Assembly: GCA_030835985.1 (NCBI GenBank)
Contig: JAURQT010000106.1
Location: 1-40,773, forward strand
Length of the DNA stretch: 40,773 bases
Reading direction: 5' to 3'
DNA from: Alphaproteobacteria bacterium
Lineage (GTDB): Bacteria > Pseudomonadota > Alphaproteobacteria > Puniceispirillales > Puniceispirillaceae
Positions 1-40,773 of the stretch are shown here, piece after piece (the first letter of the stretch is position 1; each line of letters starts with the position of its first letter). The translations under genes were made by a program, and so were the position numbers. Under the pieces are notes generated by a model, which ran no database searches, was not told where the DNA came from, and saw nothing but the letters and a program-made list of their open reading frames with translations.

Positions 1-1007
1 ATCATCAATACCATTTCACGGGTAATGGTTTGAAATTCAAAATCCAGCTCTGCCCCGCCCTGATAGAGCGCACCAAATAACAGGCTGGCACATAAAATCC
101 CGACAGGGTGGTTTCGTCCCATCAATGCCACCGCAATGCCGGTAAAGCCATAGCCGGAGGTGAAGTTTAAAATGACCCGCTCCTGCACCCCTAAAATTTC
201 GTTTAAGGACATTAAACCGGCCAGACCGCCTGAAATCGCCATCGCAATCATAATGATACGGGCAGGATTATGCCCGGCATAAATAGCGGCTGGCTCGCTG
301 TGGCCGGTTGCCCGAATGATATAGCCCAGACGCGTGCGCCAGATCAGCACCCAGACCCCGAAGCTGGCCAACAGCGCCACGATAAAGGAAAAATTCAACG
401 GCGATCGGGCGACCGTGAATCCAAATCTGTTTAGCACCTCATATATTTGTGGCAAGCCTACCCCCTGGGCAAAGCTGCGCGTTTCCGGCGACATCTGGCC
501 AGGGGCCATTAACATCCCGGCCAGAAGCCATACCATTATCGAGGCGGCGATAAAATTAAACATAATGGTGGTGATCACAATATGGCTACCGCGCCTGGCT
601 TGCAACCAGCCCGGAATAGCCCCCCATACCGCCCCAAAGAGCGCCGCCGCCAATATCGCCAATACTACCACCATCATAGGCGGCAAAATATTATCCAGTG
701 CCAGACAGATAAACCCAACACCCAGCCCGCCCATCATCGCCTGGCCTTCCCCGCCAATATTAAACAGCATCGCATGAAAGGCGACCGCGACCGCCAGGCC
801 GGTAAAAATAAAATTGGTGGCATAAAACAGCGTATAGCCAAGCGCGCCCTTATAGAGAAATGCCCCCTTTAGCATCACCCCCATCGCCACAAAGGGGTTT
901 TCGCCAATAATCGCGATAATAATCCCGGAGACGACCAGCGCGGCCATCACATTCAACAGGGGCAACAGGCCAATATCTATCCAGCGTGGCAAGATATCCT
1001 GGTTCAT
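1..1007 (-). CDS. Nucleoside-type ABC transporter permease (BPD_transp_2 family), C-terminus cut by the window edge
   Basis: This open frame is absent from the ORF track because it has no stop inside the window. I translated it by hand from the ATG at 1007: it begins MNQDILPRWIDIGLLPLLNV and stays open for 335 codons to the left edge. It is strongly hydrophobic, with about eight membrane-spanning stretches, and contains FNIGGEGQAMMGG and HNPARIIMIAMAISGGLAG, typical of inner-membrane permeases paired with BMP-family binding proteins (the YufP/NupP group). Its ATG overlaps the stop of the upstream ATPase gene as ATGA, so translation is probably coupled. Such systems usually have a second, shorter permease gene next, which would lie beyond the left edge. 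The transported compound is inferred to be a nucleoside or related base from the operon. Only a few C-terminal residues are likely missing. Confidence 0.88.
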   Translation of the reverse strand, partial: MNQDILPRWIDIGLLPLLNVMAALVVSGIIIAIIGENPFVAMGVMLKGAFLYKGALGYTLFYATNFIFTGLAVAVAFHAMLFNIGGEGQAMMGGLGVGFICLALDNILPPMMVVVLAILAAALFGAVWGAIPGWLQARRGSHIVITTIMFNFIAASIMVWLLAGMLMAPGQMSPETRSFAQGVGLPQIYEVLNRFGFTVARSPLNFSFIVALLASFGVWVLIWRTRLGYIIRATGHSEPAAIYAGHNPARIIMIAMAISGGLAGLMSLNEILGVQERVILNFTSGYGFTGIAVALMGRNHPVGILCASLLFGALYQGGAELDFEFQTITREMVLM

Positions 1008-2590
1008 GCCGGCACCTGTGAAGGGGCGTGATGTTCAATGCCAGCCATCATCCGTCCAATTTTTTGAATATCGGCTTCCTGACGTTTTAAAATCCCCATA
1101 TTCTGGCCTGCATTCATCACCATAATCCGATCTGACAGGGTAAGGATTTCATCCAGCTCTACCGAGACCAAAATCACCGCACAGCCCCTGTCACGCAAGC
1201 CCAGCAACTGTTTATGAATAAATTCTATGGCGCCGATATCCACCCCTCTGGTTGGCTGGCCGACCAGCAATATATCCGGCTGGGCAGATATCTCGCGCGC
1301 GACCACAATTTTTTGCTGGTTGCCGCCTGAAAATAAATTGCTTTTCAGGCGCGGATCAGCCGGGCGAATATCAAAATCTGTCATTAATTTCTGGCAATGG
1401 CGGGTGGTTGCCTCAGGCGATAAAAAGACGGAACTGCCGGTTGCCGTGCCGCGCTCTTCATAGCCCAGCATCGCGGATTCAGCCGCACTAAAAGGCAGAA
1501 CAAGCCCCATTGCATGCCGGTCTTCGGGGATATGGGCAACCCCTAATTCTTTTATGCCTGCCGGGCTAAGGGGTGTTTTGGCGCTTATCTCGGCTGTCCC
1601 TATCTGGATACGCCCCTCTTGCGGGGCGGTAATGCCGGCCAGCACTTCCAGCAATTCGGACTGGCCATTGCCAGACACACCGGCAATGCCGAAAATCTCG
1701 CCGCGCCGCACCTCAAAGCAGATATCGTGCAGACAGGTTTTACCGCTTTCATCACGCAAACAAAGGCCATTAACCTGTAAACAGATATCGCCAGCTTGCC
1801 TGCCTTCATAGCCAACGGCCAATAATACCGGCCGGCCCACCATCAATTCGGCCAATTTTTCAGCAGAAGTATCCGCGGTGTCCAGATGGGCGACCATTTC
1901 ACCTGAACGCATCACCGAAACATTATCTGTCACGGCCATAATTTCCTTTAATTTATGGGTGATCAGCAAAATCGTGACCCCCTGGGCGCGCAAGGCTTTC
2001 AGAATTTCAAATAATTGTTCGGTTTCCTGCGGGGTCAACACCCCTGTCGGCTCATCCAGGATCAGAATTTTTGCCCCGCGATACAGGGCTTTGAGGATTT
2101 CCACCCGCTGCTGTAATCCCACAGCCAAATCCTGAACCGTGGCATGCAAATCCACCTGCAAGCCATATTTATCGGCAATCTCCTGTAGCCGGGACGTCGC
2201 CTTTTCCAGACCCGCAGACAAGCTATCTGCCCCTTCATGGCCGAGGATAATATTTTCCAGTACAGTGAAATTGGGTACCAGCATAAAATGCTGGTGTACC
2301 ATGCCAATGCCGCTGGCAATCGCATCTGCGGTAGAGCGTAATGTTACCGGCTGGCCAAATATTTCAATCTCGCCCTGATCAGCGGTATAAAACCCGTATA
2401 AAATGGATACCAGTGTTGATTTGCCGGCGCCATTTTCACCGACAATGCCATGAATTGTTCCCGCTGCCACATCCAGATGGATATCGCGGTTGGCCTGTAC
2501 CGCCCCGAAACTTTTAGAAATATGGTTTAAAACAATAGCAGGTGGCACATTTTCTGCGCCACCTGTATCTGAATATGTATGGTTAGCCAT
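1004..2590 (-). CDS. ABC transporter ATP-binding protein with two ABC domains (nucleoside/sugar type)
   Basis: The 528-aa protein carries two tandem ATPase domains, the layout of MglA/RbsA/YufO-type ATPases. The first has a Walker A GENGAGKS (about residue 52), a Q-loop region MVHQHFMLVPNFTVLENI and Walker B ILILDEPTGVLTPQE. The second has a degenerate Walker A GVSGNGQSELLEVLAG, signature FSGGNQQK and Walker B ILLVGQPTRGVDIG, where the usual DEP is replaced by GQP; this asymmetry is normal for the family. HQHFMLVP is typical of ATPases working with BMP-type binding proteins. It lies between the binding-protein gene (27-bp gap) and the permease (4-bp overlap) and would energise the same importer on the cytoplasmic face. 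The substrate is inferred from the neighbours. Confidence 0.95.
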   Translation of the reverse strand: MANHTYSDTGGAENVPPAIVLNHISKSFGAVQANRDIHLDVAAGTIHGIVGENGAGKSTLVSILYGFYTADQGEIEIFGQPVTLRSTADAIASGIGMVHQHFMLVPNFTVLENIILGHEGADSLSAGLEKATSRLQEIADKYGLQVDLHATVQDLAVGLQQRVEILKALYRGAKILILDEPTGVLTPQETEQLFEILKALRAQGVTILLITHKLKEIMAVTDNVSVMRSGEMVAHLDTADTSAEKLAELMVGRPVLLAVGYEGRQAGDICLQVNGLCLRDESGKTCLHDICFEVRRGEIFGIAGVSGNGQSELLEVLAGITAPQEGRIQIGTAEISAKTPLSPAGIKELGVAHIPEDRHAMGLVLPFSAAESAMLGYEERGTATGSSVFLSPEATTRHCQKLMTDFDIRPADPRLKSNLFSGGNQQKIVVAREISAQPDILLVGQPTRGVDIGAIEFIHKQLLGLRDRGCAVILVSVELDEILTLSDRIMVMNAGQNMGILKRQEADIQKIGRMMAGIEHHAPSQVPA

Positions 2591-2617
2591 CTTTTTTAAC
2601 AGCGTAAAAAACGGCCA

Positions 2618-3625
2618 TTAATACGGGCAATTGGAATTGCTTTCGTAATTATGAACCTTGACCTTGCCGCTGAGGATATCTTTGCGGGCCTGTTCAACAG
2701 CGGCCTTGATATCAGCTGTGACAAGAGAGGCATTATTATCATCCAGTGCCCAGTCCACACCGCCTTCAGCGACACCTAATGTATGTACACCAGAGGTGAA
2801 TTTGCCATCCATCGCATCTTTAAAGGTTTCATACGCAGCCACATCCACGCGCTTTAGCATAGAGGTCAGAACCGAACCGGGGGCCAGGCCATTCTGGTTT
2901 GAGTCTACCCCGATAGCCAGCTTGCCGGCATCAGCAGCGGCCTGAATAACCCCAAGGCCAGTACCACCTGCTGCGTGATAGACAACATCTGCCCCGCGAT
3001 CGATTTGGCTTTTTGCCAGTTCTGCACCCTTGGCCGGGTCATTCCAGGCAGACGGGGTTGTACCGGTCATATTCTGATAGATATTGGCCGAGCCGTTTGC
3101 GGCCTTTACCCCGCCAACATAACCGCAGGCAAATTTGCGTATAAGCGGAATATCCATACCGCCAACAAAGCCGACCTTGCCTGTTTTACTTGCCAGTGCA
3201 GCGGCCACCCCGACCAGATAGCTGCCCTCATGTTCTTTAAAGGAATATTGGCGCAGATTTGGGGCATCCAGCCAGCTGACATCGATGATAGAGAATTGCT
3301 TGTCCGGATATTCTGCGGCCACTTTGGCAATCGCATCTGCCTGGGCAAAGCCAACCCCTAAAATGATGGTTGCACCGCGCTCTGCCATCCGGCGCATGGC
3401 CTGTTCGCGCTGGGTCTCGTTCGTGACTTCAAATTCCATCACTTCGATACCTGTTTCATCGGTAAATTTCTTTACCCCGTTATAAACCCCCTCATTAAAG
3501 GATTTATCAAACTTACCGCCCATATCATAAATCACTGCTGGTTTGATATCTGCTGCATGCACCAAAGAAACCAAACCAATGGCAGATATCGCTGCAATGG
3601 CGAGTGTTTTGACGAATTTCATCAT
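2618..3625 (-). CDS. BMP-family periplasmic nucleoside-binding protein
   Basis: This 335-aa protein is the solute receptor of the adjacent ABC importer. It starts with a signal peptide (hydrophobic core AIAAISAIGLVSL, likely cleavage after VHA), without a lipobox, so it should be a soluble periplasmic protein rather than a lipoprotein as in Gram-positive BmpA. Family features are DMGGKFDKSFNEGVYNG near the mature N-terminus, FVGGMDIPLIRKFACGYVGG in the middle and YHAAGGTGLGVIQAA, all typical of the Bmp/PnrA fold that binds purine and pyrimidine nucleosides. Two adjacent ATGs exist (3625 and 3622); GGGAG sits 4 or 7 bases upstream, so the second may be used. The gene follows the dioxygenase by 13 bp and precedes the ATPase by 27 bp. 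Ligand identity is inference from the family plus the adjoining nucleoside hydrolase. Confidence 0.93.
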   Translation of the reverse strand: MMKFVKTLAIAAISAIGLVSLVHAADIKPAVIYDMGGKFDKSFNEGVYNGVKKFTDETGIEVMEFEVTNETQREQAMRRMAERGATIILGVGFAQADAIAKVAAEYPDKQFSIIDVSWLDAPNLRQYSFKEHEGSYLVGVAAALASKTGKVGFVGGMDIPLIRKFACGYVGGVKAANGSANIYQNMTGTTPSAWNDPAKGAELAKSQIDRGADVVYHAAGGTGLGVIQAAADAGKLAIGVDSNQNGLAPGSVLTSMLKRVDVAAYETFKDAMDGKFTSGVHTLGVAEGGVDWALDDNNASLVTADIKAAVEQARKDILSGKVKVHNYESNSNCPY

Positions 3626-3638
3626 CTTTCTCCCTATT

Positions 3639-4472
3639 TTATTTTAAACCAATCTGTTTGAGCCGCTCTTGTAAAAACTGGTCTGCTGTAAAAGCAGGCT
3701 TTAATTCCACATCCGGGCGCGGATGCAAAAACATAGGCATAGAATAGCGTGACTGATTTGGATTTTCACCTGGATTCACCACCCGATGCGTTGTCGAGGG
3801 GAAATAATTATCGCTGGCCAGAGCCAGCATATCCCCGTTATTGATTGTAATCATACCAGGATCGCACGGCACATCATGCCAGTGACCATGCGTATCTTTT
3901 GCCTGCAAGCCGGGCTGAGAGCCGGCGACCAGCAAGGTAATAAGGTTAATATCTTCATGTGCGGCGGCGCGAATCGCAGCAGATACCTCATCGGCAGCGA
4001 CCGGCGGGTAATGCAAAATCCTGAGCAGGCTTTGCGCGCTCTGTGCCATCATATCCTGCAAGGGCTGGCTTAATTTTTGCGCGATATCTTCTGGCAACTG
4101 GCTATCCAGCCAGCCAAGCAGCTCTATGCCCAGCCCGACCAGATCGCCATAAAATTCTCTGGTTTCCTGTGCCAGCCCATCCGGGACTTGCCCCCATGGA
4201 TAGACATGGAAAAACTCTTTTAAATCCTTTTCCCTTGCATCTTTGGCATGCTCGGACTTAAACGGGAAATAGCCATCCTGGCGCACCGGATCACGCAAGT
4301 AATCATGCTTTTCCTCTGTGGCAAAAAACGCGCCCCAGCTGGCATAAATCGCCTCAATCCGTGCGGCGGTAATCGGATGGTTGGTTAACACCGCAAAGCC
4401 GGTTTCGCGCAAGGATTGCGCCAATAATAGGGGCGCATTTTCAGAACGATAATCCACAGTTTGAATGTGCAT
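3639..4472 (-). CDS. 2-oxoglutarate/Fe(II)-dependent dioxygenase, isopenicillin N synthase-like; possible nucleobase or nucleoside oxygenase
   Basis: The 277-aa protein has the layout of the DIOX_N plus 2OG-FeII_Oxy family (IPNS/flavanone hydroxylase/thymine 7-hydroxylase superfamily). The iron triad is visible as HED (His172, Asp174) and His229 in STTHRV, and the 2-oxoglutarate carboxylate-binding RxS as RYS (Arg242, Ser244). The N-terminal SLRETGFAVLTNHPI matches the usual GF-hydrophobic-xxxxHP stretch. The track starts at a TTG (4481); I prefer the ATG at 4472, which has AAAAAGGGG upstream. It sits between a nucleoside hydrolase (43-bp gap) and a nucleoside-binding protein (13-bp gap). Thymine 7-hydroxylase and deoxynucleoside 2'-hydroxylase of fungi use the same chemistry, so oxidation of a pyrimidine base or nucleoside is a reasonable inference. 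The family assignment is firm; the substrate is not. Confidence 0.9.
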   Translation of the reverse strand: MHIQTVDYRSENAPLLLAQSLRETGFAVLTNHPITAARIEAIYASWGAFFATEEKHDYLRDPVRQDGYFPFKSEHAKDAREKDLKEFFHVYPWGQVPDGLAQETREFYGDLVGLGIELLGWLDSQLPEDIAQKLSQPLQDMMAQSAQSLLRILHYPPVAADEVSAAIRAAAHEDINLITLLVAGSQPGLQAKDTHGHWHDVPCDPGMITINNGDMLALASDNYFPSTTHRVVNPGENPNQSRYSMPMFLHPRPDVELKPAFTADQFLQERLKQIGLK

Positions 4473-4515
4473 GACAACCAACCCCTTTTTAACGCCACTG
4501 GCCTGATACAGTTTT

Positions 4516-5478
4516 TTAGCTCTGTGTGCTGGAAATTCTGCTATCTCTTATTGTGTCAGCTTGTGCGCAGATATCCAGAAAAATTTTACGCACCCGCGCA
4601 ATATCCGCTGTTATGGCGACATTCACCGCCCGGCGTCCGCTGTCTGTATCCGCGATGGTGCGGCCGATTTCCTCACCCTGGCACACCACCTTTAACGGGG
4701 CCGGGCGAAAGCTGAACGCATCCCGGTCGGTAATGGCGATAACCGCTGACGGGTCATGCATCATACAATGATATATCCCCCCCACAGAATGATAAAAATC
4801 GATATAAAATTTGGTCATATCCGCCAGAAATCCGCCTATATCGGGCGAGCTGCCTCGCAGGCTGTCAAAATCATCCTGTACACAGGTAATGGTCTGGGTA
4901 ACATCCAGCCCGATTAGATCCATCTCCCAATCTGCGGCAAATACCGTGTCAGCGGCATGCGGATCATTCCAGATATTTGCCTCGGCAAAGCCGGTGACAT
5001 TACCCGGACACCATACCGCCCCGCCCATTATCACCAGCTTTTTTACATATTTCGTGATTTCCGGATCATAATCCAGCAAGGCCGCGATATTGGTAAGCGG
5101 GCCGACCGGACATAAAATCACCTCGCCTGGATATTGCCGGCAGGTTTCAGACAAAAACACCGCTGCCGCGCGCGGGTCTGGCTGGCGGCCGGGGTTTGGG
5201 GCAGGCAAATTACCGAACCCTTCATCGCCATGTACATAATGAGATGGCTGGTTTGCATCCTGGACGCGTGGGCGCAAAGCCCCTTGTGCGACCGGAATAG
5301 CACTGCCAGCCTGTTCCACCAGATAGAGCGCATTTCGGGTTGCCTGATGGGTAAAGACATTACCAAAGATAGAGGTTAGCCCTAACAGCTCCAAGCGGGG
5401 ATCGGCAAAAGCCAGGTGAATGGCCATCGCATCATCGATGCCGGGATCGGTATCAATAATGATTTTATCTATCGCCAT
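4516..5478 (-). CDS. Inosine/uridine-preferring nucleoside hydrolase
   Basis: This 320-aa protein hydrolyses the N-glycosidic bond of ribonucleosides to free base and ribose. The calcium-binding signature DTDPGIDDA begins at about residue 9, NIWNDPHAAD follows mid-protein, and the C-terminal HDPSAV supplies the last conserved Asp and His. Length is usual for IUNH enzymes, and no signal peptide is visible, so it is cytoplasmic. The start ATG at 5478 has AAGGGT about 7 bases upstream. It lies 26 bp behind pyrE and 43 bp ahead of the dioxygenase. With the nucleoside importer downstream, it supplies free bases from imported nucleosides. Whether it prefers pyrimidine or purine nucleosides cannot be read from the sequence with confidence; its position next to pyrE and pyrC leans towards pyrimidines. 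Confidence 0.95.
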   Translation of the reverse strand: MAIDKIIIDTDPGIDDAMAIHLAFADPRLELLGLTSIFGNVFTHQATRNALYLVEQAGSAIPVAQGALRPRVQDANQPSHYVHGDEGFGNLPAPNPGRQPDPRAAAVFLSETCRQYPGEVILCPVGPLTNIAALLDYDPEITKYVKKLVIMGGAVWCPGNVTGFAEANIWNDPHAADTVFAADWEMDLIGLDVTQTITCVQDDFDSLRGSSPDIGGFLADMTKFYIDFYHSVGGIYHCMMHDPSAVIAITDRDAFSFRPAPLKVVCQGEEIGRTIADTDSGRRAVNVAITADIARVRKIFLDICAQADTIRDSRISSTQS

Positions 5479-5504
5479 AATGACCCTTCATCTATGTTGC
5501 CTTT

Positions 5505-6191
5505 TTATTTTGTGCTGCCCCCATTGGCCGCAGACCAGCCCTTTGGATCGCGCAGAAACGCCTCGACAGTTGCACAGGTTTTATCATCAAATTTATCACT
5601 TTGCCTCAGCTGTTCCAATACATCCCACCAGCTTGCCAGATAATGCAATTGCAAGCCAGCCTGTTCCAGCTCTTCTTTGGCATGGGCAAAAATATCATAA
5701 TAAAACACCACAAACACATGATGGCATTCTGCCCCTGCCTTGCGCAACGCATCGGCAAACATAAATTTGCTGCCCCCGTCTGTGGCCAGATCCTCAACCA
5801 GCAGAACCCGGCTATTTTCCGGCAGATAGCCTTCAATTTGTGCGTTACGCCCAAAACCCTTTGGTTTTTTACGCACATATTGCATCGGCAGCGCCAGCCT
5901 TTCTGCCATAAAGGCGGCAAAGGGAATGCCGGCTGTCTCGCCCCCGGCTACGCTGTCAAAGGCTTCAAATCCGGCTTCTTCGGCCAGAACCGACACACCA
6001 AAATCCATCAATGCGGCGCGAATACGAGGAAAAGAGATCAGCTTGCGGCAATCGATATACACAGGGCTGGCTGCCCCCGAGGTCAAAACAAAGGGTTTTT
6101 CTGCATTTACATGCACCGCCTCAATTTCCAGCAGCATCGATGCGGTGGCTTTTGCTATCCTCTTTTTATCTGTCAGGCTGAGGGAAATCAT
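5505..6191 (-). CDS. pyrE: Orotate phosphoribosyltransferase
   Basis: PyrE joins orotate to PRPP, giving OMP and pyrophosphate in de novo UMP synthesis. The 228-aa protein has the PRPP-binding motif [15 protein letters not shown] (around residues 127-141), the [16 protein letters not shown] region near the N-terminus and the [14 protein letters not shown] flexible catalytic loop. A long C-terminal tail ending [10 protein letters not shown] fits the alphaproteobacterial form. The ATG at 6191 is preceded by AAGGAG at 8 bases. It is 32 bp behind pyrC and 26 bp ahead of the nucleoside hydrolase, so PRPP-dependent synthesis and nucleoside breakdown are co-expressed. Such an enzyme could also act on orotate-like bases, for example 5-carboxyuracil from the neighbouring dioxygenase, but that is speculation. 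Confidence 0.95.
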
Positions 6192-6223
6192 CGGGCATAC
6201 TCCTTAAATATCGGCTGATCTGT

Positions 6224-7270
6224 CTAGCGTTTTTCTGCCACAGACCAGAATATTTCCATTTGCGGGTCAAAAACTGTTACCGGCCCTTCTGCGGTTTCTA
6301 CCGGTGCCAGAACAGGCTGGGCCGTTTCATGGCGCTGCAGGGTAATCGCAGCTTCATTTACCGGCAGGCGATAAAATTCTGGCCCATAGACAGAGGTGAA
6401 ATTTTCCAGCTTGTCCAGTGCCTGATGATTTTCAAAAAGCTGGGCAAGACAAGCCAGCGTATTTGGTGCATTAAAGATGCCGGCACACCCGCAAGGCTGG
6501 AGCTTTGCTGCATCAATATGCGGGGCGCTATCTGTCCCCAGAAAAACCTTGCCTGTATCGGCCAGAACCGCCTCTAGCAAGGCCAGGCGATGGCTTTCTC
6601 TTTTGGCCACGGGCAGACAGTAATAATGCGGCTTAATCCCCCCGGCCAATATCGCATTGCGATTAATGATCAGATGATGCGGGGTAATGGTGGCGGCCAG
6701 ATTTTCATCCCCTGACAGGACGAATTGGGCAGCCTGGGCGGTGGTGATATGCTCAAACACAATCCGCAATTCCGGCAGCGTTTCGCGCAAGGGCGCAAGA
6801 ACCCGTTCGATAAATACCGCCTCGCGGTCAAAAATATCGATATCGCTATCGGTAACCTCGCCATGTACCAGAAGCGGCAAGCCTATCTCTGCCATTTTTT
6901 CCAGCACAGGCATCACCTTTTCAATATCGCGCACGCCGCTATCTGAATTGGTAGTTGCCCCGGCAGGATACAGCTTTACCGCAGAAATAATGCCGGCTTC
7001 TGCCCCCTTTTGAAGGTCAGCCGGACAGGTGGTTTCGGTCAGATATAATACCATCAGGGGGGTAAAAATATCGCCTGTCGGCACCGCCGATAAAATGCGC
7101 GCGCGATACGCGTCTGCCATCGCTGAAGTGGTGACAGGCGGCACCAGGTTGGGCATAATTATTGCCCGCCCGCACCAGCTGGCACTATGCGGCAAAACCG
7201 CCTGCATAACCGCCCCGTCGCGCAAATGCAGATGCCAGTCATCAGGACAGCGGATGGTAAGTTCTGTCAT
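6224..7270 (-). CDS. pyrC: Dihydroorotase, class II (PyrC type)
   Basis: PyrC reversibly closes N-carbamoyl-aspartate to dihydroorotate. At 348 aa it has the same length as the E. coli enzyme and all expected zinc ligands: DWHLHLRDG at residues 11-19, the carboxylated lysine in [13 protein letters not shown] (about 98), HGE (about 137), FEHITT (about 172) and GTDSAPH (about 245). The flexible substrate loop is TITPHHLI. It begins 9 bp after the stop of ppa and precedes pyrE by 32 bp. The mono-functional PyrC type rather than the aspartate-transcarbamoylase-linked type suggests that pyrB lies elsewhere. No attenuator-like structure is visible in the short gaps around it. Confidence 0.97.
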
Positions 7271-7279
7271 GAGCCAGCC

Positions 7280-7807
7280 TTATCCATTCGCCCGCTCAAT
7301 CGCAGCACGGATCATCTCGGCTGCTTTTTCTGGCCCTTCCCAGCCCTGAACCTTTACCCATTTGGTCTTTTCCAGATCCTTGTAATGTTCAAAGAAATGG
7401 CCAATTTGTTCCAGAATAATAGCCGGTAAATCAGCGGTTGATTTTACATCCCTATAGAGCGGGTGCAATTTATCTGTCGGCACACATAACAGCTTTTCAT
7501 CCACCCCGCTTTCATCTTCCATCATCAAAACGCCAATCGGGCGGGCAGCGATGATACAGCCATGAACAATCGGCATCGGGGTCAGCACGCACGCATCAAT
7601 CGGATCGCCATCATCAGACAAGGTATGCGGCACAAAACCATAATTCACTGGATAATGCATCGGCGTATGTAAAAATCTGTCTACCAGCAACGCGCCGGAA
7701 CTCTTGTCCAGCTCATATTTTACCGGGGCAGATTGGGCCGGAATTTCAATTGCCACATTAATTTCTTCGGGCGGACTTTTACCAACAGAGATTTTGTCCA
7801 AATTCAT
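7280..7807 (-). CDS. ppa: Inorganic pyrophosphatase, family I
   Basis: Ppa hydrolyses pyrophosphate to phosphate in the cytoplasm. Active-site residues are visible: KYELDKSSGAL, YPVNYGFVPHT, the metal-binding DGDPIDACVL signature and the C-terminal HFFEHYKDLE followed by KWVKV. The track gives a 179-aa frame from 7819, but the Shine-Dalgarno AAAAAGG directly abuts that ATG with no spacer, while the second ATG at 7807 sits 11 bases behind AAGGA. Alphaproteobacterial homologues begin M(R/N)xDxIS, so MNLDKIS at 7807 (175 aa) is preferred. It is the first gene of the minus-strand pyrimidine/nucleoside operon, and its activity would pull the PyrE reaction forward. The probable promoter lies in 7820-8008, shared with the divergent monooxygenase gene. 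Confidence 0.96.
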   Translation of the reverse strand: MNLDKISVGKSPPEEINVAIEIPAQSAPVKYELDKSSGALLVDRFLHTPMHYPVNYGFVPHTLSDDGDPIDACVLTPMPIVHGCIIAARPIGVLMMEDESGVDEKLLCVPTDKLHPLYRDVKSTADLPAIILEQIGHFFEHYKDLEKTKWVKVQGWEGPEKAAEMIRAAIERANG

Positions 7808-7819
7808 TGTCTTGCTCAT

Positions 7820-8008
7820 CCTTTTTAACGCGTGATAAAAGATGCCGGCACAGGATAAAAAAATTTGCGCCTTGCATCTATCTGCTTGTGCCTATGTAAT
7901 ACCCAGATGATAGCCATTTTACCAGACAGAAATCATATATTTATCTTCCGCCTTTGGAAATTTTTACCTCCTAATCATAGCCATTTTTATAAAAGAGCCA
8001 TTTTTTAG
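7820..8008. promoter_or_regulatory. Divergent intergenic region between ppa operon and FAD monooxygenase, with repeated AGCCATTTT
   Basis: This 189-bp AT-rich gap must hold promoters in both directions. The word AGCCATTTT occurs three times on the plus strand: 7912-7920, 7979-7987 and 7996-8004; the first two are TAGCCATTTT. The third lies inside the ribosome-binding region of the monooxygenase gene, next to AAGAG at 7993-7997. Repeated half-sites near a start are typical of operators, but no factor can be named. I could not pick confident -35/-10 pairs. Confidence 0.4.
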
Positions 8009-9118
8009 ATGACACAGAGCGTTGGAATTATTGGACATGGGCTGACCGGCATTACGGCGGCGATAATGCTTGCCAGGGCGGGCTATCAGGTTGACCTGAT
8101 CGGCCGCAAACCTGAATTTTCAGGCGGCTTGCAGCTGGCCCCTAACGGGCTGGCCGCCCTTCAGTCACTGGGGCTCTATGACGATGTGATGAAAAAAGCG
8201 GTCAGGCTGGAGAGCATCTGCATCACCGCGCTGGGCGATGGCCGCACCCTGGCAGATATCTCGCATCACGATAAACGGGTCTATCTTGGGATGGGGCGGG
8301 CAGATTTATATCAACTGCTTGCCAGGCATCTATCACAGCAAAAAAATATCCGCACCCTTGCCAGCCCGGCCATCCATCTGGCCAGATCCGGGGAGGCGAT
8401 GGAAATCTTTCTTGAAGATGGCCGTTCTGTCCATGCAGATGAAATTATCGGGGCAGATGGGGCAAATGGCCTGTGCCGTTCTTTTGTTGCCGGTGCCCAG
8501 CTCAGCCGCAAGGAAGCGCCCTATTTTGCGATGCGCTCGGAAATATCTGCCGATATTCTGCCGCGCCTGTTTTGTCGGCCACAAACCCGGCTGATGCTGG
8601 GGGAGGGCTGTCATTTTGTCAGCTATCCCATTGCCGCACAAAAAAAGATAAATTGTGTTTTTTGTGCCAGTGCAGAGGCTTTGCATCCTGAATGGGCCGA
8701 TAGCATCCTGGCCGGGCATCCATTGTTAAAATATCTCTATGACGCAAATCCGCATTGGGCAAAATTGCCCCTCTATCATGATACCCCTATTGCCAGCTGG
8801 CGGCGGATGGGCGTGACGCTGATAGGCGATGCTGCCCATATGATGCCGCCCCATTTGGCGCAAGGGGCCGGGCAGGGCTTTGAAGATATCGCCTATCTTG
8901 GCGCGCAATTGGCGATAAAGGATTTATCTGCTGGTTTGCGTTCCATGGCGATTGACCGCGCTGCCCGGCTAGCGCCTGTCTCTGGCAAGGCAGGGGTAAC
9001 GGGCAGGGTAATGCGGCTGTCCGGTTTGCCTGGCCAGCTTCGCGACAGCTTGCTTGGCCTGGCAGGGACGCAGCTGGTGGAAAACTGGCTGGAGGATATC
9101 TGGCAGGGCAATAACTGA
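8009..9118 (+). CDS. FAD-dependent monooxygenase, UbiH/salicylate-hydroxylase-like
   Basis: The 369-aa protein has the three fingerprints of group A flavin hydroxylases: the Rossmann GxGxxG variant GIIGHGLTGITAAIMLARAG at residues 6-25, the DG motif ADEIIGADGANGLCRS (about 143-158) and the second FAD-binding GD motif TLIGDAAHMMPPHLAQGAG (about 271-289). Such enzymes hydroxylate aromatic rings using NAD(P)H and oxygen. No signal peptide is present. A 79-bp gap separates it from the exported glutathione peroxidase gene, and both may share a transcript ending at the terminator near 9866. The substrate cannot be predicted. The family also includes TetX-like and ubiquinone hydroxylases, but an isolated gene outside a ubi locus argues weakly against a ubiquinone role. 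Confidence 0.88.
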   Translation: MTQSVGIIGHGLTGITAAIMLARAGYQVDLIGRKPEFSGGLQLAPNGLAALQSLGLYDDVMKKAVRLESICITALGDGRTLADISHHDKRVYLGMGRADLYQLLARHLSQQKNIRTLASPAIHLARSGEAMEIFLEDGRSVHADEIIGADGANGLCRSFVAGAQLSRKEAPYFAMRSEISADILPRLFCRPQTRLMLGEGCHFVSYPIAAQKKINCVFCASAEALHPEWADSILAGHPLLKYLYDANPHWAKLPLYHDTPIASWRRMGVTLIGDAAHMMPPHLAQGAGQGFEDIAYLGAQLAIKDLSAGLRSMAIDRAARLAPVSGKAGVTGRVMRLSGLPGQLRDSLLGLAGTQLVENWLEDIWQGNN

Positions 9119-9197
9119 GAGCGCCAGACATCTGACCAGATTGGCACAACGTATAGATGTCGATATATATCATGAAATTTTTTATCGGAGAGGTTCG

Positions 9198-9776
9198 ATG
9201 CGTGCAGGTCTGATAGCTGTCTGTCTTTGTCTGGCAAGCGTTCTTCTGCCCGCATCCCTGTTAGCAAGGCAACAAGACATGACCGTAACAGCTTTTGATT
9301 TTCATTTTCCCTCTATTGAAGGCGGCCAGCTGAGCCTGTCTGATTATCAGGGCAAGGTGTTGCTGGTGGTAAATACCGCCTCACAATGCGGTTTTACCCC
9401 GCAATATACCGCCCTTCAGGCGCTTTGGTCTCAATATCGCGATAAGGGGCTGGTGGTAATAGGGGTTCCGTCTGATGATTTTGGCGGTCAGGAACTGGAT
9501 AGCGAGCAGCAGGTCAAAGAATTTTGTGAAGTGAATTTTGATATAGATTTTCCGATGACGGCTATCACAAAGGTCAAGGGGGAAAATGCCCATGCATTTT
9601 ATCAATGGGCTGGCCAGCAGGTTGGCATGATGGGCAAGCCAAAATGGAATTTTCATAAATTCCTTATCGGGCGGGATGGCCAGATGGCCGACTGGTTTTC
9701 TTCTATGACCACCCCGGATAGCCAAAAGATAAAAAAATCTGTCGATGCGGCATTGGCACAAAAAACAGCGTCTTGA
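9198..9776 (+). CDS. Glutathione peroxidase family protein, exported, Cys type
   Basis: The enzyme reduces hydroperoxides using thiols. Catalytic residues are visible: Cys64 in NTASQCGFTPQY, Gln98 in PSDDFGGQEL and Trp150 in KPKWNFHKFL. The active site is cysteine (TGC), not selenocysteine. The track frame starts at 9054 inside the upstream gene; the ATG at 9198 is better, with GGAGAGG ending 4 bases before it, giving 192 aa. This start also yields a clear signal peptide (hydrophobic run LIAVCLCLASVLLPASLL, likely cleavage near LAR), so the protein is probably periplasmic or membrane-anchored rather than cytosolic. It follows the flavin monooxygenase, which can leak peroxide, but a functional link is only inferred. 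Confidence 0.93.
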   Translation: MRAGLIAVCLCLASVLLPASLLARQQDMTVTAFDFHFPSIEGGQLSLSDYQGKVLLVVNTASQCGFTPQYTALQALWSQYRDKGLVVIGVPSDDFGGQELDSEQQVKEFCEVNFDIDFPMTAITKVKGENAHAFYQWAGQQVGMMGKPKWNFHKFLIGRDGQMADWFSSMTTPDSQKIKKSVDAALAQKTAS

Positions 9777-9804
9777 AAAAAACCTTTCCCCCGTTTGTTC
9801 TGGC

Positions 9805-9831
9805 GGCAGATGCTTGATAAAAAAATCTGCC
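9805..9831 (+). other. 7-bp hairpin downstream of the glutathione peroxidase gene
   Basis: GGCAGAT and ATCTGCC form a perfect 7-bp stem around a 13-base A-rich loop, 29 bases after the stop codon. No T-run follows, so alone it is not a classic terminator. It may stabilise the 3' end of the mRNA or act with the true terminator at 9846-9866. Confidence 0.45.
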
Positions 9832-9845
9832 TCGTGTAATCAAAG

Positions 9846-9866
9846 AGGCGCTGGCACGCCTTTTTT
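9846..9866 (+). terminator. Rho-independent terminator of the monooxygenase/peroxidase transcript
   Basis: AGGCG, a 6-base loop CTGGCA and CGCCT make a 5-bp GC-rich stem followed by TTTTT. It ends only 26 bases before the trhO start, so trhO would need a promoter inside the upstream gap or would depend on read-through. Confidence 0.65.
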
Positions 9867-9892
9867 GGCCAGCTGAAACGCGATATGGCCTC

Positions 9893-10903
9893 ATGCATAA
9901 ACTACCAAAAACCAATCAATTTGTTGTTGCTGCCTTATATCAATTCGTATCTGTCGACGATATTGAACTCTGGCAGACAAAGCTGAAAGATATCTGTGCA
10001 TCCTGTCATCTGATGGGCACCTTGCTGTTAGCTGATGAAGGGCTGAACGGCACCATTTCCGGGCGCTATGATGATATGCATCGCTTTATTGACTGGCTGT
10101 TGGGAAACACCATTTTCACCGCACCGGAATTAAAATTTGCCGTCCATGAAACCCTGCCCTTTCACCGCATGAAAGTACGGCTAAAGCGCGAAATTGTAAC
10201 AATGGGCGCAGAAGGTATCAGCCCCACCAAACAGGCCGGCACTTATGTCAGCCCGAAAGACTGGAACGCGCTGATATCTGAGCCTGGTGTAATGGTGGTC
10301 GATACCAGAAATGATTATGAAGTGGCGATAGGCCAGTTTCAGGGGGCGGTAAACCCGCTGACCAAAACCTTTCGCGAGTTTCCGCAATGGGCAGAGACAC
10401 TGGCGGCCATGCCAGAAGAAGAAAGGCCAAAAAAACTGGCCATGTATTGCACAGGCGGTATCCGGTGCGAGAAATCAACCGCGCTGATGAAAAATCTGGG
10501 CTTTGAAGATGTCTATCATCTAAAAGGCGGCATCCTGCAATATCTGGAAGATATCCCGCAAGAGCATTCCTTATGGGAGGGCGAATGTTTTGTTTTTGAT
10601 AGCCGGGTGGCGGTCGATCATAATCTGCAGCGTGGCCAGTATGCATTATGTCATGCCTGTAAAATGCCGCTTAGTGCTGATGAGATGAAAACCCGTGCCT
10701 ATGTTGCGGGAATAAGCTGTCCGCATTGCATCGATAAAACATCTGCCAGCCAGCGCGCCCGCTTTGCCGAACGTGCCCGCCAGATAGAGCTGGCAAAACA
10801 GCGCGGTACCACCCATATCGGGATCAGCCCCAAAGCATCGGCGACGAGTAAACTTGCGCCGAAAAAGCCAAACCGGGAAATGGCTAAATCAGAAAAAAGC
10901 TAA
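9893..10903 (+). CDS. trhO: tRNA uridine(34) hydroxylase, rhodanese-domain UPF0176/YceA family
   Basis: TrhO uses oxygen to hydroxylate U34 of certain tRNAs, the first step towards 5-(carboxy)methoxyuridine wobble bases. The 336-aa protein has the UPF0176 N-terminal domain (LLADEGLNGTISG at about 43-55), a rhodanese domain with VVDTRNDYEVAIGQFQGAVNP and the active loop MYCTGGIRCEKS (Cys about 186), and a C-terminal Cys pair region CHACKMPL...CPHC that probably binds a metal. The lysine-rich tail is extended and low in complexity. No clear Shine-Dalgarno precedes the ATG at 9893; an inverted repeat GGCCA/TGGCC (9867-9890) lies where one would be expected. Its TAA overlaps the rpe stop tail to tail in a CTAA tetranucleotide. 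Confidence 0.93.
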   Translation: MHKLPKTNQFVVAALYQFVSVDDIELWQTKLKDICASCHLMGTLLLADEGLNGTISGRYDDMHRFIDWLLGNTIFTAPELKFAVHETLPFHRMKVRLKREIVTMGAEGISPTKQAGTYVSPKDWNALISEPGVMVVDTRNDYEVAIGQFQGAVNPLTKTFREFPQWAETLAAMPEEERPKKLAMYCTGGIRCEKSTALMKNLGFEDVYHLKGGILQYLEDIPQEHSLWEGECFVFDSRVAVDHNLQRGQYALCHACKMPLSADEMKTRAYVAGISCPHCIDKTSASQRARFAERARQIELAKQRGTTHIGISPKASATSKLAPKKPNREMAKSEKS

Positions 10904-11556
10904 CCCCGGATAGCGTTTATTGCCTGCGCATACCCCTGACTTGCCCCAAAGATAGCCGAGCCGGCCACCAGATTATTTGCCCCGGCCGCAATCACCTTTG
11001 GTGCTGTTTCAGCGGTAATACCGCCATCAACCTGAAGCTGGATATCACGCCCCTCTATCATCGTGGCAGCCTGCTGGATTTTTGGCAGCATCGCATCGAT
11101 AAAACGCTGGCCACCAAAGCCCGGATTGACCGTCATCACCAGCACTAAATCCAGCCTGTCCAGACAATGCTGAATGGTGCCAAGCGGGGTTGCCGGGTTC
11201 AGGGCTACCCCGGCCTTGCAGCCCAGCTCGCGGATATAGCTGAGGGTTCTGTCCAGATGCGGACAGGCCTCGACATGCACGGTGATGCCCTCTACCCCCG
11301 CCTTTGCAAAATCAGCCAGCAGGGCATCGGGTGTTTCGATCATCAAATGGGCATCAAAATAGGCATCACAGCTGCTGCGTACCGCCTGAATAATGGGCGC
11401 CCCAAAGGTCAAATTCGGCACAAACTGGCCATCCATTACATCCAGATGTATCCAGTCAGCCCCGGCGCGGCGGACATCGGCTATTTCCTGGCCAAGTGCG
11501 GCAAAATTACTTGCCAGCACAGACGGGGCGATAATCACAGGCTTGGACGCGGCCAT
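10900..11556 (-). CDS. rpe: Ribulose-phosphate 3-epimerase
   Basis: Rpe interconverts ribulose 5-phosphate and xylulose 5-phosphate in the pentose phosphate (and, where present, Calvin) pathway. The 218-aa protein has the family hallmarks APSVLASNFAALGQEI at the N-terminus, WIHLDVMDGQFVPNLTFG with metal-binding His and Asp, and VMTVNPGFGGQRFI plus the phosphate-binding VDGGI and VAGSAIF segments of the TIM barrel. It lies 66 bp downstream of the helicase gene on the same strand; GGAGAA before the ATG is a plausible ribosome-binding site. Its 3' end overlaps trhO by four bases in convergent orientation. Confidence 0.97.
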   Translation of the reverse strand: MAASKPVIIAPSVLASNFAALGQEIADVRRAGADWIHLDVMDGQFVPNLTFGAPIIQAVRSSCDAYFDAHLMIETPDALLADFAKAGVEGITVHVEACPHLDRTLSYIRELGCKAGVALNPATPLGTIQHCLDRLDLVLVMTVNPGFGGQRFIDAMLPKIQQAATMIEGRDIQLQVDGGITAETAPKVIAAGANNLVAGSAIFGASQGYAQAINAIRG

Positions 11557-11622
11557 ATGGCTGTTCTCCTATATATTGCAATGGCTTTTATGCCAGCAGG
11601 AATTTCCTGTCATGCCATTTGG

Positions 11623-13443
11623 CTAGACAACATCTTTTGCCTTGAAGTAAGGCAAATTATCTTGTGATGAGCAACCCATGACAGATAAACGCTCAACAAT
11701 TTGCAAGGCACGCTGATATTTACGCTCCAGCTCTTCTTCAGAACATTCTGCAAACAGCTCGCCGCAAAGCAGAATACCGTGATTGGCTTGCAGGGCGCGA
11801 ATACGCCTTCCATGCATCAGCCCATCCACCAGAATGCTATGCTCAAACTCCTCGCCCTTTACAATCTGAATTTTATTTTCCACAAGGAAATGACGGATAG
11901 CCGCCTCGCCTTGCAGGGCATAATGCCAGAACTCTGAATCAGATGCAGACGGCGACCCGCTTACCAGGCTAAAGGCCTTGCAGAAAGCCAGGAAAATAAG
12001 CTCATCGCGCTCTGCCCCTGTCCAGGCAGTGCGACCAAGCGTGCGCCAGATATCCTTGTTCATTTCTTCATAAATGGCCGGAATACGCTCAAAGAACAGG
12101 CGATGCAGACCGATATCATTGACCGAATCTTCCATGCGCTGTTCTTTATGAATATCAATTGCGCTGTAAGAGCCGCAAACCGGACAGCCCGAATCCGAAA
12201 ATTTATCCTTTAGATAAATATGCGAACAGCGCAAACCGCTTTCCAGCTTGTTATCGCATAAAAAATAGCTTTGCTGTTCATCTACCGGCTGCTGGGCAAT
12301 CCATTGAAATCTGTTTTTATAGCGCAGATAGGTGCCGCGATGCGACCACAGGCTCCATTGCAGATGCTCTACCGGGCCAAAGGTTGACCAGTTCGAGCTG
12401 ACATCAATGACCACACAGCTATCCTTGCCTTCTGCAGCGCGCAAGCCCCGGCCAACCGATTGCCCCCATAAAACCTTGGACAGGGTCGGGCGCATATGGA
12501 CAATGATATTACAATGCGGATTGTCCCAGCCTTCGGCCAGCACCCCGACCGATACCACCGCCTCTACCTCGCCATTGGCATGATCGGCCAGCATTTGCAT
12601 CCGCTCTTTAATCGGTGTGCTTGCGGTGATCAGATTGACAGAAATGCCCAGCTCTTCAATAGCCTCAACAGTGGTTTCCGCCACTGTCACATCCGGACAA
12701 AACCAGGCAGATATGGGTTGCCAGGTCACTTTTTCGCGTTCTTCCAGATAGATAGAACAGGCATGGCTGATCATAGAGGATTTGATAATCGCCGGGGCCA
12801 GCTTGGTAACCGGAAAATCACCTGAGCTGATATCAATAGAGGCCAGTTCCAGATCATGAATAAAATGCGGGCGATAGCGCGGACGCACCAATATCCCCTC
12901 TTCAAACAGCTTTTCCATATCCGCGCCATCAATAATGGCATCAAAGGCAAGGCTGAGCTGGTCGCGCTGGTCTGCGGTGCGCCGTTCAGGTGAAGCGGTC
13001 AAGCCCAGGAGATGGGCATCATCACGCCCTTTTTCCATAAAACATTCCAAAATACGCTTATAGCCTGTCCCGTTTGGCGATACCCGGTGGGCTTCATCAA
13101 TAATGATCAATTTTGCCTGCTCGACCGCATCATCCAGAATATCGCGCGCTCTGGTACTGGTTGATAGCAATACATCATAATCGGCAAAGGCTTTTTCAGA
13201 ATGATTGAGGTTCAGCTTGCAGACCTTATGCTCGCGTGCCAATGCCCGTTCCAGCTGTTCCAGCAGAACCAGGCGATGGCAAAGGACAATGACCTTTTCC
13301 CCGGCATAAAACTGGCGGATAATCTCGCTGGCCAGAACCGTTTTCCCTGCCCCTGTAGGGGCTTTGATAATAAAGCGTCTATGCGCTTTCTGGATATCCG
13401 GGAAACCGTCAATGATTTCCTGTTGCCATCTTCTGAGTTTCAT
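11623..13443 (-). CDS. Superfamily 2 DEAD/DEAH-box helicase (ResIII-type)
   Basis: The 606-aa protein shows the SF2 motifs in order: Walker A APTGAGKT (28-35), motif Ia LCHRLVLLEQL, motif II DEAH (116-119), motif III LTASPE, motif V VSVGVLAEGWDNP and motif VI QSVGRGLRAAEG. A Cys cluster in the C-terminal half (CDNKLESGLRC followed about 19 residues later by CPVCG) looks like a small zinc ribbon. The C-terminal quarter has no motif I recognise. It resembles the ResIII/UvsW-like group of DNA or RNA translocases that bacteria often carry as stand-alone genes; there is no adjacent methylase, nuclease or defence gene, so a restriction role is unsupported. The gene may share a transcript with rpe downstream and sits behind a terminator at 13548-13566. 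Confidence 0.9.
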   Translation of the reverse strand: MKLRRWQQEIIDGFPDIQKAHRRFIIKAPTGAGKTVLASEIIRQFYAGEKVIVLCHRLVLLEQLERALAREHKVCKLNLNHSEKAFADYDVLLSTSTRARDILDDAVEQAKLIIIDEAHRVSPNGTGYKRILECFMEKGRDDAHLLGLTASPERRTADQRDQLSLAFDAIIDGADMEKLFEEGILVRPRYRPHFIHDLELASIDISSGDFPVTKLAPAIIKSSMISHACSIYLEEREKVTWQPISAWFCPDVTVAETTVEAIEELGISVNLITASTPIKERMQMLADHANGEVEAVVSVGVLAEGWDNPHCNIIVHMRPTLSKVLWGQSVGRGLRAAEGKDSCVVIDVSSNWSTFGPVEHLQWSLWSHRGTYLRYKNRFQWIAQQPVDEQQSYFLCDNKLESGLRCSHIYLKDKFSDSGCPVCGSYSAIDIHKEQRMEDSVNDIGLHRLFFERIPAIYEEMNKDIWRTLGRTAWTGAERDELIFLAFCKAFSLVSGSPSASDSEFWHYALQGEAAIRHFLVENKIQIVKGEEFEHSILVDGLMHGRRIRALQANHGILLCGELFAECSEEELERKYQRALQIVERLSVMGCSSQDNLPYFKAKDVV

Positions 13444-13547
13444 CTAATGAAGACCTGTGACTTTGAAACAAAACTTTCAAGGCGGCTAGTCTACACTGTT
13501 TTTTCTAAAAGATAACCATAGAAATGAAAAAAAAGTGGCGGACAGGC

Positions 13548-13566
13548 AAAAAAGCCGGATACCGGC
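13548..13566 (-). terminator. Rho-independent terminator downstream of the Ldh_2-family gene
   Basis: Read on the minus strand, GCCGG-TAT-CCGGC is a perfect 5-bp stem with a 3-base loop followed by TTTTTT. On the plus strand the same stem is followed by ATTTTT, so it could work both ways. It separates the 13619-14623 gene from the helicase gene. Confidence 0.75.
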
Positions 13567-13618
13567 ATTTTTACGCCCCTGATATCGAAAATTACCTTTG
13601 AAAAAAGCGCAAAAACGC

Positions 13619-14623
13619 CTAGAGCAGACTGTTTATTTTATCCAGCAATGCCGCATTAATATGGCGCGGCCCTGTATCCAGCCTGTTTTTATGACGTCTT
13701 TTTCCTGGCAGGCGGATACCTTCTAGCGCGGATAGCGCCTGAATAAAATCTTCATTATGTTTCTGCCAGCCATCGCCAGCGATTAATTGCGGGCTCATCG
13801 CCAGGATAAATTCGCCCCCCTTTGCCGGCCCGCCATCATTATTGTCGTGGACAGCCGCCTCATAGGAGAAATAATCGCCTGTCATACCGGCGGCTAGAAA
13901 TTCCACCATCATCGCAATGGCCGACCCCTTATAGCCGCCAAAGGGCAATAATACCCCTTTCAGGATTTCGGCCGGATCATTGGTGGGCTCGCCATCTGGC
14001 CCCAGCCCGGTATCCGGTGGCACAGCATGACCATCACGTGCGGCAATTTGAACATCCCCCTTTGCCAGACGCGAGGTCGCCATATCAAAGACAATCGGCG
14101 TATGGCCAGGGCGGGGCCAGGCAAAGGAAATCGGGTTTGTGCCGAAAAAGGCCTGTTTTGCCCCTGCCGGTGCAACAGATGGCTTAAAGGCGGTACAGGC
14201 CAGACCTGCCAGCCCCTGCTCTGCCAGATATTCTGTTTCCGGCCACATCGCGGCAAAATGAAAAGAATTAATAATACGCATGACAGCAATGCCTGTTTCA
14301 GACGCTGCCCTGGCCAGTACCGGCAGACCTGTTTCCAGTGCCAGAGGGGCATAACCATAATCGCCATCGACCGTGATAACAGAGGCCAGGCTCTGTTCAA
14401 TTTTAGGCACAGCATCGCCCTTTACCTTGCCCGAGGTAAGAGAGGCAATATATCCGGGTACACGAAACAGCCCGTGCGAGGCAGAGCCATCGCGCTCGGC
14501 CCGGGTCACGGTTCTGGCCAGTGCCGCTGCATTATCAGCAGAACAGCCATGCTTGGTAAAGACGCGCAAAGCCAAACCTTCGATATCTGCAAGGCTTATT
14601 TCCCGTGTTTCGATCTCGCTCAT
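13619..14623 (-). CDS. Ldh_2 (malate/L-lactate dehydrogenase) family NAD(P)H oxidoreductase; possibly a Delta1-piperideine/pyrroline-2-carboxylate reductase
   Basis: The 334-aa protein belongs to the MDH2/YlbC-like fold, unrelated to classical lactate dehydrogenase. Visible features are ERDGSASHGLFRVPGYI with the catalytic His (about 55), NSFHFAAMWPETEYLAEQG, FFGTNPISFAWPRPGHTPIVFD and the late FGGYKGSAIAMMVEFLA segment. Members reduce or oxidise 2-hydroxyacids, ureidoglycolate or cyclic imino acids. The GTNP(I/L)xFAWPR pattern reminds me of DpkA-type cyclic imino-acid reductases; this is from memory and not certain. A strong Shine-Dalgarno GGGAGG precedes the ATG by 8 bases. It is the last gene of the row amidase, M19-like, unknown, DUF3726 and ends at a good terminator, so a catabolic role with those genes is likely. 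Confidence 0.9.
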   Translation of the reverse strand: MSEIETREISLADIEGLALRVFTKHGCSADNAAALARTVTRAERDGSASHGLFRVPGYIASLTSGKVKGDAVPKIEQSLASVITVDGDYGYAPLALETGLPVLARAASETGIAVMRIINSFHFAAMWPETEYLAEQGLAGLACTAFKPSVAPAGAKQAFFGTNPISFAWPRPGHTPIVFDMATSRLAKGDVQIAARDGHAVPPDTGLGPDGEPTNDPAEILKGVLLPFGGYKGSAIAMMVEFLAAGMTGDYFSYEAAVHDNNDGGPAKGGEFILAMSPQLIAGDGWQKHNEDFIQALSALEGIRLPGKRRHKNRLDTGPRHINAALLDKINSLL

Positions 14624-14701
14624 GCTGTTTGCCTCCCGCTTTTATGATAGCTGTATCTGCCCAGTAATTTTTGCCCCTAACAGACTAGCCTGTCCACTGC
14701 G

Positions 14702-14748
14702 CCCTGTCTAACTTTCAAAAAATAATGGGTTTTCAAAAAATAACAGGG
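14702..14748. repeat. Inverted repeat CCCTGT/ACAGGG enclosing a direct repeat TTTCAAAAAATAA x2
   Basis: Between the DUF3726 stop and the Ldh_2 start, the arms CCCTGT (14702-14707) and ACAGGG (14743-14748) flank two identical 13-mers TTTCAAAAAATAA at 14713-14725 and 14731-14743 (period 18). Neither strand continues with a T-run after the stem, so it is not a typical terminator. It may be a regulatory or mRNA-processing element upstream of the Ldh_2 gene. Confidence 0.4.
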
Positions 14749-14752
14749 TAGT

Positions 14753-15400
14753 TTAATCATTATCTACCAGCCCTGCCCCCGCCCCGGACAGGCGCGAGGC
14801 TTCACTTTCAGGCACATAAGTATGTGCGGCCAGCTCCAACAGGCGATCCCAAAGACTGTCGGCTATCACGCTATGGCTGGCCGGGACAGAAAATAAAGAG
14901 GCTTGCCTATCACCAGACCGGATAGATATCTGGCTTTTAAGACAGGATAGCGCAGCAACCGCGCCAACATCCGAATTTGGCAAATGGATGATTTCCTGTG
15001 CGTCCCAGCTGGCAAGGATAAAGGCCTGTTGATAGATATGGCCTGCCTGCCATAACAGCCCGGCAAATATGAGGGGGTGTGACAGCCTGTCTATTTTGAT
15101 TTCTGCGCCTTTCTGGCCTGCCAGCAACCAGTCAATCGCGGCAATCCCTTCAAAGGCAGGGTGAAGATACCCAATATCGAGAACAATATTTTCCCCGACC
15201 CTTTTCGGGTGAAGGCCAGCCAAAACATACCCTTTTTCTGCCTCTGCCAGCATATCCAGTAATGCAGCACATCCATCAAAGCCTGCTGATTGCAGCCAGC
15301 TTACCGCATGGGCGATATCTTCTGCCCGGTCATGGGGATAGCCCGACGCCAGACAGGCCTTTCTGGCTGTCTGATATATCTCATTTGCGGAAAGCTGCAT
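14753..15400 (-). CDS. Probable DUF3726-family protein, function unknown
   Basis: The protein begins LSANEIYQTARKACLASGYP and continues with EDIAHAVSWLQSAGFDGCAAL, a pattern I associate with DUF3726, a family of uncharacterised alphaproteobacterial proteins; the assignment is from memory. The track frame starts at 15466 inside the upstream gene without a ribosome-binding site; the ATG at 15400 matches the family N-terminus, lies 16 bp after the upstream stop and gives 215 aa. No signal peptide, membrane span or known catalytic motif is seen. The tight coupling to the 578-aa unknown gene and, further upstream, to an M19-like hydrolase and an amidase suggests a shared catabolic or assembly role. 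I cannot assign a function. Confidence 0.75.
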   Translation of the reverse strand: MQLSANEIYQTARKACLASGYPHDRAEDIAHAVSWLQSAGFDGCAALLDMLAEAEKGYVLAGLHPKRVGENIVLDIGYLHPAFEGIAAIDWLLAGQKGAEIKIDRLSHPLIFAGLLWQAGHIYQQAFILASWDAQEIIHLPNSDVGAVAALSCLKSQISIRSGDRQASLFSVPASHSVIADSLWDRLLELAAHTYVPESEASRLSGAGAGLVDND

Positions 15401-15416
15401 GGCCGGGGCTGTTCTT

Positions 15417-17153
15417 TTATGATTGCGGGCTGGGGCTATCGGGATGCAGGGGAAATAGCCAGTCATCAGAAATTTCTGGCGGGTTTATGGCCAATTCATC
15501 TGCGGTCGGCGCGCCCTGATAGAGGGTGATGCGTGTCCATTTATCCGATTTGGGGTCAAATTTACTTGCCCCGAAAAAGGATAATTTACATCTCAGCAAA
15601 TCGATAGGGCGGCAGTCCTGACCGACCAGATTATCGTGGATTTCGCCATAGGGAAATTTGGCGATGGTCTGAATACGCCGGATGATATTTCGGTGCCGGG
15701 GCGCACGCAGTAAAAAGCTTGCCACGCTTTCATCTTCCCCCGCCTCTGCCAGCTCTATGTTTAATGCCCGAATATAGCCTGCAATATTAAACGGCATTTC
15801 CAGCTCTGCCCCTGGCTCTGAATGGCGCAAGCCCAAACGCGGCTCCAGCTTGGCAGCTGAAACATACCAAAATTGGGCATCTGCTGCTGGCTGGGTGAAA
15901 TCAATATCCTCTACCCAGTGATAATGTTCAGCTATCAGCGATTTAAGCTCTGATATCGGCATCTGCGGAACAAGGCGTGGCAGGGCATCGGTTGCCATAC
16001 AATCTGCCAGCGCGTCCACCTCTTCTGGCATCAGCTCTATCAGGACAGAAACCAGCAATTCCTGTAATTCTTCTGATGCATTTTCCGCGCGTTGATAAAG
16101 ATCGGCAAACGGGGCGATTTCTGCCAATGGACGAGCAGAGATATCCGCAATCAGCCTCTCCAGCTCGCCGCGTAAAATATGGATACGCTGCATTTGTATT
16201 GCGTCCTCTACTTGCCAATCCAGGCAATGAAGCCGCGCACGGGCAAGCAAATCTTTTGCGCGCTGCAGCTTATAGGGGCTGGCTTTCTGGCACTGAATAA
16301 CACGGGCAAGGGCAACTTCACGTGCCATTATCCAGCTATTAAGCAGGCATGGATGGGTTACCAGAAAAGGGGCCATACCCAGCCCGGTTGAATTTCCCAC
16401 CCCCAGATAGCGGCGATTTTCCCGTGAAAGGGGAACAGCTGTGCCTCCACCTTTTTGGCTCGCACAATATTCTGCCAGAAATAACGTGAATTCGCGGATC
16501 AGAAAAACCGTCAGCATCTCTGCCTGAAACGCGCCTTCCAGACCGTCATATTTGACCAGTTGATCCCTGTCCGCAATCCCGAATTTGCCATTGCCATAAA
16601 CAGCGGTGGTGCGCATTAGATAGCCAGTTGAAACCAGCTGTTCTTTATCTGGCTGGCGGCCGGCTGCCAGCGCTTCTGTGACATGCTGAAACAGGCGCAC
16701 AGATTTATTCGCTCTGGACAGGGTAAGCGCACGCTCATCATATCGCCCGGCTTCCTGGCGGGTAACCTCATCTGCCAGCCTTTCAATATCTGCTGGCTTC
16801 GGTACACCGTCAAACAGGCAAAAGCTGGCATCCCAGCTTGTCGCGATAACCCGGTCGGTGCGCGCGCCATCTTCCAGAGGGCGGCTATAGGCAATGAGCG
16901 AATATATTCTGCCAGATAGAGGCAGGCAGAGGACAACATGGCCAAAGCCGTTTTCATCCAGGGCGCAGACAGGCATCTGCATCACCGCTTTTTGTCTGGC
17001 AAGGCGGCGGATCAATACCCGCATAAAGCTCAGGCGGTGGGGAAAAAACGCCCCCATACGCGATAGCCGCATAACCCCGTCAACCGGGCGCAAGGGCGGC
17101 AGGGAAGCGCCGCAAGCATACTTGTCTATCTGCTGTTCCAAAAGCGGTGTCAT
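15417..17153 (-). CDS. Uncharacterised conserved-looking protein, 578 aa
   Basis: I do not recognise this family. The frame is certainly coding: it is 578 codons long, starts with an ATG that directly abuts the upstream stop (TAG|ATG at 17156-17151) and is followed after 16 bp by the next gene. There is no signal peptide or obvious transmembrane segment. Residues with a motif-like look are YLMRTTAVYGNGKFGIADRD (about 180-199), ENRRYLGVGNSTGLGMAPFL (about 247-266) and FPYGEIHDNLVGQDCRPIDLLRCKL near the C-terminus. The glycine-rich GVGNSTGLGMAPF stretch could be a ligand-binding loop. Middle parts are helical and rich in Glu/Leu. Its position between an M19 dipeptidase-like gene and a DUF3726 gene is the main functional clue. 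Confidence 0.88.
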   Translation of the reverse strand: MTPLLEQQIDKYACGASLPPLRPVDGVMRLSRMGAFFPHRLSFMRVLIRRLARQKAVMQMPVCALDENGFGHVVLCLPLSGRIYSLIAYSRPLEDGARTDRVIATSWDASFCLFDGVPKPADIERLADEVTRQEAGRYDERALTLSRANKSVRLFQHVTEALAAGRQPDKEQLVSTGYLMRTTAVYGNGKFGIADRDQLVKYDGLEGAFQAEMLTVFLIREFTLFLAEYCASQKGGGTAVPLSRENRRYLGVGNSTGLGMAPFLVTHPCLLNSWIMAREVALARVIQCQKASPYKLQRAKDLLARARLHCLDWQVEDAIQMQRIHILRGELERLIADISARPLAEIAPFADLYQRAENASEELQELLVSVLIELMPEEVDALADCMATDALPRLVPQMPISELKSLIAEHYHWVEDIDFTQPAADAQFWYVSAAKLEPRLGLRHSEPGAELEMPFNIAGYIRALNIELAEAGEDESVASFLLRAPRHRNIIRRIQTIAKFPYGEIHDNLVGQDCRPIDLLRCKLSFFGASKFDPKSDKWTRITLYQGAPTADELAINPPEISDDWLFPLHPDSPSPQS

Positions 17154-18143
17154 CTAGCTCTGCCCGGTAAAATTTTCATCATAAAAGCGCAACCAGTTTC
17201 CGCCCATAATGGCATCTGTCTCTGTCTTGGAAAAGCCGATATCGCGCAAGCCCTTTGCCAAATTCGGAAAATCTCTTATGCCCTGAAACCATGTCGGCTG
17301 ATCCGGGAAGCCTGGATTAGCAGCACTGCCTTCACCAAAATCTGTTTCGCGCGACCAGCGGCCATTGCGCATCCATTCCACCACTGAATCCGGCTGATCC
17401 TGACAAAGATCCGAGCCTATCCCAAGCGATGAAACCCCGTAACGTTCTGCTGCTTGTGCTATCATCTGGCAAAAGCTCTGCACGGTGCAGTGACTGCCAT
17501 CTTTTAAATGATGGGGATATAAAGAAAAGCCGATCATCCCGCCTGCTTCGGTCAGCGCCCTTATCAGCTTGTCTGATTTATTGCGGCGGGCGGGGTGCCA
17601 CCAGTCGGGATTGGCATGGGTTATGGCGATCGGGCGCTCAGATGCCTCTATCGCTTCCAGGCTGGAACGTTCGGCAGAATGGCTCATATCAATGACCAGC
17701 CCGACCCGGTTCATTTCCTTAATCGCTTGCCGGCCAAAGCGGGTAAGGCCGGGATCTTCTGCCTCATAACATCCCGTAGCCAACAGAGACTGATTATTAT
17801 AGGTCAGCTGCATAAAGCGGCCGCCCAGCTGATGCAGGATTTCAATGAGGCCAATATCATCTTCCATCGGGGCACAATTTTGAAACCCGTAAAAAATAGC
17901 TGTCTTGCCGCTGGCATGGGCGGTACGTACATCCGCCCCTGTCCGGCCAAACATCAACCTGTCCGGATGGGCTTCGATATAGCGATTCCAGCTAATCATA
18001 TTTTCTACTGTCTGGCGGAAATTTTCATGATAGCAAATGGTGACATGTACCGCCGCCAGATGCGCTTGTGCCATCTCTTCAAACAGGGCAGGCGACCAGT
18101 TTGCATATTGCAGATTATCAATATAGAGCGGTGTCTTTGACAT
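17154..18143 (-). CDS. Membrane dipeptidase (M19)-like protein lacking several canonical metal ligands
   Basis: The 329-aa protein follows the renal-dipeptidase (M19) fold along its length: GGRFMQLTYNN, VIDMSHSAERSSLEAI with His155, RPIAITHANP with His176 and GIGSDL with Asp245. However, the usual N-terminal DGHND is replaced by IDNLQYANW, so the His-x-Asp ligand pair is absent, and the bridging glutamate (normally in IEGG) aligns with Gln88 in GFQNC. One of the two zinc sites therefore appears lost. The conserved-looking CYHENFRQT and GSDLCQDQPDSVV suggest a distinct subfamily with its own substrate. There is no signal peptide. The start ATG at 18143 has AGGAAG upstream. It is 60 bp behind an amidase gene and abuts the next gene, so it likely works on an amide or dipeptide-like compound; a peptidase label should not be taken literally. 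Confidence 0.88.
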   Translation of the reverse strand: MSKTPLYIDNLQYANWSPALFEEMAQAHLAAVHVTICYHENFRQTVENMISWNRYIEAHPDRLMFGRTGADVRTAHASGKTAIFYGFQNCAPMEDDIGLIEILHQLGGRFMQLTYNNQSLLATGCYEAEDPGLTRFGRQAIKEMNRVGLVIDMSHSAERSSLEAIEASERPIAITHANPDWWHPARRNKSDKLIRALTEAGGMIGFSLYPHHLKDGSHCTVQSFCQMIAQAAERYGVSSLGIGSDLCQDQPDSVVEWMRNGRWSRETDFGEGSAANPGFPDQPTWFQGIRDFPNLAKGLRDIGFSKTETDAIMGGNWLRFYDENFTGQS

Positions 18144-18203
18144 ATATGCTTCTTCCTGTCAGTCTGCCGGATATCGCCCCGACAATATCTGTCTATAGCC
18201 TTT

Positions 18204-19442
18204 TTATGCTAGTCTGGATTCCAGCCAGCCAGCAAGCCCCAAAAGCGCCCCATCCCGTCCTGTGGTAGCGGTAAGCTGTACCCCAACGCCCAGCCCATTT
18301 GGGCCGGTAATTTCAAACGTCCCGGAAATCGGCAGGCTGACAGATGGATAGCCTGCTAGACTCCATAAACAATTGCAAATGGAATCGCCAGTCCCTTCTG
18401 CAAAAATCGGGGCTTCACCAGTGGCGGATGCGCTAAGCAATCCATCATATCCGGCCAGCATCTGATCAAAAAAATCTATCGCTTCATCGCGCACCAAAAG
18501 GGCGGCGTGATAGTCTGCTGGTGAAATTGTTTTACCTCTATTTATCGCTTCCAGAATTTCTGTACTCATCAGATGTTGATGCTCGGCCATCAGCGGGCCA
18601 ATATTCTGGCAAATCTCAAAATCATAGATGGTTTTATGGGTGTCTAAAAATTTGGCAATTTCTGCCTTCGGAGCAGGGCGAATATCTATATATTCCGGCA
18701 GGGCGCGAGCTATTTTATCCAGGCCATCATGCACATAATTTTCTACCCGCTCGCCATATATTCCCTCCAGATAGAGTAATTTCGCAGGCGGGACGCTGAT
18801 GTTTTTCGATGCGGCTGCCAGTTCAGCTTGCCCTGTTACCACCGCTGCCAATTGACCAAGCCTGCTTATGTCGCGGGCAAAGACACCCACCTGATCCAGC
18901 GTTTGAGAGGTCTGCAATACCCCCTTGCGGCTGATAGTGCCACGGGTGGGTTTAAAGGCATGTACCTGGCAATAGGATGCCGGGCGAATAACCGACCCCC
19001 CTGTTTGCGTACCAACCGCCATATCAATATGCCCGGCCGCCACGGCGGCTGCAGACCCGCTGGAAGAGCCGCCAGGCGAAAAGGCAATATTACGGGGATT
19101 ACGGGTGATGCTTTTTTGCATATAGGCAAATTCGGTTGTTACTGTCTTGCCCAGCAAAACCGCCCCGGCAGCGCGCAAGGCAGCAACCAGCTCTGCATCT
19201 GTATCCGCCATGCGGTAGGCATAAATGGCAGAGCCATAGCGGCAAGCCATGCCGGCAACATCAATGATATCTTTTATCCCAACCGCGATACCGGCCAATG
19301 GCCCATAAGCATTTTGGGGGCGAATATTTTGGGGGCGGGCATTTCTGTCCAGCTCTACCCAGGCTTTTATTTGCGGCTCGGTTTTGTCTATCGCGGCAAG
19401 GCAGGCAGAAACATCCCTTGACCCATCTATCTTTTGATCCAT
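18204..19442 (-). CDS. Amidase-signature family amidase
   Basis: The 412-aa enzyme carries the Ser-cisSer-Lys triad of the amidase-signature family: Lys57 in VGIKDIID, cis-Ser126 in PGGSSSGS and nucleophile Ser150 in GTQTGGSVIRPAS, with the usual 24-residue spacing between the serines. It would hydrolyse an amide to acid plus ammonia or amine in the cytoplasm. It differs from GatA in lacking partner gatB/gatC genes and in being shorter. AAGGGA precedes the ATG. It is 26 bp behind adhC and 60 bp ahead of the M19-like gene. Residues about 36-46 contain a duplicated RPQN(I/A) encoded by a 15-bp tandem repeat. The substrate is unknown; the downstream genes suggest breakdown of an N-acyl or peptide-like nutrient. 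Confidence 0.93.
   Translation of the reverse strand: MDQKIDGSRDVSACLAAIDKTEPQIKAWVELDRNARPQNIRPQNAYGPLAGIAVGIKDIIDVAGMACRYGSAIYAYRMADTDAELVAALRAAGAVLLGKTVTTEFAYMQKSITRNPRNIAFSPGGSSSGSAAAVAAGHIDMAVGTQTGGSVIRPASYCQVHAFKPTRGTISRKGVLQTSQTLDQVGVFARDISRLGQLAAVVTGQAELAAASKNISVPPAKLLYLEGIYGERVENYVHDGLDKIARALPEYIDIRPAPKAEIAKFLDTHKTIYDFEICQNIGPLMAEHQHLMSTEILEAINRGKTISPADYHAALLVRDEAIDFFDQMLAGYDGLLSASATGEAPIFAEGTGDSICNCLWSLAGYPSVSLPISGTFEITGPNGLGVGVQLTATTGRDGALLGLAGWLESRLA
19311..19340. repeat. 15-bp tandem duplication inside the amidase gene
   Basis: ATTTTGGGGGCGAAT and ATTTTGGGGGCGGGC follow each other directly, sharing the first 12 bases. The duplication keeps frame and encodes two copies of RPQN(I/A) between the N-terminal helix and the first catalytic segment, where an insertion should be tolerated. 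Confidence 0.7.
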
Positions 19443-19468
19443 TTTCCCTTGCCCATTTCCTTTTTAGA

Positions 19469-20578
19469 TCAGAACACCACAACCGACCGGATAGAGCTGC
19501 CCTCATGCATCAGATCAAAGCCCTTGTTAATCTCTTCCAGAGACAGGGTATGGGTGATCATCGGGTCAATCTCAATTTTGCCATCCATATACCAGTCAAC
19601 AATTTTAGGCACATCGGTGCGCCCTCTTGCCCCGCCAAAGGCCGTACCGCGCCAGGAACGACCGGTCACCAGTTGAAAGGGGCGGGTGCTGATCTCTTTG
19701 CCTGCGCCTGCCACACCGATAATAATGGATTCGCCCCAGCCTTTATGGGCACATTCCCGCGCCACACGCATCACATCTGTATTGCCGATACACTCAAAGC
19801 TGTAATCTGCCCCGCCGCCGGTCAGCTCAATCAAATGCGCCGTCAAATCGCCTGATATTTTGGCTGGATTAACAAAATCGGTCATCCCAAAGCGGGTTCC
19901 CCAGCTTTGTTTATCGTCGTTTAAATCCACGCCAACAATCTGGCTTGCCCCTATCATCCGCAAGCCTTGTATGACATTCAGGCCAATCCCGCCCAGCCCG
20001 AACACCACCGCCCGGCATCCGGGCTCTGCCCTGGCGGTATTGATGACCGCCCCAATGCCGGTTGTCACCCCGCAGCCAATATAGCAAATCTTGTCAAAAG
20101 GCGCGGCCTTATTCACCTGTGCCAGCGCAATTTCAGGCAGTACGGTAAAATTGGAAAAAGTTGAGGTGCCCATATAATGATGCACCGGCTTGCCCTTATA
20201 GGAAAAACGTGATGTGCCATCTGGCATCAGCCCCTGGCCTTGTGTGGTACGTATCGCCTGACAGAGATTGGTTTTGGGGTGCAGGCAATATTCGCATTCG
20301 CGGCATTCCGGCGTATAGAGCGGTATGACATGATCGCCCACCGCCAGCGAGGTAACGCCAGCGCCAATTTCGCGCACAATGCCTGCCCCTTCATGGCCTA
20401 AAATTGCCGGAAATAATCCTTCAGGGTCTGCCCCGGACAGGGTAAATTCATCTGTATGGCAAATGCCTGTAGCCATAATTTCAACCAGCACCTCGCCCTG
20501 TTTCGGGCCTTCGAGATCCAGTTCAACTATCTCCAGCGGCTGCCCAGCTTCAAACGCAATCGCGGCTCTGGTTTTCAT
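19469..20578 (-). CDS. adhC: S-(hydroxymethyl)glutathione dehydrogenase / class III alcohol dehydrogenase
   Basis: This zinc-dependent enzyme (also named FrmA, FlhA or AdhC) oxidises the glutathione adduct of formaldehyde to S-formylglutathione and also reduces S-nitrosoglutathione. The 369-aa sequence has the catalytic zinc region GICHTDEFTLSG with GHEGAGIV, the structural zinc cysteines CRECEYCLHPKTNLC, and the class III patterns YMGTSTFSNFTVLPE and GCGVTTGIGAV. GLGGIGLNVIQG is the NAD-binding loop. GGGAGG precedes the ATG at a good distance, and an inverted repeat 35 bases further up may be its operator. No S-formylglutathione hydrolase gene lies beside it. Formaldehyde may arise from oxidative demethylation elsewhere, or from chemistry in the adjoining amidase cassette. 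Confidence 0.97.
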   Translation of the reverse strand: MKTRAAIAFEAGQPLEIVELDLEGPKQGEVLVEIMATGICHTDEFTLSGADPEGLFPAILGHEGAGIVREIGAGVTSLAVGDHVIPLYTPECRECEYCLHPKTNLCQAIRTTQGQGLMPDGTSRFSYKGKPVHHYMGTSTFSNFTVLPEIALAQVNKAAPFDKICYIGCGVTTGIGAVINTARAEPGCRAVVFGLGGIGLNVIQGLRMIGASQIVGVDLNDDKQSWGTRFGMTDFVNPAKISGDLTAHLIELTGGGADYSFECIGNTDVMRVARECAHKGWGESIIIGVAGAGKEISTRPFQLVTGRSWRGTAFGGARGRTDVPKIVDWYMDGKIEIDPMITHTLSLEEINKGFDLMHEGSSIRSVVVF

Positions 20579-20612
20579 CGTCTTGCCTCCCTTTTGGTCA
20601 CGCCGATTATCT

Positions 20613-20643
20613 GATGCATTTTATAATGCTGTATATTTGCATC
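20613..20643 (-). promoter_or_regulatory. Inverted repeat GATGCA-N19-TGCATC upstream of adhC, possible operator/promoter
   Basis: On the minus strand, GATGCAAATATACAGCAT and TATAAAATGCATC form perfect 6-bp arms spaced 19 bases apart, with an AT-rich centre that includes a second GCAT/ATGC pair and a TATAAA-like box. The element lies 35-65 bases before the adhC start in the 118-bp gap after cysQ. Its symmetry and place suit a repressor site covering a promoter. No factor is identified. Confidence 0.4.
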
Positions 20644-20696
20644 ATAAAACCATCCTTCCTGACAAGATAAATCATGAAGATAAAAAACCGTCTTGG

Positions 20697-21485
20697 CTAG
20701 TACCGGGCAAGGGGAAAAGTCGGGCGGTATCCTGCAGATGCGATAAATGCCGCATTTTTCCAACCAGGCTTTCCATAGGAGTGGGGCTGGCCATCGGGGG
20801 TATATATATCTCCGCCTGCCGCGCGCAAAATCGCTTCCCCTGCGGCGGTGTCCCATTCCATTGTCGGGCCAAAACGCGGATAAATATCGGCCTTGCCTGC
20901 GGCCAGCAGTAAAAATTTCAAAGAGGATCCGGCCGAGACAATATCGCTGATCGCTTCTGCTTCCAGAAACGCATTTGTTTTCGGATCGCGATGCGAGCGG
21001 CTGGCCAGCGCGGCCGGGCCTTTTTTCGGGACTTGCCGGATCTGCAACCGGCTGTGCTGGCCATCTTTTTCCTGATGCGCCTGACCATGGCTATCTGTCC
21101 AGCACATCCAGCCCATAGCAGGGACATAAATTATCCCGGCGCACGCCACCCCCTGTTGCACAAATCCGATATTGACAGTGAAATGACCATTGCTGTCATG
21201 GCGGATAAATTCGCGCGTCCCATCCAGCGGATCCACCAGAAAATAGCTGGCTGTGGGGGACAGAAAATGGCTGGCTGTATTTTCTTCTGAAATAACCGGA
21301 ATATCGGGGAAAAACTGTGCCAGCGCGGCCTTTAATATCGCCTCGCTGGCGTGATCAGCTTGCGTGACAGGCGAGGCATCTGCTTTATAATCTGCCTCTA
21401 CGCCGCCAGCCTTTATCCGCAAAATTTCTGCCCCGGCTTGCCGCATGGCAGGCATAAGACAGGTCAGATCAATATCCAGCGTCAA
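20697..21485 (-). CDS. cysQ: 3'(2'),5'-bisphosphate nucleotidase
   Basis: CysQ dephosphorylates PAP, the by-product of sulfate assimilation and acyl-carrier activation, to AMP. This 262-aa inositol-monophosphatase-fold protein has the metal-binding sequence in order: SPVTQADHASEAIL, the ISEEN glutamates, DPLDGTREFI and EWDTAAGEAILRAAGG. The start used by the track is TTG at 21485; an in-frame TAA lies three codons upstream and GGGGTAA is about 8 bases before the TTG, so a TTG start is credible. The next ATG (10th codon) would cut into the first helix. It follows mmsA by 27 bp. Inositol monophosphatase activity is the main alternative, but PLDGTREFI favours CysQ. Confidence 0.93.
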   Translation of the reverse strand: MTLDIDLTCLMPAMRQAGAEILRIKAGGVEADYKADASPVTQADHASEAILKAALAQFFPDIPVISEENTASHFLSPTASYFLVDPLDGTREFIRHDSNGHFTVNIGFVQQGVACAGIIYVPAMGWMCWTDSHGQAHQEKDGQHSRLQIRQVPKKGPAALASRSHRDPKTNAFLEAEAISDIVSAGSSLKFLLLAAGKADIYPRFGPTMEWDTAAGEAILRAAGGDIYTPDGQPHSYGKPGWKNAAFIASAGYRPTFPLARY

Positions 21486-21512
21486 TGGAAATTACCCCGA
21501 AACACGCAAAGG

Positions 21513-23009
21513 CTATTTGGTATGCGGGATAACAAATTCCGCCCCTTTGGCAATTGAATCCGGCCAGCGCTGCATAACAGATTTCTGCTTGGTGTAGAAC
21601 TGAATCCCTTCATTCCCAAAGGCGTGCAGATCGCCAAACAGGCTTTGCTTCCACCCGCCAAAACCATGCCAGGCCATCGGCACAGGTATCGGCACATTCA
21701 CCCCAACCATACCGACCTGAATCTGGCTTGAAAATTCGCGTGCCGTATTCCCGTCAGAGGTAAAGACAGAAACCCCGTTGCCATAACGGTGATTATTGAT
21801 CATCTCAATACCTTCGGCTGAATTGGCCACCCGCACACAAGACAGGACAGGGCCAAAAATTTCTTCCCTATAAATCGACATTTCCGGGGTGACATGATCA
21901 AACAGGCTGCCGCCCATAAAATAGCCCTGATTATGACCAGGCACAGATACACCGCGCCCATCAACAACCAGTTCAGCGCCTTCTTTTACGCCTTTTTCGA
22001 TCATCGTGGTAATGCGCTCATGCGCGGCCGCACTGACAATCGGCCCCATTTCAGCGTCAAGCTCCATGCCATTTTTAACCTTTAGGGCTTTTGCACGTTC
22101 AGCCAGTTGCGGCATAATCCTGTCGCCCACATCGCCAACCAGCAGCGCAACAGAGATAGCCATACACCGCTCGCCAGCCGAGCCATAGGCAGAGCCAATA
22201 AGCGCATCGACTGTTTTATCCAAATCAGCATCCGGCATCACCATCATATGGTTTTTTGCCCCGCCCAGTGCCTGAACCCGTTTGCCGTTTTCTGCACCTT
22301 TGGTATAGATGTAATGGGCGATAGGGGTAGAGCCGACAAAAGAAACAGCCGAAATCGCCTGATTTTCCAAAATCGCATCGACCGCCTCCTTGTCCCCCTG
22401 AACAACGCTAAACACCCCTTCCGGCAGGCCAGCTTCGGCCAGCAAATCTGCCATCATCAGCGATACAGTCGGGTCGGTTGGGCTGGGTTTCAGGATAAAG
22501 CAATTGCCTGTCGCAATCGCCAGTGGGAACATCCACATCGGCACCATAACAGGAAAGTTAAAAGGGGTAATGCCTGCGACAATGCCCAGCGGCTGGCGAA
22601 AGGTAAAATTATCAATGCCGGTAGAGGCTTGTGCAGAATATTCCCCCTTTAGCAAGGCTGGAATACCACAGGCAAATTCAATCACCTCGATACCGCGCTC
22701 TACCTCGCCGCACGCATCGGTAAAAACCTTGCCATGCTCAGAGGTAATCACCTCGGCCAATTTTTCCTTATCGCGGCGCACCAGCTCCAGGAATTTAAAC
22801 ATCACGCGCGCCCGGCGTACAGGCGGGGTAGAGGCCCAGCTGGGAAAGATTTTTCTGGCCGCTTCGACAGCTGCTTCCACATCCTTTGCCGTTCCCATAA
22901 CGACTTCACTTTTCTTCTGGCCAAGTGCCGGATTATAGATATCCATGACACGGCTGGATGCGCCCCTGGTTGCCGTGCCGCCAATATAATGAAGAACCGT
23001 ATCTGTCAT
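21513..23009 (-). CDS. mmsA: CoA-acylating methylmalonate-semialdehyde dehydrogenase
   Basis: MmsA converts methylmalonate semialdehyde (from valine, thymine) or malonate semialdehyde to propionyl- or acetyl-CoA, with NAD+ and CoA. The 498-aa protein has the aldehyde dehydrogenase core: [42 protein letters not shown], the diagnostic [16 protein letters not shown] and catalytic Cys in [12 protein letters not shown]. The C-terminal [18 protein letters not shown] is typical of MmsA/IolA. GAGGA precedes the ATG by about 9 bases. With no iol or val catabolic gene beside it, the source of its substrate is open; reductive pyrimidine catabolism of thymine also ends at this enzyme, which is notable given the nucleoside locus, though the two are 14 kb apart. 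Confidence 0.96.
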
Positions 23010-23122
23010 CTCTTAAATCCTCTTTGAAAAAATATCAGAAGCCGATTTAACGCCCGGATTTACCCTCAAGCCCTGCTCTGATAATGAATTTGTGTGAGGC
23101 AACGATAATCGCCTTGCCAGCC

Positions 23123-23154
23123 TTGGTCAATTACTGTTCGGGGCAAGATATAAT
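23123..23154 (+). promoter_or_regulatory. Possible gloA promoter
   Basis: In the 270-bp divergent gap between mmsA and gloA, TATAAT lies at 23149-23154 with TTGGTC at 23123-23128 (spacing 20, longer than ideal). The -10 hexamer is perfect, the -35 weak. The rest of the gap shows no gene or RNA that I recognise. Confidence 0.35.
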
Positions 23155-23279
23155 TTCTGCAAAATTATTTCCCCTGCCGTCGCAAAATTGGCGGTTTTCA
23201 ATCACAGGTGAATCAGCTTATGCTGGGGTTCGGAGAATAAATTTTTTCATAAAATTTTTTGGCAAGAGGAACAACAGAA

Positions 23280-23723
23280 ATGAAATATCTACACACCATG
23301 ATCCGCGTGAATGATGTGGAGGCGGCACTGGATTTTTTTGTGGGCAAGCTGGGCATGATCGAAACCCGGCGAAAAGAAGATGAAAAAGGCCGCTATACGC
23401 TGATTTTTCTGGTCGCTGATCAGGATTTGGATCAGTCAAAGGCCGAGCGCGCCCCGGAACTGGAATTGACCTATAATTGGGATAATGATGCGGCCTATGG
23501 CGGCGGGCGCAATTTTGGCCACCTCGCCTATACGGTTAAAAATATTTATGAAACCTGTCAAAAACTGATGGATGAGGGGGTTATGATTAACCGGCCGCCG
23601 CGCGATGGCCGCATGGCTTTTGTGCGCTCACCGGACGGGATTTCACTGGAATTGTTGCAAGAAGGCGAGGCACTTGCCCCGGCTGAACCCTGGCTGTCTA
23701 TGGAAAATACCGGCAGCTGGTAA
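23280..23723 (+). CDS. gloA: Lactoylglutathione lyase (glyoxalase I)
   Basis: GloA isomerises the hemithioacetal of methylglyoxal and glutathione to S-lactoylglutathione. The protein (147 aa from the ATG at 23280, which has AAGAGGA 9 bases upstream; the track start at 23259 is too early) shows two vicinal-oxygen-chelate half domains. Metal ligands are visible: His5 in YLHTMIRV, Glu in LELTYNWD, His in NFGHLAY and Glu near the end in ISLELLQ. The N-terminal [17 protein letters not shown] is typical. It is a single-gene unit on the plus strand, divergent from mmsA and convergent with an SDR gene; 15-bp tandem repeats follow its stop. Confidence 0.96.
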
Positions 23724-23735
23724 GCCCCTATCGCT

Positions 23736-23790
23736 CTGGCAAAAAAAATTCTGGCAAAAAAAATTCTGGCGGGGAAGATTCTGGCGATAA
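23736..23790. repeat. 15-bp tandem repeat array, first set (CTGGCAAAAAAAATT)
   Basis: Starting 13 bases after the gloA stop, CTGGCAAAAAAAATT occurs twice in exact tandem (23736-23750, 23751-23765), followed by a diverged copy CTGGCGGGGAAGATT (23766-23780) and a partial CTGGCGATAA. No open frame needs it. It looks like replication-slippage expansion in the 3' flank. Confidence 0.8.
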
Positions 23791-23812
23791 CAACTAGACG
23801 GGATAAAAAAGA

Positions 23813-23860
23813 GGTAGGGAATTTTGCCCCTGCTTTTTTTACCCCTGCTTTTTTCCTACC
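23813..23860 (-). terminator. Possible large-loop terminator of the SDR gene, containing a second 15-bp repeat (CCCCTGCTTTTTTTA)
   Basis: On the minus strand GGTAGG overlaps the end of the SDR gene and pairs with CCTACC 36 bases later, followed by TCTTTTTTAT. The loop contains two near-identical 15-mers (23827-23841 and 23842-23856), a different unit from the neighbouring array but with the same period. The long loop lowers confidence in a working terminator. Confidence 0.45.
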
Positions 23861-24641
23861 AGGTCTCGCCGCCGCAAACCGACAGAGCCTGACCATTTAC
23901 ACCGCGCGCCCCGTCACTGGCCAGATACAGCGCGGCCGCACTTACCTCTTCTGCGGCAAACAGGCGATGTTGCGGGGAAAATATTTTCAACTTTTCTTCT
24001 GCCTCTTCGGCACTCAACCCGGTTTTCTGCTGGATCATTTCGATGGAACGATGGGTCATTTCGGTATCCAGATAGCCTGGACAAATCGCATTTACCGTGA
24101 TGCCGGATCGGGCTGTTTCCAGTGCCGCGGATTTTACCAGACCCAGCACCCCGTGCTTGCTGGCCGCATAGGCAGAAATATAGGGATAGCTACGCTTGCC
24201 TGTCATAGAGGCAATCGCTATCAGCCGCCCGGAGGTAACAGAGGCAGCCTTCATTCTGGCCAGCCCTTCACGCAGGCAGAAAAATACACCGGTTAAATTA
24301 ATCGCCAGAATATCCTCCCACATTCGGGTCGGGGTTTTATCCAGTGGCGCACTATCGGCAATACCGGCATTGGCGATCACAATATCAGCTGGCCGGCCAT
24401 TTTGCCCTGCTATATCAAACAGGGTTTTTACCCCCGCCTCATCCGCCATATCAGCCAGGACATAATTTATCCCGGGATGCTGGTTGGCTATTTTTTGCAA
24501 TGCCTCTTCGCGCCGGCCGCTGATCCATACCTCTGCCCCGCGGCTGGCAAAGGCACGTGCCATATCTGCGCCCACACCGCTGGAGCCGCCGGTGATAATC
24601 ACTTTCTTTTGCGCAAAATCTGCAGCTGTTTGCTCTGTCAT
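23856..24641 (-). CDS. Short-chain dehydrogenase/reductase (SDR)
   Basis: This is a classical NAD(P)-dependent SDR with Rossmann motif TGGSSGVGADMARA, the NAG structural motif IVIANAG, and the catalytic Ser-Tyr-Lys as IASMTGKRSYPYISAYAASKHG. The late ICPGYLDTEMT matches the PG motif. The track frame starts at 24806, but the first 55 residues run through a terminator-like hairpin; the ATG at 24641 has GAGGG 5 bases upstream and gives 261 aa, the usual size. It stands alone behind tandem terminators. The sequence resembles 3-hydroxybutyrate or 3-oxoacyl reductases (GKRSYPYISAYAASKHGVLGL) but the substrate cannot be named. Confidence 0.93.
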   Translation of the reverse strand: MTEQTAADFAQKKVIITGGSSGVGADMARAFASRGAEVWISGRREEALQKIANQHPGINYVLADMADEAGVKTLFDIAGQNGRPADIVIANAGIADSAPLDKTPTRMWEDILAINLTGVFFCLREGLARMKAASVTSGRLIAIASMTGKRSYPYISAYAASKHGVLGLVKSAALETARSGITVNAICPGYLDTEMTHRSIEMIQQKTGLSAEEAEEKLKIFSPQHRLFAAEEVSAAALYLASDGARGVNGQALSVCGGETW

Positions 24642-24654
24642 AAAATCCCTCATC

Positions 24655-24718
24655 AAAAAACCGGCTTGTCCCTGTTGTAATAGAGTATGCCTGCAGGGGC
24701 GGAAATTCTGCAAGCCGG
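24655..24718 (-). terminator. Terminator or attenuator hairpin directly before the SDR ribosome-binding site
   Basis: On the minus strand CCGGCTTG pairs perfectly with CAAGCCGG, followed at once by TTTTTT. The 48-base loop itself holds CCCTG/CAGGG and the palindrome CCTGCAGG, so a two-tier stem is possible. The T-run ends about 7 bases before the SDR Shine-Dalgarno GAGGG, meaning that transcripts must start or read through within this element to reach the gene. Confidence 0.65.
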
Positions 24719-24727
24719 CCCGGTGGT

Positions 24728-24759
24728 AAAAAAGCTCTGTTCTTATAAAAAAATCAGAG
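24728..24759 (-). terminator. Terminator overlapping the stop codon of the YnjC-like gene
   Basis: On the minus strand CTCTG and CAGAG form a 5-bp stem around a 15-base AT-rich loop, followed by C and TTTTTT. The left arm overlaps the TGA of the permease gene. Together with the hairpin at 24655-24718 it forms a tandem terminator pair. Confidence 0.5.
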
Positions 24760-26427
24760 TTTAAAAAAGCTGAACCGCGCCAGGCGGGCCCGTGCCAGCC
24801 GGTCACAGATAAGAAAGACCAGCAATGGCAGAACCATCTGCATCAGGGTAGCAATGCCCAGATTTTGGCGCCCTGCCCCGGCGGCCAGCGTTACCGCTTC
24901 TGTAGTCAGGGTCATCACCCGTCCATTACTGGCAAAAATAGTCGGCAGATATAAAGCAGAGCTGACCGCAAAGCCCACCGCAAAGGCGGTTAACACCGGC
25001 AGGGTCATCATCGATAATTTAATAGATAGAAACCGGCGTATCGGCCCTGCTCCCAGCGTGGCCGCTATCGCCAGATAGCGGTTATCAAAACGCCGCCAGG
25101 ACGGGGCAAGAGAGAGCATCACATAAGGAAAGACAAACAAACAATGGGCCCAAATCAGCGCCAGAAACACCCCGTCAAAGCCCAGCCAAATCAGCAGAAT
25201 TTGCATCCCGAACAAAAAGGCGATCTGCGGCAATAACAAGGGGATATATATCAGCCTCTCGAAATGGGTGTCCCCGCAAGCGGCTTGTGTTTGCAGCCAT
25301 AGAAGCGCCAGCACAACACATACCCCTGCTGATACCAGCCCTAAAATCAGGCTGTTCAGGCTGGCCTGACCCAGGCTGATATAGGCATATTCCCATGCCG
25401 CCACCCCCCATTTATCGGGCAGGGCAGACGGATAACGCCAAATATCGGCAAATGCCCAGATAATCGCCGCTAACATACCCAACACCGCCATCACACATGG
25501 CCATAAACACAGGAATAAGCCGAATTTTTTTAACAGGCTGACCAGCAAAGGCAGCAGATAATTAAACCGCCATCCCGCCGCACTAAAGCGCGCCAACCCT
25601 CTTAATAGCGCACCATCCAGACCTATCCATGCCATACAGGCCAGCAAAGCACAGCCCAATTGCATGACCGCCGCCGCCGGCGCAACAAACTGATAGGAAA
25701 GGTCGGGATCGCGAAACCAGGTTAATATCCGCACTGCCAGAGGGGCAGGGGTGGACGGGGCAAGAATAATCGCCATATCCACTACCGATATCGCAAACAC
25801 CATGACGATAAGCACGGCCAGGCGCAATGGGCCGGCCAGTTGTGGCTGTACCAAATGCAGCCAGCCTGCCAATGGCCCATAACCCAGCGTTGCCGCACTA
25901 TCCAGCAAGGGGCGCACGTTTATCTGGCTTAGGGCAGATAGCCCCATCAGTAATAAAAAGGGCAATTCCTTGGCAATCAGGGCAAGAACCAACACCCCGC
26001 CATTTTCATCCGGGACAATATTGAGATTGGGCGGCCGTTGCCACCCGGTCAGCCAGGGCGAGGCCAGCCGGGATAGCCAGCCGCTGGGCTGTAGCAGAAA
26101 TAAAAATCCGACCGCGATTGTGATATGCGGCACAGAAAGAAGCGGCGATATCAGCCGGAATAAAAAGCCGGACTGCCCCTGCCCATAGATTAGTGCCAGC
26201 AAAAACATCGCCAGCCAGTAAGATAAAAAAGTCGAGATAAAGGCAATAGACAGGCTAAGCCAGAGCGATCGCCGCAAGCCGGGCTCTGCCAGAAAATCGG
26301 CAAAGGGCTGAAAGGAGAAATGCGTCCCGCCCAAAGGCGGAAACCAGCCAAGCGCAGGCAGGACAGCCCCCAAAAGCCCTGCTGTTACTGGCAATAAACA
26401 TAAAAGCAGGATTGCAAGCCTTACCAT
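24754..26427 (-). CDS. ynjC: ABC transporter permease, YnjC-like (two fused permease domains)
   Basis: The 557-aa protein is almost wholly hydrophobic, with about twelve membrane segments arranged as two repeats, each carrying a binding-protein-dependent permease loop (DSAATLGYGPLAGWLHLVQP in the first half, AIAATLGAGPIRRFLSIKL in the second). This fused layout is that of YnjC and of iron/thiamine (FbpB/ThiP-type) permeases. GGGTGGA precedes the ATG. The binding protein gene lies 50 bp upstream on the same strand, while the ATPase is encoded divergently at 27976. The transported substrate of YnjBCD-type systems is not established to my knowledge. Membership of the family is inferred from the three-gene set rather than from this sequence alone. 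Confidence 0.88.
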   Translation of the reverse strand: MVRLAILLLCLLPVTAGLLGAVLPALGWFPPLGGTHFSFQPFADFLAEPGLRRSLWLSLSIAFISTFLSYWLAMFLLALIYGQGQSGFLFRLISPLLSVPHITIAVGFLFLLQPSGWLSRLASPWLTGWQRPPNLNIVPDENGGVLVLALIAKELPFLLLMGLSALSQINVRPLLDSAATLGYGPLAGWLHLVQPQLAGPLRLAVLIVMVFAISVVDMAIILAPSTPAPLAVRILTWFRDPDLSYQFVAPAAAVMQLGCALLACMAWIGLDGALLRGLARFSAAGWRFNYLLPLLVSLLKKFGLFLCLWPCVMAVLGMLAAIIWAFADIWRYPSALPDKWGVAAWEYAYISLGQASLNSLILGLVSAGVCVVLALLWLQTQAACGDTHFERLIYIPLLLPQIAFLFGMQILLIWLGFDGVFLALIWAHCLFVFPYVMLSLAPSWRRFDNRYLAIAATLGAGPIRRFLSIKLSMMTLPVLTAFAVGFAVSSALYLPTIFASNGRVMTLTTEAVTLAAGAGRQNLGIATLMQMVLPLLVFLICDRLARARLARFSFFKL

Positions 26428-26477
26428 TCCACCCTATTCCGAGCCGCCAGCTTACCGCCCTTAAACCTGTAACGCAC

Positions 26478-27710
26478 CTAATTTGCCGAATAGCGTTCTG
26501 TCCAGGCCCGCTCAATGACCCCAACCCAGCTTGGATGCGGCTCTGGCAAGGTGCGGTTCAAATCTGCCGGGCTGAGGGTCGCCAGGCCACGCGGCAATGC
26601 TGCAAAGGCGGCCGCCTTGTCGGCAGGCAATTTCGGGATAGACAGAACTGTTGGATCGCCCCAGATTTCCGGATTGGCTTTGCGAATTTGTGCTTCGGGC
26701 GATAACAGGAAATCAGCTAATAGCTGGGCCCCTTCCGGGGCAGAGGCATTAAAGGGAATCGCCACAAAATGTACATTGGCCAGCGTTCCGGATTGGTGAA
26801 TATAGCTGCGCACACTATCTGGCAAGATCCCCTGTGAAATGCCGTTTGAAAATTCTGCCGGATTAAAGGCCATCGCAATCGCCAGCTCGCCATCCCCCAG
26901 CAATTGCACCATCGCGGTATAATTGGCCGGGTAATTTACCCCCTGCCGCCAGAGATGCGGGCGCACCCTGTCCAGCCAGGCAAAAAGCGGGGCAAGCGCC
27001 TTTTTTGTATCAGCTGTATCAGCCGGGCGGGCAAAAACAGATCTATCCGGGGCAACTTCCAGCAAAATCTGTTTTAAAAAGCTGGTACCGGTAAAATCAG
27101 GGGGCTGGGGAAAGGTAAAACGACCCGGGTTTTTTTCAATCCAGCTGGCCAAAGCCTCGGCCGAGCGCGGTGGTTCTGGCACATACCGGCTATCATATCC
27201 AAAAACCAGCTGGGCACGGCCCCATGGCGATTCCAGCCCGTCTGTCGGATTGGCAAAATCACTGACGATGCCGGGCAGCGCATCTTTATCTGTATAGGCA
27301 AAGGCAGGCAGGTTAAACGCCCAGCTATCCGAGCGCAATAATGACTGGCGTTTGAGAGAGGCAAAATTCTCGCCATTCACCCAGACCAGATCTACCGACC
27401 CGCCAGTATTTTTGCCAGCAGATTTTTCTGCCAGAATACGCGCGACCGCATCAGCTGTTTCGGTCAGCTTGACATGCACCACACTCACCCCATAGCGCGA
27501 TTTTAGCTGACTGCCTGCCCAGGCAATATAGCTGTTGATCTGAGGCGAGCCGCCCCAGGCATTGAAATATACTGTCTGGCCTTTGGCTTTTTTTATCAGA
27601 CGGTCAAAATTTTCTGCCCCGATAGCCGTGCCGGATAAGGAAAATATCACACTCAGCAACGCGGCCAGGCCTATCGTCAAAGATTTAAGTGAAGAAATAA
27701 AATGGCTCAT
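26478..27710 (-). CDS. ynjB: ABC transporter substrate-binding protein, YnjB-like
   Basis: The 410-aa protein has a signal peptide (LTIGLAALLSVIFSLSG, likely cleavage after AIGA) and the characteristic YnjB-type N-terminus AKGQTVYFNAWGGSPQINSY followed by GGSVDLVWVNGENFASLK. These stretches closely resemble what I remember of E. coli YnjB, a group related to thiamine/iron-type binding proteins. Mid-protein FTFPQPPDFTGTSFLKQILLE and GELAIAMAFNPAEFSNGI fit the same family. It is the first gene of the minus-strand pair with the permease and faces the ATPase gene across a 265-bp divergent promoter region. No sulfurtransferase gene (ynjE) is attached, unlike the enterobacterial cluster. Confidence 0.9.
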   Translation of the reverse strand: MSHFISSLKSLTIGLAALLSVIFSLSGTAIGAENFDRLIKKAKGQTVYFNAWGGSPQINSYIAWAGSQLKSRYGVSVVHVKLTETADAVARILAEKSAGKNTGGSVDLVWVNGENFASLKRQSLLRSDSWAFNLPAFAYTDKDALPGIVSDFANPTDGLESPWGRAQLVFGYDSRYVPEPPRSAEALASWIEKNPGRFTFPQPPDFTGTSFLKQILLEVAPDRSVFARPADTADTKKALAPLFAWLDRVRPHLWRQGVNYPANYTAMVQLLGDGELAIAMAFNPAEFSNGISQGILPDSVRSYIHQSGTLANVHFVAIPFNASAPEGAQLLADFLLSPEAQIRKANPEIWGDPTVLSIPKLPADKAAAFAALPRGLATLSPADLNRTLPEPHPSWVGVIERAWTERYSAN

Positions 27711-27975
27711 GCGAAAACGCCTTTTGATATTAATTTTTTACCGATGCGCGGCTTATCCTCAATGCCAGAAGCCTTACCTGTTATAATTTGGCGCAAAGCC
27801 AGTCTACCCTAATTTCGTTAAATAAGGCTTAATAAATCATAATTATTTTCTATGGGTGGTATCTTTTGGCGCGTCAGGCTGGCAGATTATCCCTGGAATT
27901 GGCAAAGTTAAGCCCGAATGCATCCTGCATATTTAATCAGGGCATGGTGAACAAGCAAGCGAGGCTGTCTGAGAT
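27711..27975. promoter_or_regulatory. Divergent control region between ynjB-like and ynjD-like genes
   Basis: This 265-bp AT-rich gap must drive both halves of the same transporter. A perfect TATAAT lies at 27782-27787 on the plus strand without a good -35 box, and several AT-rich near-palindromes follow (TTAAATAAGGCTTAATAAAT). I see no TPP riboswitch core and no coding frame. A shared operator would be the simplest way to co-regulate both sides. Confidence 0.4.
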
Positions 27976-28611
27976 ATGCTTATCCTGAAAAATGCCGCCC
28001 TTAATTTTGGGCAAGCCCCGCTATTTTCCCCACTAAATCTTGAGATTGACGGCGGCGAGATCTGCGTGTTGAGCGCGCCAAGCGGGGCCGGAAAATCCAC
28101 CCTGCTGCGCTGGATTGCCGGCATTCCTACCGAGGGGCTGGAGGCAGAGGGTCATATCTGGCTAAAGGGGCGGCAAATAGATAGCTTGCCAGCGGAAAAG
28201 CGGCGCGTTGGGCTGATGTTCCAGCAACCTTTATTATTTCCCCATCTAAGCGTTGGCGATAATCTGGGCTTTGGCTTGCCAGCATCGGTGAGAGGGGAGG
28301 CGCGCAAATCCCGAATAGAAGAAGCCTTGCACATAGCCGGTCTGGAGGGGGTGGGAGGGCGCGATCCAGAAACCTTGTCAGGGGGTCAGCAAGCCCGCAT
28401 CGCACTGCTTCGAACCTTGCTGGCAGAGCCAGAGGCTCTGTTGCTGGATGAGCCATTTTCCAGCCTGGATGATGCGCGGCGCACAGATATTGCCCAGCTG
28501 GTAAAAAGCGAGGCTGAAAGGCTGAAACTGCCTGTATTGCTGGTAAGCCATGACCCGCGCGATATAGAAACCGCCACAGATAAAGTAATAGAGCTTGAAA
28601 TACGCGGCTAA
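27976..28611 (+). CDS. ynjD: ABC transporter ATP-binding protein, YnjD-like
   Basis: The 211-aa ATPase has Walker A SAPSGAGKSTLLRW (Gly-Ala-Gly-Lys at about 36), Q-loop MFQQPLLFPHLSVGDNL, signature LSGGQQARIALLRTLLAEP, Walker B LLLDEPFSSLD and the switch His in LLVSHDPRD. Its short length, without a C-terminal regulatory domain, matches YnjD-type ATPases. In E. coli ynjBCD are one operon; here the ATPase lies divergently from the permease and binding protein, which otherwise have no ATPase. Its TAA overlaps the convergent FadN-like gene stop in a CTAA tetranucleotide. Assignment to this transporter is inferred from adjacency. Confidence 0.9.
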   Translation: MLILKNAALNFGQAPLFSPLNLEIDGGEICVLSAPSGAGKSTLLRWIAGIPTEGLEAEGHIWLKGRQIDSLPAEKRRVGLMFQQPLLFPHLSVGDNLGFGLPASVRGEARKSRIEEALHIAGLEGVGGRDPETLSGGQQARIALLRTLLAEPEALLLDEPFSSLDDARRTDIAQLVKSEAERLKLPVLLVSHDPRDIETATDKVIELEIRG

Positions 28612-30920
28612 CCTGCCAGCATTTTTGCTATCATCTGTGCTGTAGCGTCGGTTTGGGCAAGCTGCAGAAATGCCCTTCTTTCGCGGTCATACAAGGCCTG
28701 CTCCGAGGTTTCGCCTGGCTCTCCTTCATCGGCAACCATGATGCTGGCAATAGCCATCGCCACCACTTTATTATGGGCAGTGAACATCCCTTTATCCACA
28801 CCGTCTTGCATAAAGGCATCCATTTCGGCCGTAAGGCTATGGCTGGCCAGCCTAACTTCGGGAACCGGCAGAACATGATAATTGCCAGCCATTTGCTCGG
28901 CTTCCTCAATAGCTCTGGTTAGCAATCTGTCACGGCTCATGATAGAGATATCATGACTTTGGCGAAAATATTCCAGCTTTGCCGAAAGCCGGGGCGAGCT
29001 GCCGGTGCGGCCATAGCCAATTTGCATCCAGCTTTTCCAGGCCGCTTCTTGCCAATCCCCGCATTTCGCATACCAGCGCAAATAGGTCTCTTTTACCCCG
29101 CCGCCGCTGGGCACAAGCCCGACCCCTGCCTCAACCAGACCCAGAACAGAATTATTATGAACCACCAGCTTATCGCAATGCATCAGCACCTCAAATCCGC
29201 CCCCTGCGGCCAGGCCAGAGGGCGCGCCAATGACCGGAACCGGGCTATATTTCAAGGCTTTCACCGCCTGTTGAAACCTATCCAGAAAGGCATCCATTTC
29301 GGCAAAATCGCGTGTGTTAATCAATCCCTGAAAATGGTTCAGATCGACCCCGGCTGAAAAATGCTGGGCATCATTATGGATGATAATGCCGCGCCCGTGA
29401 TCAGTGGCAGCGGCATGAACAATCTGCATCGATAAATCATTTAACGCATTGGCCTTGGAATGAAATTCGACCAGCCGCAAATCCCCCTCCAGCCGATAAA
29501 GGCTGGCTGCATCATTTCTGGCCAGCAGATCTGCTGAACGCCGCATCATCGAAAAGCGCATCGCCCCTTTTGGCAAACTAACAGGCTGATAGCCTTTTTG
29601 CGCGATATCTATTTCCAGATTTTTGCCGTTCACGCGGTAATAGGGCTGGCTGCGCTGTTCCAGCTGTGGCGGCAAGGGCAATGCCATCTGTGCGGCCAGG
29701 CCGCGCAAGCGTTCCAGGCCCACCGCATCTATCATCTCAAACGGGCCGCGCTGCCAGTTAAAGCCCAGCTTCATCGCATCATCAATATCTTGCGGCGAGG
29801 CGGTAATATCGGGAACAAGGCTGGCCGCATAGGATAAAATACGCACCAAAACGCGGCGCGCAAATGCCCCTTGCGGACTATTATCTTCAAAGATGGCTTC
29901 TAATGGCTCGGCCTGTGCGGCCTGATATTGGGCTGCACGAATAGCGGCCGGGTGCAGCTGGCCAGATGCCGCTATCCAGCCTTTATCCAGCCCGCCTTTG
30001 GCAACCGCGCGAACCTCGCGCCCCTTTTCCCCGCGCCGATAAAAGCCGCCCTTGCCCTTATTGCCGGTATAGCCATCTGCTATCATTTTCTGCACCATTT
30101 CCGGGGCAAATCCAACGCCATGAAACGCATCGCCCGCTGGCAAAATACTGGCCAGAGAAGCCACCACATCAGCCATCAAATCAATGCCTATCAGATCATA
30201 CAAACCGAAAATACCTGTCTTCGGTATGCCCATTGGCCGGCCGATAAGCGCATCGGCATCTTCTGGTGCAATCCCGGCTTCCAGCGCTTCATGCAAGCCA
30301 ACCTGCAAGGCAAACACCCCCACCCGGTTGCCCAGAAATCCCGGCGTGTCCGAGCAACGCACAACCCCTTTTCCCAGCACCTGATCATTAAACAGCGCCA
30401 GCCTGTCCAGAATATCTGCCCTCGTCTCTGCCCCGCTAACCAGCTCTAGCAAGCGCATATAACGCACCGGATTAAAATAATGGGTAATGGCAAAACGGGC
30501 GCAAAAATCAGAAGGCATATCTGCGGTTAATAGCGAGATAGGAATGGTGGAGGTATTGGAGGTCACCACGCAATCGGGCGATATGGTCTGGTAAAGGCGT
30601 TTATATAAAGCCTGTTTAACCGGCAGCTGTTCTATCACTGCCTCGATGATCAGATCGCACCCCGCCAATTGGTCAAAATCTGCTTCCATATCCCCTGTGG
30701 TAATCTTGTCTGCAATAGAGGGGTGCATAAATTGCGGCGGCTCGGATTTCAGCAATCTTTGAATAGCCTGTTCTGCCGGATTGTGTTCCTGGCCAGCTCT
30801 GGCAGGCAAATCCAGCAGCAATACCGGCAAGCCGGCATTGGCAATCTGGGCGGCGATACCGCTGCCCATCGTACCGGCACCGATCACGGCAATTTTTGAA
30901 AAACTCTGTACAGCAGACAT
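28608..30920 (-). CDS. Bifunctional 3-hydroxyacyl-CoA dehydrogenase / enoyl-CoA hydratase, FadN-like domain order
   Basis: This 770-aa enzyme carries out two steps of beta-oxidation: hydration of enoyl-CoA and NAD-dependent oxidation of the 3-hydroxyacyl-CoA. The dehydrogenase domain is N-terminal (Rossmann IAVIGAGTMGSGIAAQIA, then TSNTSTIPI and the catalytic THYFNPVRYMRLLELV), followed by the C-terminal helical domain with GNKGKGGFYRR, and the crotonase domain is C-terminal. This is the reverse of FadB and the same as FadN. Both crotonase glutamates are present (GGGFEVLMHCD and VEAGVGLVPSGGG). GAGGGTG precedes the ATG. A thiolase gene, normally linked, is not nearby; the acyl-CoA dehydrogenase at 33148 is its likely pathway partner. 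Confidence 0.94.
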   Translation of the reverse strand: MSAVQSFSKIAVIGAGTMGSGIAAQIANAGLPVLLLDLPARAGQEHNPAEQAIQRLLKSEPPQFMHPSIADKITTGDMEADFDQLAGCDLIIEAVIEQLPVKQALYKRLYQTISPDCVVTSNTSTIPISLLTADMPSDFCARFAITHYFNPVRYMRLLELVSGAETRADILDRLALFNDQVLGKGVVRCSDTPGFLGNRVGVFALQVGLHEALEAGIAPEDADALIGRPMGIPKTGIFGLYDLIGIDLMADVVASLASILPAGDAFHGVGFAPEMVQKMIADGYTGNKGKGGFYRRGEKGREVRAVAKGGLDKGWIAASGQLHPAAIRAAQYQAAQAEPLEAIFEDNSPQGAFARRVLVRILSYAASLVPDITASPQDIDDAMKLGFNWQRGPFEMIDAVGLERLRGLAAQMALPLPPQLEQRSQPYYRVNGKNLEIDIAQKGYQPVSLPKGAMRFSMMRRSADLLARNDAASLYRLEGDLRLVEFHSKANALNDLSMQIVHAAATDHGRGIIIHNDAQHFSAGVDLNHFQGLINTRDFAEMDAFLDRFQQAVKALKYSPVPVIGAPSGLAAGGGFEVLMHCDKLVVHNNSVLGLVEAGVGLVPSGGGVKETYLRWYAKCGDWQEAAWKSWMQIGYGRTGSSPRLSAKLEYFRQSHDISIMSRDRLLTRAIEEAEQMAGNYHVLPVPEVRLASHSLTAEMDAFMQDGVDKGMFTAHNKVVAMAIASIMVADEGEPGETSEQALYDRERRAFLQLAQTDATAQMIAKMLAG

Positions 30921-30977
30921 CTGACACCCTCGCTATAAATCTAAGTAAAAATGGATAATCGCCCTGTTAGAGATGGT

Positions 30978-31778
30978 CTATTCCGGCGCGCCCAAAAAGG
31001 GTAATAGCGCGGCATTTACCTCATCCGGGCTTTCAGATGGCAACATATGGCCAGCCCCGGCTATTTCTACCAGCTGGCTGTTTTTTATGGCCGCTGCCAG
31101 CTCTCGCCCTTTTTTCACAGGTGTCATTTTATCTGCTGCTGCCAGAATAATCAGCACTGGCAAATCAAGCCGAGAGGCGGCCTCTGCCCCTTTATCATAG
31201 TGATTACAGGCTTGCAGGTCGGTATAGAGGCTGGTGGTATCATTGCCTGCCATCAAGGCACGGCCAAAGCCCAGATGCGAGAAACCGGGCTGGGTATTAT
31301 CATAAAAATGGCCGGCCTCGCCATGTCCCCAGCCGGTCATCATCTTTATCGCGGCTGGCTGTTTATCCTGTGCCGCCGATACCAGATAATCATTGACCGG
31401 TATCGCCAGGGCACTGGCAATAATGACCAGCTTTTCTGTACGTTCAGGATAGCGAGCGGCCAGCTCCAACGCCACTAGCCCGCCTTGTGAATGGCCTATT
31501 ATCACCGCTTTTTCAATGTTTTGTGCATCCATCAGCGCAATAACCCAATCAGCCATTTCCTGGATACTGGCAAGGGGCGCCCCTTCCGAGAGGCCGTGTC
31601 CAGGAAAATCGGGGGCAAGAATATTAAAGCCCTGATAGGCAAAATAGCGCGATTGCAACACCCAGCTTAGATGGGATTGCCCGCTGCCATGCAGAAAGAA
31701 AAGGAACGGGGCATCGGGGCGATGGCCGCGCCCGCCTGTAGAAAAATAGCTTTTCCGGTTTTGGCATTGTGCAAACAT
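30978..31778 (-). CDS. Alpha/beta-hydrolase
   Basis: The 266-aa protein shows the full alpha/beta-hydrolase fold pattern: oxyanion-hole FFLHGSGQSHLSW, nucleophile elbow GHSQGG (Ser about 97), acid LAAADKMTP and the terminal catalytic His in GAGHMLPSESPDEV. No signal peptide is visible. A perfect-looking Shine-Dalgarno GGGAGGT precedes the ATG by 8 bases and overlaps the region just after the metY stop (12-bp gap), so it is co-transcribed with metY and followed by the FadN-like gene after 57 bp. Possible substrates include esters, lactones or acyl-CoAs. A homoserine acetyltransferase role was considered because of metY, but the protein is too short and lacks that family's long lid. Confidence 0.9.
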   Translation of the reverse strand: MFAQCQNRKSYFSTGGRGHRPDAPFLFFLHGSGQSHLSWVLQSRYFAYQGFNILAPDFPGHGLSEGAPLASIQEMADWVIALMDAQNIEKAVIIGHSQGGLVALELAARYPERTEKLVIIASALAIPVNDYLVSAAQDKQPAAIKMMTGWGHGEAGHFYDNTQPGFSHLGFGRALMAGNDTTSLYTDLQACNHYDKGAEAASRLDLPVLIILAAADKMTPVKKGRELAAAIKNSQLVEIAGAGHMLPSESPDEVNAALLPFLGAPE

Positions 31779-31790
31779 AAAAAAACCTCC

Positions 31791-33089
31791 CTAGCCTCTG
31801 GTCTTTTTGCGTGCAGCCCGAAAGCCCAATTCAAAATCGGCCTTGATATCTTCAATATCTTCCAGCCCGACCGAGAGCCGGATCATATCATCGCTTAATC
31901 CGCCCTGTTTCATTGCCTCGGCATCGATATGGGAATGGGTGGTGCTAGCCGGGTGAATAACCAGCGTCTTTGCATCGCCCACATTGGCCAGATGCGAGGC
32001 CAGTTGAACAGATTCAATAAAGGCACGGCCAGCATCGCGCCCGCCCTTAACGCCAAAACTGATAATAGAGCCTGCCCCGCGCGGCATCAAACGGCTGGCA
32101 ATCTCATGGCCGGGATGGTCAGGCAGATTGGGATGACGCACCCATGCCACATCCTCATGACCCGATAAAAATTCCAGCAAGGCAAAAGTATTATCCATAT
32201 GACGCTGCATACGCAACGGCAGGGTTTCCAGCCCTTGCAATAAATGAAAGGCATTTGTCGGCGACAGGCAGGGGCCAAAATTATACATCGCTTCGGCACG
32301 GAATTTTGCGGTAAAGGCAACCGGGCCATATTCCTGGTAAAAATTAATACCATCCATAGAGTAATGCGGCTGGGAAATAGTGGGGAATTTATCATTTTGT
32401 CCCCAGTCAAAATTGCCGCCATCCACAACCGCCCCGCCAATGGCTATGCCATGTCCGCCCATCCATTTGGTCAGGGAATGAATAATGATATCCACGCCCG
32501 TGGTTACAGGCTTTAACAGCCAGGGGGTATTAAAGGTCGCATCTATCATCAGGGGTATGCCGGCTTTATGGGCGATATCACTTACCGCTTCAACATCCAT
32601 AATATCCAGACCCGGATTGCCGATAACCTCGCCAAAAATCAGTTTGGTGTTTGGCTGTATCGCCTCTTTAAAGGCCTGCGGGTCAGTGGCATTCACAAAG
32701 CTGGTCTCAATCCCGAAACGCGGCAGGGTATATTTCAGCAAATTGACATTCGCACCATATAGCTGGGCAGAGGCCACAATATGATCGCCTGCCGAACATA
32801 AGGTCAGGACAGCCGATGACAATGCCGCCATTCCAGAAGCCGTTGCGGTACAGGCAGCCGCCCCTTCCAGAGCGGCCACACGCTGTTCCAGCACGGCAAC
32901 CGTAGGGTTAGAGATGCGCGAATATAAATGCCCCCCCACTTCCATATTATATAAAGCGGCGGCATGGCGCGTATCTTTAAACACATAAGAGGTGGTCTGG
33001 TGGATAGGAACAGCGCGCGAGCCATATCGCTCATCGGGTACGTGCCCTGCATGAAGGCTCAGCGTATCGAATTTATAATCATCGCTCAT
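31791..33089 (-). CDS. metY: O-acetylhomoserine sulfhydrylase (aminocarboxypropyltransferase)
   Basis: MetY is a PLP enzyme that makes homocysteine from O-acetylhomoserine and sulfide, or methionine directly from methanethiol. The sequence has FDTLSLHAGHVPDERYGSRAVPIHQTTSYVF, LYSRISNPT, the pocket GNPGLDIMDVE and the PLP-binding lysine in HSLTKWMGGHG. The 432-aa length is typical. The track starts at 33158 within the preceding gene; the ATG at 33089 has AAGGGA 9 bases upstream and matches the family N-terminus MSDDYKFDTL. It lies 58 bp behind the acyl-CoA dehydrogenase gene. If that enzyme is DmdC-like, methanethiol released from DMSP breakdown would be a natural MetY substrate; this link is inference. 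Confidence 0.96.
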   Translation of the reverse strand: MSDDYKFDTLSLHAGHVPDERYGSRAVPIHQTTSYVFKDTRHAAALYNMEVGGHLYSRISNPTVAVLEQRVAALEGAAACTATASGMAALSSAVLTLCSAGDHIVASAQLYGANVNLLKYTLPRFGIETSFVNATDPQAFKEAIQPNTKLIFGEVIGNPGLDIMDVEAVSDIAHKAGIPLMIDATFNTPWLLKPVTTGVDIIIHSLTKWMGGHGIAIGGAVVDGGNFDWGQNDKFPTISQPHYSMDGINFYQEYGPVAFTAKFRAEAMYNFGPCLSPTNAFHLLQGLETLPLRMQRHMDNTFALLEFLSGHEDVAWVRHPNLPDHPGHEIASRLMPRGAGSIISFGVKGGRDAGRAFIESVQLASHLANVGDAKTLVIHPASTTHSHIDAEAMKQGGLSDDMIRLSVGLEDIEDIKADFELGFRAARKKTRG

Positions 33090-33147
33090 CCGATTTGTCC
33101 CTTTTTTAATTATTCGCCAAAACCCGCCCAATCTGGCAAGAAATAGC

Positions 33148-34911
33148 CTATCTGGCAAGCCATTCAGGGCGCATGGCCAATATATCTGACCCTGACCCGG
33201 TTATTTTAGCCGCCAGGGCTTCGATTTGCGGCAAGCAGCTTGTCATATAAATCTGGCAAGTCGTCTGTTTAGCCGCCAGAAAATCCGGCGAAAAGGCCTG
33301 TGTTGCTGCATCACTGGCGATATGGCCGGATTTGGCCATCTGCCAGCCGCCACATAAATAGCCCAGCAACATCAACCAATCCACCCCGCTTACCGCCGCA
33401 TCGCGCGGACTGTTTGCCCGGCCGCATAAAACATCCAGTGTCTTTCTGGCCAAAGACAGGCTGGATTGCATCGGTGCAGACAGGCTGTCTGGCAGAACGG
33501 ACATATCGGCTTCAATCTCGTCCAGTAATCTTTTCACCCCCGCCCCATTATCGCGCAAGGTCTTGCGGAACAGCAGGTCATTTGCCTGAATAGCGGTCGT
33601 CCCTTCATAAATCGGCAAGATACGGGAATCGCGGAAATGCTGGGCAGCACCTGTCTCCTCGATAAAGCCCATACCGCCATGTACCTGAACCGCATCCGAG
33701 GTAAGCGCAACAGAGCGTTCGGTAAGCCAGCCCTTTATAATCGGGATCAAAAGAGAGGCACGCTGATCTTCAGATGATTTTTTATCCTCTCTTGCGTGAT
33801 GGGATTTATCCATCGCTGCCCCGCCCACAAGAATGAGGGCGCGCATCGCTTCAATTTCTGCCCGCATCACCGAGAGCAGGCGCAACACATCGGGATGGTC
33901 GATAATAGGCCTACCATCGCTGCGCCCCAGAGGCGTGCCCTGTATCCGGCTCATGGCATAATCAACAGCTTGCTGATAGGCGCGTTCGGCAATCGCCAAC
34001 CCCTGAAGCCCTACGGAAAAACGGGCATGGTTCATCATCCCGAACATGATCTCCAGCCCTTTATTTTCCTCGCCGACCAGATAGCCTATAGCCCCGCCTT
34101 TTTCGCCATATTGCAACACCGCTGTTGGCGAGGCTTTAATGCCCAGCTTTTTTTCAATCGACAGGCATTTTACATCGTTCCGTGCGCCCAGGCTGCCATC
34201 CGGATAAACCAGAAATTTTGGCACAATAAAAACAGAAATCCCCTTTACCCCTTCGGGTGCATCCGGCGTGCGTGCCAGAACCAGATGGATAATATTTTCG
34301 GCCATATCATGTTCGCCATAGGTAATATAGATTTTCTGGCCAGTAATCAGATAATGATCGCCATTGGGTATCGCCCGGCTCTTAATCGCTGCCAGATCGG
34401 TTCCGGCTTGCGGCTCGGTCAAATTCATTGTCCCTGTCCAGCGCCCCTCTATCATAGGCGGCAAAAACAGCGCTTTCTGGGCATCATTGGCAGATTTCTG
34501 TAGCGCGTAAATCTGGCCTTGGGTCAATAGATGGCACAGCGCAAAGCTGAGGCTGGCAGATTGCCACATTTCATTTACCGCCGCGCTGATCGCCATTGGC
34601 ATATGCTGGCCGCCATAGGCTTCTTCTGCTTCCATCGCTGTCCAGCCGCCTTCGGCCATCGCCCTATAGGCATCGGCAAACCCTTTGGGGGTAGTCACAT
34701 GGCCATCATCGCCATGCACACATCCCTGATAATCCGCGTCATGATTTAACGGGGCAATCACATCGGCTGCCAGCTTTCCTGCTTCTTCGAGAACCGCATC
34801 TGCAAGCTCTGTATTTATTTCGGCAAAAGGCGCAAGAGAGGATAACTGATCCAGCCCGGCCAGATAGCGCAAGCCAAATTTCATATCCTCAATAGGCGGC
34901 GTATAATTCAT
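33148..34911 (-). CDS. Long acyl-CoA dehydrogenase with C-terminal extension (AcdA/DmdC-like)
   Basis: At 587 aa this flavoenzyme is longer than common acyl-CoA dehydrogenases (about 380) and has the extra C-terminal helical domain of the DmdC-like group. Visible features are TGTMNLTEPQAGTDLAAIKS (FAD/substrate region), YLITGQKIYITYGEHDMAENI, the MMNHARFSVGLQGLAIAERAYQ helix, QVHGGMGFIEE and catalytic Glu in ILPIYEGTTAIQ. It oxidises an acyl-CoA to the 2-enoyl-CoA and passes electrons to ETF. DmdC (3-methylmercaptopropionyl-CoA dehydrogenase) shares this length and the PxxDMxFxL N-terminus, but so do medium/long-chain enzymes, so the substrate is undecided. AAAGGT precedes the ATG; the gene follows the oxidoreductase at 34980 by 68 bp. 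Confidence 0.92.
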   Translation of the reverse strand: MNYTPPIEDMKFGLRYLAGLDQLSSLAPFAEINTELADAVLEEAGKLAADVIAPLNHDADYQGCVHGDDGHVTTPKGFADAYRAMAEGGWTAMEAEEAYGGQHMPMAISAAVNEMWQSASLSFALCHLLTQGQIYALQKSANDAQKALFLPPMIEGRWTGTMNLTEPQAGTDLAAIKSRAIPNGDHYLITGQKIYITYGEHDMAENIIHLVLARTPDAPEGVKGISVFIVPKFLVYPDGSLGARNDVKCLSIEKKLGIKASPTAVLQYGEKGGAIGYLVGEENKGLEIMFGMMNHARFSVGLQGLAIAERAYQQAVDYAMSRIQGTPLGRSDGRPIIDHPDVLRLLSVMRAEIEAMRALILVGGAAMDKSHHAREDKKSSEDQRASLLIPIIKGWLTERSVALTSDAVQVHGGMGFIEETGAAQHFRDSRILPIYEGTTAIQANDLLFRKTLRDNGAGVKRLLDEIEADMSVLPDSLSAPMQSSLSLARKTLDVLCGRANSPRDAAVSGVDWLMLLGYLCGGWQMAKSGHIASDAATQAFSPDFLAAKQTTCQIYMTSCLPQIEALAAKITGSGSDILAMRPEWLAR

Positions 34912-34979
34912 AATGCGAGACCTTTCATCCTGTCGCTATGGCTTTTTTTGCCTATTCCCCATAAGGGCGTTGCGAAAAT

Positions 34980-37900
34980 TTAACGGCTCAAAAAACGGGC
35001 TTTCAGCTTTTCCAACTCGGCTTCGGCTTCGATCATAGAGGCATGGCGAACCGGGCCAAAGCCGCGTATTTTTTCTGGCAAGCTGGCCATTTCCAGCGCT
35101 ACCGCATAATTTTCCCTGTCCAGCTTTGCCGCTATTTCTGACAAAAGGGCGCGATAATCCGCCAGCGCCTTTCGCTCTCTTTTGCGCTCTTCTGTAAGGC
35201 CGAAAATATCCAGTGCCGTGCCGCGCAGGCCGCGAAGATGGCTCAGCAATTTGAAAGCTGGCCACACCCAGCTGCCAAAAGCAGATTTGCGTGGCCGTCC
35301 GGTTGCCGGGTCGGTTGCGGCAAATAAGGGCGGGGATAAATGCACGGACAGCTCTGTTTTTCCTTCAAACATTTGCGCTATTTGCTGGCTAAACTGGCCA
35401 TTGCTGTACAGGCGGGCAACTTCATATTCATCTTTTATTGCCATCATTTTATATAGATATCTGGCAGCGGCTCTGGATAATCGCTGCTCGGGATCAAAAT
35501 CGGCTGCCAGGATAGGGGCCAGCCCGTCTTCATAGGCCGCGCTATAGCTGGCATTCTGATAATCAGTAAGCCGTTTTTTGCGATCGGCTATCACCCCTTC
35601 CAGCGTGTCGATTTTCTGGCCAGATGATGCATATCCTGCCTGTTTTGCCTGATAGGCGGCATTTACCATATCCGGGTCTGCCACCCATTGCCGGCCCCAT
35701 AAAAAGGCCTGTTTTGACTGTTCGACCGCCACATTATTTAGCGTGATCGCCTGTTCGATTGCCGCCGCCGATAGCGGGATAAGACCACGCTGGAACGCTG
35801 CCCCAAGCAGGAATAAATTCGCCGCTATCGCATCGCCTAACAGGGCACGTGCCATTTCGGTTGCATTCACCATTACAGAGCGATCTTCATCCACAATCGC
35901 GCTCAAACGCCGGGCAATATCGCCGGCGGGGAATTTCAAATCACTATTACGGGTAAAATCGCCTGTTGGCATCTCATAGCTATTGGCGACCACATACCCG
36001 TCCCGGCGCATCAATTTCAATAGCCCCGTTTCTGCACTGACCAGGCTATCACAGCCCAGCAGCAGATCGGCACTGCCTGCCCCGATACGGATGGCAGAAA
36101 TATCTTCTGGATTGGCGGCCAGGCGAATATGGCTGGTTACCGCCCCGCCTTTTTGTGCCAGGCCAGCCATATCGATAATCCCGCACCCCTTGCCTTCCAG
36201 ATGGGCAGCCATACCCAGCAGTGCGCCAATGGTTACCACCCCTGTCCCGCCGACCCCTGTCAGAACAATGCTCATCGGCTGGGCAAGCGAAAAGACAGCT
36301 GGCGGAACAGGCAAGTCTGTTTCCAGCTTTTGGGCCTCTGGCTTGCGTAGCTGGCCGCCCTTGACGCTGACAAAGCTGGGGCAGAACCCCTTGATACAGG
36401 AAAAATCCTTATTACAGGCAGATTGATCAATCTGGCGTTTGCGTCCCAATTCTGTTTCCAGAGGCAGAATAGCCACACAATTGGATTGCACCCCGCAATC
36501 ACCGCATCCTTCACACACCTCCGGGTTGATAAAGATACGCTCGTTCGGGTCAACCATTTTACCGCGCTTGCGCCGACGCCTTTTTTCAGTAGCACAGGTC
36601 TGATCATAAATCAGGCCGCTAACCCCTTTTACCTCTGCCAGCTCTTTTTGCACGATTTGCAGCGCGCTTCGGTGATAAAAACGCATCCCCTCCGGATAGG
36701 CAGATTTATCATGGCGAGAGAGGTCATCGGTTACCAGTATCAGCGGGGCAACCCCGCTTGCACGCAACAGCCCGGCAATTTCAACAGGGGTTATACCCCC
36801 TTCATGGGCTTGCCCGCCTGTCATGGCCACCGCATCATTATATAACACCTTATAGGTCATATTGACCCCGGCTGCGACAGCGGCACGTATCGCCATCAAA
36901 CCGGAATGATTAAACGTGCCATCGCCAATATTCTGGAATATATGCTTGCGGTGCGAGAAACAGGCCTCACCGATCCAGTTTGCCCCCTCGCCGCCCATAT
37001 GGGTAAAGCCCTCGACATCGCGATCCATAAATTGAGCCATATAGTGACATCCGATACCGGCATAGCCGCGCATCCCTTCAGGCAGGACAGTCGAGCTGTT
37101 ATGCGGGCAACCGGCACAAAAATAGGGGGTGCGGGCAATCGATAGTGCGGTAAATTCCCTGGCCAGAATATCCTGGAGCGTTTGATGCTTTTGCACCAGG
37201 TCAGCGTCGCGCACGTGCACTGGCAGCAATTTATCGATAATCGCCATCGCCACCTCGGTAGAGGTGAGCGATCCCTCTTCGGTTAGCAAACGATTACCGT
37301 CCAAATCACGTTTTCCAAAAACAGCCGGCGGATTTTTTGTGCCATACAGGATTTCCTTGACCTGACCTTCCACCAGACCGCGTTTTTCCTCGACCACCAA
37401 AATGCTTTCCAGCCCCTTTGCAAAGGCTCTCAGCCCCTCTGGCTCTACCGGCCAGGACATACCGATTTTATAGACGCTCAGACCCAGCTTTTCTGCCTTT
37501 GCCGGGCTGATACCCAAATCGGCCAGCGCCTCGACCACATCCATATAGGATTTGCCAGTGCTGATAATCCCGAAGCGCGGCGCATCCCCGCCACCATATG
37601 TAACCCTGTCCAGCTTATTGGCTCTGGCATAGGCTTGTGCTGCGCGCATCTTATGGGCGTGCAATCTGGCTTCCTGATCAAATCTTGTATCATTACGCCG
37701 GATATTTAATCCGCCTTCTGGCATATCAAAATCATTTGGCAGATGGGCATGAAATTTTTCCGGGGTCAGGCTGACAGAGGCCGAGGATTCAATATTATCC
37801 TTTACACATTTTATCCCGCACCAGACGCTGGCATAGCGCGATAGCGCCCAGCCATGCAGGCCAAAATCCACCATCTCTTCCAGATTGGCAGGGTTAAGCA

Positions 37901-38426
37901 CCGGGATCATTACATCCATCATCGCATATTCAGACTGGTGACAGACCGTAGAGCTTTCACCGACATGGTCATCGCCCATCAGCGCCAGCACACCGCCTGT
38001 CGCAGAAGTCCCCGCCAGATTTGCGTGACGAAATACATCGCCTGTTCTATCAACACCCGGCCCCTTGCCATACCAGATGCCAAACACGCCATCATATTTG
38101 CCCTCGCCAAATAATTCTGCCTGTTGTGATCCCCAGATAGCCGTCGCGGCCAAATCTTCGTTCAAGGCGGGGGTGAAGGTAATATTTGCCCCTTTCAGCG
38201 CAGATTCTGCCTGCAAAAATTGCAGGTCAATACTGCCAAGAGGCGAGCCGCGATAGCCGGTCACATAGCCTGCGGTATTTAGCCCTGCACGCCTGTCAAT
38301 CTCTGCTTGCAAGAGACATAGCCGCACCAGAGCTTGCGTGCCGGTAACAAACACATCCGGCGTGTCCAGATCATATTTATCGCTTAAGCTAACAGGTCGC
38401 AGAGCAGCTTCCTGCACCAAATTCAT
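34980..38426 (-). CDS. Indolepyruvate ferredoxin oxidoreductase, fused large protein
   Basis: This 1148-aa protein fuses the alpha and beta parts of 2-oxoacid:ferredoxin oxidoreductases, decarboxylating aryl- or branched 2-oxoacids to acyl-CoA. The N-terminal pyrimidine domain has YVTGYRGSPLGSIDLQF and KGPGVDRTGDVFRHANLAG; the TPP site shows NIGDGTFNHSGLMAIRAAVA; iron-sulfur cysteines are in NPEVCEGCGDCGVQSNC and CNKDFSCIKGFCPSF; the gamma domain has LTGVGGTGVVTIGALLG. A C-terminal domain (about 950-1148) of unknown role follows. The track frame from 38498 is too long; the ATG at 38426 has GGTGAT 9 bases upstream and gives the usual MN...PVSLSDKYDL start, with 38447 as the alternative. It probably channels amino-acid-derived 2-oxoacids to the acyl-CoA enzymes encoded downstream. 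Confidence 0.94.
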   Translation of the reverse strand: MNLVQEAALRPVSLSDKYDLDTPDVFVTGTQALVRLCLLQAEIDRRAGLNTAGYVTGYRGSPLGSIDLQFLQAESALKGANITFTPALNEDLAATAIWGSQQAELFGEGKYDGVFGIWYGKGPGVDRTGDVFRHANLAGTSATGGVLALMGDDHVGESSTVCHQSEYAMMDVMIPVLNPANLEEMVDFGLHGWALSRYASVWCGIKCVKDNIESSASVSLTPEKFHAHLPNDFDMPEGGLNIRRNDTRFDQEARLHAHKMRAAQAYARANKLDRVTYGGGDAPRFGIISTGKSYMDVVEALADLGISPAKAEKLGLSVYKIGMSWPVEPEGLRAFAKGLESILVVEEKRGLVEGQVKEILYGTKNPPAVFGKRDLDGNRLLTEEGSLTSTEVAMAIIDKLLPVHVRDADLVQKHQTLQDILAREFTALSIARTPYFCAGCPHNSSTVLPEGMRGYAGIGCHYMAQFMDRDVEGFTHMGGEGANWIGEACFSHRKHIFQNIGDGTFNHSGLMAIRAAVAAGVNMTYKVLYNDAVAMTGGQAHEGGITPVEIAGLLRASGVAPLILVTDDLSRHDKSAYPEGMRFYHRSALQIVQKELAEVKGVSGLIYDQTCATEKRRRRKRGKMVDPNERIFINPEVCEGCGDCGVQSNCVAILPLETELGRKRQIDQSACNKDFSCIKGFCPSFVSVKGGQLRKPEAQKLETDLPVPPAVFSLAQPMSIVLTGVGGTGVVTIGALLGMAAHLEGKGCGIIDMAGLAQKGGAVTSHIRLAANPEDISAIRIGAGSADLLLGCDSLVSAETGLLKLMRRDGYVVANSYEMPTGDFTRNSDLKFPAGDIARRLSAIVDEDRSVMVNATEMARALLGDAIAANLFLLGAAFQRGLIPLSAAAIEQAITLNNVAVEQSKQAFLWGRQWVADPDMVNAAYQAKQAGYASSGQKIDTLEGVIADRKKRLTDYQNASYSAAYEDGLAPILAADFDPEQRLSRAAARYLYKMMAIKDEYEVARLYSNGQFSQQIAQMFEGKTELSVHLSPPLFAATDPATGRPRKSAFGSWVWPAFKLLSHLRGLRGTALDIFGLTEERKRERKALADYRALLSEIAAKLDRENYAVALEMASLPEKIRGFGPVRHASMIEAEAELEKLKARFLSR

Positions 38427-38525
38427 TTTTTTTGTATCACCATCCATGAAAAATACTCTAGCCTGAACAAAAGAAATCGCCAATATCAAAGATAACACCT
38501 TTTTAAAAGAAACAAGGCTTTTAAA

Positions 38526-39356
38526 ATGACGAAGAAAAACACTTCCAGCTCCGAAAACCCGGCTTTGGGTGACGCACTACTTCTTGAATATTTTGAGGGC
38601 GGCATTGCCAGCCTTACCCTGAACCGGCCAGAATCGCGAAACAGCTTGTCCATGGCGATGCTGGACGGGCTGGCAGGGGCCTTTGCCAGGCTATCTGAAA
38701 CCGCGGATGTTAAAGTCATTATCCTGCAGGCAAATGGCCCGGTTTTTTGTGCCGGCCATGATTTAAAGGAATTAACCGCTGCCCGCAGCGATGCCGATAA
38801 AGGTCAGGCCTTTTTTAGCCAGACAATGACCAAATGTTCGGCCGTGATGCAGGCCATTATCGCCTGTCCGAAACCGGTAATAGCCGCCGTTCAGGGCACT
38901 GCAACCGCCGCAGGGTGCCAGCTGGTAGCCACTTGCGATCTGGCCGTTGCGGCCAGCCATGCCCATTTTGCCACGCCGGGGGTGCATATCGGTTTATTTT
39001 GCTCAACGCCAATGGTCGCGCTATCGCGCAATATATCCCGTAAAAAAGCGATGCAGATGCTGCTGACAGGCGAGATGGTTAGTGCCGACCAGGCCGCAGA
39101 ATGGGGGCTGATAAATCAGGCTGTTCCAGCAGAAGAGCTGGAAGAGGCCGCCATGCAATATGCCCAAATCATCGCCAGCAAACCGGCTTCAACCGTGAAA
39201 ATCGGCAAGGAGGCCTTTTATAAACAGGCCGAGATGGGGCTGGCAGAGGCCTATGAATATGCCGCAGCGGTAATGACCCATAATATGCTGGAAAAAGATG
39301 CAGAAGAAGGCATTGGCGCATTCATTGAAAAACGCCCCCCGAACTGGCAATCCTGA
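38526..39356 (+). CDS. Enoyl-CoA hydratase/isomerase family protein, ECHDC3-like, without canonical catalytic glutamates
   Basis: The 276-aa crotonase-fold protein has NRPESRNSLSMAML, the oxyanion-hole segment GPVFCAGHDLKEL and ATAAGCQLVATCDLAVAA followed by FATPGVHIGLFCSTPMVAL. These strings closely match my memory of mitochondrial ECHDC3 and its bacterial relatives. In true hydratases the two active-site glutamates sit in GGGCE and in the following QPE; here the first is Gln132 and the second Gly152, so ordinary hydratase chemistry is unlikely. A thioesterase, isomerase, decarboxylase or regulatory role is possible. It is divergent from the oxidoreductase gene over about 99 bp and convergent with the ABC-2 permease gene, 23 bp apart. 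Confidence 0.92.
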   Translation: MTKKNTSSSENPALGDALLLEYFEGGIASLTLNRPESRNSLSMAMLDGLAGAFARLSETADVKVIILQANGPVFCAGHDLKELTAARSDADKGQAFFSQTMTKCSAVMQAIIACPKPVIAAVQGTATAAGCQLVATCDLAVAASHAHFATPGVHIGLFCSTPMVALSRNISRKKAMQMLLTGEMVSADQAAEWGLINQAVPAEELEEAAMQYAQIIASKPASTVKIGKEAFYKQAEMGLAEAYEYAAAVMTHNMLEKDAEEGIGAFIEKRPPNWQS

Positions 39357-39379
39357 AACCAGAGATTTTCCAGCCAGGC

Positions 39380-40141
39380 TCAGGGCTTTAGCCGATAGCC
39401 TGTCTTGAAGATAAGCCCGATGATGCCCACAAATAACAGGCTGAACAGGATGATGGCGATAAGGCTGTAGCTGACCGCCACGTCTGATGTATCAAAAAAC
39501 GCCCAGCGAAATCCGGAGATAAGATAGACAACCGGATTAAACAGGGTAGCGGTCTGCCAGAAAGGCGGCAGCATACTAATAGAATAAAAACTGCCCCCCA
39601 GAAACACCAGCGGGGTAATGATAAGGGCAGGCACCAGATTAAGCTGTTCAAAATTGCGCGCACAAATGCCAATGATAAAACCGAGCAGGCTGAACGATAC
39701 ACAGGTCAGCAATAAAAAGCCCAGCATCCAGAAAGGATGGGCTATCTGTAACGGCACAAATAAAAATGAGGTCAGCAGAATAATCAGGCCAATTACCATC
39801 GATTTTGTTGCCGCTGCCCCAACATAGCCGATTAACATCTCGAAATAGGAAATGGGCGCGGATAATGGCTCATATATCGTGCCAATAAATTTGGGAAAAT
39901 AAATCCCGAAGGAAGCGTTGGTGACGCTCTGCATCAACACTGTCAGCATAATCAGACCCGGCACAATAAACGCACCATAGCTTACCCCGTCAATGGCCAC
40001 CATCCGGCTGCCAATGGCCGAGCCAAACACAATAAAATACAGCGCGGTGGAAATCACCGGCGAGATGATAGATTGCAACAGGGTTCGAAAGGTACGCGAC
40101 ATTTCAAATAAATAAATCGCTCTTATCGCATACATATTCAT
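39380..40141 (-). CDS. ABC-2 type transporter permease, YadH-like
   Basis: The 253-aa protein has six hydrophobic segments and the ABC2_membrane pattern, including [25 protein letters not shown] near the N-terminus and the late [33 protein letters not shown], which resembles YadH/NodJ-type export permeases. It pairs with the ATPase encoded just upstream: the ATPase TAA (40148-40146) is followed after four bases by this gene's ATG, with AAAGGAT placed inside the ATPase end, so translation is probably coupled. Exported substrate unknown; members handle lipids, polysaccharides or drugs. Confidence 0.92.
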
Positions 40142-40145
40142 CGCA

Positions 40146-40773
40146 TTAATCCTTTACCAAATCGACAAAGATATCTTCCAGAGAGCTTTGCGAGGTTTGC
40201 AAATCACGCAGCGATAGCCCGGCGGCAGATAAATCGGATAACAGGCCGGTAATGCCGGTGCGATCAGCTTTGGTATCATAGCTATAAATAACGCTATGGT
40301 TATCTGCGGACAGGCGTAAATCATATTTTTTGAGCGTATCGGGCAATGTATCAACAGGCTGTTGCAGATAAATTGTCATCTCTTTTGTGCCCATCTGATG
40401 CATCAGCTGATCCTTGTTTTCAACCAGCAATATGCGCCCCGCAGAAATCACGCCTACCCGGTCAGCCAGGGCTTCGGCCTCTTCAATATAATGGGTGGTC
40501 AGAACAATGGTCACCCCATCGGCTTTCAGCTCTTCTACAATCCGCCACATATCCCTGCGCAGCTCGACATCCACCCCGGCGGTCGGCTCGTCCAGAAACA
40601 GCACACGCGGCTCATGGCTAAGGGCTTTGGCGATTAATACCCGCCTTTTCATGCCGCCGGATAATTCCTTGATAGGGGTGTTGCGCTTATCCCATAAGGA
40701 TAATTTTTTCAGCACATTTTCAATCAGCGTTTTATTCGGGGGAAAGCCAAAAAGCCCGCGCGAAAACTGCACG
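40146..40773 (-). CDS. ABC-2 exporter ATP-binding protein, YadG-like, N-terminus cut by the window edge
   Basis: About 209 residues of the C-terminal part are present; the Walker A region lies beyond the right edge, and the GTG at 40772 used by the track is an internal valine. Visible are the signature [19 protein letters not shown], Walker [15 protein letters not shown], the switch region [18 protein letters not shown] and a C-terminal domain of about 90 residues ending [15 protein letters not shown], as in exporter ATPases of the CcmA/YadG group. It works with the permease at 39380-40141. Confidence 0.93.

Follow-up and report, generated by a model that had tools for sequence, protein, structure and literature searches.

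A conserved 2-oxoglutarate oxygenase in a SAR116 nucleoside import and hydrolysis operon: a possible role at the ribose 2' position

A 2-oxoglutarate (2OG)/Fe(II) oxygenase is encoded within a nucleoside import and hydrolysis operon that is conserved in SAR116 bacteria. It was found in a window, the whole stretch of 40,773 nucleotides analysed here, from a metagenome-assembled genome (MAG; 2.01 Mb, 96% complete) whose closest named relatives are SAR116. The fold and catalytic residues of the enzyme are well defined, and its gene partners are conserved. Within this pathway, the substrates of the oxygenase are probably nucleosides or the bases they contain. Our preferred reading, to which we assign a probability of about 0.4, is that it works at the nucleoside level and would oxidise the 2' position of the ribose, either by 2'-hydroxylating deoxynucleosides or by removing a 2'-O-methyl group, yielding a ribonucleoside.

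The oxygenase gene runs on the minus strand from an ATG at 4472 to a stop codon ending at 3639 and encodes 277 amino acids; an alternative TTG start is possible at 4481. Two domains score above the Pfam cut-off, 2OG-FeII_Oxy (66.8 bits) and DIOX_N (43.7 bits). The Pfam search gave PF03171 and PF14226 only, with no match to PF05721, and NCBIfam supplied no family name. The Fe ligands H172-x-D174...H229 and the 2OG-binding R242-x-S244 are all intact, as the first-pass annotation had read from this ORF, and are invariant or nearly so among 94 orthologues. With its HxD...H and RxS residues on a double-stranded beta-helix, the protein is a member of the DIOX_N/2OG-FeII_Oxy superfamily.

The closest structures by sequence profile are 3ON7 (440 bits), 3OOX (211 bits), fungal thymine-7-hydroxylase (T7H; 110 bits) and the ethylene-forming-enzyme-like 9OVH (101 bits). 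In Foldseek, a confident AlphaFold2 model (pLDDT 89) has 3ON7, 3OOX and T7H as its first, second and third matches. The window protein scores 302 bits to 3ON7, Shewanella oneidensis SO_2589, and 137 bits to the next superfamily member. Full-length similarity far above that to other members assigns it to the SO_2589 orthologue family. The two proteins share ~50% identity over their full length, superpose with a TM of 0.91 and have the catalytic residues in common. The function of 3ON7 is listed as undefined (PMC10467617), and our literature search turned up no study of this operon or of what SO_2589 does. Caulobacter CC_0200 (3OOX) is more distant than 3ON7, and its function is likewise undefined. 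The nearest characterised relative, both by profile and by fold, is T7H (5C3P-S), which shares the fold (TMq ~0.8) and the Fe and 2OG ligands at ~23-24% identity; the kinship with T7H proposed from the sequence at first pass is thereby borne out.

In the window, the minus strand carries, in order, ppa, pyrC, pyrE, an inosine-uridine nucleoside hydrolase (IUNH), the oxygenase, a BMP binding protein, an ABC ATPase and a permease (Table 1). The gaps of 13 bp between the BMP start (3625) and the oxygenase stop (3639), and of 43 bp between the oxygenase ATG (4472) and the IUNH stop (4516), are as first annotated. The Ca/ribose motifs of the IUNH are intact (DTDPGIDDA at residue 9, AEANIWNDP at 165 and HDPSA at 241), so that both the Ca-binding DxDPGxDD and the HD motif are present. 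In relatives, a second permease and a cytidine deaminase come after the permease. Elsewhere in the window, at 9893-10903, lies a gene for a rhodanese-domain protein that, by eye, resembles the O2-dependent tRNA uridine-34 hydroxylase TrhO/YceA.

Table 1. Positions of the oxygenase, its neighbours in the window and the DusA genes found beside orthologues.
Feature	Locus	Position	Strand	Basis
ABC permease of BMP importer	window	1..1007, runs off window	minus	ORF 3-1007; relatives' gene order
ABC transporter ATPase of BMP importer, two ABC domains	window	1004..2590	minus	PF00005 in two stretches
BMP/PnrA-type substrate-binding protein	window	2618..3625	minus	PF02608 215 bits; PDB matches 7x0r, TmpC/PnrA 2fqw
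2OG/Fe(II) oxygenase (DIOX_N + 2OG-FeII_Oxy), SO_2589 (PDB 3ON7) orthologue	window	3639..4472	minus	profile match and catalytic residues
Inosine-uridine nucleoside hydrolase (IUNH), RihC/RihA-like	window	4516..5478	minus	PF01156 283 bits and motifs
pyrE, orotate phosphoribosyltransferase	window	5505..6191	minus	NF001729 368 bits, above cut-off
pyrC, dihydroorotase	window	6224..7270	minus	TIGR00856 419 bits, above cut-off
ppa, inorganic pyrophosphatase; upstream end of co-directional run	window	7280..7819	minus	PF00719 196 bits
DusA beside oxygenase	L220	6877-7854		
DusA beside oxygenase	L224	5177-6175		
DusA beside oxygenase	L229	5076-6038		
DusA beside oxygenase	L230	4911-6023		
DusA beside oxygenase	L241	6882-7859		

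Within SAR116, most genomes in families f1 and f2 have an orthologue (61-88% identity), which also occurs in a third family at ~55%, and a clear identity gap separates orthologues (at least 55%) from paralogues (below 40%). The IUNH gene lies directly upstream of the oxygenase in all 25 loci with flank, and the BMP gene directly downstream in 28 of 29. The twenty-ninth, from MED-G06 (L054:10968-14647), has a divergent transporter in the same places (BMP 32%, ATPase 48% and permease 37% identity). The usual order is PfkB, IUNH, oxygenase, BMP, ATPase, two permeases and cytidine deaminase; the PfkB is ribokinase-like, and upp (on the opposite strand) and thymidine kinase stand next to the operon. 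In f1 and f2 a genome mostly has both the oxygenase and the IUNH or neither, and those without the oxygenase (G020, G026, G031, G035 and family f4) have no IUNH either. In L153-L155, from the third family, the oxygenase is set apart from these genes. The association of oxygenase, IUNH and BMP genes is beyond chance, and the suggested link to nucleoside import and hydrolysis has come through the neighbourhood survey, both in these loci and by recurrence elsewhere.

Outside SAR116, the genes found most often as co-directional partners of the oxygenase family are nucleoside genes. IUNH is found in 13 loci, PfkB in 10, the BMP transporter in 8-9, NupC in 9 and uridine kinase (Udk) in 5, the IUNH, PfkB and BMP counts taking in a few SAR116 loci. 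PfkB-IUNH-oxygenase-BMP recurs in G156, G176, G280, G621 and Pacificispira (L085). In G156 (L140:9799-12478), genes for PreA (744 bits) and a PreT-like protein of dihydropyrimidine dehydrogenase are directly upstream of PfkB-IUNH-oxygenase. Gammaproteobacterial MAGs carry (PfkB-)IUNH-oxygenase-NupC (L079, L076) or IUNH-oxygenase (L073, L077), and another gammaproteobacterial family has PfkB-IUNH-oxygenase in one genome (L231) and BMP-ATPase-permease-permease-oxygenase in another (L232). A third has uridine kinase-NupC-oxygenase in five genomes (L158, L163, L181, L182, L252), two of which carry a separate PfkB-IUNH pair (L183, L192). NupC-oxygenase is also found in the alphaproteobacterium IMCC14465. 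NupC, identified by TIGR00804, belongs to a transporter family unrelated to the BMP ABC importers. Genes were called with a simple ORF picker, which produces false antisense ORFs in GC-rich genomes, and L085, L140, L232, L079, L076 and L054 were rechecked against such calls by tblastn.

In a maximum-likelihood tree of 100 rows, with moderate deep support, the linked members fall into several separate branches: an alphaproteobacterial clade, L075, L080, L231/L232 and the NupC-Udk group. The solo label of L232 in this tree reflects nothing more than the distance of its BMP gene, which is four genes away. The sampled genomes are unevenly related. More than half of the surveyed non-SAR116 orthologues have no nucleoside neighbours, and the oxygenase stands alone in Vibrio, Salinivibrio, Tistrella, Nitrospirillum/Niveispirillum and many Gammaproteobacteria, among others. 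Phage and plasmid searches returned one weak phage match and copies from Vibrio, Salinivibrio and Tistrella, mostly unannotated or lacking nucleoside neighbours. In five gammaproteobacterial genomes, the gene for the tRNA-dihydrouridine synthase DusA lies directly upstream of the oxygenase, overlapping it or less than 50 bp away, and one of these loci (L241) has a guanine deaminase downstream. Half of the six DusA-linked rows in the tree alignment have Q in place of H89. One genome (G1097, L242:6096-7879) holds two tandem diverged oxygenase copies, which are 43% and 52% identical to their nearest labelled members.

In IUNH enzymes, calcium binds the ribose through the 2'- and 3'-hydroxyls, and the substrates of uridine kinase are ribonucleosides. 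Since the oxygenase recurs with IUNH, with uridine kinase and with two unrelated importer families, conversion of nucleosides without a free 2'-OH into ribonucleosides is the best reading, and the Udk-NupC-oxygenase operons point to a step at the level of the nucleoside, not of the free base. The expected product would be suited to Udk, to IUNH and to the ribokinase-like PfkB. In the proposed pathway, free nucleosides would reach the oxygenase through the BMP importer or by release inside the cell. The enzyme would then hydroxylate C2' of 2'-deoxynucleosides to the ribonucleoside, as in the fungal conversion of thymidine to thymine ribonucleoside, or, alternatively, remove a 2'-O-methyl as formaldehyde. 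Cleavage of the ribonucleoside would fall to the adjacent IUNH, which requires the 2'-OH at its Ca-ribose site; the freed ribose would be phosphorylated by the PfkB kinase and the base recycled by Cdd/Upp. In the NupC-Udk lineages, uridine kinase would phosphorylate the ribonucleoside instead.

Both chemistries have precedents. PMC4787775 cites fungal 2'-hydroxylation of thymidine, and 2OG-dependent 2'-O-demethylation of free nucleosides has been demonstrated for FJS/PHYHD1, which are also 2OG oxygenases (PMC12709175). The fungal/yeast pyrimidine deoxynucleoside 2'-hydroxylase (EC 1.14.11.3), for which we found no reference sequence for comparison, resembles the oxygenase in pathway logic only: in its cosubstrates and in nucleoside hydrolysis as the next step. 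FJS/PHYHD1 belong to the phytanoyl-CoA dioxygenase family PF05721, a different Pfam family from the window oxygenase, which speaks against our reading. The sequence cannot separate 2'-hydroxylation from 2'-O-demethylation; gene context points to the pathway and not to the atom oxidised.

The nearest characterised enzyme suggests another chemistry, namely T7H-like oxidation of thymine or 5-methyluridine (from tRNA T54 or thymidine) at the C5 methyl to a recyclable uracil derivative. The profile match to T7H spans the full length, the pyrimidine genes Cdd, Upp and thymidine kinase are nearby, and PreA stands beside the operon in G156. T7H contacts thymine through N87, E122, R190, Y217, F292 and N294 (PMC4787775). 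Its Fe/2OG ligands R190, Y194, R286 and S288 correspond to R151, Y155, R242 and S244 of the oxygenase and are all kept; of the thymine contacts, only the R190 and F292 equivalents are, with Y217 replaced by I175, N87 by Q65 (Q/H), E122 by H89 and N294 by H250. Among the Amidohydro_2 (PF04909) proteins checked in the 96% complete MAG, none looks like an isoorotate decarboxylase; of the three matches to this family, one is partial and the two checked are a BB4693-like protein and a 4-oxalomesaconate hydratase. Together with the Udk-NupC linkage, which points to a nucleoside, these observations make base-methyl oxidation unlikely. The pocket comparison with T7H envisaged at first pass thus leaves the thymine-contact set unmatched, and the thymine-to-isoorotate route with re-entry through PyrE or a decarboxylase has lost its place as the leading idea. 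A partnership with PyrE was also set aside because the loci in which pyrE and pyrC were seen to adjoin the oxygenase operon all belong to the window's own genus. In the gammaproteobacterium G1151 (L221), as in the window, pyrE and pyrC are near the oxygenase, here on the other strand.

I175, H89 and H250 hardly vary, whether a member is linked or solo, which suggests one common reaction across the family. The same pattern, and the many solo copies in Gammaproteobacteria, would suit an enzyme that clears another modified nucleoside from RNA turnover (e.g. dihydrouridine or an N-methyl nucleoside) and for which the nucleoside operon is just one setting. The DusA neighbour, with guanine deaminase downstream in one case, fits such a role and is unaccounted for by the 2' reading; the DusA link may equally be plain gene order, and repeated linkage to PfkB-IUNH and transporters is not predicted, so we consider RNA clean-up improbable. 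That the oxygenase is a passenger with an unrelated substrate seems more improbable still: the large share of orthologues without nucleoside neighbours would allow it, but chance would hardly produce linkage that recurs across separate branches and with different transporters. Oxidation of deoxynucleosides at C1' (as in EC 1.14.11.10), giving base and deoxyribonolactone directly, is a reaction that 2OG enzymes are known to perform on the same fungal substrates, and it fits the same gene context. It would make the IUNH and ribokinase partners unnecessary, and no lactone-handling gene was recognised in the operons; we hold it to be very unlikely.

A bolder version of the 2' reading, which we regard as rather doubtful, is that the family supplies bacterial deoxynucleoside 2'-hydroxylation, and that in SAR116 and other bacteria an oxidative, hydrolytic route for consuming DNA nucleosides, from deoxynucleoside to ribonucleoside to base and ribose, replaces the phosphorolytic deo pathway. 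deoC is absent from all 61 SAR116 genomes, and PyNP occurs only in G020, which has neither the oxygenase nor the IUNH. Outside SAR116, DeoC is found in none of 15 nucleoside-linked versus 18 of 34 unlinked oxygenase genomes (Fisher p = 0.0002, kinship ignored); among the alphas this contrast is not significant (p=0.12, kinship ignored). Only 87 of 385 Alphaproteobacteria (23%) have deoC, so its absence from SAR116 is near the baseline, and a confounder is the tendency of IUNH and DeoC to be mutually exclusive. We therefore treat deoC absence as weak support for the 2' reading, having set it aside as strong evidence because of the class baseline. In Vibrio- and Shewanella-type genomes with the deo pathway, solo orthologues have the same conserved pocket residues, a poor match for a role solely in deo replacement.

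SAR116 is a common lineage of the surface ocean, and DNA and RNA in dissolved form make up large pools of nutrients. That the SAR116 nucleoside operon contains a conserved oxygenase implies that nucleoside use includes a step dependent on oxygen, which to our knowledge is absent from current pathway maps. We know of no gene assigned to the fungal 2'-hydroxylase activity, and the oxygenase family may provide a sequence for this activity, which is known in fungi alone. Taken together, our analysis offers a testable function for the structural-genomics orphan 3ON7, whose family is spread through marine Alpha- and Gammaproteobacteria.
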